From Ignavibacteria bacterium (GTDB taxonomy: Bacteria > Bacteroidota > Ignavibacteria > Ignavibacteriales > Melioribacteraceae), in NCBI GenBank assembly GCA_012719345.1, contig JAAYAN010000200.1, positions 1 through 64,000 of the forward strand: a DNA stretch of 64,000 nucleotides, in the 5' to 3' direction. How positions within the stretch are numbered: position 1 is the stretch's first letter; each line of letters begins with the position of its first letter. The notes beneath the pieces were generated by a model. It saw nothing but the letters and a program-made list of their open reading frames with translations, was not told the origin of the DNA and did not search any database. The position numbers and the translations under genes are program-made. This document shows, one piece after another, positions 1 to 64,000 of this stretch.

Positions 1-137
1 ATCATCGATTTCGCAGTAGATTTTTGTTATGTTTTTCATAGAGTTTTTAATAAAATGCTCTACGAGCTAAACATTCTTATTTCTTAATTAATTCCTTATT
101 TGTTTTTTTTATATCGAACTCAGGTTAGTATCATAAC

Positions 138-170
138 AGCCGCTAACCAAAAAGCGGCGGGTTTGTTTTT
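138..170 (+). terminator. Rho-independent terminator-like hairpin
   Basis: GCCGCT (139-144) pairs with AGCGGC (153-158) across an A-rich loop and is followed by GGGTTTGTTTTT. It would end a forward transcript entering from before the window start. Confidence 0.55.
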
Positions 171-380
171 AACATAAAGGGGGCAAAGCGTAATGTATAA
201 TGCCGTGCCTTACCAGTACAAAGCCTTGTTTGCAAACCGGCAGGCAGGTTTAAAGCTGTTGTTGGGTGCAGAGATTATGATTAAGATGGAACCTGTCCCG
301 TGTTTTTTACGGGAAGAGTAAGATTAAAACCTAAAAACCTAACAGCCTAAACTCCTGAAATCGTGATTTTCCCATTTGCC

Positions 381-501
381 GATGCCGGAGGCATCTAACG
401 TCTGTAGAAAATGAAATGAAAAGGAAACTGTGCGACCCCTTCAAGGTCGAAGTTTTTTAGTTTTTTACTGGTTCCTACAGTCGTTTGACCCTGCCGGGGT
501 C
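381..501. repeat. Cluster of REP-like palindromic units
   Basis: Unit A at 381-410 has GATGCC/GGCATC arms followed by TAACGTCTGTAGAAA. Unit C at 475-501, read on the minus strand, has GACCCC/GGGTC arms followed by AAACGACTGTAGGAA, so A and C are the same kind of unit in opposite orientation. Unit B at 434-448 has GACC/GGTC arms. This arrangement is typical of REP/BIME-style intergenic repeats. Function is unknown and no associated transposase is visible. Confidence 0.4.
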
Positions 502-968
502 ATTACGGTAAAGATGTAAGAGCAAGAAAAACCTAAAGATCTGATTGCCTTGACTCCCTGCTTTTACTTATAACTTATAGCTTAAAACTTAGAACTGATT
601 TCCCATTTGCCTGAAAACTTGTTTTTGCTTAGTTTCACAAAAGTACTTTGAAGAAATTGAATAATCCCAAATGTTTTGAAAAAAAAGACATCGGAAGAAC
701 CATCGCCCGGAAAACGAGAGAAGCGAAGGGAAAAGAAAGAAAAGCTGTCTGAGGAACGAAGTTACGAGTTCTTTTATTTCCCCGTAGCGAAAGAGTTTTA
801 AGATGGTGCTTCTGTAGTCTTTTTGGTACTGGTACCTGTCCCGATGCTTTGAATCGGGATATCAAGAGAAAAGTACATATTAAAAATGTTTGTTCTTTTA
901 ATTGACGTTCATTAGAAATATTTCTATAATAACGGATTTGGGTTTCATAAATCATCGGCTCTTACTTC

Positions 969-1037
969 TTACTTTTGGTTTACAAATCTGTCATAGGGGG
1001 ATAGTAGCGGACAATAGATGTATGTACGCCAATTCAT
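969..1037 (-). pseudogene. Decayed start of a second GIY-YIG nuclease gene
   Basis: Reading minus from ATG at 1037 gives 22 residues beginning MNWRTYIYC and ending in TAA. They line up with the start of the intact nuclease next door, which begins MKWYTYILY. The alignment continues weakly through S.., D+F. The position relative to the 66-bp repeat copy is the same as for the intact gene (start codon just past the terminator hairpin). I read this as the truncated remnant of an earlier copy of the same tRNA-linked unit. It is short, so chance similarity cannot be fully excluded. Confidence 0.45.
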
Positions 1038-1044
1038 TATTTTT

Positions 1045-1110
1045 CGTTTAAAACTAAAAAACCTTGCAAATTATTATCTACAAGGCTTTAAGAGCGGGGC
1101 CGACGAGACT
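1045..1110. repeat. 66-bp direct repeat, copy 1 (tRNA-Asp 3' end plus terminator)
   Basis: Identical over 66 bp to 1389-1454. It contains the last bases of tRNA-Asp (acceptor and part of the T arm, minus strand) and its terminator hairpin. Similarity resumes at 1127-1137, which equals 1463-1473 (anticodon-stem 3' side and variable region). Between the two blocks, eight T-arm bases of the tRNA are replaced by a 16-bp palindrome (1111-1126). Confidence 0.9.
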
Positions 1111-1126
1111 TCCCGATTAATCGGGA
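1111..1126. repeat. Perfect 16-bp palindrome TCCCGATTAATCGGGA
   Basis: The palindrome sits inside the tRNA-Asp 3' half copy, replacing the eight T-loop/T-stem bases of the intact tRNA. Read on the minus strand it supplies the final Pro-Asp codons and the TAA stop of the GIY-YIG gene. Related TCCCG/CGGGA hairpins occur at 296-314 and 839-859, so it looks like a member of a local dispersed palindrome family. Confidence 0.7.
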
Positions 1127-1380
1127 CGACCTCCTGCTTTTGAAACTAATTCCTCAATATATCTTCTGCTTTTCTTCCTTTTTATTTCATTTTCCCGTTT
1201 TATTGCAGTGTTCTTTTCTTCGAATTCTTCAAAATATACAAGTTCCCAAGGGATTCCTCTTGATGAGAACTTCCCCCAGCCGGAATTGTGCCGGTCTAAT
1301 CTTTGCAATAAAATTTGTGTGTGTCCTGTATAAAACTTATCAATTGATTTTGAATATAGAATGTATGTATACCATTTCAT
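1117..1380 (-). CDS. Small GIY-YIG nuclease (UPF0213-like), tRNA-associated
   Basis: An 87-residue protein of the single-domain GIY-YIG endonuclease family. WYTYILYS near the N terminus and FYTGHT about 15 residues later are the GIY and YIG elements, followed by an R..HN segment and a Lys/Arg-rich C-terminal half. I chose ATG at 1380, which has GGAAG six bases upstream. A longer frame reaches an ATG at 1413, but that lies inside the repeat copy of the tRNA terminator region. The last codons (KAGGRPD) derive from a copy of the tRNA-Asp 3' half: GCAGGAGGTCG is shared with the tRNA at 1463-1473. Known members of this family are often found beside tRNA genes. DNA cleavage is the family activity; the physiological role is unknown. 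The gene is downstream of, and collinear with, tRNA-Asp. Confidence 0.8.
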   Translation of the reverse strand: MKWYTYILYSKSIDKFYTGHTQILLQRLDRHNSGWGKFSSRGIPWELVYFEEFEEKNTAIKRENEIKRKKSRRYIEELVSKAGGRPD

Positions 1381-1388
1381 TTTTCTTC

Positions 1389-1454
1389 CGTTTAAAACTA
1401 AAAAACCTTGCAAATTATTATCTACAAGGCTTTAAGAGCGGGGCCGACGAGACT
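1389..1454. repeat. 66-bp direct repeat, copy 2 (inside and beyond tRNA-Asp)
   Basis: The second identical copy overlaps the 3' end of the intact tRNA-Asp gene and its downstream hairpin (CCTTG/CAAGG followed by TTTTTT on the minus strand, about 1400-1429). Together with copy 1 it brackets the GIY-YIG gene, giving a unit length of 344 bp. Confidence 0.9.
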
Positions 1455-1512
1455 CGAACTCGCGACCTCCTGCGTGACAGGCAGGCGTTCTAACCAACTG
1501 AACTACGACCCC
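1439..1512 (-). tRNA. tRNA-Asp (GUC)
   Basis: The minus strand folds as a complete cloverleaf. Acceptor GGGGTCG pairs with CGGCCCC, the D arm is typical, the anticodon stem CCTGC/GCAGG encloses loop CTGTCAC with anticodon GTC, and the T arm contains TTCGAGT. Discriminator is G. CCA is not encoded. A terminator-like hairpin follows at about 1429-1400. The GIY-YIG unit is attached directly downstream. Confidence 0.95.
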
Positions 1513-1582
1513 TTTTTTTTTAAGAACTTTCCAAAAGAACGAGTTCTAACATAATCCAATATTAAAAAAAAAGCAAGAAAAA

Positions 1583-2689
1583 TTATAAGTATTTTGTCCC
1601 GAAAGAAACTCCTACGGCTTTTGCAGCTTTCACAGCCTGATTATCGGGTTCTACAAGTTTTTGATGAGCAATTGCATCCCTGATATCAATATCTATAATT
1701 CTATCGCCTTTCAGAGCAACCATTCTGCCGAATTTTCTCTCCATTACCAATTCAATAGCCGAAGTTCCGAATTTTGTTGAAAGAATTCTGTCGAACGGAG
1801 TGGGAATTCCACCCCGCTGCAAATGTCCTAAAACTGTAAATCTTGTTTCCAATCCCGTCTCTTGCGATATCTTGTTTGAAACATATTCGCCTATTCCGCC
1901 AAGCCGTATTGCATCGGTTCTTTTGTTATCTATTTCTTTAATTTTCATTTCTTCGCCAAGCGGTTTTGCTCCTTCGGCAACACAAATAATACTGAACCTT
2001 TTTCCGCGCATATTTCTGGAAATAACTTTATCGTAAACGTATTGCCATTCAAAAGGAATTTCAGGTATTAAAATTATATCGGCTCCGCCGGCAAGACCTC
2101 CGTTAAGAGCAATCCATCCGGCATATCTGCCCATCACTTCTATTACCATAACCCGATGATGAGATGATGCGGTTGTGTGTAGCCTGTCGAGCGCTTCGGC
2201 AACAACAAAAACTGCTGAATCGTGTCCGAATGTAAGATCAGTTGCCTGTAAATCGTTATCGATGGTTTTGGGTACACCTACAATATTCATTCCCATTTCA
2301 CGCAATCTTTGGGCAATGTTCATTGTCCCGTCACCGCCTATTGCTATAACTGCATCCAAATCCCAAGCGTTATAATTATCTAAAGCTTTTTGTGATCTGT
2401 CAACTATTTTAATTTCGCCGTCATACATTTCCGGCCAGTGAAAAGGGTCTCCTTTATTTGAAGATCCGAGAATAGTTCCTCCTCTGTTCAATATTCCCGA
2501 AACATCTTTATCATAAAGCTCGTTTGCTTTTCCCTCAACCAAACCTTCAAATCCGTCGAAAATACCCATAACCTTCAACCCGAAATCGAATGCGGGTTTT
2601 GTAACCCCTCTGATTACGGCATTAAGTCCGGGACAATCACCGCCGCCGGTTAAAATTCCGATTTTCCTTATTTTTTTTTCGGATGACAT
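1583..2689 (-). CDS. pfkA: 6-phosphofructokinase
   Basis: Phosphorylates fructose 6-phosphate to fructose 1,6-bisphosphate in glycolysis (cytosol). The 368-residue protein starts with the phosphate-donor loop GILTGGGDCPGLNAVIRG (11-28), then GGTILGSSNKGDPF (70-83), GGDGT at 118-122, the catalytic PKTIDND at 140-146, and MGRYAGWIA. In this family a Gly in GGDGT favours ATP, whereas PPi-dependent enzymes have GGDD. The Lys before TIDND is the residue typical of PPi-dependent and of the Streptomyces-type (group III) ATP enzymes. ATP dependence is therefore likely but inferred. It lies seven bases behind rnhC, so the two are probably co-transcribed. Confidence 0.93.
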   Translation of the reverse strand: MSSEKKIRKIGILTGGGDCPGLNAVIRGVTKPAFDFGLKVMGIFDGFEGLVEGKANELYDKDVSGILNRGGTILGSSNKGDPFHWPEMYDGEIKIVDRSQKALDNYNAWDLDAVIAIGGDGTMNIAQRLREMGMNIVGVPKTIDNDLQATDLTFGHDSAVFVVAEALDRLHTTASSHHRVMVIEVMGRYAGWIALNGGLAGGADIILIPEIPFEWQYVYDKVISRNMRGKRFSIICVAEGAKPLGEEMKIKEIDNKRTDAIRLGGIGEYVSNKISQETGLETRFTVLGHLQRGGIPTPFDRILSTKFGTSAIELVMERKFGRMVALKGDRIIDIDIRDAIAHQKLVEPDNQAVKAAKAVGVSFGTKYL

Positions 2690-2696
2690 CTTTGCC

Positions 2697-3602
2697 TCAA
2701 ATTTTGATATTCTTCATCTTAATAAAATTTTTAAAATGCAATTTAGCATATTTTTCAAAAAAAGCATCTCCGTATTTTTTATAGTATTTTGCAGCGGCTT
2801 CATCAACTGCATTTGATGCTCCTTTCGGCAGTATAATTCCCAAGTTTTCCTGTTCTTTAAACCAGCAATCGAATTTATATCTTGCAATAATCGACGCTGC
2901 AGCTACAGCTTGAAATTCTTCCGCTTTAGTTCTTTGAATTACTTCAATTCCGGTCAAATTGTATTTATTGTCAAATGTAACTGCTTTTTTCGAAAACTCA
3001 TCTATAATTATCTGTTCAGGTTTCTTCTTTTCTAACAGATTGCCGATAGCTTGAACATGAAGAGATTCTAAAAGACTGTTAAGATTTTTATACGCAGAAT
3101 ATTTTTGATTATAATCCGTTGGAGTTAAAATCTCTGTCGAATAATTACCGGCAAGAATATCCAGTAATTTTTTTCCTAGTTTTTCAATCTGTAATGGGGA
3201 AAGATTTTTACTGTCCTGAACTCCGAGACCTGAAATATTTTTCTGTAAATCTTGGTTAAGATAAACTGCTGCTACTACCAGAGGTCCGAAAAAATCACCT
3301 TTGCCCGATTCATCCGACCCTATATAATTGCTTGGATAAAGCCGGGGTTTTTCTTCTGCCTTTTGAATTCCCAGAACTTCGGAAATGCAATCGTAAATTT
3401 CGCTGTCTTTTTTACCTTGAAGAACTTTTTTTACACCGCTTTTGCCAAAATAAATATTCAGGCTGCATTTTTCTTTTTTATTGCCGAAAATTATTTCGAA
3501 ATTATACTGTTTTTCGGAAGACGAAACAGGAACAATATTTCTTTTCGCCAGCGATTCAATAATTCTGTTTTTTTCTGCAAAAGCTGTTTTTTTCATCATC
3601 AC
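2697..3602 (-). CDS. rnhC: Ribonuclease HIII
   Basis: Cleaves the RNA strand of RNA-DNA hybrids (cytosol). 301 residues. The N-terminal ~85 residues match the TBP-like substrate-binding extension characteristic of RNase HIII. The catalytic domain follows with YIGSDESGKGDFFGP (93-107; D97 and E98 are the DE pair of the active site), IIIDEF around residue 198 (third acidic residue) and AAASIIAR near 235. The length is normal. The first Met is one of three in a row, so the start may be two or three codons later. It is the first gene of a probable two-gene unit with pfkA. Confidence 0.93.
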   Translation of the reverse strand: MMMKKTAFAEKNRIIESLAKRNIVPVSSSEKQYNFEIIFGNKKEKCSLNIYFGKSGVKKVLQGKKDSEIYDCISEVLGIQKAEEKPRLYPSNYIGSDESGKGDFFGPLVVAAVYLNQDLQKNISGLGVQDSKNLSPLQIEKLGKKLLDILAGNYSTEILTPTDYNQKYSAYKNLNSLLESLHVQAIGNLLEKKKPEQIIIDEFSKKAVTFDNKYNLTGIEVIQRTKAEEFQAVAAASIIARYKFDCWFKEQENLGIILPKGASNAVDEAAAKYYKKYGDAFFEKYAKLHFKNFIKMKNIKI

Positions 3603-3751
3603 AATTTTTTTTACAAAGTAATTTTAATAATTTTAAACTTAATATTAAAAACTTAAGATAAGTTACCAAAAAAATATTTTGTTTTTCTTTTATTATACTG
3701 TATATTAAAAGTCCGTGTTTATTGTATTTTGTGTTTTTTATTTATTGAATT

Positions 3752-3838
3752 GGAGAGTTGGCAGAGTGGTTGAATGCGGCGGTCTTGAAAACCGTTAAGG
3801 ATGTAAGTCCTTCCGGGGTTCGAATCCCTGACTCTCCG
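3752..3838 (+). tRNA. tRNA-Ser (UGA)
   Basis: Acceptor GGAGAGT pairs with ACTCTCC, with discriminator G. The anticodon stem CGGT/ACCG surrounds loop CTTGAAA with anticodon TGA. The long variable arm typical of class II tRNAs is present, followed by the T arm GGGGTTCGAATCCC. CCA is not encoded. Confidence 0.96.
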
Positions 3839-3840
3839 CA

Positions 3841-3862
3841 AGAGTTTAATAAACTCTTTTTT
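3841..3862 (+). terminator. Terminator of tRNA-Ser
   Basis: AGAGTTT and AAACTCT form a seven-base stem directly after the tRNA, followed by TTTTT. Confidence 0.75.
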
Positions 3863-3965
3863 AAGTAATAATTGACAGTATCTTTAAGTATTATTGTTTT
3901 TTCCCGCTTCAAAGCTCTGCTCAATTTACTATTTTTTTTATAATTATTTTTAAGGAGCACTGTTT

Positions 3966-4175
3966 ATGGCAGAGCGCATCAAAGGAACCGTTAAATGGTT
4001 CAACAGTTCAAAAGGTTACGGATTCATTTCACAAGCTAGTGGAGAAGACGTATTTGTTCATTATCAGTCTATAGTTGCCGACGGATACAAATCTCTTGAG
4101 GAAGGTCAGAGTGTTGAGTTTGAAGTCAGCCAAGGACAAAAAGGTCCTCAAGCTAAAGACGTTAAGATAGTTTAA
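3966..4175 (+). CDS. Cold-shock protein (CspA family)
   Basis: A single cold-shock domain of 69 residues, the normal size for small nucleic-acid chaperones that bind single-stranded RNA and DNA. The RNP1-like KGYGFI and RNP2-like VFVHY motifs are present, and it opens with the family-typical GTVKWFN. A strong AAGGAG ribosome site precedes the ATG. The gene stands alone between tRNA-Ser and yebC, with its own terminator. The roughly 100-base AT-rich leader could carry post-transcriptional control, as in other csp genes, but no specific element was recognised. Confidence 0.95.
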
Positions 4176-4195
4176 AAACGAATATAACTGTAAAG

Positions 4196-4219
4196 AGCCC
4201 TCGAATTGAGGGCTTTTTT
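4196..4219 (+). terminator. Terminator of the cold-shock gene
   Basis: AGCCCTC (4196-4202) pairs with GAGGGCT (4208-4214) over a five-base loop, followed by a T run. Confidence 0.85.
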
Positions 4220-4324
4220 GTTTTTAAACACTGCATAATTTTCTGAAAAAAGAATTATTTTTCCTTAAAAATAATTGTTAAATTTAAAAAACCAGTTTTA
4301 TTAAAATTATTACAGGATATTCCG

Positions 4325-5035
4325 ATGGGAAGAATATTTGAAACAAGAAAGCACACGATGTTTGCCCGCTATGCAAAAATGTCGAAAGCATTTAACAGGA
4401 TAAGAAAAGATATTGAAATTGCCGTAAAAGCCGCTGGCTCGGATCCAAAATCAAATTCAAAACTACGAATGGCAATACAGAATGCGAAAAGTGTAAATAT
4501 GCCAAAAGATAAAGTAGAAGCTGCAATAAAAAGAGCTTCTTCTAAAGATACATCGGGTTACGAAGAAATTATTTATGAGGGGTATGGACCGCACGGTGTA
4601 GCAATGATTATAGAAACTGCAACTAATAATCCTAATAGAACCGTTGCAAGTGTCCGTCATTTATTTAGGAAATATGAAGGTTCACTTGGTAATGCCGGCA
4701 GCATTACATTTATGTTTGAAAAAAAAGGCTTGCTAAAAATTGAGAAATCGAAAGTTGAAGATATTGATTCTTTTGAACTTGAACTTATTGATTTTGGATT
4801 GGATGAACTTTCTTATGACGATGAATTCATTTATATCTACACTTCATTTCACGATTACGGAAGTATGCAAAAAGCACTTGAAGAAAGAAACTATGAAATT
4901 ACCGCTACAGAAGTTCAGTACATCCCTAATAATATGAAAGAACTTAACGAAGAACAGCAAAAAGAAATTGAAGAACTTATTGACGCATTGGAAGAAGATG
5001 ATGACGTTCAATCAGTCTATCATAATATGCAATAA
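4325..5035 (+). CDS. yebC: YebC/TACO1-family protein
   Basis: 236 residues of the YebC/PmpR/TACO1 family. Members have been described as DNA-binding regulators and, more recently, as factors helping ribosomes through difficult stretches. The N terminus (MGRIFETRKHTMFARYAKMS) is the Bacteroidota variant of the usual MAGHSKW form. NAKSVNMPKDKVEAAIKRA, YEGYGPHGVAMIIE and TNNPNRTVASVRHLF are family hallmarks. The acidic C-terminal tail (LEEDDDVQSVYHNM) is also typical. It stands as a single gene between two terminators. Confidence 0.93.
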   Translation: MGRIFETRKHTMFARYAKMSKAFNRIRKDIEIAVKAAGSDPKSNSKLRMAIQNAKSVNMPKDKVEAAIKRASSKDTSGYEEIIYEGYGPHGVAMIIETATNNPNRTVASVRHLFRKYEGSLGNAGSITFMFEKKGLLKIEKSKVEDIDSFELELIDFGLDELSYDDEFIYIYTSFHDYGSMQKALEERNYEITATEVQYIPNNMKELNEEQQKEIEELIDALEEDDDVQSVYHNMQ

Positions 5036-5044
5036 TATTCAGAA

Positions 5045-5074
5045 AAAGGCTGCAGAAAGCAGCCTTTGTTGTTT
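5045..5074 (+). terminator. Terminator after yebC (possibly bidirectional)
   Basis: AAAGGCTGC (5045-5053) and GCAGCCTTT (5059-5067) form a perfect nine-base stem. It is flanked by A-rich and T-rich tracts, so it may also serve the convergent methyltransferase gene. Confidence 0.8.
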
Positions 5075-5627
5075 ATAAAATAAGCAGCACTGATCTGCAA
5101 AAAAGCATTTTCGGCTTTTCAATAACTTTAAAACCTAATTTCTCAAGTTTAATAATCATCTCCGAAAAAGCTTTTTTCGAAACGTGAAAATTAGGTTCAA
5201 CAATAAGTAATTTACCAGCCTTTGTTAGTATTTCTTTCAGCTCGTTAAACATTTTATCCTGATCCGGAACTTCATGAATCATAAAAAAGGCAAGTATAAA
5301 ATCAACTTTTTCTTTAAGTCCAATTTTATTGGATTTGCATTTATATAAAATAATTCTTTGCTCCAAATTTGTTCCAAAAATTTTCTTTTTAACTTTTTCA
5401 AGCATCCCATCCTGCAAATCGGCTGAAATTACTTTACCTTTTTCACCGACAATCTTTGCCATTTCAATCGAAAAAAATCCAGGTCCGCACCCCAGATCAA
5501 GTGCTTTATCATTTTCCTTTAAGTATGGTTTTAATATTTTCTCCGGGTTCTGCAAAAATCTTCGCAGCGGATTATCAAGAGCTCCGGCTGATTCAACAGG
5601 ACAAACCTTATTCTTGTTTTCTTTCAT
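5073..5627 (-). CDS. Class I SAM-dependent methyltransferase
   Basis: 184 residues with a standard class I fold. Motif I is ALDLGCGPGFFS (about 42-53). An acidic residue ends strand 2 (ISADLQ), and FILAFFMIHEVPD is the motif IV region. The N terminus (KVCPVESAGALDNPLRR) resembles small methyltransferases of unknown substrate found across anaerobes. Arsenite- and ubiquinone-type enzymes share the same core. The substrate cannot be deduced. It is a monocistronic gene convergent with yebC. Confidence 0.8.
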   Translation of the reverse strand: MKENKNKVCPVESAGALDNPLRRFLQNPEKILKPYLKENDKALDLGCGPGFFSIEMAKIVGEKGKVISADLQDGMLEKVKKKIFGTNLEQRIILYKCKSNKIGLKEKVDFILAFFMIHEVPDQDKMFNELKEILTKAGKLLIVEPNFHVSKKAFSEMIIKLEKLGFKVIEKPKMLFCRSVLLIL

Positions 5628-5739
5628 TCAATTTCCTAATCTTATTTAAAGTGGATACACTATGACGTAAAAATATCAGGAAGGTTCATTTTGAGGAAAA
5701 AGAAGTAAACGAAATTAGTAATTCAATTGAGCAGAATTA

Positions 5740-6108
5740 TTATTGTGTTTCAAGCCATTGAACAGCTTTCTGTTCATCTTCAAATTTCATTACATTGAAA
5801 CCGCAAGATTTCATAAACGAAACAATTGTATTATGCGATGCATCATCCGGAGAAACAAGAATAGCACTTTTTTCGAAATAGCCATTGCCCGGTTTTGGCA
5901 TATCCGAATTAACAAATTTATATTTCAAATGAACGTCTTCTTTGTTTCTTACTTTTCGCAAATCATATAAAATCCTTTTGAGATATTTTTTCTTTCCGAA
6001 AGCAACAGCTTCGCCTGCAATGATGTTTCCTAAACGGCTGGACATATTTACATTTACTTCGGCAATAAGGAATTTCCTCGAGGCAGATACTTTTAGCTGA
6101 TAATCCAT
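5740..6108 (-). CDS. Small STAS/SpoIIAA-like protein
   Basis: 122 residues, no signal peptide or membrane segment. The alternation of strands and helices and phrases such as KRILYDLRKVRN suggest a SpoIIAA/STAS-like fold. No invariant phosphorylatable serine motif of classical anti-anti-sigma factors is obvious, so the assignment is tentative. It is a single gene between a methyltransferase gene and divergent uvrA. If it is a STAS protein, it could be a partner for the RsbW-like kinase at 54.1 kb; that link is speculative. Confidence 0.5.
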   Translation of the reverse strand: MDYQLKVSASRKFLIAEVNVNMSSRLGNIIAGEAVAFGKKKYLKRILYDLRKVRNKEDVHLKYKFVNSDMPKPGNGYFEKSAILVSPDDASHNTIVSFMKSCGFNVMKFEDEQKAVQWLETQ

Positions 6109-6244
6109 TGTATTCTAAAACTTATAATAAAAATTCATTACGCTCAAAAGGTAAAGAATGGCTGAACTATTTACAAGTTTATTAAATTGTTTCAGCAAAA
6201 GTTTTAATTTTTGTAATTTTGATGTTTAATAAATTGGTAAAATT

Positions 6245-9037
6245 ATGCCGGCAAAAGATTATTCAAAATATCCCAAAGATAAAATCATTATTCAAGGAGC
6301 AAGAGAGCATAATCTTAAAAACATTTCGCTTGAACTTCCTAGAAATAAGCTTATTGTTGTAACCGGAGTTAGCGGAAGCGGAAAATCTTCGCTTGTTTTC
6401 GATACTATATACGCAGAAGGACAGCGGCGGTATGTTGAAAGTCTTTCTTCTTATGCAAGGCAATTTTTAGAAAGAATAAACAAACCGGATGTAGATTTTA
6501 TTTACGGTATTTCGCCGGCTGTTGCAATCGAACAGAAAAGCGGTTCCCGAAACCCGCGATCGACAGTAGGCACAAGTACAGAAATTTATGATTTTTTGCG
6601 TCTTTTGTATGCCCGGATAGGAAAAACATTCTGCTTCAATTGCGGAAAAATAGTACAAAAAGATTCGGTTGCTTCGGTAACAAGCTGGCTGGAAGAGCAG
6701 AATGAAGGCCAAAAGTTTCTGCTGGGATTTCCGCTGCGAACACATGAAGGCAGAAAAGTAAAAGAAGAGTTCGAATTGCTCATAAAAAAAGGTTTCTTCA
6801 GAATCTATCAAAATAAAAGTCTAATTAATCTTAATGAAGCTGAAAAATTACCAAAATCGAAAGAAGGGGTTTATGTTATAATAGACCGTTTGACTATACA
6901 AAAAGGCAGAATGCGTGAACTTTTTTCGGACTCAATTGAAACGACTTTTAAGGAAGGCGAAGATAGATTGGTTCTTATCGGCAGCGATACACACGAAACA
7001 AAACATTTTAATAAATTTTACGAATGTTGCGGGATACGTTACGAAGAGCCTGAACCGCGTTTTTTTTCGTTCAATAATCCTTTTGGTGCCTGCCCTGTAT
7101 GCCAGGGATTTGGGCGGGTTATGGGAATTGATATGGACCTTGTGATTCCTAATCCTCAGTTAAGCATTTTAGAAGGAGCAATTGCACCTTGGCGGGGGGT
7201 TAAGTTCGGAAAATTTGCAAGAGATTTGTTAAGAACGGCTCCTTCAAAAGGAATTACTACACATATTCCATACGAAGAATTAAGCAATGTACAAAAAGAA
7301 CTTATTAAAAACGGGTACGAAGGTTTTACCGGAATCAATAAGTTTTTTGAAATGCTTGAGCGGGACACTTATAAAATGCATATCCGGATTTTGTTAAGCA
7401 AATACAGGGGATATACAAAGTGCAGTGCCTGTAAAGGTTCGCGTTTACGGAGGGAAGCTCTTCAGGTAAAAATTTCGGATATGTCGATAATGGATATTGT
7501 GGAATTATCAATTGAATCGGCCTGCAGCTTTTTTAATAATCTTAAACTTACCGATTACGAAACAGCAGTCGGGGGAAGAATATTAAAAGAAATTCAAAAA
7601 AGATTAAACTTTTTAAATGACGTGGGACTGGGTTATCTTACTTTAAACCGATTAAGCAACACATTATCCGGAGGCGAAACTCAGAGAATAAATCTTGCTA
7701 CTTCGCTCGGTTCGGCACTTATCGGCACTCTTTATGTTTTAGATGAGCCAAGCATCGGTTTGCATCCGCGGGACAATGAAAAACTTATTAAGCTGCTTAA
7801 AAACCTGCGCGATCTTGGAAATACTGTTTTGGTGGTGGAACACGATGCCGAAATGATGAAAGCTGCCGATTTTATTATAGATATGGGACCTAAAGCGGGA
7901 ATTTACGGCGGCGAAATAATGGCGCAAAACACATATCAGGAAATTATAAAATGCGATAATTCGCTTACAGGTCAATATCTTTCCGGAAAAAAAAGTATTC
8001 CTCTTCCCGAAAGCAGAAGAACCGAAGAAACTGAACTATTGCTTATAAGAAATGCCCGTGAAAATAATTTAAAAAACGTGAACGTTGATATTCCTCTGAA
8101 AAAAATGGTTGTTGTTACAGGAGTAAGCGGCTCGGGAAAAAGCACGCTGGTTCATGATATTTTATATGGCGGCATAGCCAAATTGCTTGGTAAAAATCCT
8201 CCTAAAATCGGCAAGTACGATTCGATAAACGGAACCCGTTATATTTCGGATATTGAAATTATTGACCAGTCTCCAATCGGGAAATCGCCAAGATCGAATC
8301 CTATAAGCTATGTGAAAGGTTACGAACATATCCGCGAACTTTTTGCCTCTATGCCTTTATCAAAACAGAGAGGATACAAACCGGGATTCTTTTCGTTCAA
8401 TGTTCCTGGCGGAAGATGCGAAACCTGCGAAGGGGACGGATTTGTAAAAATTGAAATGCAATTTCTTGCAGACCTTTACCTTGAGTGTGAAGACTGCAAA
8501 GGCACTCGTTTTAAAAAAGAAGTGCTTGATGTTATGTACAAAGGTAAAAATATTGTTGAAATACTTAATATGAATGTTTCGGAAGCTTTGGATTTTTTCA
8601 GCCAGCACAATAAAATTGCAGGATTTTTAAAAGTTCTTTCGGATGTTGGACTTGGTTATATCAAACTCGGACAGCCTTCGAACACTCTGTCAGGCGGAGA
8701 AGCTCAAAGAGTGAAGCTTGCACAGCATTTATATAATCAAAAGATTAATAAAAATATGCTGTTCATTTTCGATGAACCAACAACCGGACTTCATTTTCAC
8801 GATATAAGCAAGCTGCTTAATTGTTTTAATATGCTGGTTGAAAACGGAAATTCGGTTGTAATAATAGAGCACAACCTCGATGTAATTAAATGCGCCGATT
8901 ATATTATTGATCTTGGTCCCGAGGCAGGTGATAAAGGCGGATATATTGTTGCTGCAGGTACTCCGGAAGAAATTGCGGAAAATCCGGAAAGCTACACAGG
9001 GAAATTTTTAAAGTTAAACGGAATGATTTCAGATTGA
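6245..9037 (+). CDS. uvrA: Excinuclease ABC subunit A
   Basis: Damage-recognition ATPase of nucleotide excision repair, working with UvrB and UvrC. 930 residues, full length. Two ABC modules are visible. The first has Walker [11 protein letters not shown] (41-50), a C..C zinc module (CSACKGSRL), the LSGGETQR signature and [10 protein letters not shown]. The second has [10 protein letters not shown], zinc ligands CETCEGDG and [17 protein letters not shown] and [10 protein letters not shown]. The AR(E/G)HNLKN-type opening motifs occur before both modules. It is monocistronic. No LexA-like box was recognised upstream. Confidence 0.97.
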
Positions 9038-9051
9038 ATTAGCTTGGAAAA

Positions 9052-12000
9052 TTATTGCTGCACACTATTTCTGAATTCAACCGTAAATACTGAGCCGTAG
9101 CGTTTTTTACTTCTAACGGATATTTGAGCATTGTTTATATCGCAATATTTTTTTACCAGAGCTAAACCAAGTCCGTTTCCATCATATTTTCGGGTATAGC
9201 CTTGCTCTTCCTGCCGGAATTGAGTAAAGATTGTTTCTAAAAATTCTTTGCTGATTCCAACACCTGTATCCATTATATCCACTGAAAGCAAGCCTGATTC
9301 GTTTCTGAAAATTTTAACGGAAATGCTGCCCTCGTTTGTATACTTTACTGCATTATCCAGTAAATTTCTGAATATTTGTCCGGTACTGTATTCATCAACA
9401 ATTAGTTTTGTTTCATCGGTTTCTGAAGAATAAAGAAATTCCAAATTTTTCATTTCGACTAAATGCTTAAATTCAGCGTAAACAAGGTCAAGTATATCTT
9501 GCTGAATATTTACTTCCTTTAAATGAGGTTCGTAAATTCCAAGTTGAAGCTCGGACATATTAAGGATTGAATCAATTGTTTTAATTATTCGAACTCCGGC
9601 GGAATCTAAAATCGGGAAAATTGATTTTATATCTTCATCAGCATCATTAAGTTCTTCTCTTAAAAGCGTTACAGAATTTAAGATTGTATTAATTGGCGAT
9701 CGTATTTCGTGCGACATTTGCGCGAGAAATTCGGATTTCAATTTGTCGGCACTTTCGGCTTTCTCTTTAGCTTTAATAATTTCCTGTTCGGCAAGTTTGC
9801 GGTCGGTAATATCAACAAAAACAACAATACCGGATATTATTCCTCCATTTTCATTTTTTATTGGAGCAGCGTTTGCCAAAACTATACGATCATCTTTATA
9901 ACTTCTTCGAATAATAAATTCTTTGGAGTTGGTTTCGCCAAACATAATTGCTCTTGCAAGCGGAACTTCATCTTTATTTAACTGCCTTCCGTCAAAATCA
10001 ACAAGATGCCAACTGGAACTATATTCTTCAATTCCAACTCCTTCCATAATTTCATTTTGGCTGCCACCAAGAATAAGCAAACCTGCGTCGTTTACATATC
10101 TTAATTTCCCATCAGGCGCATCAACAATCGCAACTCCTGCGGAACTTTGATCGAGAGCGGCTTTTAACATAGCTCGTGCTTCGTTTAATTCCTTCTCAAT
10201 TCTTTTTATTTCTGTAATATCTCTCGTAATACTTAAAAGATGCGGGATACCCTCAAAATCAATTACTCTTGCCGACATCATTCCATATTTTATTTCGCCT
10301 GATTTGGTCCTGAATTTTGCCACAAAATTTTCAACCATTCCGTTTAGTTTTAAACTGTTAACCAGTAATTCTCTATCGGATAAATCATCCCAAAGGTTTA
10401 TTTCAATTGTAGTCTTACCAGCAACTTCTTGTTCTGTATAACCCATATTTCTTGTAAACCCTTGGTTAATAGAAACAAACATTCCATCTTCCAAACGATT
10501 AATATTTATTGAGTCCGGCGAAGTTAAAAATGCTTTTTTAAATTTTTCTTCACTTCTTCGCAACAGAGTTTCTGCTTTCTTTATCTCGGTAATGTCTTCA
10601 ATAGATGAAATTATTCCGTCAAATTCTTTTTTGTCATCAAATATCGGAACAGCATTTATAGATAAAATTACTTCATTTCCGTTTGTCCATCGTATCGAAT
10701 GTTGAATATTATTTACAGGTTTAAGATTGAATTTGACTAAATTAAATGGTAATTCCTCGTCAGGTAAACTTTTTCCGTTAAAATCTGTTATTTTAAATTC
10801 AGTAGCATTGTATTTTATTTCCGTTAATGAGTCTCTTGTAAGTCCGAGAATTTGCTCTGCACGAGGATTAGCAAAAATTATTCTTCCATTTCGATCCAAT
10901 CTGGTAATTCCAACAGGACTAGTTTCTGTTATATTTTTATTGAAATTTCTTTCCTGTTTAAGTTCTTCTTCCTTAAGTTTCCGGTCAGTAATATCTGAAA
11001 TAATCCCGTGCCACAAAGTGCTTCCGTCCTGCAATCGTTCTGGGTGAGCTTGCGATAATCTCCATCTAAGTCCCTGTTTTGGCAGTATAACGCGATATTC
11101 GCAGTAAAAAGGTTTTAATGTTCTTGCCGATTCATAAATTGTTTCCATTATCATATCAAGGTCATCAGGATGCAATCTGCTTGCAACAGGTGTGGCATCC
11201 TCGCGAACTTCTTCAGGATTTAATTCATAAATCAAATTCATTCCCGGGCTTGCAACAGGGAAACAAGTGCGTCCATCCGGATACAACCTGTATTGGTAAA
11301 CAACTCCTGGAACTAGCGATGTTAGTTTAAGAAATAAATCGTGACTTTTTTGTAATTCTTCTTCAGCAATCTTTCGATCTGTAATATCCAGGCAGTGACC
11401 AATATATCCTAAAAATTCTCCATTACTGTTGTAACGGGGACTTCCATCATCAATAATCCAACGGTAACTTCCATCAAATCTTCGCAACCGGTATTCCATA
11501 CTGAAACTTTCGCGGCGGTCAAACGCGCTGGTATAAATATCCAAACACCTTTGAAAATCTTCGGGATGAACTCCTTCCGTCCATCCGTTTCCCATTTCCT
11601 GTTGTAATGTTCTTCCTGTAAAATCAAGCCATATTTTGTTAAAATAATAACATAGTTTATCTGTGCCGGATAACCAAATTAATGCTCGTCCTGAGTCTGA
11701 AAGATTACGATACAGTATTTCCTGTTCCTGCAACTTCATTTCTGCAATTTTACGGTCATTAATATCTAAAATTTGTGCTAAATAATGAACCGGATTATTC
11801 TTTGAATCTCGTACTAACGAAACATTTGCAATGCCCCAAACAATTTGTCCGTCTTTTCGAAAGTAGCGCTTTTCCATTTGAAACGAATCTATTTCACCGG
11901 AGACCAATTTACTTATTTTATTACCGCCTTCTGGTCTGTCTTCAGAGAAAGTAATATCTTGAAAAGTTAGATTAAGAAGCTCTTTTTCATTGTAACCAAG

Positions 12001-12192
12001 GAAATTACAAAAAGCTTTATTAAGCTGTCGGAATTTAAGATCTAAACCAACAAGTACAATTCCCGTTAAGGAATTATCAAATATTAACCTGAAACATTCC
12101 TTATTAATTATTTGCTCAAAATCTTCCGCACTGTCTATTTCCGACTCTTTTTTTCTGTTATTATTTGTTACAGATGATTTTGAAACAGCCAT
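9052..12192 (-). CDS. Soluble six-PAS sensor histidine kinase
   Basis: 1046 residues without a membrane segment or signal peptide, so probably a cytosolic sensor. Six PAS domains follow one another (about 33-150, 155-275, 283-405, 415-540, 545-665 and 670-795). Most end in the PAC-like ITDRK/ITEIK linker. The kinase core follows with an H box containing His828 in SHEIRSPINTI, an N box NLLDNAVKY, and G boxes DTGVGIS and GNGLGLAL. There is no receiver domain and no response regulator next door, so the partner is unknown. It shares a closely similar C-terminal module with the next gene and with the kinase at 47.4 kb. The multiple PAS domains could bind haem, flavin or small ligands; the sequence does not say which. 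Confidence 0.92.
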   Translation of the reverse strand: MAVSKSSVTNNNRKKESEIDSAEDFEQIINKECFRLIFDNSLTGIVLVGLDLKFRQLNKAFCNFLGYNEKELLNLTFQDITFSEDRPEGGNKISKLVSGEIDSFQMEKRYFRKDGQIVWGIANVSLVRDSKNNPVHYLAQILDINDRKIAEMKLQEQEILYRNLSDSGRALIWLSGTDKLCYYFNKIWLDFTGRTLQQEMGNGWTEGVHPEDFQRCLDIYTSAFDRRESFSMEYRLRRFDGSYRWIIDDGSPRYNSNGEFLGYIGHCLDITDRKIAEEELQKSHDLFLKLTSLVPGVVYQYRLYPDGRTCFPVASPGMNLIYELNPEEVREDATPVASRLHPDDLDMIMETIYESARTLKPFYCEYRVILPKQGLRWRLSQAHPERLQDGSTLWHGIISDITDRKLKEEELKQERNFNKNITETSPVGITRLDRNGRIIFANPRAEQILGLTRDSLTEIKYNATEFKITDFNGKSLPDEELPFNLVKFNLKPVNNIQHSIRWTNGNEVILSINAVPIFDDKKEFDGIISSIEDITEIKKAETLLRRSEEKFKKAFLTSPDSININRLEDGMFVSINQGFTRNMGYTEQEVAGKTTIEINLWDDLSDRELLVNSLKLNGMVENFVAKFRTKSGEIKYGMMSARVIDFEGIPHLLSITRDITEIKRIEKELNEARAMLKAALDQSSAGVAIVDAPDGKLRYVNDAGLLILGGSQNEIMEGVGIEEYSSSWHLVDFDGRQLNKDEVPLARAIMFGETNSKEFIIRRSYKDDRIVLANAAPIKNENGGIISGIVVFVDITDRKLAEQEIIKAKEKAESADKLKSEFLAQMSHEIRSPINTILNSVTLLREELNDADEDIKSIFPILDSAGVRIIKTIDSILNMSELQLGIYEPHLKEVNIQQDILDLVYAEFKHLVEMKNLEFLYSSETDETKLIVDEYSTGQIFRNLLDNAVKYTNEGSISVKIFRNESGLLSVDIMDTGVGISKEFLETIFTQFRQEEQGYTRKYDGNGLGLALVKKYCDINNAQISVRSKKRYGSVFTVEFRNSVQQ

Positions 12193-12284
12193 AAAAATTT
12201 TTTCGATTTATTTTATCAGTTTTCAGCTAATAATTCATACAAAGATATCAAAATTTTCAACATAATAAATATTTAAAAATATGC

Positions 12285-14843
12285 TTACTTGAATTCAACT
12301 GTAAAAACGGAACCTTGGTTCTTCTTACTTTTTACCGATATTTCGGCATTATTAAAAGAACAGTATTTACTAATTAAAGCTAATCCTAAACCATTTCCCT
12401 CATATTTACGCGAATAACCTTGTTCTTCCTGACTAAAAGGCGAAAAAATATGCGGAAGAAATTCTTCGCTTATTCCAATTCCTGTATCTGCTACATCCAC
12501 TGAAATATTATTTTTATGATTTTTATAAACTGATACTGTTATGCTGCCGTTTTGAGTATATTTAATAGCATTATCTATCAGATTAGAAAATATTTGTGTT
12601 GCGCTGTACTGGTCAACATAAACATCTGTATTATGGGTTTGTATTTCAAATAAAAAGTTCAAGCTTTTTATTTCGGCAAGATGTTTGAACTCGCGAACAA
12701 GCATATTTAAAATATCTTCAACCAAATTCCATTTTTTCAGATTAGGTTCATAAATACCGAGTTGTAATTCCGACATATTTAATATTGCATCGATAGTTTT
12801 AATTATCCGGCTGCCGGCAGCGTCAATAATCGGGAAAATTTCTTTAATTTCACCGCCATATCCGTTCAAGTCTTCCTTAATTAACGAAACAGAATTGAGT
12901 ATTGTATTTATTGGTGATCGTATCTCGTGCGACATTTGAGCGAGAAATTCCGATTTCAAGTTATCTGCTTTTTCAGCTTTTTCTTTTGCTATTAAAAGAT
13001 TCTGTTCTGCTACTTTCTGTTCAGTAATATCTATTGCTAATTCGAACCTGACATCGCGTCCGTCAGACCATCTTATTATTCTATCTGTAATCGAGAAATA
13101 TTTATTAAGATTTTTATTGTAAAATTCCCATTTGTAGGGTTCGTACTTATTTTCTAATATTATTTTACTTGTACAAAATTCGCAAGGGGAATTAAGTCCT
13201 TGAAATTCCTCATAGCAAATTCTGCCTAAACAAGGTCGCGGAAGCATATTCTGAAAAAATTTATTCACATATAAAATCTCATTGGTCTCTGGATCAGTAA
13301 TATAAACTACCTCGTCAATACCGTTGAATATTGAAAGGAGCTGTTCTCTTTCTTTTTTAATAAGTTCTTCTGCTTTTTTTCTTTCAGTTATATCGCGGGC
13401 AATACTAAGGATTGCCTGTTCGCTGTAATAGCTGATTAAACTTGAATATACTTCTACGGGAATTTGTTTACCATCCTTTGTTTTGTGAACCGATTCGAAT
13501 ATCTGCATTTCATCTTTTGGCATTGCTCGTGCTAATGCTTTGATATTTTCTTTACTTATTGAAGCATCTATCCCTTCAAGCCCAATTTCAAGCAATTCCT
13601 TTTTTGCGTAACCCAGCTGCATAATTGCCGTTTTATTTACATCTAACAATTCCCCTTTAAAATTTATTACCCAAACGGTTTCATTCATTCCGTCAATTAA
13701 TTCTCTGTAGTTCTTTTCGCTTTCCAGCAGTTTCTGTTCGGTTTTTTTCCAGTGGCTAACATCCCTCATAATTATTAAAATAAATTTATTGTTATCAGCT
13801 TCTACTACTGAAGCAGAAACAAGTCCGTCAATTATTTCTCCTGATTTAATTCTGTATTTTGTAAAATAGTTTTCAACATAACCATTATTTAAAATTGTTT
13901 GGTAAAATTTTAATCCGTCTTCCGGGTTTTCATACATTTTCAAGTCTCTTGAAGTTTTGCCTATAACTTCTTCTTCGGTATAATGAGTATAACTTAAAAA
14001 TTTATCATTTACCATACAAAAAACGCCGTCTTCAAGCCTCGAAAGCGCAATTGCTTCGGGCATAGCTCTAAAAACCCGACTGAATTTTTCTTGGCTTTTT
14101 TTAAGTTTGGTTTCGGTTTCTTTTCTTTTTGTAATATCGTGAAGATTACCAACTATTTTTATAGAACTTTTGCTTTTATCGTCAACAACTTTTGCTGATA
14201 ATTCAACATAAACAATATTTTCATCCTTATTTCTCATACCCAGTTCGAAATCTTTTACATATCCGTTCTTATACAATTGAGTTCTTAGTTTTTCTCTATC
14301 AGAAATATCTGCATAATATTCTAACAAATTTTTATTTAACATTTCATCTTTATTAATAAGACCTTTTGATAGAGTTGAGATTGCGGGACTTATTTCAAGA
14401 ACAGTTCCATCTTCAGATAACTCGAAATATATATCCTGAACATTGTTGAATATCCGCTGATATTTTTCTTTGCAATTAATCAATTCAATTTCGATATCAT
14501 TATTTTTCCCATCGCCTGAGTTTTCAGTTATATCTTTACCACAGTTTTTATTTTGTAGAATTATCGAAAGTGTTTTACAAAATGCTGTAACATATTTTTC
14601 GAAAGGATCGAATAATTTATTGTTGGAAATGGTATATATTAAATTACAACCTTTTGCTAATTCATATTTACGGATATCCTCATTGCCCGATGAAATGTTT
14701 TCACATAAAATCTTAATATCCTTTATTCCGGGTAAGTCTGAAAGTCCGCTGCATATCAGATTTTTTATTTCATCTTTGTCATTTAACTCAATAACCGAAT
14801 TTTGAATTAGCAGAAACCGGCTTAATATATCCGAATTGCCCAT
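12285..14843 (-). CDS. Soluble four-PAS sensor histidine kinase, one PAS Cys-rich
   Basis: 852 residues, apparently cytosolic. The N-terminal ~130 residues have no clear family. Four PAS domains follow (about 133-250, 255-370, 375-495 and 500-620). The last holds four cysteines (CLGRIC ... CEFC, spacing C-x4-C-x11-C-x2-C), a pattern seen in some PAS domains and suggestive of metal or redox sensing. The kinase core has His639 in SHEIRSPINTI, the N box NLIDNAIKY, DTGIGIS and GNGLGLAL. The last ~214 residues are very similar to those of the downstream neighbour (9052-12192), from which it is separated by 92 bases. The pair looks like a tandem duplication with replaced sensor domains. No cognate regulator is adjacent. 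Confidence 0.92.
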   Translation of the reverse strand: MGNSDILSRFLLIQNSVIELNDKDEIKNLICSGLSDLPGIKDIKILCENISSGNEDIRKYELAKGCNLIYTISNNKLFDPFEKYVTAFCKTLSIILQNKNCGKDITENSGDGKNNDIEIELINCKEKYQRIFNNVQDIYFELSEDGTVLEISPAISTLSKGLINKDEMLNKNLLEYYADISDREKLRTQLYKNGYVKDFELGMRNKDENIVYVELSAKVVDDKSKSSIKIVGNLHDITKRKETETKLKKSQEKFSRVFRAMPEAIALSRLEDGVFCMVNDKFLSYTHYTEEEVIGKTSRDLKMYENPEDGLKFYQTILNNGYVENYFTKYRIKSGEIIDGLVSASVVEADNNKFILIIMRDVSHWKKTEQKLLESEKNYRELIDGMNETVWVINFKGELLDVNKTAIMQLGYAKKELLEIGLEGIDASISKENIKALARAMPKDEMQIFESVHKTKDGKQIPVEVYSSLISYYSEQAILSIARDITERKKAEELIKKEREQLLSIFNGIDEVVYITDPETNEILYVNKFFQNMLPRPCLGRICYEEFQGLNSPCEFCTSKIILENKYEPYKWEFYNKNLNKYFSITDRIIRWSDGRDVRFELAIDITEQKVAEQNLLIAKEKAEKADNLKSEFLAQMSHEIRSPINTILNSVSLIKEDLNGYGGEIKEIFPIIDAAGSRIIKTIDAILNMSELQLGIYEPNLKKWNLVEDILNMLVREFKHLAEIKSLNFLFEIQTHNTDVYVDQYSATQIFSNLIDNAIKYTQNGSITVSVYKNHKNNISVDVADTGIGISEEFLPHIFSPFSQEEQGYSRKYEGNGLGLALISKYCSFNNAEISVKSKKNQGSVFTVEFK

Positions 14844-15473
14844 AATATTTTTCCCGCCTGAAATAATTAATTTTTCAAATTATTATATCAGTCAATTTTA
14901 AAGATTATTTTTATCTTTATTTAAGAAAATAATTCTTTTTACAGCAATATTTTATTCGCTTATAATCGTTAATTATTAAAATATTTTTAATTAGTGCAAA
15001 TATAATGTCGAGAAGGATATATTTGTGATAGTCTATTTAAAAATGCGATTCAGCAATTTCCAACCATTGGTTGTATTTATTGAAGCAAGCGCATCAGCTA
15101 TCGAATCTTTAAAGGTTCTTGATTCGGGTGATACAAATACGCTATTAATTGAAGAGTGAATACGCGGTAAAGACATTAAAAACAGAATGTCCTGTTAGTG
15201 TTCAATCAGACTCCAATAGTGAAGTCTGGATAATTGTTACTACATACCCGGGATTTGAAGCAACAGTAACTATTTATTACAATTCGAAGTACTTTTGAAA
15301 TAGAAACGAAAACTCTGCAGAAAAAGTACATAAACTTGCGAAATAAAGGACTGCAGTTTTGAACTTTGCGAGTGTGTTTACAAAAAATAATCTGTAATCC
15401 CTTGTGCTTTATTTTTGTATTTTATTCAAGCGGATTGATAATTCTCCAGTTTGAAAAAAAATCCTAAAAAAGC
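14844..15473. other. Long intergenic stretch with a possible gene relic
   Basis: No intact gene. AT-rich DNA up to about 15000 is followed by two short out-of-phase open frames (15025-15298) that look like a decayed gene. The remainder up to purM shows no structure I recognise. Confidence 0.5.
15025..15298 (+). pseudogene. Possible frameshifted gene relic
   Basis: One frame (15025-15159) encodes about 44 residues including NFQPLVVFIEASASAIESL before a TGA. The +1 frame then continues with TECPVSVQSDSNSEVWIIV and TIYYNSKYF to TGA at 15298. The second part has protein-like composition, suggesting a frameshifted remnant. I recognise no family, so this is a low-confidence call. Confidence 0.25.
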
Positions 15474-16469
15474 TTATTCAATCTCTCCGATTATAAAAGC
15501 TTTTTCATTTTGCGATTTTGCAATTTCCAAAATTCTATTCACATCATTTTTATCAGCAATTGCAATCAACCCGATTCCTATATTAAATACATCGCGCATT
15601 TCTTCGTCGCTTACATTGCCAGTTTTCTGAATAAACTTAAATAATTCAGGCATTTCCCACGAATTCCAGTCAACTTTAATCTTTAATCCTTCAGGAACAA
15701 CACGTTTAGTGTTTCCAATAATTCCGCCGCCGGTAATATGCGAAAAGGCTTTGATGTCAATTCTTTCTTTAATTTCAGCAATAAGTTTCAGGTAAGATTT
15801 ATGCACTCTCAGTAATTCTTCGCCTAACGTCGTTTCAAGTTCTGCGGGCTTGTAGTCAACGTTTAACTTCGGGAATAAAATATGACGGGCGAGAGAATAA
15901 CCGTTAGTGTGCAATCCGTTGGAAGCAAATCCGATAAGAACATTTCCTTTTGCAACTTTTTTGCCGTCAATAACTTTGCTTTTTTCAACAACACCTACAA
16001 TTGTGCCGGACATATCATATTCGTTTGCATCGTAAAGACCGGGCATTTCGGCAGTTTCACCGCCTATCAGTGCAATTTCATTTTCTTTGCAGGCAACCGA
16101 AAATCCTTTAATAATCTGTTCGGCTACATCTGGGTTTAATTTTCCGAATGCCATATAATCAAGGAAAAAAAGAGGTTTTGCTCCGCCTACGGCAATATCG
16201 TTTACGCAATGGTTTACAAGGCACTGTCCCACTGTATCGTGTTTATCCATCATAAACGCTACTTTCAGTTTTGTGCCAACTCCGTCAACACTCGAAACCA
16301 ATACCGGATTTTTATACCCGCTGAAATCAGGTTCATAAAATGCACCGAATAAACCTATACCGGTAAGTACATTTTTGTTAAACGTTGATTTAGCATACGA
16401 TTTAATGCGGTTTACGGTTTCGTCGCCGGCTTGCAAATCCACTCCGGCTGATTTATAATCTGCTTTCAA
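15474..16469 (-). CDS. purM: Phosphoribosylformylglycinamidine cyclo-ligase
   Basis: Makes aminoimidazole ribonucleotide in step five of purine synthesis, using ATP. 331 residues, normal for PurM. Landmarks are YKSAGVDLQAGDE near the start, VSSVDGVGTKLK, NHCVNDIAVGGAKPLFFLDY, ALIGGETAEMPGLY, GFASNGLHTNGYSLAR and FSHITGGGIIGNTKRV. It is monocistronic, with no other pur gene in view and no purine riboswitch recognised in the 190-base upstream gap. Confidence 0.96.
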   Translation of the reverse strand: MKADYKSAGVDLQAGDETVNRIKSYAKSTFNKNVLTGIGLFGAFYEPDFSGYKNPVLVSSVDGVGTKLKVAFMMDKHDTVGQCLVNHCVNDIAVGGAKPLFFLDYMAFGKLNPDVAEQIIKGFSVACKENEIALIGGETAEMPGLYDANEYDMSGTIVGVVEKSKVIDGKKVAKGNVLIGFASNGLHTNGYSLARHILFPKLNVDYKPAELETTLGEELLRVHKSYLKLIAEIKERIDIKAFSHITGGGIIGNTKRVVPEGLKIKVDWNSWEMPELFKFIQKTGNVSDEEMRDVFNIGIGLIAIADKNDVNRILEIAKSQNEKAFIIGEIE

Positions 16470-16663
16470 ATTATTCTCCCTAAAAAGATATTATTTAATT
16501 TCTAAAAATAACCTCAATAATTTTAAAGTGAAACTTTTTAAAATAAAATCTGTAATAACGGTTTGAAAAATTGAGAATCTGAGGCAGAATTACATAAAAT
16601 CTAATTAACTGCATGAGTGATTTTTTTTTAATATCTTTACGAGTTAAAAATTAAATTATTCAG

Positions 16664-17704
16664 ATGGAATCTTATAATTTAACAGAACGCGAAAAATCTG
16701 TATTAAGATACGTAATTCATCAGTTTATTCTTACGGCAAATCCTGTAGGCTCCAGGAATATTGCCAAATATTACGATCTTAATATTTCGCCGGCAACGGT
16801 ACGAAATATAATGTCCGATCTGGAAGATACTGGATTTTTGAACCATCCGCATACTTCTGCCGGAAGGGTGCCAACGGATAAAGGTTACAGGTTTTATGTG
16901 GATTCTTTGATGAAGCCGCCAAAATTAAAAATTGATGATAAAAAGATAATTGAATCGGGGTTGGACAATGTAACTGATGAAGTAAATGAGATTTTAAGAA
17001 TTACTTCTATTATATTAAGCAACATTACAAATCAGCTTGCGTGCATAACTTATCCCAGTTTTAACGATGCGGTTTTACAAAGGATTCAGATAGTTCAAAT
17101 TTCATCAACGAGAATTTTGGTAGTTATTAGCATCGAGTCGGGATTGGTTAAAACAATTACGCTAGAAATGATTGCGGAACTGAATTCCGGGAAACTGAAT
17201 TTCATTCAGAATTTTCTTAATGAGAAACTTTCGGGATTGCGGTTCAGTGAAATTAAGAAAACATTTGCCGAGCGTGTTCAGGATGTTGATGAAGCTCACA
17301 GACCGATAATACGCGTTTTTCTTGAATCGATTGATAAAATATTTACCGATTTGCCGGTAAGCGAAAAAACAATAATTTCGGGAACGAAAAATATTTTGCG
17401 CCAGCCCGAATTTGAAAATCACGAACATCTTCAGGGAATTATTGAACTGATAGAGGATAAGGAAGTAATTGTTCACTTAATGGAAAAGCAGAATATAGGC
17501 AATAGCGATCTGCTAGTATCGATAGGCAAAGAAAATGAAGAAGAAAGATTAAGCGAATACAGTACAATTCTTAAAAGATACGATTTCAGCGGTGTTTCGG
17601 GTACAGTAGGAATTATAGGTCCGAAAAGGATGGAATACAACAGAAGTATTGCCGCTGTTTTATACATAGCGGAATTACTTTCGAAAGTTTTAAGTAAAAA
17701 ATAA
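16664..17704 (+). CDS. hrcA: Heat-inducible transcription repressor HrcA
   Basis: 346 residues. It has an N-terminal winged helix (LTEREKSVLRYVIHQFI, then LNISPATVRNIMSDLE and HPHTSAGRVPTDKGYRFYV), which is the HrcA hallmark, and a C-terminal GAF-like region ending GTVGIIGPKRMEYNRSIAAV. HrcA normally represses chaperone operons by binding a CIRCE inverted repeat with help from GroEL. I looked for the TTAGCACTC-N9-GAGTGCTAA consensus upstream and did not find it. It is the first gene of a tight cluster with grpE and dnaJ. Confidence 0.96.
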   Translation: MESYNLTEREKSVLRYVIHQFILTANPVGSRNIAKYYDLNISPATVRNIMSDLEDTGFLNHPHTSAGRVPTDKGYRFYVDSLMKPPKLKIDDKKIIESGLDNVTDEVNEILRITSIILSNITNQLACITYPSFNDAVLQRIQIVQISSTRILVVISIESGLVKTITLEMIAELNSGKLNFIQNFLNEKLSGLRFSEIKKTFAERVQDVDEAHRPIIRVFLESIDKIFTDLPVSEKTIISGTKNILRQPEFENHEHLQGIIELIEDKEVIVHLMEKQNIGNSDLLVSIGKENEEERLSEYSTILKRYDFSGVSGTVGIIGPKRMEYNRSIAAVLYIAELLSKVLSKK

Positions 17705-17720
17705 TTAAGGAAAAGATAAA

Positions 17721-18341
17721 ATGAAAAGTAACAAAGAACCAAATGCTAATGAAGAAGAGGTTCAGCAAAACGAACCGGAATTAAAAACCGATTCGGATAA
17801 AGAAAATAGTGCTGCTGAAGTAAAAGAAGTTTTAGATGAAAATGAAAAATTACTTTTTGCCGAACTGGAAACTAAAAACAGCAGGATTGCTGAATTGGAG
17901 AATGAAAACAAAGATTTAAAAGAAACACTTTTGCGCAAGGCGGCAGAGTTCGAAAATTACAAAAGAAGAACCGAAAACGAACTGCAGAACTTTGTAAAAT
18001 ATGCCTCGGAATCATTTGTGTTGAGTGTTTTGCCGGTTTATACCGATTTTGAAAGATCAATGGAACACATTGATGATGAAGGAAATACAGCTTCGTTTAA
18101 GGAAGGGATTAAACTGCTTTTTCAGAAATTCATAAAAATTATGGAAGATCAGGGAGTTAAAAAGATTGAAGCAAAAGGTCAGCCTTTCGATTTTAATTTT
18201 CACGAGGCTTTGATGCAGAAACCTGCTGAAGATGTTCCTGCACACACAGTTTTAGATGTGCTCGAACCTGGTTTTATGCTTAAGGATAAAGTAATTAAAC
18301 ACGCAAAAGTAATTGTAAGTCAGGAATTATCGCAAAGCTGA
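17721..18341 (+). CDS. grpE: Nucleotide exchange factor GrpE
   Basis: Co-chaperone that releases ADP from DnaK. 206 residues. A long acidic and charged N-terminal coiled coil (about 1-90) is followed by the GrpE head with LRKAAEFENYKRRTE, FVLSVLPVYTDFERSMEH, FQKFIKIMEDQGVKKIEA, GQPFDFNFHEALMQ and the C-terminal KVIKHAKVIVSQ. It starts 16 bases after hrcA. dnaK itself is not in this window. Confidence 0.96.
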   Translation: MKSNKEPNANEEEVQQNEPELKTDSDKENSAAEVKEVLDENEKLLFAELETKNSRIAELENENKDLKETLLRKAAEFENYKRRTENELQNFVKYASESFVLSVLPVYTDFERSMEHIDDEGNTASFKEGIKLLFQKFIKIMEDQGVKKIEAKGQPFDFNFHEALMQKPAEDVPAHTVLDVLEPGFMLKDKVIKHAKVIVSQELSQS

Positions 18342-18372
18342 TTGCTTAAAGATTATTGAAAAGGAATAGTAA

Positions 18373-19497
18373 ATGTCAAAAAGAGATTATTACGAAATAT
18401 TAGGGGTAGGAAAAGAAGCTTCGAAAGATGATATAAAAAAAGCTTACCGTAAACTTGCAATGCAGTTTCATCCCGACAGAAATCCTGGAAATAAAGAAGC
18501 CGAAGAAAAATTTAAGGAAGCTGCCGAAGCATACGAAGTTTTAAGCAACGATGAAAAAAAAGCGAAGTATGATAAATTCGGGCATAGCGGTCTGAAAGGC
18601 GGGCAGGATTTTCACGGATTTAACAACGCTAACGATATTTTTTCTCATTTTTCCGATATATTCGGAGGCGCTTTCGGAGGTTCTTCAATATTCGATGATT
18701 TTTTCAGCGGAGGAGGGCAGCAATCGCGCCGTACAGGAAGAAGATCATCAGGCATCCCGGGTTCTGACCTGAAGGTAACACTAAAACTTACTTTGGAAGA
18801 AATAGCTACAGGTGTTACAAAAAAAATAAAGTTAAAAAAATATCATACTTGTTCAGCCTGCAAAGGTTCGGGAGCGCAGGACAGTTCGTCATTTAAAACT
18901 TGTACTGTCTGTAACGGAACAGGTGAAATTAGACAGGTGTCGCGTTCGCTTTTCGGTCAGTTTGTTAATATTTCTGCGTGCCATAATTGTAACGGTTCGG
19001 GTAAGGTTATAAGTAACGCCTGCAAAAAATGTTCGGGCGAAGGAAGAGAGTATCAGGAATCAACAATAAAAATTTCTGTACCGGCAGGAGTAACCGATAA
19101 CAGTTATATGACTTTAAGAGGCGAAGGAAATTCAGGTAAAAACGGAGGACATGCCGGTGATATAATTGTAATTTTTAAGGAAGAAAAACACGAATTTTTT
19201 ACACGCGACGGCGATAATATAATTTACGAATTATTTATAAGCTATCCCGAAGCAGTTCTTGGCACCGAAGTCGAAATTCCTACTCTTACAGGAAGAGCAA
19301 AACTTAAAATTGAACCAGGTACCCAGCCCGGCAAATATTTAAAAATGCGGGAAAAAGGAATTCAGCACCTTAACAGTCATGGTGCCGGCGATCAACTTGT
19401 TAAAATAAATATTTTTGTACCTGACCGTGTTTCGCAGAAAGAAAAGGAACTGCTTACAGAACTGCAAAAAATGAAAAACATTAAAGTGCCTGAATAA
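18373..19497 (+). CDS. dnaJ: Chaperone protein DnaJ
   Basis: Type I J-protein of 374 residues. It has a J domain with HPD ([20 protein letters not shown]), a Gly/Phe-rich linker (about 75-115), and a zinc domain with four CxxCxGxG-type repeats ([32 protein letters not shown]). C-terminal substrate-binding domains include GDIIVIF and [19 protein letters not shown]. It stimulates the DnaK ATPase and delivers clients. It follows grpE by 31 bases in the hrcA operon. Confidence 0.97.
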
Positions 19498-19505
19498 ATG
19501 TTAAA

Positions 19506-20042
19506 ATGCAAAAAGTAAAGCAATTTTTTGAGAATAATGGTTTTAGCAGTCAGGAAATGAAAGTGGCGTTGTTTTTATCTGCCATAATTGTTGCAGGAGC
19601 TGTTTTTAAATATACAGACTTTTTTCAAAATGAAGGTCATGTAAAATTGTTCAATTATGCAAAACAAGACAGTTTATTTTATTCCGCAGAGAAAAATGAT
19701 AAAATTTCTTATGAAATTAATGATAATAAAGAAAAAAAAGTTGATTATGAACAAGAACTTTTGGATTTTACGGACGATAATTTATCAAAAAGGGATAACA
19801 AACTCCCGGAACTGTATGAAAAATCTGTTGATATAAATACGGCTGATAAAGAAACACTTGTTTTATTGCCTTCAATCGGTGAGAAAACAGCAGAAAAAAT
19901 AATTGAATATCGTTCGCAGAACGGGAATTTCAAGCAGATTGAAGAAATTCAAAATGTAAAAGGAATAGGCCCGGCAAAGTTTGAGAAAATTAAAAAATAT
20001 ATTGATGTAAAAATAAAAGAGAAACCCCCGGAGGAAAAATGA
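19506..20042 (+). CDS. ComEA-like helix-hairpin-helix protein
   Basis: 178 residues with one N-terminal membrane anchor (about 20-37), a charged linker, and a C-terminal pair of helix-hairpin-helix motifs (SVDINTADKETLVLLPSIGE, then NVKGIGPAKFEKIKKYI, about 108-170). This is the architecture of ComEA, the periplasmic DNA receptor of natural transformation. Related proteins can have other DNA-binding roles. It starts eight bases after dnaJ, and its stop overlaps the next start (ATGA), implying translational coupling to a pseudopilin-like gene. Confidence 0.82.
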   Translation: MQKVKQFFENNGFSSQEMKVALFLSAIIVAGAVFKYTDFFQNEGHVKLFNYAKQDSLFYSAEKNDKISYEINDNKEKKVDYEQELLDFTDDNLSKRDNKLPELYEKSVDINTADKETLVLLPSIGEKTAEKIIEYRSQNGNFKQIEEIQNVKGIGPAKFEKIKKYIDVKIKEKPPEEK

Positions 20043-20596
20043 ATTCAAGGACTGAGCCCTTGTACGTACATCTGATATTAGGAGTTGTTATTCTGATTCT
20101 TACTATCGTTTTAATTATGGTTGCAATTGTTGAACCTGAAAGAGTTTTAAAAGAAGAGAAATATTTTAAGGAAGAAACAAGATTAAGAATGGACAATATC
20201 CGCCAGGCGCAAATTCTTTGGCAGAAAAAGAATAAAAAATTCACCGATGATCTTGACAGCCTTGTTCAATTCATTAAAAATGACGATTTTGTTGCTAAAA
20301 CAATTGCCGGCAAAGATACTGTTACCGGAAAATCGACAAATCCATTTAAAATATTAGCACACGGACAGTTTTCAGCAGATTCGCTCTTTTACAGTCCTAA
20401 ATCCAGATCACGTTTTATTGTCCAAGTTGATACTTCTATTCAGCCGGACAGTGTTATTGACCGCAGAGGCAATTTGCTTCGGGTTGATACTGTAATATCA
20501 ATTGGTAACCGCTATTATATTGAAGATGTTGACGGATACGGTTCAGTTGGTGATCTTTCCAGCGATGCTAGAAAAAATACTGCATCGTGGGAATAA
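20039..20596 (+). CDS. Pseudopilin-like single-pass membrane protein
   Basis: 185 residues. A hydrophobic helix near the N terminus (about 10-33, LILGVVILILTIVLIMVAIV) is followed by a helical stretch (EEKYFKEETRLRMDNIRQAQ) and a beta-rich C-terminal part. The layout recalls type II/IV pseudopilins, but no classic prepilin peptidase site (G before F/M-T-L-x-E) is evident, so the assignment is by overall architecture. It sits between a ComEA-like and a PilM-like protein with a four-base overlap upstream, which supports a role in a DNA-uptake or pilus-like machine. Confidence 0.5.
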   Translation: MNSRTEPLYVHLILGVVILILTIVLIMVAIVEPERVLKEEKYFKEETRLRMDNIRQAQILWQKKNKKFTDDLDSLVQFIKNDDFVAKTIAGKDTVTGKSTNPFKILAHGQFSADSLFYSPKSRSRFIVQVDTSIQPDSVIDRRGNLLRVDTVISIGNRYYIEDVDGYGSVGDLSSDARKNTASWE

Positions 20597-20607
20597 GAAT
20601 TTCATAA

Positions 20608-21531
20608 ATGTCATTATTTCAGAATCATGCCGGAATAAATGTTACTTCAAGCAAAATTCAGCTTGTTGAAGTAAATTATAAGGATGATTGCTTTTATCTG
20701 GAGAATGCAGATGAGGAGTTTTTCAGCGAGTTTATAAATTTCGGTTCGAAAGAAACGAAAATCATCTCCGTTCTCCAGAATTCTTTTAACGAAATAATTT
20801 TACGAAAACCTTTAAATTGCAATTCCGTTTCTTTTTCCTTCCCGCACGATTTTTTCAGAATAATTGAACTTCCCTATGAAGAAACTCTTGTAAAAGATGA
20901 TCTTCTTGAAAATATAAAATGGGAGCTTTCTGTTCTTTATCCCGAAACTGCAAATGAAGAAATGCTGATAGAACCAGTGCAAATTCCTAAAAATATTGGA
21001 ACGGAAACTGCTAAAATAATTATTTTTGCTGCATTTAAAAGATATGTAAAAATAGTCCATAAGTTTTGCGTCCGTAATAATCTCAATCTTAAATATGTAG
21101 ATAATGTTCATACCGCTGCCAATCAGCTGATAGCAATGGAAACAGGCAGCAGGACTGAAAAATTAGTAGCTACGGTATTTCTTGGCGAAAAAGATTTCTC
21201 GTTTTCTGTGTTGAAAGGGTCGTTTCCGATTCATTTTTCGGTGAATAAATTTAAAAATGCGGCCGAAATTCTGAATAAAATAAGCAGCTGCCGCGAAAAA
21301 ATTGCCGCTAAAAATATTCAAGTGAATGATATAGAGAAAATTTACGTATTCGGTGATTTGGTATCTGATAATTTTACTGCTCAATTGGAAAAAATTTTTA
21401 ATATCGATGTTGTAAGATACAATCCTTTCAGGAAAATTAAGATATCAGGCAGCGTAAAAAAAGGCGAATTGCTTTCTGATAAGAATAATTCTTTTGTTTC
21501 TGCAGCAGGTATAGCTTTCAGGCTGGTTTAA
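20608..21531 (+). CDS. PilM-like actin-fold protein
   Basis: 307 residues, no signal peptide. The opening (FQNHAGINVTSSKIQLVEVNY) and the pattern FSFPHDFFRIIELPYEE ... ENIKWELSVLYP resemble PilM/ComM-type proteins, which are cytoplasmic actin-like components of type IV pilus and transformation machines. A second phosphate-binding-like segment (KIYVFGDLVSDNFTAQLEKI) fits the FtsA/PilM fold. It is in the same train as the ComEA-like and pseudopilin-like genes, and its stop overlaps the rsmD start by one base. The family call is by pattern only. Confidence 0.6.
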   Translation: MSLFQNHAGINVTSSKIQLVEVNYKDDCFYLENADEEFFSEFINFGSKETKIISVLQNSFNEIILRKPLNCNSVSFSFPHDFFRIIELPYEETLVKDDLLENIKWELSVLYPETANEEMLIEPVQIPKNIGTETAKIIIFAAFKRYVKIVHKFCVRNNLNLKYVDNVHTAANQLIAMETGSRTEKLVATVFLGEKDFSFSVLKGSFPIHFSVNKFKNAAEILNKISSCREKIAAKNIQVNDIEKIYVFGDLVSDNFTAQLEKIFNIDVVRYNPFRKIKISGSVKKGELLSDKNNSFVSAAGIAFRLV

Positions 21532-22076
21532 TGAGAATTATTTCCGGTATTTATAAAGGAAGGACGGTAAAATTTCCTAAATCGAAATTGGTAAGACCCA
21601 CAACAGATAAAGTGAAGGAAACTTTATTTAACATATTGAATAATCAGATTGAGTTTGATGAAATAAAAGTTTGCGATATTTATGCAGGATCGGGTTCGTT
21701 GGGACTTGAAACTTTAAGCAGAGGAGCTGCACAAGTACATTTTGTAGAGCAGAATTTTAATGTTGCAAAGATGCTTGAAGAAAACATCTCGTCCCTTGAA
21801 GCAGGAAAAAATTGCAGAATATTTAAGATGGATGCAGTAAAATTTTCACGGATTTCGGACAATGAAACTTACGATCTTATATTAGCTGATCCGCCGTTTT
21901 TTAAGGATGATATACATACTGTTGCTGAGAATCTCCTTGAAAGAAAATTCTTAAATCCCGGCGGAATATTCATTATTGAAAGATCAATTCAAACTGAAAA
22001 AAAGGATACGGAAGCGTTCGGAATTGTGCCTTTTAAAAAAATTGGCGACAGTTTGATTTACAAATTTGAGAATTAG
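21531..22076 (+). CDS. rsmD: 16S rRNA (guanine966-N2)-methyltransferase
   Basis: 181 residues. MRIISGIYKGRTVKFP and RPTTDKVKETLFNIL are the standard RsmD opening. SAM motif I is DIYAGSGSLGLETLSRGA, and the catalytic motif LADPPFF is of the (N/D)PPF type used for exocyclic amino methylation. It methylates 16S rRNA during small-subunit assembly. It is coupled to the upstream PilM-like gene and followed 27 bases later by coaD, a pairing common in bacteria. Confidence 0.95.
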   Translation: MRIISGIYKGRTVKFPKSKLVRPTTDKVKETLFNILNNQIEFDEIKVCDIYAGSGSLGLETLSRGAAQVHFVEQNFNVAKMLEENISSLEAGKNCRIFKMDAVKFSRISDNETYDLILADPPFFKDDIHTVAENLLERKFLNPGGIFIIERSIQTEKKDTEAFGIVPFKKIGDSLIYKFEN

Positions 22077-22103
22077 AAATATTTGATAAATATTGGATAG
22101 GCA

Positions 22104-22589
22104 ATGAACCAGATTAAACGAGCTATTTATCCCGGAACTTTCGATCCGGTAACAAACGGGCATATTGATCTTATTGACAGAGCTACTGATATATTTGATG
22201 AAATTGTTGTAACTGTAGCAAAAAATCCTGGCAAAACAAACCTTTTTACAGTTCAGGAAAGGGTTGAAATGCTCACTGAAAGTTTGAAAGATTTCAGAAA
22301 TGTTGTAGTTGATTCTTTTGACGGACTTGTAGTTGATCACGCTAATCAGATTGGAGCTATGGGAATTATTAGAGGCTTGCGGGCAGTTAGCGATTTTGAA
22401 TATGAATTTCAGATGGCATTAATGAACAGAAAGATGGATGAAAATCTCAGGACAATATTTTTGATGCCTCACGAAAAATATACTTACTTAAATTCTACAA
22501 TTGTCCGTAATCTTGCACAATTTAAAGCTGATGTAAGTGATTTTGTGCCGCCTATAGTGGCAAAAAAGCTAAAAGAAAAATTCGATTAA
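22104..22589 (+). CDS. coaD: Phosphopantetheine adenylyltransferase
   Basis: Fourth step of coenzyme A synthesis, joining ATP and 4'-phosphopantetheine. 161 residues. The nucleotidyltransferase motif YPGTFDPVTNGHIDLI (8-23) includes the T/HxGH element. GIIRGLRAVSDFEYEFQMA and YTYLNSTIVRNLA (the SSTxVR region) are typical. Length is normal. Confidence 0.97.
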   Translation: MNQIKRAIYPGTFDPVTNGHIDLIDRATDIFDEIVVTVAKNPGKTNLFTVQERVEMLTESLKDFRNVVVDSFDGLVVDHANQIGAMGIIRGLRAVSDFEYEFQMALMNRKMDENLRTIFLMPHEKYTYLNSTIVRNLAQFKADVSDFVPPIVAKKLKEKFD

Positions 22590-22713
22590 GACAAGCACCT
22601 TTTACTGTAAATGAAACACTGCTGTATCTTAAAAGTAATATTCATTGCTTTTCTTATGCTTTGTTTCTATTTTTACAAACTTAATTTATGTAATAACGGA
22701 GGAATAGTAATTT

Positions 22714-24804
22714 ATGGGAATGATGGCTAGGATGAGAGGTCTTGCCTCCTGGTTTATAATTACCGTCGGCGGTTTATTTGTGCTTTTTATGGTTATTTCG
22801 GATTCGAAAGTGACCGATATAAGAAGCCAGCAAACAATGGAAATCGGTTCGATAAACGGGGTTCCTGTAACACAGCAGGAATTCAGTGAAATGGTAGATA
22901 ATTTTATAAAAAATCAGGAAGCACAGACAGGACAAAAAGTACCTGAAGAACAAATGGAAGATTTCAGGGATTATGTATGGGATGCACTTGTTTCGCAAAG
23001 ACTTATTGATGAAAAAATAAAAGAATTCGGAATAACAGTTTCTAACGAAGAAATTGAAGAAATCGTTTTAGGCGAAAATCCGCCAGAATTTCTTAAACAA
23101 GGATTTGTTGATTCAACAGGCAACTTTAACAGACAGGCTTATTTTCAGGCAATAAAAGATCCGCAGAATAAACAAATACTCATACAGCTTGAAAACCAAA
23201 TCCGTCAGCAGTTAATACAGCAGAAACTGATGAGTTATTTAGGGGCTTCGGTATTAGTTTCCGACGATGAAGTAAGAAGGCAGTTTATTGATCAGACAAT
23301 GCGTATGAATGTTGAATATGCTGCTGTTGATTCAAAAAGTTTCAGTGATAACGATATTACAGTTACTGATGAGGATATTCAATCTTTTTTTAATGAACAT
23401 AAAGAAGATTATAAAACTGATGAAAGAAGAGCTTTTAAATACGTGTTTTTCAGTACAACACCTACTAAAACCGATTCCAATACTGTAAAAAACCAGCTAT
23501 TAAGCGTATTGGGTAAATTAAAAGCTGACACTATTTCTTTTAAATCGTATGTAGATATTTATTCTGTTAAACCTTACAGTCTCGATACCCTCGATGTTAC
23601 TAAAATGTCGAATGCTATGTATCAGGAATTATCAAAATCAGCACCGGGTGAACTTGTAGGTCCGGTTTTAACAAATGCTGGATATGGTTTATTTAAGTTG
23701 AACGGCATTATATCATCCAAAGATAATTTTATAAGAGCTTCACATATTTTAATTCAAAAATCAGCAAATGATGAAGCAGATAAAGCAAAAGCAGATTCAG
23801 TTTATCAATCATTAATTGGCGGAGCCGATTTTGCAGCTACAGCCAGAAAGATTTCGGCTGATCCCGGCAGCGGTTCCAGAGGCGGGGATTTAGGATGGTT
23901 TGGTAAAGGAATGATGGTAAAAGAATTTGAAGAAGCATGTTTTTCAGGACAACCCGGTGTTATTCAAAAACCGGTTAAAACGAACTTTGGTTATCATATA
24001 ATTAAAGTTACCGATAAATCATCTTCGAGATTTGTAGTTGAAGAAATACTGATGAAAATTGATGCCAGCGGAGCTACGCTTTCGAAAGTTTCAGAAGATG
24101 CTGATGGATTTTCATACTTATCTAAACAAGACGGATTTGATTTGATTGCAAAAAATTACAATTATGAAATTAAAACAGCTCCGCTGATTGAAGAAAAAAC
24201 AACTGTTATTCCGGCATTGGGAAGAAGTAAAGCTTTGCTTAAATTTTTATTTGACGGTTCAGCTGGTGATATAAGCGATAGATTTAAAGTAACAGGCGGA
24301 TATACGGTAATCGAAATTACTGAAATCCAGCCTGAAGGTTATGTTAAAATTGACGAAGCAAAAGAATCTATCAGAAGTAAAGTACTTTTAGAAAAGAAGC
24401 TTGAAAAAGGTATGCAAATATTGAATGAAGTTTATCCCAAATTGGCTAAAGACGGTAAATTAAATAATGCTTCTGGTTATAACAAAATTGTAAAGTATAA
24501 TTCAGCTGAAAATATTTCCGCAAACGGTGCTGTTCCAGGTATTGGCAGAGACAATGCATTTAACGGATATGCTCTAAACGGAAAAGTAAATGAAATATCA
24601 AAACCAATAAAAGGAACAAATGGATGTTATTTGATTAAAGTAACTCAAAGAACTCCATTCGATTCATCTTCATATACGGTGCGCAAGGTACAAATGAAAC
24701 AGCAGATTTCGCAAAATAAGCAAAGAATGATTCAGCAGCAATGGATGGAAAAATTGAAAGAAGAAGCTGAAATAGTAGATGAACGGTATAAATATTATCA
24801 ATGA
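22714..24804 (+). CDS. ppiD: PpiD/SurA-type membrane-anchored peptidyl-prolyl isomerase
   Basis: 696 residues. One N-terminal membrane helix (about 12-30) anchors a periplasmic SurA_N-type chaperone region. A canonical parvulin domain follows at about 340-435, with RASHILIQK, GSRGGDLGWFGKGMMVKEFE and FGYHIIKV. A second, degenerate parvulin-like segment near the C terminus (GTNGCYLIKVTQ) lacks the active-site His. PpiD-type proteins help outer-membrane and secreted proteins fold after Sec export. It has a good GGAGG site at the start and its own terminator. An expected client set in this window is the secreted and outer-membrane proteins. Confidence 0.92.
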   Translation: MGMMARMRGLASWFIITVGGLFVLFMVISDSKVTDIRSQQTMEIGSINGVPVTQQEFSEMVDNFIKNQEAQTGQKVPEEQMEDFRDYVWDALVSQRLIDEKIKEFGITVSNEEIEEIVLGENPPEFLKQGFVDSTGNFNRQAYFQAIKDPQNKQILIQLENQIRQQLIQQKLMSYLGASVLVSDDEVRRQFIDQTMRMNVEYAAVDSKSFSDNDITVTDEDIQSFFNEHKEDYKTDERRAFKYVFFSTTPTKTDSNTVKNQLLSVLGKLKADTISFKSYVDIYSVKPYSLDTLDVTKMSNAMYQELSKSAPGELVGPVLTNAGYGLFKLNGIISSKDNFIRASHILIQKSANDEADKAKADSVYQSLIGGADFAATARKISADPGSGSRGGDLGWFGKGMMVKEFEEACFSGQPGVIQKPVKTNFGYHIIKVTDKSSSRFVVEEILMKIDASGATLSKVSEDADGFSYLSKQDGFDLIAKNYNYEIKTAPLIEEKTTVIPALGRSKALLKFLFDGSAGDISDRFKVTGGYTVIEITEIQPEGYVKIDEAKESIRSKVLLEKKLEKGMQILNEVYPKLAKDGKLNNASGYNKIVKYNSAENISANGAVPGIGRDNAFNGYALNGKVNEISKPIKGTNGCYLIKVTQRTPFDSSSYTVRKVQMKQQISQNKQRMIQQQWMEKLKEEAEIVDERYKYYQ

Positions 24805-24810
24805 AAAGTA

Positions 24811-24834
24811 CCCGCCTAAGGCGGGTTTTTTTTT
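24811..24834 (+). terminator. Terminator after ppiD
   Basis: CCCGCC (24811-24816), TAA loop, GGCGGG (24820-24825), then nine T. Confidence 0.88.
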
Positions 24835-24881
24835 ATACAGTCATTTTATTATATTTTGAATTCAATAAAGGTTAATTATCA

Positions 24882-25430
24882 ATGATGAAATTAATTTATC
24901 TGACAGGATTTATGACTTGCGGGAAAAGTACATTAGGCCCGATTCTGGCAAATACACTTGGCTGGAATTTTGTCGATTTGGATGAATTAATCAAAGAAAA
25001 TGAAAAGATGGACATTTCTGAAATTTTTGCTCAAAAAGGGGAAGATTATTTCCGTAATATTGAAACTGAAATACTAAAATCAGTTTCTGGTAAAAATGGT
25101 TATATAATTGCGCTGGGAGGCGGAACGATAGTAAAAGAAGAAAACTTTGAAATAATGAGAAAAACTGGTAAAATAATCTATCTGCGAGCTTCTGCCGAAG
25201 TAATTTATAACCGAATAAAAACAAAACTCGATAGACCGATTTTTAAAGATTTGGTTTTAGCCGGCAGCCCTAAAAACGATTTTATCGAACGGATTGAAAG
25301 CCTTTTAAATGAAAGAAAAAAATATTATGAGCAAGCTGATTTAATTGTAAACACAAGCAGCGACCCTTTGGGAACAATTGTAGATCAGCTTTCAAAAAAG
25401 ATTGCGAGACTGATTTATGAAAAAAATTAA
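24882..25430 (+). CDS. aroK: Shikimate kinase
   Basis: Phosphorylates shikimate in the route to chorismate. 182 residues. The P-loop is GFMTCGKSTLG (9-19), followed by FVDLDELI, ALGGGTI, and LRASAEVIYNRI with a downstream LDRPIF lid/substrate segment. It overlaps aroB by 14 bases, a classic aroK-aroB pair. Confidence 0.95.
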   Translation: MMKLIYLTGFMTCGKSTLGPILANTLGWNFVDLDELIKENEKMDISEIFAQKGEDYFRNIETEILKSVSGKNGYIIALGGGTIVKEENFEIMRKTGKIIYLRASAEVIYNRIKTKLDRPIFKDLVLAGSPKNDFIERIESLLNERKKYYEQADLIVNTSSDPLGTIVDQLSKKIARLIYEKN

Positions 25431-26508
25431 AGTTAATGTGGAGCCTGAGTCCTACGAAATTTTTATAGGTAATGGAATATTCAAAAATATTTCAATAGAA
25501 ATTAAAAAGCGTAAATTATTTAGAAGTATTTTAATTGTAATTGATAAAAATGTATATGACATATATAAAAAAGAAATTGTTACAGTATTCGGAAATTACA
25601 ATTATAAACTGGAAATATTGGTTCTCGAGATTGATGAAAAAAGGAAGTCATTTGAATCATTAGATAAAATATATTCAAAATTGATTGAGAATAAATACGG
25701 TCGCGACAGTCTGATAATTGCAATCGGCGGAGGAATAATAGGCGATATAGTTGGTTATGCTGCAGCTACATATATGCGTGGAATTCAGTATGTTCAGATT
25801 CCTACAACTTTATTGGCTATGGTTGATAGTTCTGTGGGAGGAAAAACTGCGGTTAATTTTGGAGAAACCAAAAATGTTATAGGTGCTTTTTATCAGCCGC
25901 GGTTAGTTTTAATAGATACTGATTTTCTTAAAACTCTTAGCACCGATGAGCTTGTGTGCGGAATTGGCGAAATTGTTAAATACGCTTTTATTACCGATGA
26001 ACAATATTATAATTATTTTAAGCGGAATATCGATAGACTGTTCGGGTTAGATGAAAAGGTTATTACTAAAATAATTTATCAATCAGTTTTATTTAAAGCC
26101 GGCGTTGTTGAGGCAGACGAAAAAGAAACAGGAATAAGAAAGATTTTGAATTTCGGTCATACTTTTGCACACGCTTTTGAGGTTGAACAGAATCATAGAA
26201 TAAAGCACGGACAAGCAGTTATTGCAGGAATAATTTGTGCTTTATATTTATCAGAAGGAATCGGGATTTTAGATAATATAAAGCTGAATGAATATTTAAA
26301 ATTCATTTATCCGATGAAAAAATATATAAATATTGAAGAACCGGATACTAAAAAGCTGCTTGATATAATGAGCCGTGATAAAAAAAACAAAGACGGAAAA
26401 ATCAAGTTCGTACTGCTTAACGGTGTCGGAAATATTGCAATTGATATTGAAGCTGAAAGAATACAAGTAGAAAAAGCAATAAATAAAATGAAGAAATTTG
26501 TGGAATGA
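25417..26508 (+). CDS. aroB: 3-dehydroquinate synthase
   Basis: Second step of the shikimate pathway, converting DAHP to 3-dehydroquinate with NAD and a divalent metal. 363 residues. The NAD site GGGIIGDIVGYAAATYMRGI and PTTLLAMVDSSVGGKTAVNF are present. Metal ligands lie in GIGEIVKYAFI, LNFGHTFAHAFE and HRIKHGQAV. It overlaps aroK by 14 bases, so translation is probably coupled. Confidence 0.97.
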   Translation: MKKIKVNVEPESYEIFIGNGIFKNISIEIKKRKLFRSILIVIDKNVYDIYKKEIVTVFGNYNYKLEILVLEIDEKRKSFESLDKIYSKLIENKYGRDSLIIAIGGGIIGDIVGYAAATYMRGIQYVQIPTTLLAMVDSSVGGKTAVNFGETKNVIGAFYQPRLVLIDTDFLKTLSTDELVCGIGEIVKYAFITDEQYYNYFKRNIDRLFGLDEKVITKIIYQSVLFKAGVVEADEKETGIRKILNFGHTFAHAFEVEQNHRIKHGQAVIAGIICALYLSEGIGILDNIKLNEYLKFIYPMKKYINIEEPDTKKLLDIMSRDKKNKDGKIKFVLLNGVGNIAIDIEAERIQVEKAINKMKKFVE

Positions 26509-26585
26509 ATTTTCTCCTGACATAGGGTTGTCACTTATGCCATTTAAGTTTTGAATGTAACTTATAACTTAAAAGGAGATTAAAA

Positions 26586-27368
26586 ATGTCGGGATCAATA
26601 ACAAAAAAAACTTCAACATTCGGCTGGGTAGAAATGGGAGCCGAAAATTTAGACAAAGCGAAACAATTTTACGAAACCGTTTTTGGATGGACAGGTACGA
26701 TTGCAAAAAGCAATTCACCAATGCCTTATGCGGTTATGAATAATAATAACGGAGTGACATCGGGTATTTATCAGCTTACTGAAGAAATGAAAATGAATAA
26801 AATTCCACCTCATTGGCTGGCTTATATTTATGTAAACAATGTGAATAATACTTTAGAATTAGCAGTAAAATCCGGCGGAAAAATTATACAGCCGGCTTTT
26901 GATGTTGATAGAGTTGGAAGAATGGCAGTAGTATCCGATCCTTCAGGTGCAGTACTTGCAATATGGGAAGCAGATGAAAAAGCTATGGAAATGGCTTCAG
27001 GTAAGTTTGCTCCCTGCTGGTATGAACTGGGTACAAGAGATATAAAAATATGCGAAAAATTTTATGCTGACGTATTTGGCTGGAATTCGCGGAAGGATAA
27101 TTCGATGGGAATGGAATATGTAATTTTCAGTGTAAACGAAACAATGATCGGCGGAATGTATCAGATACCGGAAGAGATGAAGGAATATCCTTCGAGCTGG
27201 TGCATTTATTTTGAAGTTAATGATTTTGAAAGAATATCTGGGCTTGCTGTTTCGAATGGCGCTAAAATTATAGGGCAGGTAATGGAATATGAAAAAATAG
27301 GAAAATTTGCATATTTACAGGATCCGCAGGGAGCAGTTTTTTCAATTATAAAATCAGCCGAAATGTAA
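26586..27368 (+). CDS. Two-domain VOC (glyoxalase-fold) protein
   Basis: 260 residues formed by two related halves (about 10-125 and 138-258), each a vicinal-oxygen-chelate domain. The repeats are FGWVEMGAENLDKAKQFYET and CWYELGTRDIKICEKFYADV, each followed by VFGW and ending in SDPSGAVLAIWE and QDPQGAVFSII. Relatives in actinomycetes include hydroxylase-like and resistance proteins, but most are uncharacterised. A strong AAGGAG site precedes the ATG. Substrate unknown. Confidence 0.85.
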   Translation: MSGSITKKTSTFGWVEMGAENLDKAKQFYETVFGWTGTIAKSNSPMPYAVMNNNNGVTSGIYQLTEEMKMNKIPPHWLAYIYVNNVNNTLELAVKSGGKIIQPAFDVDRVGRMAVVSDPSGAVLAIWEADEKAMEMASGKFAPCWYELGTRDIKICEKFYADVFGWNSRKDNSMGMEYVIFSVNETMIGGMYQIPEEMKEYPSSWCIYFEVNDFERISGLAVSNGAKIIGQVMEYEKIGKFAYLQDPQGAVFSIIKSAEM

Positions 27369-27380
27369 GAAAAGATAATT

Positions 27381-27406
27381 ACTCCCGAAAATAGTTTTTC
27401 GGGAGT
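27381..27406. terminator. Hairpin between convergent VOC and nrfA genes
   Basis: ACTCCCGAAAA (27381-27391) pairs with TTTTCGGGAGT (27396-27406), an eleven-base perfect stem between convergent genes. There is no long T run on either side, so the terminator role is likely but not certain. Confidence 0.6.
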
Positions 27407-27425
27407 ATAATCTCAATCGGAATTT

Positions 27426-28925
27426 TTAATACTGTTTTAATGAACCTTGTCTTTTTTTTGCAGCTTTGTCCCATTCAATAACTGTAGTTTTAAGTAAATC
27501 GTTCTTATCGTCAATAAGCGTTTTCATATCCAAGCCTACAAAATTTTGAGCTTTTTCTTTTGTTGAGATATCAGGCAATTCAATTGGATATTGTTTTCCG
27601 CGTTTAAGTAAAATTACAGCAATTTCGCGTCTTGCCTGTTCGGATTTTTGAATTGAAGTTCCGATAACGCGCATTGCCTCGGTAGGCGAGTGAAAGCCTA
27701 ACCCGTTTGCTGCTGCAACCCAATCCCAGCGCCACTGTGCATGCCTTATAAGCTGAAGCACAGATTTCATTTCAGTTTCGGAAGCGCCGGCCTCCCAAGC
27801 TGCTTTTGCTTCTATATGAGCGGCTGCCAATGCTTTTTCTGCTAAATGCCTTAATTGTTCAAGCCTGTCCTGCCTTTCATATACATCCTGAACAAGTCTT
27901 TCGGTTTTTTCTCGGTGGCAGACCATGCAGGAATTTTCAACGTTATTCAAAGGACTTTTAATGTGGTGATCTGTAAATTTTACTCCTCCTTCGCTTTTAT
28001 ACGGCATATGGCAATCGGAACAGGAAACGCCTCTTTGAGCGTGAACCCCAGTCATATAAAGCTCATAGTCGGGGTGCTGTCCTTTAAGCATAGGAGTTTT
28101 GCTTAATGCATGTGTCCAGTCCGAAAATTCTATTTCATCATAGTATTGTTCCATTTCATCAGCTGAAAAACCTTTATCCCAAGGGAATACCAGATAATTT
28201 GATTCTTTCTTAAAATAGTATTCAACATGACATTGCGCGCATACCAACGACCTCATTTCCTGATGAGTAACATCTTTAATTTTTTTGCCCCTCCGTTCAA
28301 GTGCTTCTATAAGAGCTGGACGTGTAATATGAAGATTCATTGTTTTATTATCGTGGCAATCGCCGCAACCGATGGGATTAACAATTTCGGCTCCTTTATC
28401 AATCCATTTTCCTTTATAAAACTCGGTTGCTCCTATCTTTTTCATCATACGGGGAACATCGGGACTTTTACATGTCCAACAAGTTGAAGTTAGCGGACTT
28501 TCTTTTACTCCGCCGGTACGCAATGTATTTCTAATATCTTTTACAGCATACGCATGTCCGCGTCCTTGTTTGTAATCTTTCGAAAATGAATATCCTGCCC
28601 AAAGAATTACAAGTTCAGGAATTCTTTCTAGATAATCAATTTCTTTGGATCCGCCATGTTTGCTTGCGAAATTTGTATCTAAAGTCTGCATGTAAGTTTC
28701 GTACTGACGAGGAAAGTTTTCACCCCATACTTCATTTCTTGCTTCGTCTTCGGCGATGGGTTTAACCATTTGCATTGTTAAAACAGCTTCTGCCCGTCTT
28801 TCAATAATTGATGAAGCGAACAATGCAATTACGAAAACTATAATTACAGTTACAAAAAATAATATCCATCCTAAAAAGGGTTTATTTTTGATTTTTTCTT
28901 GTAACGACATTTTATCCACCTTCAA
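27426..28925 (-). CDS. nrfA: Ammonia-forming cytochrome c nitrite reductase
   Basis: Reduces nitrite to ammonium with six electrons in the periplasm. 499 residues. An N-terminal hydrophobic export helix (about 19-41) is followed by five haem sites: the catalytic CWTCK, then CGDCH, CAQCH, CSDCH and CMVCH. The CxxCK site identifies NrfA rather than hydroxylamine oxidoreductase relatives. The C-terminal long helices (LRHLAEKALAAAHIEAKAAW, QWRWDWVAAANGLGFHSPTE) are typical of the dimer interface. It follows nrfH by 12 bases. Its maturation needs a cytochrome c assembly system, for which ccmF at 58 kb is a candidate. Confidence 0.97.
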   Translation of the reverse strand: MKVDKMSLQEKIKNKPFLGWILFFVTVIIVFVIALFASSIIERRAEAVLTMQMVKPIAEDEARNEVWGENFPRQYETYMQTLDTNFASKHGGSKEIDYLERIPELVILWAGYSFSKDYKQGRGHAYAVKDIRNTLRTGGVKESPLTSTCWTCKSPDVPRMMKKIGATEFYKGKWIDKGAEIVNPIGCGDCHDNKTMNLHITRPALIEALERRGKKIKDVTHQEMRSLVCAQCHVEYYFKKESNYLVFPWDKGFSADEMEQYYDEIEFSDWTHALSKTPMLKGQHPDYELYMTGVHAQRGVSCSDCHMPYKSEGGVKFTDHHIKSPLNNVENSCMVCHREKTERLVQDVYERQDRLEQLRHLAEKALAAAHIEAKAAWEAGASETEMKSVLQLIRHAQWRWDWVAAANGLGFHSPTEAMRVIGTSIQKSEQARREIAVILLKRGKQYPIELPDISTKEKAQNFVGLDMKTLIDDKNDLLKTTVIEWDKAAKKRQGSLKQY

Positions 28926-28937
28926 TTTAATTGAAAA

Positions 28938-29537
28938 TCATTTATCTGTTATTTTTTTTATCCAATCGGGAGTGGGGCTTTTAAGAAGTGGAATGCGCGC
29001 AAACGGAGTTGAACTTAAACTGTGAACTTTTCCGTGCGGGGTTTCTTTATGGCAATCCCAGCATTTTCTTCCGTCTTCTACAATGCTTTTATTATTAATT
29101 GCCCGCAAGGCAATCGGGTGTATCTGGTCTTGATGACATCTTATGCAATTCTGTTGAACAGCTTCTTTACCGGCATCTTTTATTACAATAACCTGGGGTT
29201 CCAAGCGGAATGTAAACATATAAGAATGCCTTAATCCGTCAGTTGCTTTAAACATATATTTGTTTATAATATTATCCTGAGGAACATGGCAGTCGTTACA
29301 AATGGCAATCCTTCCGTGGCTGCCCCGCTGCCATGTGGCAAACTCCGGCGACATAACATGGCAATTTACGCAGGTTTCAGGGTTGTCCGATAAATAGGAA
29401 ATTGCATTTGAAGCATAGAAAATATGAAGCAGCATTCCGGAGGCAATTCCAAGAATAATTATTACAGGTAGTCTCCAGTTAACAGGAGGTATAAAAAAAA
29501 TTATTATCTTTCTAATAATATTATTTTTCATAAACAT
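28938..29537 (-). CDS. nrfH: Cytochrome c nitrite reductase small subunit (quinol oxidase partner)
   Basis: A NapC/NirT-family membrane tetrahaem cytochrome that takes electrons from menaquinol and passes them to NrfA. 199 residues. One N-terminal helix (about 19-37) is followed by four CxxCH sites: CVNCH, CNDCH, CIRCH and CWDCH. It carries the EFATWQRGSHGRIAICNDCH pattern of the family. Two Met codons two apart are possible starts (29537 or 29531). The start overlaps the end of a truncated ferredoxin-like frame (stop at 29521-29523), which suggests former translational coupling. Confidence 0.96.
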   Translation of the reverse strand: MFMKNNIIRKIIIFFIPPVNWRLPVIIILGIASGMLLHIFYASNAISYLSDNPETCVNCHVMSPEFATWQRGSHGRIAICNDCHVPQDNIINKYMFKATDGLRHSYMFTFRLEPQVIVIKDAGKEAVQQNCIRCHQDQIHPIALRAINNKSIVEDGRKCWDCHKETPHGKVHSLSSTPFARIPLLKSPTPDWIKKITDK

Positions 29538-29814
29538 TCTCGCTGTTATAGGTTTCGTTTAATTCTTTAATTCCGGTTGTGCTTGTTGGATGACCGTAAT
29601 ATTCAATATTTTCAAATAGTTCAAGATATTCTTCTTCAGTAATTATATTCTGCCAGTTGCCAGAAAAATATCCTGCTGCAAGTATTGCGAAAAATAGTAT
29701 TAATATTACAAAAAAAACAGTTTTTTTCGGAATTGTTTTTCTGAGAAAAAAAGATTTTACTTCAAGGGTATCTTTTACGGGACAAACATAACCACAATTG
29801 AGATTGCTTTTAAA
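29521..29814 (-). pseudogene. Truncated ferredoxin-like membrane protein upstream of nrfH
   Basis: A 97-codon open frame with no usable start codon runs into nrfH with a short overlap. It begins NCGYVCPVKDTLEV, which looks like the second half of a [4Fe-4S] motif. A Lys/Arg-rich junction, one hydrophobic helix (KTVFFVILILFFAILAAGYF) and a polar tail (WQNIITEEEYLELFENIEYY) follow. An in-frame stop (29815-29817) lies just before. The simplest reading is that the front part of an iron-sulphur membrane protein was deleted, leaving its C-terminal end in the nrf operon. Alternatively it uses a non-standard start or the assembly has an error. Confidence 0.6.
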
Positions 29815-30020
29815 TTAAACCGGAAAAACAGTTTTAATTTATCAACTTATATTGAACAAAAAGAATAAAAGCCTTACATTATTAAAAAGGAAAATCTGAA
29901 TAGAGACAAAAAAGCTTTGAGTTATAAATAGATAATGATAAATACAGTGGCTTCGTTATGAGTATTTCGAAATGTCCCAAAGAGTTTTTAAGATTATTGA
30001 CGGAAAAGTGAGAGAATAAA

Positions 30021-30764
30021 ATGAGCAGAATGGAAAATTTTTATAATCTGGCAGCAGGTTTTTATGATGAGATGATAAACTTTGCTGATCTTGCAGGGAA
30101 ACGAAGCTTGCAGCTAAAAAAGATAATAAACTCTGGTGTAAAAACAGCATTTGATATCGGCTGCGGAACTGGTGTTGACTCTATTGCTCTGGCAAAACTC
30201 GGTCTTGAAGTATCTGCTTTTGATCCATCGGAAGAGATGATAAAGAAGGCAAAAATTAATGCTGAAAAACATTCTTTAAAAATATCATTTTATAATGAAG
30301 GAATTAATGGGATTGCAAAACATCAATATAAGAAAGCCGATCTGATTATTTCCTTGGGAAATACATTTGCCAATATTGAACCCGGCGAACTGGATTGCGG
30401 AATCCGTAATATGTTTGAACATCTTAATGAAAATGGGATGGCAGTAATCCAAATGCTCAATTACGAAAATCCGGAATATGAAGGCTCATCTATTATTAAT
30501 ATTAATGAAACATCAGGAGAACTGACAGTAAGAATAAACACGAAAGATAATTCAAATCTTAGTTTTCACATTATAAGAATAAATAAATCCAATAAATCTG
30601 AAAGCACCATAATTTCCAATAAAATGTATCCGCATAAATCCGCTTGGCTTACAGAAGAATTTAAAACTGCTGGATTCAAAAAAATCAATTTATTTGGCGA
30701 TCTGGATAAAAATGAATTTTTACAATCAAGTTCAAAAAATCTTGTTCTCATAGCAGAAAAATAA
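30021..30764 (+). CDS. Class I SAM-dependent methyltransferase
   Basis: 247 residues with a complete class I core. FYDEM is near the N terminus, motif I is AFDIGCGTGVDSIALA, the acidic post-strand-2 residue is in SAFDPSEEMI, and motif IV is KADLIISLGNTFANI. The beta-rich C-terminal half resembles glycine/sarcosine-N-methyltransferase-like or small-molecule methyltransferases, but the substrate is unknown. It converges with the damaged Rrf2 gene. No operon partner. Confidence 0.8.
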   Translation: MSRMENFYNLAAGFYDEMINFADLAGKRSLQLKKIINSGVKTAFDIGCGTGVDSIALAKLGLEVSAFDPSEEMIKKAKINAEKHSLKISFYNEGINGIAKHQYKKADLIISLGNTFANIEPGELDCGIRNMFEHLNENGMAVIQMLNYENPEYEGSSIININETSGELTVRINTKDNSNLSFHIIRINKSNKSESTIISNKMYPHKSAWLTEEFKTAGFKKINLFGDLDKNEFLQSSSKNLVLIAEK

Positions 30765-31196
30765 TCACAGACTTTTAATTTTTCGCAGTGAATCGTTTTT
30801 TAAATCTTCTAAAGTTTCGCTGCTCAGCATTTTAATTGCCTGATCGCGCAAGATTCCCCATCTTTCGTGAACCGGGCAGGGATTTGTTGAAGAACAGCCT
30901 GGAAAGCCCAAAACGCATTTGAAAAAAACTTCAAGTCCGTCTATCGCTTCAACAATATCGATCAGTCTTATATTTTTTGGTTCCTTTAAAAGTTAAAACC
31001 CTCCGGTTTTCCCTTTTTTTGATCCGACAATGCCTTTGCCGGTTAAAGTTTGCAAAACCTTAGATAGAAATTCTTTCGGTACTTTTAATTCCGACGAAAT
31101 ATCGCCTGAGCTGAACGGACTTCCGGCAGGCTGCGTTGAAAGAAATAAAACAGCCTGCAAATCAAGCTCGCAAGCTTTAGAGAATATGACAATCAT
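30765..31196 (-). pseudogene. Rrf2-family regulator interrupted by an in-frame TAA
   Basis: The minus strand encodes a full-length Rrf2-type protein of about 142 residues, broken by a single TAA (30993-30995) after GKTGGF. Translation before the stop gives the winged helix (ELDLQAVLFLSTQ, GDISSELKVPKEFLSKVLQT, GIVGSKKGKTGGF). In the same frame after the stop comes KEPKNIRLIDIVEAIDGLE, then a cysteine cluster CVLGFPGCSSTNPC (C-x6-C-x5-C) of the kind that holds an Fe-S cluster in IscR/NsrR-type regulators. Frame and spacing are otherwise intact, so the stop replaces a single residue (Lys to stop would be one base change). Either a recent nonsense mutation or a sequence error. Its proximity to nrfHA suggests an NsrR-like role, which is inference. 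Confidence 0.85.
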
Positions 31197-31283
31197 ATTA
31201 TTCTTTAATCAATAATTGAATTATAAAACAAAACTTTATTTAAAATTAATATCAAAAATTATTAAATTTCCACTGTTAAAAAA

Positions 31284-31979
31284 ATGGAAATAAGTTTGCA
31301 GAGTAAAAAGAATTATAAACATCTCGATACAATTACAGCTTTATTTGTTGCTGTTTTACTCATATCCAATATAGCCTCTTCCAAAATTATGGATTTAGGC
31401 ATTATGTCAATTGACGGCGGAGTAATAATTTTCCCGTTAAGTTATATCTTTGGAGATATTCTTACTGAAGTTTATGGATACAAAAGATCTCGCAAAGTAA
31501 TTTGGCTTGGATTTACAAGTGCTTTAATAATGTCTGTATCTTTAATAATAGTCGGTGCGCTTCCGCCGGATGCTCAATGGGGCTTGCAAGATGCTTACAA
31601 TTCTATATTGGGTTTAACTCCAAGAATTGTTGCTGCAAGTTTGCTAGCTTTTTTTGCCGGTGAATTCAGCAACTCTTTTATTCTTGCAAAAATGAAAATT
31701 TTAACAAAAGGCAAAATGTTGTGGACAAGAACAATCGGGTCAACATTAATAGGAGAGTTAATAGATACGGTTGTTTTTATTTTAATAGCTTTCTACGGAA
31801 TATTTCCGGATTCGCTGATTATTGAACTGATTATAGCAAACTACATTATTAAAACATCGGTTGAAATACTTTTAACCCCTGTTACATATAAAATAGTAAG
31901 ATGGTTAAAAACTCAGGAAGAAGAAGATTACTATGATACGGATACAAATTTTAGCCCTTTCAAATTTTCTTCGGAATAG
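31284..31979 (+). CDS. yhhQ: Queuosine precursor transporter
   Basis: 231 residues, about six membrane helices, of the YhhQ/QPTR (DUF165) family that imports 7-cyano- or 7-aminomethyl-7-deazaguanine for tRNA queuosine. Typical features are NIASSKIMDL near the start, GGVIIFPLSYIFGDILTEVY and GYKRSRKVIWLGF. LWTRTIGSTLIGELIDTVVF follows in the second half. Single gene. Confidence 0.92.
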   Translation: MEISLQSKKNYKHLDTITALFVAVLLISNIASSKIMDLGIMSIDGGVIIFPLSYIFGDILTEVYGYKRSRKVIWLGFTSALIMSVSLIIVGALPPDAQWGLQDAYNSILGLTPRIVAASLLAFFAGEFSNSFILAKMKILTKGKMLWTRTIGSTLIGELIDTVVFILIAFYGIFPDSLIIELIIANYIIKTSVEILLTPVTYKIVRWLKTQEEEDYYDTDTNFSPFKFSSE

Positions 31980-32451
31980 TGATATTAACTTTAAGGAAAA
32001 ACAATAAAAATTTTTATGAGTAATTGCAGAAATTGTAATAATGAAAAGGTCAGAAAAAAAAATACTATTAAAAAATTATTAATTTTTCTTGCCTAATTGA
32101 AAGGATTATGCATATATTAAACCGTCTCAAAATTTTAATTACTGATTAAACAGCATTTGTTTAATAGTAATGTTATTAAATAATGTTTATTTTTGAAAAC
32201 CTGAGTTTTACAAGTAGAAATAGTTTCTTTATTTGTTTTTAGATAGAGGTAACGTTGAGTAAAAAAATGATGTCAGGTCAAGTCACTTCTCAGTCAAGAG
32301 ATATGATTATTCACTTTGAGTGTTCAAGTGAGATAAATAGAATGTTGTATTTCTTCCCATTTATTTACAAATCCCAATTGAAAATGCATAGTATTAATAT
32401 AGTAAACAATTTGTTTTATATTTTTTCATCTAACAAACCGAGGTAACAAAT
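31980..32451. other. AT-rich intergenic stretch before the TonB receptor gene
   Basis: No gene I can support. A 63-codon frame with a TTG start at 32255, behind a GAGGTAAC ribosome-site-like sequence, runs to 32446 but has no recognisable features. The same GAGGTAAC sequence recurs directly before the TonB receptor ATG. The stretch probably holds the promoter and leader of the 32.4 kb locus, but no clear promoter was identified. Confidence 0.4.
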
Positions 32452-35400
32452 ATGAAAAAAGCTACACCAGTTTTATTATTTTTACTTCTGTTGTCTTTCG
32501 GGACTTTATTTGCGCAAGGCAGCGGAAGGATTACAGGAACTGTAACAGATGTTACAACAGGGACACCGTTATTTGGTGCCAACGTATTTTTAAAGGGAGT
32601 GAGTATAGGTGCTGCAACAGACCTTGATGGTAAATATACCATTACACAAATTCCTGCGGGCGATTATTTAATGGCTATCCGTTATATCGGATATCAGGAA
32701 AAAGAATTGGAAGTTACTGTCCAGGCCAACAAAACTATAGTAATAGACATAGAAATAGAAGCTGAAGTTATTGAAGGACAAGTAGTTGAAGTTACTGCTC
32801 AGGCTTTAGGACAGAAACAGGCTATAAACCAGCAGCTGGCAGCAAACACAATTAAAAATATTGTGTCTTCTGAAAAAATACAAAGATTACCTGACGAAAA
32901 TGCTGCAGCAGCACTTAGCCGTTTGCCTGGTGTTTCACTTATGAATGGAGATCAGGTAGTAATCAGAGGTATTGAAGCTAAATTAAACCAGGTTTTAATT
33001 AACGGTGTAGCAATGCCTTCTACTAATATGAACGACCGTTCAACCGGTTTAGGTTTTGTGTCTTCAAATATGCTTTCGGGAGTGGAAGTAATTAAAGCTA
33101 TTACGCCTGATATGGATGCTAATACTATAGGCGGTGTTGTAAACTTAAGACTTAAAGATGCTGATCCGGGTTTACATGTTGACGCTTTAGTTCAAGGAAA
33201 TTATAATGTTACAGATGCAAATACTAATAACTTTAAAGCATGGGTAAGTGTTAGCAATAGGTTTTTTGATGATAAACTTGGAGTATTTTTACAAGGGAAT
33301 ATTGAAAAAACTGATGGCGGGGATCAATTAGCAAGATTGAATACTTACAGAGGTGACAATTTACCATACGGTGAAGCGTGGTATGGTGTAAATGGTGCTT
33401 CATTACAGTATGGTAGAAGTATTGTTAAGAATAGCGGATTTAGTTTAATATTAGATTATAAACTGCCTAATGGAAAAATATTTTTCCAGAATACATATGC
33501 CTCTAATTTAACAGATAGAAGAGATGCCCAAGTAAATCTGAATTTTGCGGGAGTACAAGGAAATGCTGCTTATACAATGGATCGTGATAAATATGGTAAA
33601 GATATGTGGCTTAATTCGTTGCAATTTGATAATACTTTCGGGGATTTTAAAGTAGAAGGTGGATTAGCACATTCATTTACAAATCAATATACAAGAATTG
33701 CTTATCCAGCAGGAATGTATTGTGAGTTTCGGGATATTACGAGTGAACAAGCTCCGTTTGGTTATGACGAAAATGGTCTTGTAAAAGAATATAATACAGA
33801 CTATGATTTTCAGACCATGGATTTTCAAAAAGTATATAACATATTTGATAATTTAAATCCAACTTCTGTAACTAATGCTACTTATGAGAATCAGCCGCGT
33901 ACAACAAAAAATAAGTTTGATCAGCATCTTTATACTGCTTCTCTCGATTTAACGATGCCCGTAACTATTTCTAAAGATATAACTTCCATTTTCAAAGCTG
34001 GAGGTAAATTTGTCAGAACAACTCGTGATAATGATTTCAATACTTATTTTAATGCATCGAACGATCCTGATTTATATGACTCAGTATTGACTTATTTCCC
34101 AGATAGACCCCGTTCACATAACGAAGGTGAAAGATTAAGATTAACGGATGTGATGGGTAGTTATGAAAGAGGTAAGAATTTTTTAAGCGATGAATATGAT
34201 TTTAAGAATGGTTTCACAAATGTAATAAATACTGACATTTTTGACCCTTGGTTAATTCAATCATTTAAAGGTTGGGATCCTCTTGACCATGTAATGGAAA
34301 GTACAAGAAATGATTATTATGGTTCAGAATCCTACACTGCTGCTTATTTAATGGGTACTTTCAATATTTTATCGAAATTAACATTAATTGGCGGTGTTCG
34401 TTATGAACGCTTTAATATGAAATATCATGCTCAGTTTACTGTTACTACACATGAAGTATACGGAAATTCAACCAGTACAAGACTTGGTGATTACGCAGAT
34501 TTACCTTGGAAATATAATAATGTTGATAGGGTTGACGAAAATATTTTTCCAAACCTGCAAATCAGATATAAAGCAACTGATTGGCTTGATGTTAGAGCAG
34601 CGTATACAGAAGGTATTTCACGGCCAAATTATTTATCAATCGTACCCAAAATATGGTTATATCCTTCAGGTATAGGAAAATTAGAAGTTGGTAATCCAAA
34701 ATTACGTCCTACTACTGGTAGAAATTTAGACTTAATAGTATCAATCTTTAATAATGAAATTGGTCTTTTTACAGTCAATGGTTTTTATAAAGAACTAAAA
34801 GATGTTAGTTATGGAACGTCGATTTATTGGGGATTACGAAATGAATATAGCGAAAATGATGTATTTATTCCGGATTCTATGTTTATCATAGAACAAGCAA
34901 AAAACAATACCTGGAAATTAAAAGTTAACACTCCGGTTAATGTTGAATATAATAATCCATATATAGGGTATGTAAGAGGCGTTGAACTTGACTGGCAAAC
35001 AAATTTTTGGTATTTGCCTAGCCCATTAAATTCATTAGTTCTTGATATTAACTATACAAGAAGCTCGTCAAATATGCAGTACAAACAAAGAAGATTATTA
35101 AGCAAGATGGTTGATAGAAAACCGGTTTATTATATTGAAGATACTGTATTTGTTGGTAGATTAACACAGCAAGCAAAAGATGTAATAAATGTGGCTCTTG
35201 GTTTTGACTATAAGGGCTTTTCAAGCAGAATATCTTTCAATATGAGAGGAGATGTGTTAAATAATGTTGGATCCAGACCTGAAGAAACACGTTATACAGG
35301 AAATCTGTATAAGTGGGATTTAGCAATTAAACAAGAATTGCCAATTGATGGATTCAGTGTCTCACTTAACGGTGTTAATATTTTTCACAATGGTATAAAA

Positions 35401-35508
35401 ACATATGGAAAATTTAGACGTAGCCCAGATGCTCCAATAACTGAAAATCTTCTTAGTGTTAGATATTCACCTACAATATGGCAGTTAAGTTTAAGATATA
35501 ATTATTAA
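32452..35508 (+). CDS. TonB-dependent outer-membrane receptor
   Basis: 1018 residues. A signal peptide (1-21, ending LFAQ) is followed by a carboxypeptidase-regulatory-like beta domain (about 24-108, GRITGTVTDVTTGTPLFGAN ... YIGYQEKELEV). A plug domain follows (about 125-250, with LPDENAAAALSRLPGVSLMN and the TIGGVVNLRL end). A 22-strand-type barrel ends in an aromatic residue (WQLSLRYNY). It imports a ligand energised by TonB/ExbBD, none of which is in the window. No SusD-type lipoprotein follows. The next gene is a secreted T9SS protein with a related leader sequence, suggesting a functional pair. Substrate unknown. Confidence 0.93.
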   Translation: MKKATPVLLFLLLLSFGTLFAQGSGRITGTVTDVTTGTPLFGANVFLKGVSIGAATDLDGKYTITQIPAGDYLMAIRYIGYQEKELEVTVQANKTIVIDIEIEAEVIEGQVVEVTAQALGQKQAINQQLAANTIKNIVSSEKIQRLPDENAAAALSRLPGVSLMNGDQVVIRGIEAKLNQVLINGVAMPSTNMNDRSTGLGFVSSNMLSGVEVIKAITPDMDANTIGGVVNLRLKDADPGLHVDALVQGNYNVTDANTNNFKAWVSVSNRFFDDKLGVFLQGNIEKTDGGDQLARLNTYRGDNLPYGEAWYGVNGASLQYGRSIVKNSGFSLILDYKLPNGKIFFQNTYASNLTDRRDAQVNLNFAGVQGNAAYTMDRDKYGKDMWLNSLQFDNTFGDFKVEGGLAHSFTNQYTRIAYPAGMYCEFRDITSEQAPFGYDENGLVKEYNTDYDFQTMDFQKVYNIFDNLNPTSVTNATYENQPRTTKNKFDQHLYTASLDLTMPVTISKDITSIFKAGGKFVRTTRDNDFNTYFNASNDPDLYDSVLTYFPDRPRSHNEGERLRLTDVMGSYERGKNFLSDEYDFKNGFTNVINTDIFDPWLIQSFKGWDPLDHVMESTRNDYYGSESYTAAYLMGTFNILSKLTLIGGVRYERFNMKYHAQFTVTTHEVYGNSTSTRLGDYADLPWKYNNVDRVDENIFPNLQIRYKATDWLDVRAAYTEGISRPNYLSIVPKIWLYPSGIGKLEVGNPKLRPTTGRNLDLIVSIFNNEIGLFTVNGFYKELKDVSYGTSIYWGLRNEYSENDVFIPDSMFIIEQAKNNTWKLKVNTPVNVEYNNPYIGYVRGVELDWQTNFWYLPSPLNSLVLDINYTRSSSNMQYKQRRLLSKMVDRKPVYYIEDTVFVGRLTQQAKDVINVALGFDYKGFSSRISFNMRGDVLNNVGSRPEETRYTGNLYKWDLAIKQELPIDGFSVSLNGVNIFHNGIKTYGKFRRSPDAPITENLLSVRYSPTIWQLSLRYNY

Positions 35509-35587
35509 ACATATGAAGGAGGTTTATAGAAAAAATTGATTTTGCAACAATTAACTAACTATTATTATTATTATTTGGAGGTTTATA

Positions 35588-37360
35588 ATGAAAAAAATGA
35601 TGTTACTTTGCAGTTTGTTTGTACTATTACAAGTGTCAGCTTTTGGACAAGCATATATGCCATATGTTGATGAAGTTAGGGGCGATACTCTTGTAATAAA
35701 AGATTATTATGATATGGGTGAAGTTCCAAATTCATTATATGATGCAATTAATGCAGATTCTATTGATGTACCTGCTGGCCGTGTATATTTATTAAAAAAC
35801 TATGGTTGGTATCCTGTAACTAGTAATCCTGTATCAAAACAAGGTGTTAAAATGATTATTATGGGCGAAATCAATGAGTCGCTTAAAAAAAGTCAAAATG
35901 CTGATGGTCCAGCTGTATTTAGCGGATATGTTGGAGAATCAACAAATAGTATCGGAAACTTAAATAGCGGTGGAGATTTGCTTGTAAAGAATATTATTGC
36001 TAATGCTGGTAACCCTGCTGGTGAACTTGGATGGACATTATTCGGATCTAGTGCAAATGCAAAATTAACTGTTGAAAATTGTATACTTGAACATAATCAG
36101 TGGGTAATGATAAATCCAAGTGCTAATTCTAAAATTACTTTCAAAGATAATTACATTGTTAATTTAGTTGGTCACCCTTGCAGACGTAACGGTGGTGTTA
36201 TTGACTTTTTCTCAAATCTAGATAGTATAGTATTTGAAAATAACACTGTAGTAAATGCACAAGGAAGTATTATTAAATATAGAAGTGGTTATCAAGTAAA
36301 CAGATCTATAATTAATCATAATACTTTTGTTAACTGTGCTGGTTACATTATGATGAATATTGGTAACACTGGTAATATAAGCTTAACAAATAACTTATTT
36401 GTTAACTCAAACGTTCAAGGTTATTGCTCAGTATTCCAGACAGAAGACGCTGGTGAAGTTGATGCTGAAGATTTACCAATGGGTTTTGTTAACGTTATTG
36501 TTGACTCAGCTAGTGCAGTAAATGGTTATACTTTTTATGCTAACCATAATGCTACATATTGGTCACCTATATGGGATGATTATATTTCAACATTATCTAC
36601 AGGAAATATTAATGGAACATCAGACTGGTATTCACAAAGGATTAAAATGAATAGCAGAAGTGAAACTATGTTTGCTGATGATGCTACATATCCTTATCTT
36701 ACAAATGGTACATGGATAGAAGGTATTCAACCTAATTTCACAGATCCAGCTGATTTATATACGACACAATTGGATCTAGTGAAGGCATATGCTTTATCTT
36801 GTGTAAATACGGCATCATCTGAATCATTACCTAACTGGCGTTTAGTAAGTACACCTGTTGAAGATTTATTTGTGTTTGCTGATTTTCCAGTTCCTGTTGA
36901 TTTGTCATATGATAACGCTGAATTATTAACTGGTGCTAATAGCGGTTTACCAGTTGGTGACTTAAACTGGTTCCCAGCTGAATATGCAAGTTGGCTTACT
37001 ATAAAAGCACAAGAAAATGCAAATGCTCATACAGCACTTTATACTGGAGTTATACCACAAGATCCTACTGATGTTGAAGCTTTAGAAATGCCAGCATCTA
37101 GCTATAGATTAGATCAAAATTATCCAAATCCATTCAACCCATCTACAACAATTACTTTTGCTGTTCCAGAAGCAGGAAACGTTACTCTTAAAGTATATGA
37201 TGTAATTGGTAAAGAAGTTGCATCTTTGGTTAATGGTCAATTAGCTGCTGATACATATAAAGTATCTTTTGATGCTGCTAGCTTATCAAGTGGTGTTTAC
37301 TTGTATACATTAAGTGTTGGTAACTTTACTCAAACCAAAAAAATGGTTCTGATGAAATAA
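35588..37360 (+). CDS. Secreted beta-helix-like protein with T9SS sorting domain
   Basis: 590 residues. A signal peptide (1-20, ending SAFGQA) is followed by an Asn/Ser/Val-rich body (about 110-340) whose repeated phrases (ENCILEHNQWVMIN, FENNTVVNAQG, INHNTFVNCAGYI, LTNNLFVNSN) are typical of right-handed parallel beta-helices as in pectate-lyase-like proteins. The last ~90 residues form a type A T9SS sorting domain (NYPNPFNPSTTITF ... GVYLYTLSVGNFTQTKKMVL). It is therefore exported by Sec, then through the type IX system to the surface. No catalytic motif was identified, so it may bind or degrade polysaccharide or be structural. Codon use looks different from housekeeping neighbours, with few NCG codons. 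Confidence 0.88.
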   Translation: MKKMMLLCSLFVLLQVSAFGQAYMPYVDEVRGDTLVIKDYYDMGEVPNSLYDAINADSIDVPAGRVYLLKNYGWYPVTSNPVSKQGVKMIIMGEINESLKKSQNADGPAVFSGYVGESTNSIGNLNSGGDLLVKNIIANAGNPAGELGWTLFGSSANAKLTVENCILEHNQWVMINPSANSKITFKDNYIVNLVGHPCRRNGGVIDFFSNLDSIVFENNTVVNAQGSIIKYRSGYQVNRSIINHNTFVNCAGYIMMNIGNTGNISLTNNLFVNSNVQGYCSVFQTEDAGEVDAEDLPMGFVNVIVDSASAVNGYTFYANHNATYWSPIWDDYISTLSTGNINGTSDWYSQRIKMNSRSETMFADDATYPYLTNGTWIEGIQPNFTDPADLYTTQLDLVKAYALSCVNTASSESLPNWRLVSTPVEDLFVFADFPVPVDLSYDNAELLTGANSGLPVGDLNWFPAEYASWLTIKAQENANAHTALYTGVIPQDPTDVEALEMPASSYRLDQNYPNPFNPSTTITFAVPEAGNVTLKVYDVIGKEVASLVNGQLAADTYKVSFDAASLSSGVYLYTLSVGNFTQTKKMVLMK

Positions 37361-37380
37361 TTTAGAATTATTTATAGAAA

Positions 37381-37410
37381 AAAAAACCCCGATAAATATC
37401 GGGGTTTTTT
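37381..37410. terminator. Bidirectional-looking terminator
   Basis: AAAAAACCCCGATA and TATCGGGGTTTTTT form a perfect fourteen-base stem with an AA loop. It separates the T9SS protein from the next gene pair, so those are probably separate transcripts or joined by read-through. Confidence 0.9.
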
Positions 37411-37454
37411 ATATTTACTAGAAAATGTATATTGTAAAAAGAATGGGAGAAAAA

Positions 37455-39194
37455 ATGTTGAAAAAGAAATTAGTATTTATAATATTAAAATTATTCCTAA
37501 TAATTGGTAATGATATAAATTATGCACAAAATGAATTCAATATCGTTGCGGAATATGATGATACTAATTTTGTAAAGTTTGAAGAATTAGCCAAATATGT
37601 ATCTGACTGGCAATTTAATTTGAAATATAGAGATAAGTTTGTTTCATTTAAGTATGCTGTAAATGAGATGATAATAAATAAAATTAAAAGATTAGATTAT
37701 TTTGATAAAAAAATGGATACTTGCAGTAATGTGATTAAGAATTTGGGGTTAACAGTAAATGACGAACTTACAGTAAAGTACTACGAAAGAAAGTTTCTTA
37801 ATAAATATACAAATGAGGAATTTACTAAGAAAATTTATAACGTAATGGATCGAGTTGTATATTTTCAGGAGATAGAAATTGAAAAACAAAACGATAAAAA
37901 TTCTGAAAAAGTAAAAAGAATTGAAGACATAATTGAAAAAATTAGAATAGATGTTGATAATGGTAAAAGTATTAAAGAGAGCATAAAAAAATATAAAAAT
38001 GAAATAAAAGTTGTTAAAATACAAGAAGCTGAAACAAATATAATTTGGAAGCATAGTATTATTGATCCGGTAAATAATAAAATATTCAATTCAAATGAAG
38101 GAAAAGCAATTGCTTTTTCAACGCCAGTATCTTATAGAATTGTTAAAATTACAAGAATAGAGAAAATTAAAATTGACAGTTATGAAAATGTTAAAGATGA
38201 GATTATAGAAGAATGCATAAAAAATTATGATGAACTTTGTTTTGAAGATTATAAAAAATACAAGATATCTTTAATTGATACGACAAGTTTAAAATGGAAT
38301 GATGATGAAATAATGAAATTAACAAATTATGCAAAAAATCCATTATTTTTTATAAATGCATATGAAGAAACGTTATCCAAAGAGATATTAAATGGTAATA
38401 AGAGAATATTGACACATAGAGCTGGTTATGTAGATTATAAATATTTAAAATATCTGGTAAGTAATGTTTATACTATTAAGAATCCTATGGAATTAAATGA
38501 AGAACAGATTAAGCAATTTATTATTGATGCGATTACAACTGAAATAATTACTCAAGAAGCTATTAATATGGGTTTGCAAACGGAATTATTTGCAAATTAC
38601 GAAGATAATATGCCACTTAGATATAAAATCTTACAAATATACAATAAAGTGGAAATAGAGAATAAAATACCTGAGATAAATGATAAAAGAAGATTAGAAT
38701 TCTATAAAGAAAATATGGATTCAATATTTTATCAATTAAATAAAGTTAATTTCTTAGTGATGGTATTTGATAATGCCAACGAAGCAAAACAAATATTTGA
38801 AAGAATTAACAGTGGTACAACATTCGAAAAAGCATTAAATAGATATTTAGTTCGAACATACATAAAAAGTAAAAATGGTGAAATTAAAAGTGTTTTGAAA
38901 AACGACAAACCAATATTTTCTGATTATGTTTTTGGTATGAAAGAAAATGAAATATCTGACGTAATTAAATTTACAGATCAAGATAACAAAGATAAATTCG
39001 CAATAATAAAATGTGTAACTTACATCCCAGAAAAACAATTGACTTTTGAAGAATCTAAGAAAGACCTGGATGAAGAATATAAAAAATATTATTACAATAA
39101 AATAGATAAAGAGATTATAGAAAAGTTGGTAGAAAAGTATAAACCTGTTTATCATTATGATGTAATAGAAAAGTGTTTATCCGGAAATAAATGA
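37455..39194 (+). CDS. Degenerate parvulin/SurA-like exported protein
   Basis: About 579 residues from the ATG at 37455, which has GGGAGA upstream and begins a signal peptide (MLKKKLVFIILKLFLIIG). An ATG ten codons earlier is possible. It is extremely Lys/Ile/Asn-rich. Two segments look like parvulin domains that have lost active-site residues. One (about 400-500) reads NFLVMVFDNANEAKQIFERI ... YVFGMKENEISDVIKF ... KFAIIKCV, where canonical parvulins have ASHIL and GYHIIK. The other (about 200-245) includes STPVSYRIVKI. It probably acts as a periplasmic chaperone rather than an isomerase. Its stop overlaps the next start (ATGA), implying coupled translation. Composition is more AT-rich than most of the window. 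Confidence 0.6.
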   Translation: MLKKKLVFIILKLFLIIGNDINYAQNEFNIVAEYDDTNFVKFEELAKYVSDWQFNLKYRDKFVSFKYAVNEMIINKIKRLDYFDKKMDTCSNVIKNLGLTVNDELTVKYYERKFLNKYTNEEFTKKIYNVMDRVVYFQEIEIEKQNDKNSEKVKRIEDIIEKIRIDVDNGKSIKESIKKYKNEIKVVKIQEAETNIIWKHSIIDPVNNKIFNSNEGKAIAFSTPVSYRIVKITRIEKIKIDSYENVKDEIIEECIKNYDELCFEDYKKYKISLIDTTSLKWNDDEIMKLTNYAKNPLFFINAYEETLSKEILNGNKRILTHRAGYVDYKYLKYLVSNVYTIKNPMELNEEQIKQFIIDAITTEIITQEAINMGLQTELFANYEDNMPLRYKILQIYNKVEIENKIPEINDKRRLEFYKENMDSIFYQLNKVNFLVMVFDNANEAKQIFERINSGTTFEKALNRYLVRTYIKSKNGEIKSVLKNDKPIFSDYVFGMKENEISDVIKFTDQDNKDKFAIIKCVTYIPEKQLTFEESKKDLDEEYKKYYYNKIDKEIIEKLVEKYKPVYHYDVIEKCLSGNK

Positions 39195-41494
39195 AAAAAA
39201 CATACATATATTTCGCTACACTGCTGATATCTTCTATAATATTATGCTTTGAAATTATTTCTACAAGGATATCTTCTGTAATATTTGTCCATAATTACGC
39301 ATTTATAATACTTTCTTTCTCAATAATGGGTTTGGGATTAGGCGGTATATTTTCGTATTACAAAATAAAAGTAAAATCTGAAACAGATTTACAGAAAGTA
39401 TTAAAGACTGTAATATTATGGATAGGATTATCCTTGAGTATATTTATTATCTCAATTGTAAAGTTTAACTTTATTAATCCGTATATATTTATTTTTCTGC
39501 TCACAGCTCCATTTTTCCTAGCGGGAATATTTTTTTCGCAAATATTTAAACAGTATTCCAGCGATAGTTTTACTCTTTATGCAGCCGATTTATCGGGTGC
39601 AGCAATCGGTTCTTTGCTGTCGCTAGTAATATTTAAAATATTTTCTGCGGAAAATGCAGTTCTTTTTCTTTCGTTAGCTTTAATTGCAACTACAAATATA
39701 TTTAAGAAAAAATCTTTTTACACAATCGGTTCTTTAGTAATAGTATTCATATTTATGTTGTTGTTGACAATAAATGGGAAGAGTTCTATAACTGCACAAA
39801 TACCAATTGGGAATTACCCGGAAAAAGATTTTTATTATGTTTATGATGACCCGAATGTTATATCAACAATAATTGATAGCAGATGGAGTAATTACGGAAG
39901 AGCGGATTTAGTAAGTTATAATCATCAGGATATAGTCCGCCATCTGTTTATCGACGGAGCAGCAGGTACTCAAATGTTTCGTTTTAATGGCGAAATAAAT
40001 AATCCGGGCAGATTGCTTTCAAGTATATTAATGAGAAATCCTACAACAATGCCATTATTATGGCTTGATGAGAAGGAAAAAGATAATATGCTGGTAATTG
40101 GACCAGGCGGCGGAAAAGAAGTTTTAACGGCATTACTGAGCGGAATTAAAAAAATCACAGGAATTGAAGTTAATCCCGATTTTGTTGAAATAGTTAAAGA
40201 TAATAAAGAGTTTAACGGAGGCATATATACCGATTTCCCGAATATTGATATTATAGTGAAAGAGGGACGTCATTTTATTAAGCAAACAGATCAGAAATAC
40301 GATTTATTAGTAATGGCATTACCTTCAACAGAACAAACCCAGAGCATTGATAATTTTGCAATGAGTGAAAATTTCCTTTTAACTGTTGAAGCAATTGAAG
40401 ATTATTTTAAAATTCTTACCAATGAAGGACAACTAATATTAACTGTTCATAATAAATGGGAATTACTACGATTAATAGTAACTACGTTGAAAGCATTTGA
40501 AAATATTGGTGTTTCAAATAAAGATGCCCTGAATCGTATTATTACAATCAGTGATGAATATGCTCCAACAATAGTAATTAAACGTAATGCATTTTTGAAA
40601 GATGAAGTTGAAAGAATTAAATTATATATGCAAAAGTTTCCATCAGATTTCCCAACGGTTAGCTTTTATCCATATGGTATTGCACCACAAAATTATTCAA
40701 TTGAAACCGAATTATTGTCGAATATAAACACTAATTATAGTTATTTAAATCAATATACAGAGAAAAGTACGAACAATATCACACCTGTTTACGATGATAG
40801 TCCGTATTTTTACAAAATTAACCGCGGTGTTCCCGATGAGTTTATATGGCTTTTAATTGCTTTTATAATAATAGGGGTAATGGCTGCTGTTATACCGCTA
40901 AGGTATTTATTAAAAAAACAAAAAAAAATTGCCATCAAGCATTTGAAGATTCCATTAGTAATTTTTATTTGTATCGGCTTAGGTTTTATGATCATTGAAA
41001 TATCGCTATTCCAAAAATTGATTTTATACTTGGGTTCTCCGACTATAGCTTTAGCGATACTTCTCAGTTCATTACTAATTGGGATGGGAATTGGAAGTTA
41101 TTATGGAAAAAAAATTAGAATCGACAATCCTTTTAAAAGGATTAAATATGTAATTTATATAATAATTATACTAAATATAATTTCAGTATTTCTCTTCCCC
41201 AAAATGTTTGATGTTATGCTTGAATATAGTCAAGTAATAAGAGCTGCTGCTCTATTTATATCAATTATGCCTATTGGTTTTTTTCTGGGCATACCATTTC
41301 CATCTGCAATTGAAATATTACAAATTAAAGGTATTGATACTTTAGTTCCGTGGATGTATGGATTAAATGGGATTATGTCAATAACAGGTTCTATTTTAAC
41401 AGTAATATTGTCGATGTTATTTGGCTTTACAATTACAAACTTAATTGGCGTTACTTTCTATACTGTTATCCTATTTATTAACGAAAATGATTAG
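39191..41494 (+). CDS. Polytopic membrane protein with spermidine-synthase-like domain
   Basis: 767 residues. About six N-terminal membrane helices (1-190) are followed by a soluble Rossmann domain (about 205-510). It has the aminopropyltransferase-like motifs NMLVIGPGGGKEVLTALLSG, ITGIEVNPDFVEIV and EGRHFIKQTDQKYDLLVMAL. About seven more helices follow (about 550-767). This is the fused membrane/spermidine-synthase-like architecture whose real substrate is generally unknown. The GGGKE loop and the acidic GIEVNP suggest binding of SAM or decarboxylated SAM. It is coupled by ATGA overlap to the degenerate parvulin-like gene. The membrane setting argues for modification of a lipid, envelope or secreted substrate rather than polyamine synthesis, which is inference. 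Confidence 0.8.
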   Translation: MKKTYIYFATLLISSIILCFEIISTRISSVIFVHNYAFIILSFSIMGLGLGGIFSYYKIKVKSETDLQKVLKTVILWIGLSLSIFIISIVKFNFINPYIFIFLLTAPFFLAGIFFSQIFKQYSSDSFTLYAADLSGAAIGSLLSLVIFKIFSAENAVLFLSLALIATTNIFKKKSFYTIGSLVIVFIFMLLLTINGKSSITAQIPIGNYPEKDFYYVYDDPNVISTIIDSRWSNYGRADLVSYNHQDIVRHLFIDGAAGTQMFRFNGEINNPGRLLSSILMRNPTTMPLLWLDEKEKDNMLVIGPGGGKEVLTALLSGIKKITGIEVNPDFVEIVKDNKEFNGGIYTDFPNIDIIVKEGRHFIKQTDQKYDLLVMALPSTEQTQSIDNFAMSENFLLTVEAIEDYFKILTNEGQLILTVHNKWELLRLIVTTLKAFENIGVSNKDALNRIITISDEYAPTIVIKRNAFLKDEVERIKLYMQKFPSDFPTVSFYPYGIAPQNYSIETELLSNINTNYSYLNQYTEKSTNNITPVYDDSPYFYKINRGVPDEFIWLLIAFIIIGVMAAVIPLRYLLKKQKKIAIKHLKIPLVIFICIGLGFMIIEISLFQKLILYLGSPTIALAILLSSLLIGMGIGSYYGKKIRIDNPFKRIKYVIYIIIILNIISVFLFPKMFDVMLEYSQVIRAAALFISIMPIGFFLGIPFPSAIEILQIKGIDTLVPWMYGLNGIMSITGSILTVILSMLFGFTITNLIGVTFYTVILFINEND

Positions 41495-41572
41495 AATTAT
41501 TAAAAGGAAATAATTCTTAAGAATAAAAATGTTTTAAAAATTAACTTATGCACACGAATCTGATTTTTAAAC

Positions 41573-41601
41573 TTGACAATATGTCTTTTGTTGTTTACAT
41601 T
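41573..41601 (+). promoter_or_regulatory. Sigma-70-type promoter for the MarR gene
   Basis: TTGACA (41573-41578), 17-base spacer, TACATT (41596-41601), lying 33 bases before the ATG. Good match at the -35 element, one mismatch at -10. Confidence 0.6.
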
Positions 41602-41634
41602 AAAAAGTGAATTTTAACAAATGGATATAATAAT

Positions 41635-42075
41635 ATGAATGAAAGATTAGTTTCTTACGGACCAAAAATCGATTTAGCTATTGATACTTGGGTTAAATTA
41701 GCAAGAGCATTTGCTGCAGTTGATAAAAAATCGATTAAAAACATACGGCAATATAAACTTACACAGCCTCAATTTTCGGTAATAGAAGCGCTTGGTCATT
41801 TAGGCTCGATGAAAGTAGGGGAGCTTTGCAAGAAAATGCTTGTCAGCGGCGGAAATATGACTTTGGTTCTAGATAATTTGGAAAAGAATAAATATATTGA
41901 AAGAATACACAGTAAAGAAGACAGAAGAGCGATACAAATTAAACTAACAAAAGATGGCACTAAATTATTCGAAGAAATCTTTTCGCATCATGCTAAATAC
42001 CTTTCGGAACTAATTGGTGTGCTTAGCGAAAATGAACAAAAACAGTTAGGTTCACTTCTAAAAAAATTAGTCTAA
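41635..42075 (+). CDS. MarR-family transcriptional regulator
   Basis: 146 residues. A winged helix-turn-helix core (QPQFSVIEALGHLGSMKVGE, then SGGNMTLVLDNLEKNKYIER and SKEDRRAIQIKLTKDG) is flanked by dimerisation helices, the standard MarR layout. Such regulators usually respond to small ligands or oxidants. One Cys lies in GELCKKM. It is convergent with the aquaporin gene and has no obvious target operon beside it. Its promoter has no clear inverted repeat that I could assign as an operator. Confidence 0.9.
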   Translation: MNERLVSYGPKIDLAIDTWVKLARAFAAVDKKSIKNIRQYKLTQPQFSVIEALGHLGSMKVGELCKKMLVSGGNMTLVLDNLEKNKYIERIHSKEDRRAIQIKLTKDGTKLFEEIFSHHAKYLSELIGVLSENEQKQLGSLLKKLV

Positions 42076-42099
42076 TAAACTCAAAGTAAAAAGATATTT

Positions 42100-42131
42100 A
42101 ACCAGCCGGGTTAACCGACTGGTTTTATTTT
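42100..42131 (+). terminator. Terminator after the MarR gene
   Basis: AACCAGCCGG (42100-42109) pairs with CCGACTGGTT (42115-42124) with one mismatch, followed by TTATTTTATT. Confidence 0.75.
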
Positions 42132-42132
42132 A

Positions 42133-42816
42133 TTATTCTTTATCAGAAATTAATTTATATACGATTCCTGCAAGAGCTGCTCCTACGATTGGAGCAATCC
42201 AAAATAGCCACAATTGTTCAATTGCCCATCCCCCTACAAAAATCGCCTGACTGGTACTGCGTGCCGGGTTAACAGAAGTATTTGTAACAGGGATACTGAT
42301 CAGATGTATAAGTGTAAGCCCTAAACCAATAGCTAATCCAGCAAATCCTTGAGGCGCTTTTTTATGCGTGGCACCAAGAATTATAATCAGGAACATAAAA
42401 GTCATAACAACTTCAGTGATTAATGCTGATGACAAATTATAACCACCGGGAGAATGTTCTCCGAAACCGTTTGCCGCAAAACCGCCTATTTCAAATCCTG
42501 GTTTTCCTGATGCTATTAGAAATAAAATACCTGCTCCGGCAATACCGCCAAGTACCTGAGCAATAATGTAAGGTATGAGTTCTTTAGTACTAAATCTTCC
42601 GCCTACCCATAATCCTACCGATACAGCAGGGTTGAGGTGGCATCCGGAAATATGACCAATGGCATAAGCCATAGTAACAACAGTTAAACCAAAAGCAAGC
42701 GAAACCCCAGCTAATCCTATTCCCAATTCGGGAAAAGCTGCAGCCAGAACAGCACTTCCGCATCCGCCAAGAACAAGCCACATTGTTCCAATGAATTCCG
42801 CAGTTAGTTTTTTCAT
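42133..42816 (-). CDS. aqpZ: Aquaporin Z-type water channel
   Basis: 227 residues, six membrane helices plus the two half-helices carrying NPA motifs ([10 protein letters not shown] and [10 protein letters not shown]). The start [20 protein letters not shown] is nearly the family signature, and the residues around the second NPA ([10 protein letters not shown]) fit the water-selective AqpZ type rather than glycerol facilitators. Monocistronic, with AGGAG before the ATG. Confidence 0.95.
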
Positions 42817-42922
42817 AATAGCTCCTTTTATTGTGTGAGAATGTAAAATTCTTTTCGAATAAAAAATATCATTTTATTTATTTAAACAAAACAATATTAA
42901 TATGTCAATTCAAAAAAAAGAG

Positions 42923-44962
42923 TTATTTTCTTTTTAAGATGTAAGAAGTTACGGGTTCAAGAGTAATTAAAGCTTCTGCCTGCTTTGGATTGCTGAGAAT
43001 AACATTGTCGGGAGTAACTAATATTTCCCAGCTGCCCTCCGGTAAACTAAATTTAGAGGATATTGTTTGGCTAGCATTAAATAGAACTAAAAATTCTTGT
43101 GTATTGCGGTAAATACTAATACCAAATGCAAAATGATTGTGAGGGTCTTCCTGAAAAAGGATATCTTCATAATGTGCATGCCGGAATGCCGAATATTCTT
43201 TCCTTAACCTGATAAGTCCTTGGTAATAATTGAATAGGTTTTTGTTTATATCCAAGTGTTCGTAATTTATATAATTTGTTTCGTCATCTTTATTATAAGA
43301 ATTATGGTCTAAAAATCCTTTCTGAGGATCATCCATTTTATTTGAAGCTGCAATTACTTTCGATCTGGCGAATTCCTGTCCGGAATGGATCATCACAATT
43401 CCTTGTGAAGTAAGCAGAAAGGCTGCTGCAAGCTTATTTAACCGAAGCTGCTTTTCTGTTAATTTATAATGGTTAGCTAAATCTTTAACAGGAAGGTGCG
43501 GGTCAACGTCTCCAAGTCCGATTCGGATAAAATCACCCAAGGTATAACCGTCGTGCGATTCAAGATAATTAACTGAATGTTCTTTTTTATTGAATAAACC
43601 GTGGTGGTCTTTGTTCAAAGTTCCGCGTACATAACTTTTTATTCTCGAAGGGTTGTTGTTTCCATACCAGTTTTCAAATATCCAGCCTTTGCCGTTATAT
43701 GGATTTTCACCTTTTATTCCATTCCGGATTTGATCATTCCAGCTGGCGCAATCTCTTGCTGAAAATCCGCGCGGATCATACCCGCCGCCCCAAGGTTCCC
43801 CCATAAAAACAACATGAGGATTTATTTTCCGTGCTTCGTGAGTAACTTCTTCTATTGTTTCCCAATCTATAAGATGCCCCAAATCGAACCTGAATCCGTC
43901 AATGTGATATTCATTCATCCAGTGAAGAATGCTGTCTCTAATCATTTTTCTTACCATTGGACGTTCAGTTTTAAGATCATTACCGCATCCGCTTTGGTTG
44001 GAAAATGTTCCGTCTTCATTTTTACGGAAATAATAATCGGCATTTATTTCTTTAAGATTGGCTTTTTCATATTCCGATAAATGATTGTAAACAACATCCA
44101 TTATTACAGCGATATTTTCTTTATGAAATGCTTTCACCATTTCTTTAAAACTTGTGACTTGATTACCGGCAGTTCCTATCCAATTCTTAAATTCAGCTTT
44201 ATTGCCTTCTTCTGTAAAAAAAGCAGTAGGAGCAAAAAATGAGGTTGTCATATATCCCCAATGATTTTTTTCATAGGGATTCCAAGTATTATACCGGCGG
44301 TTTAATTCTTGCTTATAGGGTAATTCTAAATGTGTAAATTCCATTGCAGGCAGTAGTTCAACGCAGTTTACACCCAAGTTTTTAATATGATTAAGTCCGC
44401 CTTTAATGCCTTTTTCAATCATACCTTTGTAAGTACCAGGATTTTTAGCTCCGGAACTTTTATGTGCTGTAAGATCTTTGATATGAGCTTCATAGATAAT
44501 CAAATCGCGCCAGTCATTTTGAACCCATGTATCGCTTTCCCAGTTAAAGTTATCGTGTACTATAAGGGATAGTTTTCTTCCCATATAATCAATTTCAGTA
44601 GCAACAGCTTTCGAATAAGGATCAAGACAAATCAAATCAGGATTTATTTCATTTTGATGTTTCCTTTGGACTTTGAAGCCGTAAAATTTGTTGTATAATT
44701 CACCATTTAGAATTATCTCCCAAACATAATCTCTCAAGCGGATCATTCCATAACTTTGATAAGAATTGTCACTTGGATTATCAAAAACACAAAGAAAAAC
44801 CTTTTCAGCATCAGGAGCAAATATTCTAAAATGTGTTTTACCGGCTTCAACAAAAGCTCCCAATTTAAGATCGGAATAAAGCTGGTCGTAATTTTTAGTA
44901 TGATCTGAGAATGCTACATTTTCTTTTCCGCTTAAACTTTCATTATCGCTAGTTATAAACAA
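42923..44962 (-). CDS. GH13 glycogen-debranching/isoamylase-type enzyme
   Basis: 679 residues. An N-terminal CBM48-like beta domain (about 33-140, LGAFVEAGKTHFRIFAPDAE) precedes a GH13 barrel. It has region I DVVYNHLS (289-296), region II GFRFDLGH with nucleophile D360, region III GEPW with acid/base E389, and region IV ESHD with D471. HWGYMTTSFFAP replaces the YNWGYDP hallmark of type I pullulanase and is closer to the isoamylase/GlgX pattern. It probably hydrolyses alpha-1,6 branches of glycogen or starch. No signal peptide, so cytosolic. No other glycogen gene is adjacent. Confidence 0.85.
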   Translation of the reverse strand: MFITSDNESLSGKENVAFSDHTKNYDQLYSDLKLGAFVEAGKTHFRIFAPDAEKVFLCVFDNPSDNSYQSYGMIRLRDYVWEIILNGELYNKFYGFKVQRKHQNEINPDLICLDPYSKAVATEIDYMGRKLSLIVHDNFNWESDTWVQNDWRDLIIYEAHIKDLTAHKSSGAKNPGTYKGMIEKGIKGGLNHIKNLGVNCVELLPAMEFTHLELPYKQELNRRYNTWNPYEKNHWGYMTTSFFAPTAFFTEEGNKAEFKNWIGTAGNQVTSFKEMVKAFHKENIAVIMDVVYNHLSEYEKANLKEINADYYFRKNEDGTFSNQSGCGNDLKTERPMVRKMIRDSILHWMNEYHIDGFRFDLGHLIDWETIEEVTHEARKINPHVVFMGEPWGGGYDPRGFSARDCASWNDQIRNGIKGENPYNGKGWIFENWYGNNNPSRIKSYVRGTLNKDHHGLFNKKEHSVNYLESHDGYTLGDFIRIGLGDVDPHLPVKDLANHYKLTEKQLRLNKLAAAFLLTSQGIVMIHSGQEFARSKVIAASNKMDDPQKGFLDHNSYNKDDETNYINYEHLDINKNLFNYYQGLIRLRKEYSAFRHAHYEDILFQEDPHNHFAFGISIYRNTQEFLVLFNASQTISSKFSLPEGSWEILVTPDNVILSNPKQAEALITLEPVTSYILKRK

Positions 44963-45056
44963 AATTCACCTTAATACATAATTCAAAAAATTTATAGGTA
45001 CAAAATCTGGGGAAGGAGTATATCTCTTTTTTACTCAGAATGTACTTAACAAAAGA

Positions 45057-45130
45057 ACTTGGAATTAATTTCTCTTAAAAATTATCGATAAAAAATAATT
45101 TCTTTTTAGTGCTTGAAATTAATTCCAAGT
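45057..45130. repeat. Perfect 16-bp inverted repeats 42 bases apart
   Basis: ACTTGGAATTAATTTC (45057-45072) and GAAATTAATTCCAAGT (45115-45130) are exact reverse complements. A smaller AAATTAT/ATAATTT pair lies in the spacer. The element sits between the GH13 gene and the DUF362 gene. It may be a structured 3' end, a small RNA, or a miniature mobile element. Confidence 0.6.
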
Positions 45131-45152
45131 AACTCCTGCAAGTAGTTCAATA

Positions 45153-47195
45153 CTATTTTAGAAGCAACATTTTTGATGTTTTTATGAACTCATCGCTTGT
45201 TTCAAGAGATTTTATTCTTATGGTATAAAAATAAACACCGCTTGAAGCAGGACTACCGTTTTTATCAATTCCATTCCAGGATACAGAATGTGTTCCGGCT
45301 GACTGCGTACCTAAGTTTACAGATTTAATTTCTTTTCCTGTTACATCAAATATTTTTAGAACAACATCCGATCTTACGGGCATTGTATAATTAATTTGTG
45401 TACTGGGGTTAAACGGATTAGGATAATTTTGAGCTAGATTGAATCCATAATTTTCTTTTTGCAAATTTTCAGCAGAAACATATATGTTAGTACTAACCAG
45501 TTCAATACCTTCACCGGTTCCAAGATTTCTGGAATATTGTTTGTCAATAGCATTGTTCCAATGTTCGTGTGTACCAAGAGTAGAAAACAAAACACCGGTG
45601 CTGTCAGGATCATAAACAATACCTTCAGCCCAGTTTGCCGAGTCGGCAGCCTGATGTAAATAATCGTCAACACCGCTCATCTGCACATAAGTTCCAAGTC
45701 CTCTTTCTTCGGTAAATTCGGAACGTAGGAAATCGTAACCTACGGATTCTATTGCAACCGGATCGAGAGAAGCAAAAATAGATGACATATAATCATCATT
45801 AAACGGAGCTATCTGCCATTTGCGCGGGGTTCCTAATTCGTAGTCAGTTGACCACAAAGCATCCATAATATATATCAAATTCTTTTTGCCTAAAAGCGAA
45901 TGAGACATAATATCAGTTTGAATACGGTATAAACCATAACCTGGATGTACAATTCCATTTTCCATTTCAGCCGGAGCAATAAGTCCGTTGTGCAGGTGTG
46001 AAGCGTCCTCACGAGTATGTGACCCGAAATGATTCTTTGCAAACATTGTTATTCCGGCACGTCTGTGCCCTTTAAGCATAGGAAGATTAATCATATATTC
46101 AGCATCATTATAAATATCGTAAAGCTTATCATTATGAACAACTTTGTTATTTTGAGTGTTGTTAGAGTACCATACATTTTCTCTTAAGATTGTTCCGTTA
46201 TCGGAATAATAAATTTTGGGAGAATTATTTTTTGTTACACCTTCTCTGCCAAGACTTCCGTATGTGCTATTATGATCCAAATAATGCACATCTGGAAATT
46301 CAGAATGCCAATAGTCGTAGTTGTGTTTGTATATATGACGAAGCGGATCGCCAACATATATATCGTTTTCAGATACTCCAACAACATTCACAAGCTGGCG
46401 AAGTACTGCCATAACAATTGCCGGAGAAGTTTCGGTAATTCCAAATGAACCGTTATCAGCAACTGAAAGATCTTGTGTGCTGAAATTCCCGCCCCAATTA
46501 CTTACAGCATTTACTTTAATAAATATTTTCTCCCCCGGAGTATAATCAGCTATTCCTTTGTTTCTGATATTATTATTATGATATTCAAAAACTGCCTTCC
46601 AAGAAGCGCTGTCGGTTTCATTTCCGGTAAGTGTCTGTAAAACTTCCGAAAGCATATTATCAACAACTGTTTGATCGAAATTCCCTTCATTAAACCACGA
46701 ATTGCCGTATTCGCTGATATCGCAATTTTCGTTAGTTGCATCTGGATTATGTGCCCACACAACTCTGCCAGGGAAAATTCCCTTGGCTGTTCCCATCGGC
46801 TGATTAGCTTCCACAACAGCATTTGATATAGTCACTTCAGAATTATTATTGACCATCAAGGCACCGGAAAGTCCAGCAAATAAAAATGCTCCGGCTAAAA
46901 AAGCAGGTTTCCCGAAAAGTTCTTTACGAGCTTTAAAAATTGCTGCTGCCGATAAAGCAAGAACAGCAACATAAGTAATAAAACCTCCAGCAAAAGGCAT
47001 TGCTGCTTTTACACAAGGATAATTGATTCGTGAAGGTTTTGTTGCAACACGGTAAACAACCCATAAAAGAGATGCAAAGCCGATAACAGGGAAAAGAATC
47101 TTCCACATACCTTCAGTTTTTCTGAATCCCCTGAATTCTCCCGACTTGGGACAAGTACGTACGAATTTTGTGAATAATTTTTCCATAAGGCTCAC
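45153..47195 (-). CDS. DUF362 protein with membrane helices and T9SS tail
   Basis: 680 residues. Three hydrophobic helices (about 31-48, 65-86 and 93-113) precede a DUF362-type domain (about 140-560). It includes GEKIFIKVNAVSNWGG, YMINLPMLKGHRRAGITMFA and KNHFGSHTR. The C-terminal ~90 residues are a type A T9SS sorting domain (NYPNPFNPSTQINYTM ... GVYFYTIRIKSLE). DUF362 proteins occur with and without ferredoxin domains and their function is not settled. The combination of internal membrane helices with a T9SS tail is unusual, since T9SS clients normally carry only a cleavable signal peptide. The third helix could act as the export signal. Single gene. Confidence 0.82.
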   Translation of the reverse strand: MSLMEKLFTKFVRTCPKSGEFRGFRKTEGMWKILFPVIGFASLLWVVYRVATKPSRINYPCVKAAMPFAGGFITYVAVLALSAAAIFKARKELFGKPAFLAGAFLFAGLSGALMVNNNSEVTISNAVVEANQPMGTAKGIFPGRVVWAHNPDATNENCDISEYGNSWFNEGNFDQTVVDNMLSEVLQTLTGNETDSASWKAVFEYHNNNIRNKGIADYTPGEKIFIKVNAVSNWGGNFSTQDLSVADNGSFGITETSPAIVMAVLRQLVNVVGVSENDIYVGDPLRHIYKHNYDYWHSEFPDVHYLDHNSTYGSLGREGVTKNNSPKIYYSDNGTILRENVWYSNNTQNNKVVHNDKLYDIYNDAEYMINLPMLKGHRRAGITMFAKNHFGSHTREDASHLHNGLIAPAEMENGIVHPGYGLYRIQTDIMSHSLLGKKNLIYIMDALWSTDYELGTPRKWQIAPFNDDYMSSIFASLDPVAIESVGYDFLRSEFTEERGLGTYVQMSGVDDYLHQAADSANWAEGIVYDPDSTGVLFSTLGTHEHWNNAIDKQYSRNLGTGEGIELVSTNIYVSAENLQKENYGFNLAQNYPNPFNPSTQINYTMPVRSDVVLKIFDVTGKEIKSVNLGTQSAGTHSVSWNGIDKNGSPASSGVYFYTIRIKSLETSDEFIKTSKMLLLK

Positions 47196-47395
47196 TATTT
47201 TGTTAAAAAGATATATACATATTTTTATACCTCAACATACAATTATATTTTCGAAATACCTGAAAAAAAAACTCATAAGGGGATTAATTTTGACCTGATA
47301 AAATGGGGGTAAAAGTATTTCCTTTTTTTAACAAGCTCCGGAGCGATTTATATACTTTTTTATTCAGGCAGAAAAAGTAAAATAAAATCTGCCAA

Positions 47396-49855
47396 TTATT
47401 GTCTCATAAACCTTACTGTGAATTTCGATCCTATTCCTTTTTTACTTTCTACCTTAATCTCTGCACCATTTATTTCGCAATATTTTTTTACAAGAGCAAG
47501 ACCAAGTCCGTTGCCTTCAAATTGACGTGTATAGCCTTGCTGTTCTTGCGAAAAGGGAATAAACATTTTTTTCTGGTATTCATCAGAAATTCCAATACCG
47601 GTATCCGAAATTTCAATAGAAACACTTTTTTCATCTCCGTAGCATCGAATTTCAACTTTTCCTTTTTCGGTATATTTAATTGCGTTATCAAATAAATTCT
47701 GAAAAATTTCAATTACGGTGTATTCATCTGCAAATATGGTGTCATTGTTAAGATTTCCGGTGTATTCAAGCGTTAGGTTTTTTCCCTTAGCTTTAAACTG
47801 AAATTCCGGTATTAAACTGCTTAAAAGCAATTTACACAGCGACAACTGCTTTGGATGATATTCAAAACTGTTTGTTACCAATTCAGACATATTTAAAATC
47901 AAATCGATTGTGCGGATTATTCTTTTCCCGGCTGAATCGATTATCCCGAAACTGTCTTTTATTTCGGAATTAACATTATTATAAACATATTCTTTTAGCA
48001 AGCTGGAGAATGAAAGAATAGTGTTAATCGGTGTCCTGATTTCGTGGGACATCTGTGCAAGAAATTCCGATTTTATTTTATCCGATTTCTCAGCATTTTC
48101 TTTAGCAATTAAAAGTTCTTCAAGAAGCTTTTTCTTTTCGGTTATATCTTCTTTAATTCCGATAAGGTGAGTAATTTCACCTTTCTCATTTTTCAATGGA
48201 GAAATTACAGCCGATTCCCAGAAAAGTTCGCCATTTTTTTTCTTATTATAGAATTCTCCGCGCCATTCATTACCGCTTAAAATTATATTCCACATTTCTT
48301 GATAATAATCGATAGAAATTTTTCCAGATTTAAAAATACGCGGGTTTTGCCCTAGTAATTCCTGAATTGTATACCCTGTGGAATGGCATATATGTCTGTT
48401 TGCATATTCAATATTTCCATTCAAATCTGTTATTATTATTGAAACCAGACTTTGTTCCACAACGTTCGATAAAATTTTTATAGTTTCTTCTGCCTGTTTA
48501 GTTGAAGTTATGTCCTGAACTGCACCATAAATACCAGTCAATTTATTCTGAATTTCATCCCATACCGGATGAGCATAAACTTTAACCCAAACTATTTCAC
48601 CTGTTTTCTTGAAAGTTCTTACTTCAGTAACAATATTTTCTTTTGATTTTAGTCTGTTAAAATCCTCGTTATCTTTTTCAACATCTTCCGGATGAAGCAA
48701 AGCCGCCCAGCCACCTTTGGTTTTATATTCATCAACCGAATAACCGGTAATGTTTTCGAATGCGCCGCCAGCCCATTCAAGTTCAAGTTTATTATCATCT
48801 TTAACTTTACTGAAAAATACGTAATCGGAAGCAACAGAAGAAATCAACCGGTATTTCCTTTCACTTTCCCGCAGATTTTCTTCGGCTTCTTTCCGTGCAT
48901 TGGTTTCGTTTAATATAAGCCATCCTTTAATACCAAAATAACTTAAGGATATACCGAATAATAGAATAAGTGAAAATATTCCAATCAGTTTATTGCGGAA
49001 TGAAAGCATCGAAGAAATAATTTCATCTTTGGAATAGGTGACTGCAAGCGACCAAAAATTGTCGTGTATTTTTATCGGAAGAAAATATACAAATTTTTCT
49101 GTTGTGAAATTTTCTTTAAGAGCTTTTGGAGAAGTATATTTTGCAATACCTTCCTTCCCAGAGATCATTTTTTTTATTAACTCATCAAATTCAGGAAATC
49201 CTGCAGCTACTTTCCAGACTGGAATTCCGCTATGTTCTTTAATTGAACTGTAAAGTATGGTACCGTCGCGGCTTATTAAAAAAGGATGTCCGGATTCTCC
49301 GATTTTTATATCGTCGAGTACATTTTTTGACATCAAACCGAAATCCAGAATAAAAGCAATTGATCCGTCAAATTCATTTTGTTTATTAAACACAGGATAG
49401 TGAAGTGCTATTCCAAAAGTACCCTGAACACTAGTGAAAACATCACTTACAACCGGTTTGTGTGTTTGAAGGACTTTTTTTACGTGATTTTGATTTGAAA
49501 TATCATGACCAATAGCATTATCAAAAAATGGATATGTATAAACTATTTTCCCGTTTTTATCAACTCGCGAAATATTTCGCACTTCTTCAAATAAAGAAAT
49601 TATTTTTTTTACCTCATTCTGTCCTTCTTCATTCATTTTAAATATGCTTTCTTCCTTTGAAAGAAAGAAAAGAACATAATTCCACTTGCTGAACATTTCA
49701 TTAAAACTTTTTTGCGCTTGCCGGGCATGTATTTTCTGGTGATTAATGATTTGCTCAATTCTTTTATCTCTTTCCTCTTCGTAAAAATGTTTAAAAAGAT
49801 AAGAACAAAAAACGAGCATTATTATTATACTTGCAAACCAGTAACGGTTTTTCAT
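47396..49855 (-). CDS. Membrane sensor histidine kinase with Cache-like and PAS domains
   Basis: 819 residues. Membrane helices at about 6-23 and 290-312 enclose a ~265-residue extracytoplasmic region resembling a double Cache sensor (ISRVDKNGKIVYTYPFFDNA, GTFGIALHYPVFN, GESGHPFLISRDGTILYSS). Two PAS domains (about 330-450 and 455-580) follow, then the kinase core with His604 in SHEIRTPINTI, NLFDNAIKY, DTGIGIS and GNGLGLAL. The kinase module is closely similar to those of the two kinases at 9-15 kb. There is no receiver domain or adjacent response regulator. It senses an external small molecule, identity unknown. Confidence 0.92.
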   Translation of the reverse strand: MKNRYWFASIIIMLVFCSYLFKHFYEEERDKRIEQIINHQKIHARQAQKSFNEMFSKWNYVLFFLSKEESIFKMNEEGQNEVKKIISLFEEVRNISRVDKNGKIVYTYPFFDNAIGHDISNQNHVKKVLQTHKPVVSDVFTSVQGTFGIALHYPVFNKQNEFDGSIAFILDFGLMSKNVLDDIKIGESGHPFLISRDGTILYSSIKEHSGIPVWKVAAGFPEFDELIKKMISGKEGIAKYTSPKALKENFTTEKFVYFLPIKIHDNFWSLAVTYSKDEIISSMLSFRNKLIGIFSLILLFGISLSYFGIKGWLILNETNARKEAEENLRESERKYRLISSVASDYVFFSKVKDDNKLELEWAGGAFENITGYSVDEYKTKGGWAALLHPEDVEKDNEDFNRLKSKENIVTEVRTFKKTGEIVWVKVYAHPVWDEIQNKLTGIYGAVQDITSTKQAEETIKILSNVVEQSLVSIIITDLNGNIEYANRHICHSTGYTIQELLGQNPRIFKSGKISIDYYQEMWNIILSGNEWRGEFYNKKKNGELFWESAVISPLKNEKGEITHLIGIKEDITEKKKLLEELLIAKENAEKSDKIKSEFLAQMSHEIRTPINTILSFSSLLKEYVYNNVNSEIKDSFGIIDSAGKRIIRTIDLILNMSELVTNSFEYHPKQLSLCKLLLSSLIPEFQFKAKGKNLTLEYTGNLNNDTIFADEYTVIEIFQNLFDNAIKYTEKGKVEIRCYGDEKSVSIEISDTGIGISDEYQKKMFIPFSQEQQGYTRQFEGNGLGLALVKKYCEINGAEIKVESKKGIGSKFTVRFMRQ

Positions 49856-49980
49856 TTTTAGGATCCGAAAAATAATAGCATATAATCGGAAAAAATAAGT
49901 ATATCTTTACAATAATGTCTTTTGATAAAAATCATTTGAAACAGGTTTATCAGATGTTTTTTGTTGTATTATAAAAAGAG

Positions 49981-50006
49981 AAATAAAGAAACCCGCCGGA
50001 GCGGGT
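49981..50006 (-). terminator. Terminator after ettA
   Basis: On the minus strand, ACCCGC and GCGGGT (49991-50006) form a stem followed by TTCTTTATTT, just past the ettA stop. Confidence 0.7.
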
Positions 50007-50011
50007 AATAA

Positions 50012-51694
50012 TTATCTTGTAAGTTTTTTGTATTTAATTCTGTGCGGAATTTCAGCTTTTAACCCTAATCTTTGCTTGCGGTTTTCTTCGTAGTCGGTGA
50101 AGTTGCCTTCAAACCAAACTACTTTGCTATCACCTTCAAATGCAAGAATATGAGTGCATATACGATCCAGAAACCAGCGGTCGTGACTGATTATAACCGC
50201 ACATCCTGCAAAATTCAAAATTCCTTCTTCAAGTGCGCGCATAGTATTAACATCAAGATCGTTTGTGGGTTCATCCAGAAGCAAAAGATTTGCTCCAGAT
50301 TTGAGTATCATAGCAAGGTGAACTCTGTTTCTTTCACCTCCGGAAAGCACACCTACTTTTTTCTGCTGATCGCCTCCGCTGAAATTAAACTGTCCTACAT
50401 AACCCCGGGAATTTACTTGCCGGCTGCCGAGCTGAATAACATCGCTTCCGCCCGAAATCATTTCCCAAACTGATTTATCTGGGTCTAAAACATCCCGGTT
50501 TTGATCGACATAAGCCATTTTTACTGTTTCCCCAATCTTAAATGTACCGCTGTCCGGTTTTTCCAATCCAGCAATCATTTTAAATAGAGTAGTTTTTCCT
50601 GCTCCGTTCGGTCCTATAACTCCAACTATTCCATTTGGAGGAAGGGCAAAAGTAAGGTCTTCAATTAAAAGCCTTTCTCCGTATCCTTTCGAAACATTCT
50701 GAGTTTCAACCACAACGTTTCCTAAACGGGGACCAGCAGGAATAAATAGCTCCAGATCTTTTTGAATTTTTTCGTTCTCTTCCTTCAGCATATTTTCGTA
50801 GGAGCTTAACCGGGCTTTTGATTTTGCCTGTCTTCCGCGCGGAGACATTCTAACCCATTCAAGTTCACGCTGTAAGGTTTTCTGGCGCTCAGTTTCTTTC
50901 TTTTCCTCAAGTTTCAGCCGGTTTTGTTTTTGTTCGAGCCACGAAGAATAATTGCCTTTCCAAGGAATTCCTTCTCCGCGGTCAAGCTCTAATATCCAGC
51001 CGGCAACATTATCGAGGAAATACCTGTCGTGTGTTACAGCAATTACTGTTCCTGGATATCGGTTAAGCTCAGCTTCAAGCCATGCAACAGTTTCTGCATC
51101 AAGATGATTTGTAGGTTCGTCAAGCAAAAGAATATCAGGTTTCTGAAGTAAAAGCCGGCATAATGCCACGCGGCGTTTTTCACCTCCCGAAAGAACTTTA
51201 ATGGGGGTCTCGCCCGGGGGACATCCTAAAACATCCATCGACATTTCAAGCCTCGAATCTAAATCCCACGCATTAAGAGTATCAAGCTTATCCTGCACTT
51301 TCCCTTGTTTTTCAAGCAAAGCTGTCATTTCATCATCAGTCATTTCTTCTGCAAACTTTGCGCTTATTTCATCATATTCGCGCAACACGTCAACAACTTC
51401 CTGAACTCCTTCTTCAACAATTTCTTTAACGGTTTTATTTTCGTCAAGTTTTGGTTCCTGCTCTAACAGACCAATTGTAAAACCTGGAGATACTGTTGTC
51501 TGTCCGTTAAATTCTTTATCAACACCTGCAAGAATTTTTAAAAGAGAGCTTTTTCCGGAGCCATTTAAACCTAAAACTCCTATTTTAGCGCCGTAAAAAT
51601 ACGAAAGGTAAATGTCCTTGAGTATGGGTTTTTTATCGTAATACTTGCTTACACCAATCATCGAATAAATAATTTTATTTGCTTCAACTGCCAT
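50012..51694 (-). CDS. ettA: ABC-F translation factor EttA
   Basis: 560 residues, two ABC cassettes and no membrane segment. Cassette 1 has GLNGSGKSSLLK, LSGGEKRRVALCRLLL and LLLDEPTNHLDAE. Cassette 2 has GPNGAGKTTLFK, LSGGERNRVHLAMIL and LLLDEPTNDLDV. The charged linker between them (about 240-320) with RGRQAKSKARLSSYE, and the arm in cassette 1, match EttA. EttA binds the ribosomal E site and gates the first elongation step according to ATP level. Single gene with its own terminator. Confidence 0.95.
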   Translation of the reverse strand: MAVEANKIIYSMIGVSKYYDKKPILKDIYLSYFYGAKIGVLGLNGSGKSSLLKILAGVDKEFNGQTTVSPGFTIGLLEQEPKLDENKTVKEIVEEGVQEVVDVLREYDEISAKFAEEMTDDEMTALLEKQGKVQDKLDTLNAWDLDSRLEMSMDVLGCPPGETPIKVLSGGEKRRVALCRLLLQKPDILLLDEPTNHLDAETVAWLEAELNRYPGTVIAVTHDRYFLDNVAGWILELDRGEGIPWKGNYSSWLEQKQNRLKLEEKKETERQKTLQRELEWVRMSPRGRQAKSKARLSSYENMLKEENEKIQKDLELFIPAGPRLGNVVVETQNVSKGYGERLLIEDLTFALPPNGIVGVIGPNGAGKTTLFKMIAGLEKPDSGTFKIGETVKMAYVDQNRDVLDPDKSVWEMISGGSDVIQLGSRQVNSRGYVGQFNFSGGDQQKKVGVLSGGERNRVHLAMILKSGANLLLLDEPTNDLDVNTMRALEEGILNFAGCAVIISHDRWFLDRICTHILAFEGDSKVVWFEGNFTDYEENRKQRLGLKAEIPHRIKYKKLTR

Positions 51695-51781
51695 TTTTTC
51701 TCCAATAAGGATAAATATTTTAAAATATACATCTTTTTTTAACGCTCTAATTTAATCAATTATTTCTGTTAAAACACGATG

Positions 51782-52633
51782 CTAATTCAACAGAAAAAAA
51801 CTGCTGTAATGTTTTTCTTTATTTGTAAATTTTATGCCCGGTGCCGGAAGGTGAATTAAATCGATTGAATTTGTAAGATAATCCCAGTCCGTGTTTGTAT
51901 TTCCGAAAATTGCTTTAAGGTTAAAATCAAGACCGAAAACCCATTCGCGCTTTGCAGGGTTTGCCTCGGAAATGCTGAAGCCGATTGCAGGTTGGATATA
52001 AGGCGGAAAATACTTACCGAAAGATTCCTTGAATAGATTATGAATATCAATAGTTATCCAGTATATGTGTCCCGAATAATGTTCCGAAAAACTTGGCGGA
52101 AAAGATTTTATCCGCGATGGGAAGAAACTCCATTTGATATTAAAATTCCTGAAAAAAGGATATTCATCCTGCAATAGACCGTATCCTACCCCGCCTAAAT
52201 TAAATACCAAATCCTGATAATCGAATCCGTAGTCCGAAAATGCATCTCCTACTTCAATAAGAACCGCAAAGCTGCCCGACAAAGCTGCTGAAAGTTTTGT
52301 TGAAAAGTTGTTATCATAGCCGCCCCATAAGAAAATATTTTTCTGAATTCGGTATAAAAAATAGGAAGTGTAAAAGTGACCGGCCTTATCAATACCAAGA
52401 GTAGCCGGATCGCTGCACCATTGATATTTCGGTTTGTAAAAATGAAACGGACGCTGTTCATTTTTCCACCACATATGGTAAGCATCAATCAATCCTGAAA
52501 TATATACTGCAGAAACTCCTGCAACCGAAATTATTCTACGTGTATTTGAATATGATGAGTCTTCTGTAACGGGCAGATTCTGAGAAAATACCGTAACAGT
52601 AAAAATGATATATACGATTAAATTTTTAATCAT
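51782..52633 (-). CDS. DUF2279-like envelope protein
   Basis: 283 residues. A short signal peptide (about 1-17, TVTVFSQ) is followed by a region typical of DUF2279/YfiM-like proteins: YHMWWKNEQRPFHFYK, LGIDKAGHFYTSYFLYRI, VLIEVGDAFSDYGFDYQDLV and NLGGVGYGLLQDEYP. Likely in the periplasm or outer membrane. Its function is not known. It begins two bases after the DUF1207-like gene, so the two form a pair and may act together in the outer membrane. Confidence 0.75.
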   Translation of the reverse strand: MIKNLIVYIIFTVTVFSQNLPVTEDSSYSNTRRIISVAGVSAVYISGLIDAYHMWWKNEQRPFHFYKPKYQWCSDPATLGIDKAGHFYTSYFLYRIQKNIFLWGGYDNNFSTKLSAALSGSFAVLIEVGDAFSDYGFDYQDLVFNLGGVGYGLLQDEYPFFRNFNIKWSFFPSRIKSFPPSFSEHYSGHIYWITIDIHNLFKESFGKYFPPYIQPAIGFSISEANPAKREWVFGLDFNLKAIFGNTNTDWDYLTNSIDLIHLPAPGIKFTNKEKHYSSFFLLN

Positions 52634-52635
52634 TT

Positions 52636-53436
52636 TCAGAAGTCGAAATAAAAACCGAGGAAGTTTTTATTTTTTGCAATATTATAAAGCTGTCCTCTTT
52701 CTTCAAATCCTGCGCGGTAAGTATAAGCCAAACGGAACGAGTATTTGTTGCTGTTCGGATATCTGAACCCTGCCTGAAAACTTCTTGTAGTTCCGTAATT
52801 TACTTCCGATTTAATTTTTATATCGGCTGCTGCATAAACAAGAAAATCATTAAACAAAAGGTAACCAGCATCGCCGCCAATCTGATAAGTAAAATGTCTG
52901 TCAACAGCAGGTTCGTTATGAAAATTATAAAAACTTCCTGCATAAACTTTTCCGTTAATTTCGGGAAGTAAATATTCAGTGTGAAATCCGGTATAATCGC
53001 GTACATAACTTACAGGCTGATAATTCAGCTGAGTTATTCCGTCATCCGAAAAATGAGCGCTGAGATGCCCCCAGATAAATCGAGCGACTAAATTTTCTGT
53101 CAGTTTGTAGTCGGCATAAAAATCAACGAGATAATCAACAGTAAAAACCTGCACATGTCCCGGAGTCTTTATTAAAGTATTGTAAACAGTTGCACCTGCA
53201 GAAAACTGAAAAACCGAACTGTCTATTTTAAAATTAAACAACGGGAACTGCGCGCCTATGTTACCGTTCCATTCTGTCGACTCGAGATGCTTGGAAAGCG
53301 AGAATTGATGTGAAATTGCATCTGCATAATATTTTTCGTAAAAAATTTTTTCAGGAAAAACATCTATTCCTATTTTTTGCGAAAACGATTTTGAAAAAAA
53401 CAGAGGAATAATTATTAAATAAATAAATATTTTCAT
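52636..53436 (-). CDS. DUF1207-like outer-membrane protein
   Basis: 266 residues. A signal peptide (1-19, ending SFSQ) is followed by a beta-rich body with alternating aromatic residues and a C-terminal Phe (NFLGFYFDF), as in small outer-membrane barrels. The region QLNYQPVSYVRDYTGFHTEY and the overall length fit DUF1207. No enzymatic motif. Upstream partner of the DUF2279-like gene, with a two-base gap. Confidence 0.65.
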   Translation of the reverse strand: MKIFIYLIIIPLFFSKSFSQKIGIDVFPEKIFYEKYYADAISHQFSLSKHLESTEWNGNIGAQFPLFNFKIDSSVFQFSAGATVYNTLIKTPGHVQVFTVDYLVDFYADYKLTENLVARFIWGHLSAHFSDDGITQLNYQPVSYVRDYTGFHTEYLLPEINGKVYAGSFYNFHNEPAVDRHFTYQIGGDAGYLLFNDFLVYAAADIKIKSEVNYGTTRSFQAGFRYPNSNKYSFRLAYTYRAGFEERGQLYNIAKNKNFLGFYFDF

Positions 53437-53547
53437 TTTACCTTTTCAATTTCAGATGATAAAATTAAGTCCTTGCAGATAATTATGCAAGCAGAATAAT
53501 CTATTAAAGAAAATGAAAAAATTAAAATATGCGAGGAATATAATAAA

Positions 53548-53574
53548 ATCTGCCGGAATATTTATCCGGCAGAT
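53548..53574 (-). terminator. Terminator after trxA
   Basis: ATCTGCCGGA (53548-53557) pairs with TCCGGCAGAT (53565-53574), followed on the minus strand by TTTATTATAT. Confidence 0.7.
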
Positions 53575-53585
53575 ATATTTAACAT

Positions 53586-53954
53586 TTAAGCTGTTTCGCC
53601 AATCCCAAGCAAAACATTGTCAATAGCTTCTTTTAAGGCGGGTTTGGGCAAAGCGCCCATAGCCATTTGCGGTTTGCCTTCCATCGGTACAAAAAGGAGA
53701 GATGGAATGCTTCTTATGCCGAAAGCTGCAGCCAATTCCTGTTCTTGCTCAGTGTTAATTTTATAAATATCAATCTTCCCTTTATATTCATCGGACAGCT
53801 CTTCAAGCACAGGAGCTACCATTTTACAAGGTCCGCACCAGTCAGCATAAAAATCGATAAGACAAGGTTTATCACCTTCGAATTTCCAATCTTTATTTTT
53901 TTCGTAATCAAATACTTTATCTAAGAATGTCTGTTTTGTCAAATGCTGCGTCAT
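53586..53954 (-). CDS. trxA: Thioredoxin
   Basis: 122 residues from the ATG at 53954, which has GGAGA eight bases upstream. A further in-frame ATG exists 15 codons earlier. The active site is FYADWCGPCKMVAPVLEELS with CGPC. The cis-Pro segment is GIRSIPSLLFV. No signal peptide, so a cytosolic general disulphide reductase. The slightly extended N terminus (FDYEKNKDWKFEGDKPCLID) is common in Bacteroidota thioredoxins. Single gene with its own terminator. Confidence 0.93.
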   Translation of the reverse strand: MTQHLTKQTFLDKVFDYEKNKDWKFEGDKPCLIDFYADWCGPCKMVAPVLEELSDEYKGKIDIYKINTEQEQELAAAFGIRSIPSLLFVPMEGKPQMAMGALPKPALKEAIDNVLLGIGETA

Positions 53955-54100
53955 TTTTTTTCTCCGTGTTTTTATAATTGTCTGAAACGTATGATTCATT
54001 TTTAGAAAAAAGGATTCAACTTTTTAAAATTTAAAAAAAATCTAAAAAATGCTATCAACCTGCCGAACATAAGATATAAATTTTAATTTGTAAGCAGACA

Positions 54101-54520
54101 ATGCCAATGTATCAATATAAAATAAAGAGCAGTTTCGATCTTGTTGGATCCTTAAGCGAAGAAATATATGAAAAGTGCAGGCTGCACGATATTGATACAG
54201 AAAACTGTAATAAGATAGATATTTGTGTGATTGAAGCCCTGAATAATGTGATAAAGCATTCTTACAATTCTTTATCCGAAAACGAACTATCCGTTTTGCT
54301 TGATATTGATTTGGAAAAAGTTAAGCTTGATATTTCGGATAACGGGATTCCACGCAGCAATCTAGGAAAAGCCCGTCTTGATTTTGATCCTGAAGATATC
54401 AGCAATTTACCCGAAGGGGGAATGGGACTTTTTATAATTGAGAATTTAATGGACGAAACATATTATATTTCGGATGGTAAAACTAACGTTTTTACTTTAA
54501 TTAAATATTTCCGAAAATAA
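54101..54520 (+). CDS. RsbW-like anti-sigma/serine kinase ATPase
   Basis: 139 residues forming a single GHKL ATPase domain of the HATPase_c_2 type. The N box is VIEALNNVIKHS (E45, N48, N49), G1 is ISDNGIP (D80, N81, G82), and G2 is GGMGLFIIENLMDE (106-119). In partner-switching systems such kinases bind a sigma factor or other target and phosphorylate a STAS-domain antagonist. No sigma factor or STAS gene is adjacent. A SpoIIE-type phosphatase gene lies 1.5 kb away in the opposite direction, and a STAS-like gene is at 5.7 kb. Confidence 0.85.
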   Translation: MPMYQYKIKSSFDLVGSLSEEIYEKCRLHDIDTENCNKIDICVIEALNNVIKHSYNSLSENELSVLLDIDLEKVKLDISDNGIPRSNLGKARLDFDPEDISNLPEGGMGLFIIENLMDETYYISDGKTNVFTLIKYFRK

Positions 54521-54532
54521 TGGTTCTCTGAT

Positions 54533-56068
54533 GTGCTTAAAATTAATTTAGTAGTTTCTGCAATATTACTGTCTTTTTTTATTTCCTTAAAAGCGCAAGT
54601 TATAAAAAGCGAAGCCTTAAAAGAAACTCAGTCGAGCGGGAAAATAAGGTTAGTTAAAAATATTTATCCAGGTTACTCATTAATTTCTGCATTTCTTCTA
54701 ACAAAAAAAGCTAACGAAGGCGACCCGATTGCACAGCACGAAATTGGTTTGCGGCATCTCCTTGCAGAAGGTTTTGAATCTGATACTGTGAAAGCTGTTT
54801 ATTGGATTGAAAAAGCTGCGGCAAAAGGACTTTCGGTTGCCGAATATAATCTTGGTTTGATGAAATACAATCAGATCGGCACCGAATGGGATCCTTATGC
54901 TGCATATAAGCTTTTTGAATCTGCAGCAGAAAAAGATTTTGCTCAGGCTCAGCTGGCATTAGGATTATCAATGACAGATAATTTAATTGTAACCCGGAAT
55001 ATGGGCAAGGCATATGAACTGGTGAAAAGATCAGTTGATAATGGATATGAACCAGCCGAAGAAGTTCTGGAAGAATTTAAAAAATTAGGGTTTGACCCGG
55101 AAGATACAACTAAAGTTGAGGAAAAGGAGACAAAGGTTGCTGAGGATGAAATTTTTGATCTCTCTTTAATGATGGATGATTATAGTCAGGAATATTCCGA
55201 AAAGGATGATTCTTCTTCAAAAAATATTATGATTTTGAAAGAATTTTTAAAAGAGAATAAGTCTGAGCTAAGAAAAAAAATGGGGCTGAAAGAAAGCGAA
55301 TCAGATACACTTAAAGGTGAAGAGGAAGCTTTAAAAATGATTACAGGAGCATCGGATGATGGAAGTCCCGAAGCTTTGCATCTTTTAGGAAGGTTTTACA
55401 GCGAAGGAATTGGGTATAAAAAGGACAGAGTTAAGGCAACTGAATATTTTCTTAGGGCAGTACGTCTGGGATCTTATAAATCAATAAAACCGGTTTGGAA
55501 TTTGATAGGCACAAAAGAATTTTTCAGCATACTGAAAAAAAGGATTGATAGAGGCGAAACCTCGGCAATGTATGTTTGGGCAGCACTTACAGCATTCGGA
55601 TTGGATTTCCAATTATCATCAAATCAGGCTCTCGATTTGCTTAAAAAAGCTTCATCTGGCGGACATATACCTTCATTAATTGAAACGGGTTTGTGCTATC
55701 TTTCGGGGACGCTTGTTGAAAAAAATGAAAATAAAGCCCGCACATATTTTGAAGACGCGATGAAATCTGGAAGTCTTGAAGCAGAAATAAGATTGAGGAT
55801 AATGGATCTGAAAGAAACTGGAGACGCTAACAAACTGGAAAAAGCAGCATCATTTATCTCAGATGCTTCAAACAAAGGTTCGCTGCTGGCGCAAACGGCT
55901 CTTGCTTTCTGCTATGAAAACGGGCTAGGAATAAAAATGAATAAAGCTAAAGCAGTTCAACTTTACAGGTCGGCTGCTACGCGTGGAGATGAAAAAGCTT
56001 TCAATTCTCTGAAAAGAATGTTTGATGAAGTTCGTCCTGAAGGCGAGGAATTTAAGATTTACGAGTAA
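54533..56068 (+). CDS. Exported Sel1-repeat protein
   Basis: 511 residues with a GTG start at 54533, chosen because it begins a signal peptide (LKINLVVSAILLSFFISLKAQ). Sel1-like repeats are visible in two blocks. The first is at about 60-165 (AQHEIGLRHLLAEGFE, KAVYWIEKAAAKGLSVAEYN, AQAQLALGLSMTD). The second is at about 270-500 (SPEALHLLGRFYSEGIGYKK, ARTYFEDAMKSGSLEAEIRL, AQTALAFCYENGLGIKMNKA). An acidic, disordered linker separates them. These alpha-solenoids usually mediate protein-protein contacts in signalling or envelope processes. It follows the RsbW-like gene by 12 bases, so they are probably co-transcribed. Confidence 0.85.
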   Translation: MLKINLVVSAILLSFFISLKAQVIKSEALKETQSSGKIRLVKNIYPGYSLISAFLLTKKANEGDPIAQHEIGLRHLLAEGFESDTVKAVYWIEKAAAKGLSVAEYNLGLMKYNQIGTEWDPYAAYKLFESAAEKDFAQAQLALGLSMTDNLIVTRNMGKAYELVKRSVDNGYEPAEEVLEEFKKLGFDPEDTTKVEEKETKVAEDEIFDLSLMMDDYSQEYSEKDDSSSKNIMILKEFLKENKSELRKKMGLKESESDTLKGEEEALKMITGASDDGSPEALHLLGRFYSEGIGYKKDRVKATEYFLRAVRLGSYKSIKPVWNLIGTKEFFSILKKRIDRGETSAMYVWAALTAFGLDFQLSSNQALDLLKKASSGGHIPSLIETGLCYLSGTLVEKNENKARTYFEDAMKSGSLEAEIRLRIMDLKETGDANKLEKAASFISDASNKGSLLAQTALAFCYENGLGIKMNKAKAVQLYRSAATRGDEKAFNSLKRMFDEVRPEGEEFKIYE

Positions 56069-57160
56069 TTATTTCTTTTTAATTAAAATAAAAGTAATAT
56101 CATCGTTTAACGGAGCAGTTCCTCGGAATTTTGTTATGCTCTGTTGTACCAGAAGTGAAATTTCGGATACAGATTTATTTTTGTTTTCATATATGAGGTC
56201 TTTTATTCTTTTTATTCCGTATTCATTTTTTACCGAATCCATTGCTTCGGTTACTCCGTCGGTGTAAAAAAATAAAATATCATCTTTTTCGGGCGAAAGA
56301 ATTATTTCTTCAATGCTCGATTCGAAAACAGGTCCTTTATTTAACCCAATTCCTAATCCTTTGGGATTATATTCTTTGAACTGCATTTCTGAAGATTTGT
56401 AGAAAACCAGAGGAGTGTGTCCTGCCCGGCTTAAAGAAATGTTTCCCAAACCATCTATTTTTGCAAGCAGAAGAGTTAAAAAGTATCCCTGACTAAGATT
56501 CTGTGAAAAGTATTTGTTAAGGTTGCAAAGAATATCTTTCATTTCGGAATATGCATTTATTAATGATTGAAGAATTGCCTGAACTCGTACCATATAAAGA
56601 GCTGAAGCCAATCCTTTTCCTGAAATATCTCCAATAATTAGATAAAAAGAATCTTTGTGATGGGGACACTTTATAAAATCGAAATAATCGCCGCTTATTA
56701 TCCGGGCAGATTTATAATAAGTTGCTATTTCATAATAATCATTTATAGGAGGGTTTTCGGGAATAAGATTTTCCTGTATGCTTTTAGCCAAAGAAATTTC
56801 GTCGGTTGTTGTCAATTTATCGGCAAGTTCAAACGCAATAAGCAGATTTAACATCAGAAATGATAAAATAATATAGCTTGTTATACTAAAGAAAATACCT
56901 ATCGTAATAATTATTATAGCGGCTAAATAAATTACTCGTCGGGCAGGTGTAAGTTTAAGAAGAAATGCATTAAAAAGATTGCGGATAAATAAAAGAAACC
57001 TGATGAATTTATTATGCTTTAAATCTTTTTTTGATATATCCTTTGCAAAAAATTGAAACACTTCGGGAGAATCGTGTTTAATCAATTTTTCAATTTCTTC
57101 GAAACTTAAATCGCTTGTGTACAGATCAAAAAGTTTTTTAATTTTGCTTTTTTTTTCCAA
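56069..57160 (-). CDS. Membrane SpoIIE/RsbU-type PP2C phosphatase
   Basis: 363 residues. A short cytosolic N-terminal part is followed by two closely spaced membrane helices (about 74-118) and a SpoIIE-type PP2C domain (about 150-360). Metal-site motifs are SARIISGDYFDF, LIIGDISGKGLASALYMVR, LSRAGHTPLVF, FFYTDGVTEAMD and NDDITFILI. It dephosphorylates a serine on a STAS-type partner in the partner-switching scheme. The gene converges with the Sel1-repeat gene, the two stops being back to back. Confidence 0.9.
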   Translation of the reverse strand: MEKKSKIKKLFDLYTSDLSFEEIEKLIKHDSPEVFQFFAKDISKKDLKHNKFIRFLLFIRNLFNAFLLKLTPARRVIYLAAIIIITIGIFFSITSYIILSFLMLNLLIAFELADKLTTTDEISLAKSIQENLIPENPPINDYYEIATYYKSARIISGDYFDFIKCPHHKDSFYLIIGDISGKGLASALYMVRVQAILQSLINAYSEMKDILCNLNKYFSQNLSQGYFLTLLLAKIDGLGNISLSRAGHTPLVFYKSSEMQFKEYNPKGLGIGLNKGPVFESSIEEIILSPEKDDILFFYTDGVTEAMDSVKNEYGIKRIKDLIYENKNKSVSEISLLVQQSITKFRGTAPLNDDITFILIKKK

Positions 57161-57221
57161 AACAATCTCTTTAAAACGTTTTTTTTATCTGTTTGACGAA
57201 ATGAATCTGGTAAGGTTTTAT

Positions 57222-57875
57222 TTAAAGAGATTCTTTTAAATATAATTCAGTAATCTTTCGCGTAAGAACCGCGAGACTTTGGCTTAATTGTGCGTTTTCA
57301 ACAAGAATTGAATTGTCAACTTTCAATTGGCATGGGGCATAATTCCAAATAGCTTTTATTCCTCCTTTAATCATCTTATCAGCAGCTTCTTGTGCAGCTT
57401 CTACCGGAACTGCTAAAACACCAATTGTTACTTTATCCTTCTCTATAATTTCTTTAAGATCATTGAAATTATATACTTTAACACCATGTATTTCTTTCCC
57501 AATAAGTTCTTTTTTTATGTCGAATGCTGCAATAAAATTAAGCCCGTATTTCGAAAAATTCTTATAACCTAGCATAGCAGTTCCTAAACTTCCTGTGCCT
57601 ACCAAAACAGCATTTGAGTTTGTATCCCAGCTTAAAAAAGTTCTTATCGATTTAATCAGATCAGAAATATTATATCCGGTTTTAGGTCTTCCAATAATTT
57701 CAGTATACTCAATATCTTTCCGAACCTGAGTGGGATCCAAATCTAATTCTTTTGCAATTACAGTACTCGAAACATCGTTTATTCCTCTTTCTTTTAATCT
57801 TAAAAGAAGATGATAATATCTGGGAAGTCTTCGTAATGTAGGTTCCGGAGTTGTTCGTATTTTTATTTCTTTCAT
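57222..57875 (-). CDS. rex: Redox-sensing transcriptional repressor Rex
   Basis: 217 residues. An N-terminal winged helix (TLRRLPRYYHLLLRLKERG, then SSTVIAKELDLDPTQVRKDI) is followed by a Rossmann NAD(H) domain with VGTGSLGTAMLGY, a FIAAFDIKKE acidic end and VLAVPVEAAQEAAD. A C-terminal swapped helix follows. Rex releases fermentation and respiration promoters when NADH/NAD rises. I found no convincing TTGTGA-N6-TCACAA operator in this window. Single gene. Confidence 0.96.
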   Translation of the reverse strand: MKEIKIRTTPEPTLRRLPRYYHLLLRLKERGINDVSSTVIAKELDLDPTQVRKDIEYTEIIGRPKTGYNISDLIKSIRTFLSWDTNSNAVLVGTGSLGTAMLGYKNFSKYGLNFIAAFDIKKELIGKEIHGVKVYNFNDLKEIIEKDKVTIGVLAVPVEAAQEAADKMIKGGIKAIWNYAPCQLKVDNSILVENAQLSQSLAVLTRKITELYLKESL

Positions 57876-58066
57876 CTTTTACCCAGATTGCTAATCGATA
57901 AATATTTCACTGTTAAAAATAGGAAAAATTTACAACATATAAAATGCTTTTTATAAACACATATAAATACCTTAATACATTACTCAAAAAAGATATTTAT
58001 AGAAATTTATTACATAATATCCTATTTTAACTGCTCTTTATATATGTTTTAATTATCGGAGAAATA

Positions 58067-60433
58067 ATGATTGGAAATATATTGTTATCGGCAGCTTCGG
58101 TTTTCTGTCTGCTTTCAATGGGAATGTATTTTTTTACAGAAAGAGGGAAACCTGGATTGCTTTTTTATGCACGGATTGGTTATTATCTTACTTCAATTTT
58201 TTCAATTGTTGCCTGTCTTATTCTTTTTTACGCAATAATAACTCACCAATATCAATACAGTTATGTTTACAGTTACAGTAATAACGATTTACCATTCGGG
58301 CTTTTGCTTTCAACATTTTATGCCGGACAAGAAGGAAGCCTTATGCTTTGGCTTTTGTTTACTGTAATTATTGGAATGATTTTGATTGATTATACATCGA
58401 AAAGAGAAAACCTTGAACCGAAAGTTATGTTTTTCTTTTCATTAAGCACATTATTTCTTCTAATAATGGTCAGCCCTTTTTTGAAATCACCTTTTTCATA
58501 TATCTGGTCGGGCGAGTTTTATATTGATGTCCGGAATATCAATTATTCTTATTTTAATCTTCCTTATCTTAAAAATTTCTTTTATTCAAATCCTCAGGAA
58601 GGAACAAACTTTGTAAAAATGAACAAAGAACTTTACGGTCTACTTTCCGGCAGCGGGATAGCTGTAAATGATTTTATCATTCACGGAAAGGGTCTTAATC
58701 CGCTTCTACAGAATTTTTGGATGCAGATACATCCTCCGGTTTTGTTTGTTGCATTCGCTATGGCTGCAGTTCCGTTTGCATTTGCTATGGCTGCTTTGCT
58801 TCAAAATAATTATAACGATTGGGTAATACAATCTTTCCCATGGCTGTTATCGGGGATGCTGATTTTGGGTCTCGCCATTATGCTTGGAGGATATTGGGCT
58901 TACAGAGTTCTCGGATGGGGCGGTTACTGGGGATGGGATCCGGTGGAAAACTCGAGTCTGGTTCCTTTAATTACTGGTGTAGCAGCAGTTCATACATTTC
59001 TTATCCAGAAGAAAACAGCTGTGCTTGGTATGCCCGGAAAATTTATTAAAACCAATCTAATTTTATCAATGCTGGTTTATATTCTTGTTTTATACAGCAC
59101 TTTTCTTACTCGAAGCGGATTGTTAGGTGAAGCTTCTGTTCATTCGTTTGTTGATCCTGGGGAAATAATGTATATATTTTTAATAATTTTTATCGGAATA
59201 TTTTTAATTACAGCAGTTTTGGGATTATTAAAAAGATGGAAATCGATTCTAAAACAAAATGCGGATACAAGTTTTTTATCGAAGGAAGCAGTTCTGTTTG
59301 CCGGCTCGGTTGTTTTACTTGCATCTGCAGTTATTATAATAACAGGAACAAGCGCCCCCTTATTCGGCAGCTCGGTTGATATTTCTTTTTATAACCGGAT
59401 GAATATTCCTATCGCTATTATCATCGGATTGATTAATGGTTTAAGTTTAATGATTAAATGGGATATTACAGATAAAAAATCTTTTGCCAAAGAATTAAAA
59501 ATTGATTTTTTTATATCATTTATATTATCGGTAACCGTTGCTTTGATAAGCGGTATGTCAGACTTTCTCATATTATTATTTACGTTTTCAAGTTTTTTTA
59601 CGATTGTTGTAAACTCAAAAGCACTAATTAGAAATATTTCGCAAGGTATTAAAATTACCGGCGGATTGATTTCACATATCGGTGTAGGTATTTTCTTCTT
59701 GGGGGTTATTGCATCCGGTAATTTTTCTGAAACCCGGCAAATTGAACTTACGAAAGGCGAAAAAAAAATAATGTTAGGGTACGAGTTTGTTTTTCAGGGT
59801 GCAAAGGCTTTTGATAATGGCAAAAAATTTGTGTTTAATGTGCTTGTTTCGGAAGGCAGTTGGCAAGATACTGCCAAGCCTGTTATGTTTTTAACTGAAA
59901 CAAGCGGACTTATGCGAGAACCTGATATTCTTAACAAAATAACAAAAGATGTTTATGTTACGCCCTTAGGATATGACGAGAATGCGAGCAGAGGATTAAT
60001 TTTACAGAAAGGACAGACATCTGAATTGGACGGAATTCAAATTACTTTTTCCGGATTTAATATGCCGCCGGATGCGATGCAATTAATGGAAAAGGGAGAA
60101 GTTATCAAAATTTCTGCAGAATTAAAAATTGATTACAGAGGAAAAACTTATAAAGCTGAACCGTATCTTGAAAGCGACGGTAAAACCAGCGATTATTTCC
60201 CTTTTAAGATTGAAGAAATAAATAGGGAAATTGAGATAACAGGACTAGATGCTTCAGGTGCTATTTCCTTGAATTTCAAAGAAAATAATAAAACATCAAA
60301 CAGTCCTACGGAAATCCTTACAGTTGAGGTATGTATAAAACCTTTTATAAATCTTGTATGGGCAGGAGTTATTATTACATCATTGGGATTTTTTATCTCG
60401 TATTTAAGAAGACTGCGAGAATCCTTTAATTGA
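58067..60433 (+). CDS. ccmF: CcmF-type cytochrome c haem lyase component
   Basis: 788 residues, about 14-15 membrane helices. The haem-handling WWD motif WGGYWGWDPVENSSLVPLI and a conserved membrane His (MQIHPPVLFVAFAM) are present. STFLTRSGLLGEASVHSF is another CcmF hallmark. A periplasmic beta-rich region (about 570-750) precedes the last helix. It is longer than Proteobacterial CcmF (~650) because of that region. It attaches or delivers haem to apocytochromes c such as NrfA and NrfH. Other ccm genes are not in the window. Confidence 0.93.
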   Translation: MIGNILLSAASVFCLLSMGMYFFTERGKPGLLFYARIGYYLTSIFSIVACLILFYAIITHQYQYSYVYSYSNNDLPFGLLLSTFYAGQEGSLMLWLLFTVIIGMILIDYTSKRENLEPKVMFFFSLSTLFLLIMVSPFLKSPFSYIWSGEFYIDVRNINYSYFNLPYLKNFFYSNPQEGTNFVKMNKELYGLLSGSGIAVNDFIIHGKGLNPLLQNFWMQIHPPVLFVAFAMAAVPFAFAMAALLQNNYNDWVIQSFPWLLSGMLILGLAIMLGGYWAYRVLGWGGYWGWDPVENSSLVPLITGVAAVHTFLIQKKTAVLGMPGKFIKTNLILSMLVYILVLYSTFLTRSGLLGEASVHSFVDPGEIMYIFLIIFIGIFLITAVLGLLKRWKSILKQNADTSFLSKEAVLFAGSVVLLASAVIIITGTSAPLFGSSVDISFYNRMNIPIAIIIGLINGLSLMIKWDITDKKSFAKELKIDFFISFILSVTVALISGMSDFLILLFTFSSFFTIVVNSKALIRNISQGIKITGGLISHIGVGIFFLGVIASGNFSETRQIELTKGEKKIMLGYEFVFQGAKAFDNGKKFVFNVLVSEGSWQDTAKPVMFLTETSGLMREPDILNKITKDVYVTPLGYDENASRGLILQKGQTSELDGIQITFSGFNMPPDAMQLMEKGEVIKISAELKIDYRGKTYKAEPYLESDGKTSDYFPFKIEEINREIEITGLDASGAISLNFKENNKTSNSPTEILTVEVCIKPFINLVWAGVIITSLGFFISYLRRLRESFN

Positions 60434-60458
60434 AATATTTCATTATTTAATACAACTA

Positions 60459-60476
60459 TGTAGATTTAAATCTACA
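60459..60476. promoter_or_regulatory. 18-bp perfect palindrome before the barrel-protein gene
   Basis: TGTAGATTTAAATCTACA lies in the gap between ccmF and the outer-membrane protein gene, 95 bases before that gene's ATG. It could be an operator or a dispersed repeat. No T run follows, so a terminator is less likely. Confidence 0.35.
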
Positions 60477-60571
60477 ACACTTAGAATTTCATAGAGGAAT
60501 TTCGTATTATCACAAACTTAGTTTTGGTACGATGCTTGAAAACTGATTATTTTTTATCAATAGGAGAATAT

Positions 60572-61204
60572 ATGTTCAGATGGTTATTTGCTTTTTTGTT
60601 TGTTCTTACAGTTATACCGGCTCAAGGTAACAGCGCATCAATAAAACTCGGTTATTTTAATCCTTCTGCAACCGACGGTGGATTTATTGTAGGGTACGAA
60701 GGCAGCAGAATAATTGATGAATATTTTAGTATCGGTTGGAGTGTGGATTGGTTTAATAAGAATTATGTTGATCAATCTTTAGCGCGTGAGTTTGATAAAG
60801 TCTACGGTGTAGAGGTTACTACAAATGAATTACGTGCTAAAACAAATCTTCATCATATTCCATTATTATTCACAGCAACCGCAAGTTTTCCTGCCGGGGC
60901 AAGACTTCGCGCATATATTACCGGAGGAATTGGAGGGGAGGTTTTATTAATTTATTACAGAAATTTTCGTAATCCTGACGATGATGATCTCCAAGCTTTA
61001 TTCGATTTCAGCTGGAGGTTAGGTGCTGGCGTTGCCTACGAACTTGGCTCGCGTTCGGATTTGATTGCCGAACTTACTTATCATTCTTCTGCTCCCAGCT
61101 GGGAATACGAAATTACAGATGCTGGCGGAAATAAGAGAATTTTTATCCGCGAGTTTGATATGAGCGGATTGATGCTGCGCGCTGGTGTAAAGTTTTATTT
61201 CTGA
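60572..61204 (+). CDS. Outer-membrane beta-barrel protein
   Basis: 210 residues from the ATG at 60572, which has GGAG upstream and opens a signal peptide (MFRWLFAFLFVLTVIPAQG). A longer in-frame start at 60524 would place 16 unlikely residues before it. The mature part has alternating hydrophobic strands, Gly-rich turns (ITGGIGGEVLLIYY, WRLGAGVAYELGSRSDL) and ends in Phe (MLRAGVKFYF), the OmpA/OmpW-like small-barrel pattern. No function deduced. Confidence 0.8.
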   Translation: MFRWLFAFLFVLTVIPAQGNSASIKLGYFNPSATDGGFIVGYEGSRIIDEYFSIGWSVDWFNKNYVDQSLAREFDKVYGVEVTTNELRAKTNLHHIPLLFTATASFPAGARLRAYITGGIGGEVLLIYYRNFRNPDDDDLQALFDFSWRLGAGVAYELGSRSDLIAELTYHSSAPSWEYEITDAGGNKRIFIREFDMSGLMLRAGVKFYF

Positions 61205-61248
61205 TAATAAGTTTTGGGTTATAGGGCTTGATATTTACTGCTGAAACT

Positions 61249-61289
61249 TTCCCTGTCTGCTGATTGAACAAAACAGACAGGGAATTTTT
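61249..61289. terminator. Terminator between convergent barrel protein and sppA
   Basis: TTCCCTGTCTG (61249-61259) and CAGACAGGGAA (61274-61284) form an eleven-base perfect stem followed by TTTTT on the plus strand. Confidence 0.75.
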
Positions 61290-61291
61290 GA

Positions 61292-63049
61292 TTAGTTTAT
61301 TTTCAGATTGAAAGGTATTCTTGCTTGTACGCCGTTATATCTTTTTATTTCTTCAAGGATTCCGAAATATTTATAATCATCTCCAAGCCGATATTTTAAA
61401 TACGAAATTTCAACTCCTCCAGATACAAAGTCAGTTATTATATCAAATGGATCTTTTGCTTTAGGATACTCAACAGTATTATAAGATTTTATTTTAGCTT
61501 TTTTAGCTGTAATTTCTAACGCTTTATCTATTCCTCCAAGTTCATCAACCAAGCCGATTTTTTTTGCATCCGATCCGGACCACACCCTTCCCTGGGCAAT
61601 TTCATCAACTTTTTCGAACGATAATTTTCTTCCTTCGGCAACGTGATTTACAAAAGTTGTGTAAATTCTATCAATTTCTTCTTGAATGAACATCCTTTCC
61701 TTCTCGGAAACAGGTCTTAAAACTGACCGGTAATCGCTGAACTCACCGGTATTAAGCCTGTCGGTTGTAATTCCTAATTTATTTTCAAGCAGATTCTTGA
61801 TGTTCGGAATCATACCGAAAACACCAATAGATCCGGTAAGCGTGGAATGTTCGGCAACAATAGCATCTGCTGCGCAGGCAATATAGTAACCGCCCGATGC
61901 AGCCACTTCACCCATAGAAACTATAACCGGTTTTAACTTTTTTGTTTCTTTTATTTCATTTAAAATAAGGTCGGATGTAAGAGGATCTCCTCCGGGGGAA
62001 TTAATGCGTAAAACGATTCCTTTAACATTTTTATCTTTTGAAGCATCACGTAAATGTTCAATTATATTTTCAGTACCGATTTCATAGTCATCGCCGGAAG
62101 ATGTTGTGATATCGCCTGTTGCATATATTACCGCAATAAGATCGGATGCCGATTTGCCGTTGACTTCGGGAACTTTGGCATACTCGTGAATAGAAATGGT
62201 ATTAACATCAGTTTTTACGTTAAGTTTTTTATCAATATACTTAAACATTCCTTTTTCAAAACAAAGCGAATCGATGAGTCCGTTTTCTAAAGCTTTTTGG
62301 GGTGACCGTATTTCAAAATTTTTTATCATCTCGTTTAATTTTTCGGAAGGGATGTTTCTCGATTTACAGATTTCTTGAACAAAAACAGAATCCAACGAGC
62401 TTAATATGGCATTTACTTGAATTTTGTCGGCATCGCTCATTTTCTTCTGCGTGAACATTTCAACAGAACTCTTAAAGCTTCCTTTACGGAAAATCTGGGG
62501 TTCAATTTCAAGCTTTTCAAAAGTACCTTTAAAATAAAACGATTGTGCGGATAATCCTTTTATTTCAATGCCGCCTGTTGGTGTCAGAAATATTTTATCG
62601 GCAGAAGAAGCGATGAAATATTCCAATTGCGAAATGTAATTTCCGTGAGCGTAAACAGGTTTTCCGGATGCTTTGAATTTCTCAATTGCACGTCTGATTA
62701 CTTGAGCAGCAGCCATCCCTTCGGCACCAATATAATTGAGATCCAAATAAATAGCTTTTATTTTTTTATCGTTTGCAGCATTATTTATAGCTTTTGTAAT
62801 ATCGTAAATACCCAGCTGCTGCGAAAAACCTTTTTCAAAACCGGCAAAACCCGAATAACCTGATTTCTCGGGAATTTCGTAATTTAATTCAACTTTTAAA
62901 ATAGAATTTGATGAATATTGGACTGTCTCATCTGGTGAAAGAGCAGCAATAAAAATAAAAATAAATACTATAAAAATTGCAGAAAATAAAAAAGCAGTAA
63001 TGCAAAAGCCTGCCATTGTAGCAAACATAATCTTAAAAAAATCTTTCAT
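61292..63049 (-). CDS. sppA: Signal peptide peptidase SppA (67K type)
   Basis: 585 residues. One N-terminal membrane helix (about 13-36) anchors two tandem ClpP-fold domains. The catalytic Lys is K193 in GSFKSSVEMF of the first domain, and the nucleophile is S385 in GEVAASGGYYIA of the second, as in E. coli SppA, where the two halves jointly form the Ser/Lys site. It degrades signal peptides left after secretion. The long form is normal in this lineage. Confidence 0.95.
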   Translation of the reverse strand: MKDFFKIMFATMAGFCITAFLFSAIFIVFIFIFIAALSPDETVQYSSNSILKVELNYEIPEKSGYSGFAGFEKGFSQQLGIYDITKAINNAANDKKIKAIYLDLNYIGAEGMAAAQVIRRAIEKFKASGKPVYAHGNYISQLEYFIASSADKIFLTPTGGIEIKGLSAQSFYFKGTFEKLEIEPQIFRKGSFKSSVEMFTQKKMSDADKIQVNAILSSLDSVFVQEICKSRNIPSEKLNEMIKNFEIRSPQKALENGLIDSLCFEKGMFKYIDKKLNVKTDVNTISIHEYAKVPEVNGKSASDLIAVIYATGDITTSSGDDYEIGTENIIEHLRDASKDKNVKGIVLRINSPGGDPLTSDLILNEIKETKKLKPVIVSMGEVAASGGYYIACAADAIVAEHSTLTGSIGVFGMIPNIKNLLENKLGITTDRLNTGEFSDYRSVLRPVSEKERMFIQEEIDRIYTTFVNHVAEGRKLSFEKVDEIAQGRVWSGSDAKKIGLVDELGGIDKALEITAKKAKIKSYNTVEYPKAKDPFDIITDFVSGGVEISYLKYRLGDDYKYFGILEEIKRYNGVQARIPFNLKIN

Positions 63050-63213
63050 GTTATTTCCAATAAATTTATGCCAAATAAGGTTTCTAAAACTAACAATAAT
63101 TATCGAAAAAATACTAAATTAAATTATTCATAAGGCAAACGATTATTAAAAAAATATCTTTAAAAAAAAGAATTAACAACGATAATACTATTCATTATTT
63201 AACTATGGACAGT

Positions 63214-63243
63214 TTGACGTTTAAGAATCAATAAAGATATAAA
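63214..63243 (+). promoter_or_regulatory. Possible promoter of the PAS-protein gene
   Basis: TTGACG (63214-63219), an 18-base spacer and TATAAA (63238-63243), ending 17 bases before the GTG start. Reasonable sigma-70 match but an AT-rich setting makes chance similarity possible. Confidence 0.4.
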
Positions 63244-63260
63244 TTAAATTAAAAAAAATC

Positions 63261-64000
63261 GTGTTAACTGCAATTAATAAAAAAGTGGCAACTCAAAAAG
63301 TCGCAGAAAAAATTTCACCGATATTTAAATATTCGGATAGTTTTATTGTTGTAATCAATAATTCAGGAATAATAGAGTATTGCAATCCTGCCTTTTGCGT
63401 TTTTCTTGATTATATTTCTTATGATCTGTTGGGTAAGGATTTCTATTCAATTACTGCTTCTGAATCTGTTAAGAAACTTAATATAATATTAAAAAAAGAT
63501 ATTTTGCAAACACTTAAAGTCAAAGATATATCGATTAATTTAGCAGGTAACGATAAAAAAGTAAAAACAGCAACTTTTAATATTTCATCATTTAAGGATG
63601 ATGGATTTGAAGGAATTTTACTATGCGGACAAGAAACAGCTGATAATGGAAATAATAATCCGGAAAATATTAGTAAAATTTTGGAAATTCTTTCAAGTGC
63701 TCCTTTTGGGATTGTAATTCTTGATAATTTAGGAGAGTTAGTTGGTTTTAATAAGATTTTTACTGATATAACTGGTTATTCGATAAAGGATATTCCGAAA
63801 ACACGATCTTGGTTTGTAAAAGCCTTCCCAAATAAGAATTACCGAAGCAAAGTATTACTTGAATGGGAAAAATTCTGCAACGAGGATTTAACTTCCAGAG
63901 TAGTTGATATTGTTTGCAAAAACGGTAAAAAAAAGAAAATTGAATTCAGATTAAAGAAGATTGAAGAAAATTGGACAGCTGTTTTTTGTGCCGATTGTAC
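63261..64000 (+). CDS. PAS-domain sensor protein, 5' part only
   Basis: The open frame starts with GTG at 63261, the first start after an in-frame TAA at 63240, and continues past the window edge (246 codons visible). Two PAS domains are seen. The first (about 20-125) includes SDSFIVVINNSGIIEYCNPA. The second (about 140-246) includes LSSAPFGIVILDNLGELVGF and FTDITGYSIKDIPKT. By analogy with the other PAS proteins in the window it may be another histidine kinase, but no kinase domain is visible. No ribosome site is obvious before the GTG. Confidence 0.7.
   Translation, partial: MLTAINKKVATQKVAEKISPIFKYSDSFIVVINNSGIIEYCNPAFCVFLDYISYDLLGKDFYSITASESVKKLNIILKKDILQTLKVKDISINLAGNDKKVKTATFNISSFKDDGFEGILLCGQETADNGNNNPENISKILEILSSAPFGIVILDNLGELVGFNKIFTDITGYSIKDIPKTRSWFVKAFPNKNYRSKVLLEWEKFCNEDLTSRVVDIVCKNGKKKKIEFRLKKIEENWTAVFCADC

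Follow-up and report, generated by a model that had tools for sequence, protein, structure and literature searches.

Integrative islands that use tRNA genes as tyrosine recombinase att sites regenerate the end of the tRNA while a partial 3′ copy of it remains, and in E. coli the tyrT gene is followed by 178-bp tandem repeats (rtT) that each contain the tRNA-Tyr 3′ end. Mobile endonuclease ORFs with duplicated gene ends have been described in fungal mitochondria, in Allomyces atp6 and in Glomus atp6, atp9, cox2 and nad3 (PMC3630166). These ORFs insert near the 3′ end of a gene, bring a replacement end, and leave the native end downstream, and the ORF in Glomus atp9 encodes a GIY-YIG nuclease (PMC3630166). 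A homing endonuclease of the free-standing GIY-YIG type, SegB, belongs to the tRNA region of phages T4 and T6 (PMC2988022; PMC13096335); it brings about the homing of tRNA segments and, in T6, their tandem amplification (PMC13096335). Here we analyze a bacterial locus in which a small GIY-YIG nuclease gene and a partial tRNA copy lie behind a tRNA-Asp gene. Our sequence comparisons point to a widespread, minimal selfish element at many tRNA genes across Bacteroidota-group bacteria.

The locus lies near one end of a 64,000-nucleotide stretch of an Ignavibacteria bacterium contig (JAAYAN010000200.1), which we refer to as the window, and all of its features are on the minus strand. In that order, pfkA (1583-2689) is followed by an intact tRNA-Asp (gtc; 1438-1512), detected by ARAGORN and with its position checked against the sequence, and directly 3′ of the tRNA by a terminator-like hairpin with a T run (1398-1438). 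The same type of terminator also follows tRNA-Asp at empty sites in relatives. Next is a gene encoding an 87-residue, UPF0213/SLX1-like GIY-YIG nuclease with conserved catalytic positions (1117-1380; PF01541, E=1.4e-15), the sole gene of the unit. Its last codons, encoding AGGR, are read from a copy of tRNA-Asp bases 40-50 (GCAGGAGGTCG; 1127-1137). A palindrome, TCCCGATTAATCGGGA (1111-1126), then takes the place of tRNA bases 51-58 (CGAGTTCG, the core of the T arm) and provides the stop codon, giving the C-terminal end ..K A G G R P D stop. The copy resumes with tRNA bases 59-74, the 3′ end (1095-1110), and is followed by a second terminator identical to the first (1054-1094). Bases 59-74, the terminator, and the leader up to the start codon together form a 74-nt segment found twice, 344 nt apart, with 71 of 74 positions identical and a perfect run of 66 nt. 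Extending this repeat reveals a remnant of a second GIY-YIG start (MNWRTYIY; 1014-1037), and below ~1010 the window holds nothing recognizable.

The original prediction, made from the letters of the window, had laid out an intact tRNA-Asp, a terminator, a GIY-YIG gene, a copy of the tRNA 3′ part, and a second terminator, with the last codons of the gene made from tRNA sequence; ARAGORN, the PF01541 match, and the perfect repeat agree with this layout, and bases 40-50 plus a stop codon from the palindrome account for the tail. It had taken the copy for a plain 3′ half of the tRNA, overlooking the replaced T-arm core. The decayed second GIY-YIG start that it described is real, in that the match runs on for 39 nt around the second ATG (82% identity, E=7e-5); it is also short, and the part from the ATG alone, ~24 nt, is of modest significance (25 of 2000 shuffles scored as well).

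The pattern of tRNA, nuclease gene, and partial copy recurs in dozens of genomes and is more frequent than chance would allow. GIY-YIG genes were present in 58 of 58 genomes searched, including the window's own, and many of these contain tandem runs of regular spacing. In an even draw of genomes from within the phylum, the family was found in 76 of 118. The original prediction had considered that relatives might carry the gene away from tRNAs; instead the genes are linked, with a same-strand tRNA beside 26 of the 30 best loci from this draw and an opposite-strand tRNA alone beside none (0/30). Counting unique GIY-YIG genes with a tRNA within 250 bp, a same-strand tRNA lies upstream of 66 and downstream of 8, and an opposite-strand tRNA beside 0; the linkage expected by chance is ~0.1%, calculated from 44 tRNA matches in 4.2 Mb. 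Partial copies match the neighboring tRNA, be it Asp, Asn, Pro, Met, Ala, Lys, Val, Ser, Cys, Gly, Leu, Arg, or Thr. The predicted recurring, nuclease-only unit tied to tRNA genes is thus upheld by same-strand adjacency in many genomes, by copies that match their neighbor, and by the frequency of arrays. In a scan of named genomes, the nearest relatives of the window's nuclease among the matches listed are in Ignavibacteria (Melioribacteraceae), and tRNA-linked members with matching partial copies are in Bacteroidota and Neomarinimicrobiota, again among the matches listed; this set was seeded with the Asp lineage, because an all-isotype alignment is too diverse for a contig scan, and is biased towards Asp. 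Among the matches listed in the same scan, tRNA-linked members also occur in single contigs labelled Verrucomicrobiota and Planctomycetaceae.

We find two arrangements. In the window and at loci L037 and L038, an intact tRNA is followed by the GIY-YIG gene and a broken tRNA 3′ part; at L036, L025, L040, and L065 the order is mirrored, with a broken tRNA 5′ part first, then the GIY-YIG gene, and the intact tRNA further downstream. Duplication of the 3′ half, as originally predicted, therefore holds for the window and is one of two forms, the mirror loci having 5′ copies. Some GIY-YIG genes start just a few bases past the tRNA (L202, L068). At 21 of 73 linked loci there are at least two GIY-YIG genes, partial ones counted, and arrays reach 3 units (L036), 5 units (L037 and L038), and 8 units (L275). 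We rejected assembly artefacts as the origin of the arrays, since those at L036, L037, and L038 sit in single-contig genomes. The eight units at L275 (1411-4400) are 364 bp long and lie behind a tRNA-like 3′ end (GGTTCGAGTCCAGTCCCCGCTACTA); ARAGORN and Rfam found no whole tRNA or tmRNA upstream of them.

The occupied and empty tRNA-Asp loci that the original prediction proposed to compare do exist. Genome G048 carries five units at tRNA-Asp (L038), and the same site is empty in its congeners (L235-L238), with upstream flanks 72-78% identical (L235-L238) and downstream flanks 67-76% identical (L236-L238). A second genome, G067, retains just a decayed GIY-YIG start where its congener G030 is occupied, and across the family the conserved pfkA/tRNA-Asp site is found in empty, remnant, and occupied states. 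The intact tRNA-Asp is identical in sequence between occupied and empty genomes. At L099, the native terminator type stands behind the broken copy and a different one behind the intact tRNA (48.8 versus 29.0), as expected if the element entered between the intact tRNA and its native terminator. This displacement is clear at L099 and weak, in the same direction, at L092 and L095; the two terminators of the window are alike and so uninformative. An architecture in which the element gives the working gene its end and displaces the native end fits at all loci read, and these comparisons support, short of proof, gain rather than loss of units. The repeated insertion proposed in the original prediction agrees with the empty site in congeners; inside an array, repeated insertion and tandem amplification would look the same in sequence.

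We identified 161 partial tRNA copies near 91 of 171 tRNAs, and an insert of at least 8 nt interrupts 132 of the 161. With each tRNA locus and arm counted once, hairpins are formed by 71 of 89 interruptions versus 18% of random windows, most commonly of the form TCC(CG)...(CG)GGA. Among the 41 cases in the class that affects the anticodon arm, the replacement begins on the arm's first base in 14 and finishes on its last base in 17 (offset 0 in each case); members of the tRNA-Asp lineage have the T arm replaced instead. Isotypes differ in where the outer end of the partial copy falls, be it the D arm or the anticodon arm, so we rejected a single insertion point read from these ends, and the insertion point in the anticodon stem that had been predicted is not general. 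The genome with the handle G049 has partial copies at 6 of 33 tested tRNAs and at none of 33 reversed or antisense tRNA controls. Its palindrome-broken partial copies (L058, L121, L127, L128) form arrays at tRNA-Met, -Lys, -Ser, and -Val, in which the copies follow one another at ~73-150 bp and no GIY-YIG gene intervenes.

The window's palindrome is dispersed in the genome from which the window comes, with 19 copies versus 0 in the reversed control. A related case is L134 (1169-1591), where the palindrome TCCCGACAAGTCGGGA lies within an RNase P RNA gene that has no GIY-YIG gene at that place. Because palindromes are dispersed in this way, including in the RNase P RNA gene, they may be a separate phenomenon. 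Over 58 genomes, palindrome and GIY-YIG counts were not correlated (rho 0.24, p 0.07), and on this ground we do not claim that the palindrome is a GIY-YIG-mobilized repeat.

Across 30 diverse members of the nuclease family, Y6, Y17, G19, R27, H31, E63, and K67 are invariant, and these include the catalytic Tyr, Arg, and Glu positions. The nearest solved structures by sequence are UPF0213 (1zg2, E=2e-17) and SLX1 (7cq2, E=5e-8), the latter a structure-selective nuclease. We found no separate DNA-binding domain or module in the 87-residue protein, whose only Pfam match covers residues 2-72. Tandem GIY-YIG copies have a pooled dN/dS of 0.09, showing that the nuclease is under purifying selection. 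In a tree built by a quick method from 75 columns, with many forks unresolved, tRNA-linked and unlinked GIY-YIG genes lie largely apart (9 changes versus 31.8 when shuffled), the linked members occupying their own part. Isotype changes 26 times on this tree versus 51.7 times when shuffled (shuffled minimum 48); GIY-YIG lineages thus keep their isotype far beyond chance, and jumps between isotypes do occur. The arm replaced by a hairpin changes 15 times across nuclease lineages versus 19.3 times when shuffled, but since shuffling within isotype gave 15.7, the replaced arm adds nothing beyond isotype.

GIY-YIG genes of this kind also occur at other structured RNA genes. At L289 (1290-2144) and L267 (1018-1800), the gene interrupts the RNase P RNA gene at the loop of its P3 hairpin. 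The two flanks of the nuclease gene at L289 can pair over 24 bp, and once the gene is replaced by a short loop the sequence folds into a long hairpin at the P3 position (z = -10); by inspection, L267 has the same arrangement. Two tandem GIY-YIG units ~390 bp apart follow a tmRNA at L287 (1420-2536), and at L214 (1880-3676), in one contig labelled Microgenomatus, a 301-nt insert with a GIY-YIG gene is located at a hairpin close to the 16S rRNA 5′ end. Though small in number, these loci suggest that hairpin loops in structured RNA genes are preferred sites.

The bacterial units resemble the fungal mitochondrial ORFs in an architecture that would fit displacement of a native gene end, and differ from them in residing in chromosomal tRNA genes rather than organellar protein genes. 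Nor do the accessible parts of the fungal report describe a hairpin-substituted remnant, nuclease-free arrays, or tandem arrays of 3-8 units (PMC3630166). Their nuclease is, like SegB, a small GIY-YIG protein that is free-standing and shows linkage to many tRNA isotypes; SegB is phage-borne, and duplication of a tRNA end with a palindrome has not been described for it. The bacterial genes belong to a UPF0213/SLX1-like clade with weak phage matches, and we rejected a phage origin, as the matches comprise 2 distant viral contigs and 14 weak phage records. Unlike the tRNA-gene islands, the unit has no integrase or site-specific recombinase and consists of ~0.3-0.45 kb with a nuclease only. The rtT repeats are also tandem repeats behind a tRNA that each carry a tRNA 3′ end, but lack a nuclease gene. 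REP/RAYT and other small palindromic repeats (PMC3733652) are likewise short dispersed palindromes, whereas no Y1 (HUH) transposase is present in the units read and the palindromes of this study occupy the hairpin arms in copies of RNA genes. These units differ from the fungal ORFs and SegB in targeting tRNA genes, in leaving a remnant with a hairpin substitution, in having arrays that lack the nuclease, and in being abundant in the chromosomes of bacteria.

We propose that the unit is a minimal homing-type selfish element that inserts at tRNA genes, provides the tRNA with a new end, and pushes the former end aside, and we assign this reading a probability of about 0.6. In its favor are the makeup of the units, their linkage to same-strand tRNAs, the occupied and empty states of one orthologous site, the fidelity of nuclease lineages to their isotype, the purifying selection, and the arrays. 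One unit would be made up of a GIY-YIG nuclease gene that stands alone, a terminator, and a segment replacing part of the host tRNA gene. On entering a tRNA gene, the element would complete the interrupted tRNA from its own copy, so that a functional tRNA is kept and the host's original tRNA end is left on the far side of the element. The nuclease would open a tRNA gene that lacks the element, perhaps at one of its hairpin arms, and the element would be mobile through break repair that copies it from an occupied donor, with the tRNA halves serving as homology. Substitution of one arm by a hairpin may shield the displaced copy from renewed cutting. The restored tRNA keeps the native sequence and would be open to cutting again, which could drive tandem arrays, as SegB does in phage T6. 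By the same token, because genomes with and without the element have the same tRNA-Asp, a target inside the tRNA alone would stay cuttable in carriers. Other observations also weigh against homing: the protein consists of a catalytic domain only, where classical homing enzymes have an extra DNA-binding domain; displacement of the native terminator is clear at L099 alone; many broken copies in arrays have no GIY-YIG gene between them (G049); palindrome counts do not track GIY-YIG counts; and the outer ends of partial copies scatter. Judging from sequence, we would place the unit with homing-type elements, yet not call its nuclease a proven homing endonuclease.

Some of these features would also follow if tRNA loci were tandemly duplicated by ordinary cellular recombination or replication slippage, with a GIY-YIG gene captured long ago and co-amplified and the broken copies as decaying duplicates. 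Near-identical unit arrays are a product of unequal exchange, broken-tRNA arrays without GIY-YIG genes exist, and both repeats of the window have the same native-type terminator. We consider such an origin unlikely, as it leaves unexplained one nuclease clade at about a dozen isotypes, always on the same strand and across phyla, the strong purifying selection on the nuclease, and the presence or absence of whole units among congeners. Purifying selection, UPF0213 and SLX1 as the nearest solved structures, and genes that start a few bases after the tRNA (as at L202 and L068) would all suit a host function, in which a domesticated structure-specific nuclease (SLX1/UPF0213-like) lies beside tRNAs for co-expression, e.g. 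for break repair at highly transcribed tRNA genes. Patchy presence (76/118 genomes, with empty congeners) argues against this, and decayed remnants, multicopy arrays, and the use of different tRNAs in different genomes fit housekeeping poorly, making a host role very improbable.

The palindromes could have a history of their own, as REP-like mobile sequences that insert into RNA genes at hairpin arms, separately from the GIY-YIG element, with spare tRNA copies hit because they tolerate it. Their dispersal in the window's genome, the palindrome in the L134 RNase P RNA gene, and the uncorrelated counts all favor this; the presence of a hairpin in most GIY-YIG-adjacent partial copies, often as an exact fill of the anticodon arm, and the excess of hairpins in interruptions over random windows speak against it. 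We regard it as plausible at somewhat less than even odds, and it is compatible with homing, concerning the role of the palindrome only. A broader and rather doubtful possibility, raised by the RNase P RNA, tmRNA, and 16S rRNA loci, is a minimal nuclease family that recognizes hairpins of structured RNA genes generally. Such a nuclease would need a replacement end in tRNA genes and would use tolerant hairpins in or beside the other three, and its cutting of hairpin arms, with palindrome replacement, might have seeded the broken-tRNA arrays across Bacteroidota-group genomes.

A search of open-access papers returned no earlier description of the element. If the homing-type reading is true, the element would be among the smallest selfish elements known, with one gene of ~85 codons in a unit of ~0.3-0.45 kb, and would live in essential RNA genes of a large bacterial group by rebuilding the gene that it breaks. 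It would account for many orphan annotations as "GIY-YIG nuclease family protein", for unusual protein tails that derive from tRNA sequence, and for arrays of broken tRNA copies, and would offer a simple system for asking how the host survives when a nuclease targets one of its essential genes.

Elsewhere in the window there are two more strong GC-rich palindromes, at 24810-24826 (ACCCGCCTAAGGCGGGT) and 27380-27407 (TACTCCCGAAAATAGTTTTTCGGGAGTA). The tRNA-Ser(tga) near pfkA (3752-3839) has a counterpart in a relative (L098, 3667-4030) that is accompanied by three 5′ partial copies (bases 1-21) carrying inserts.
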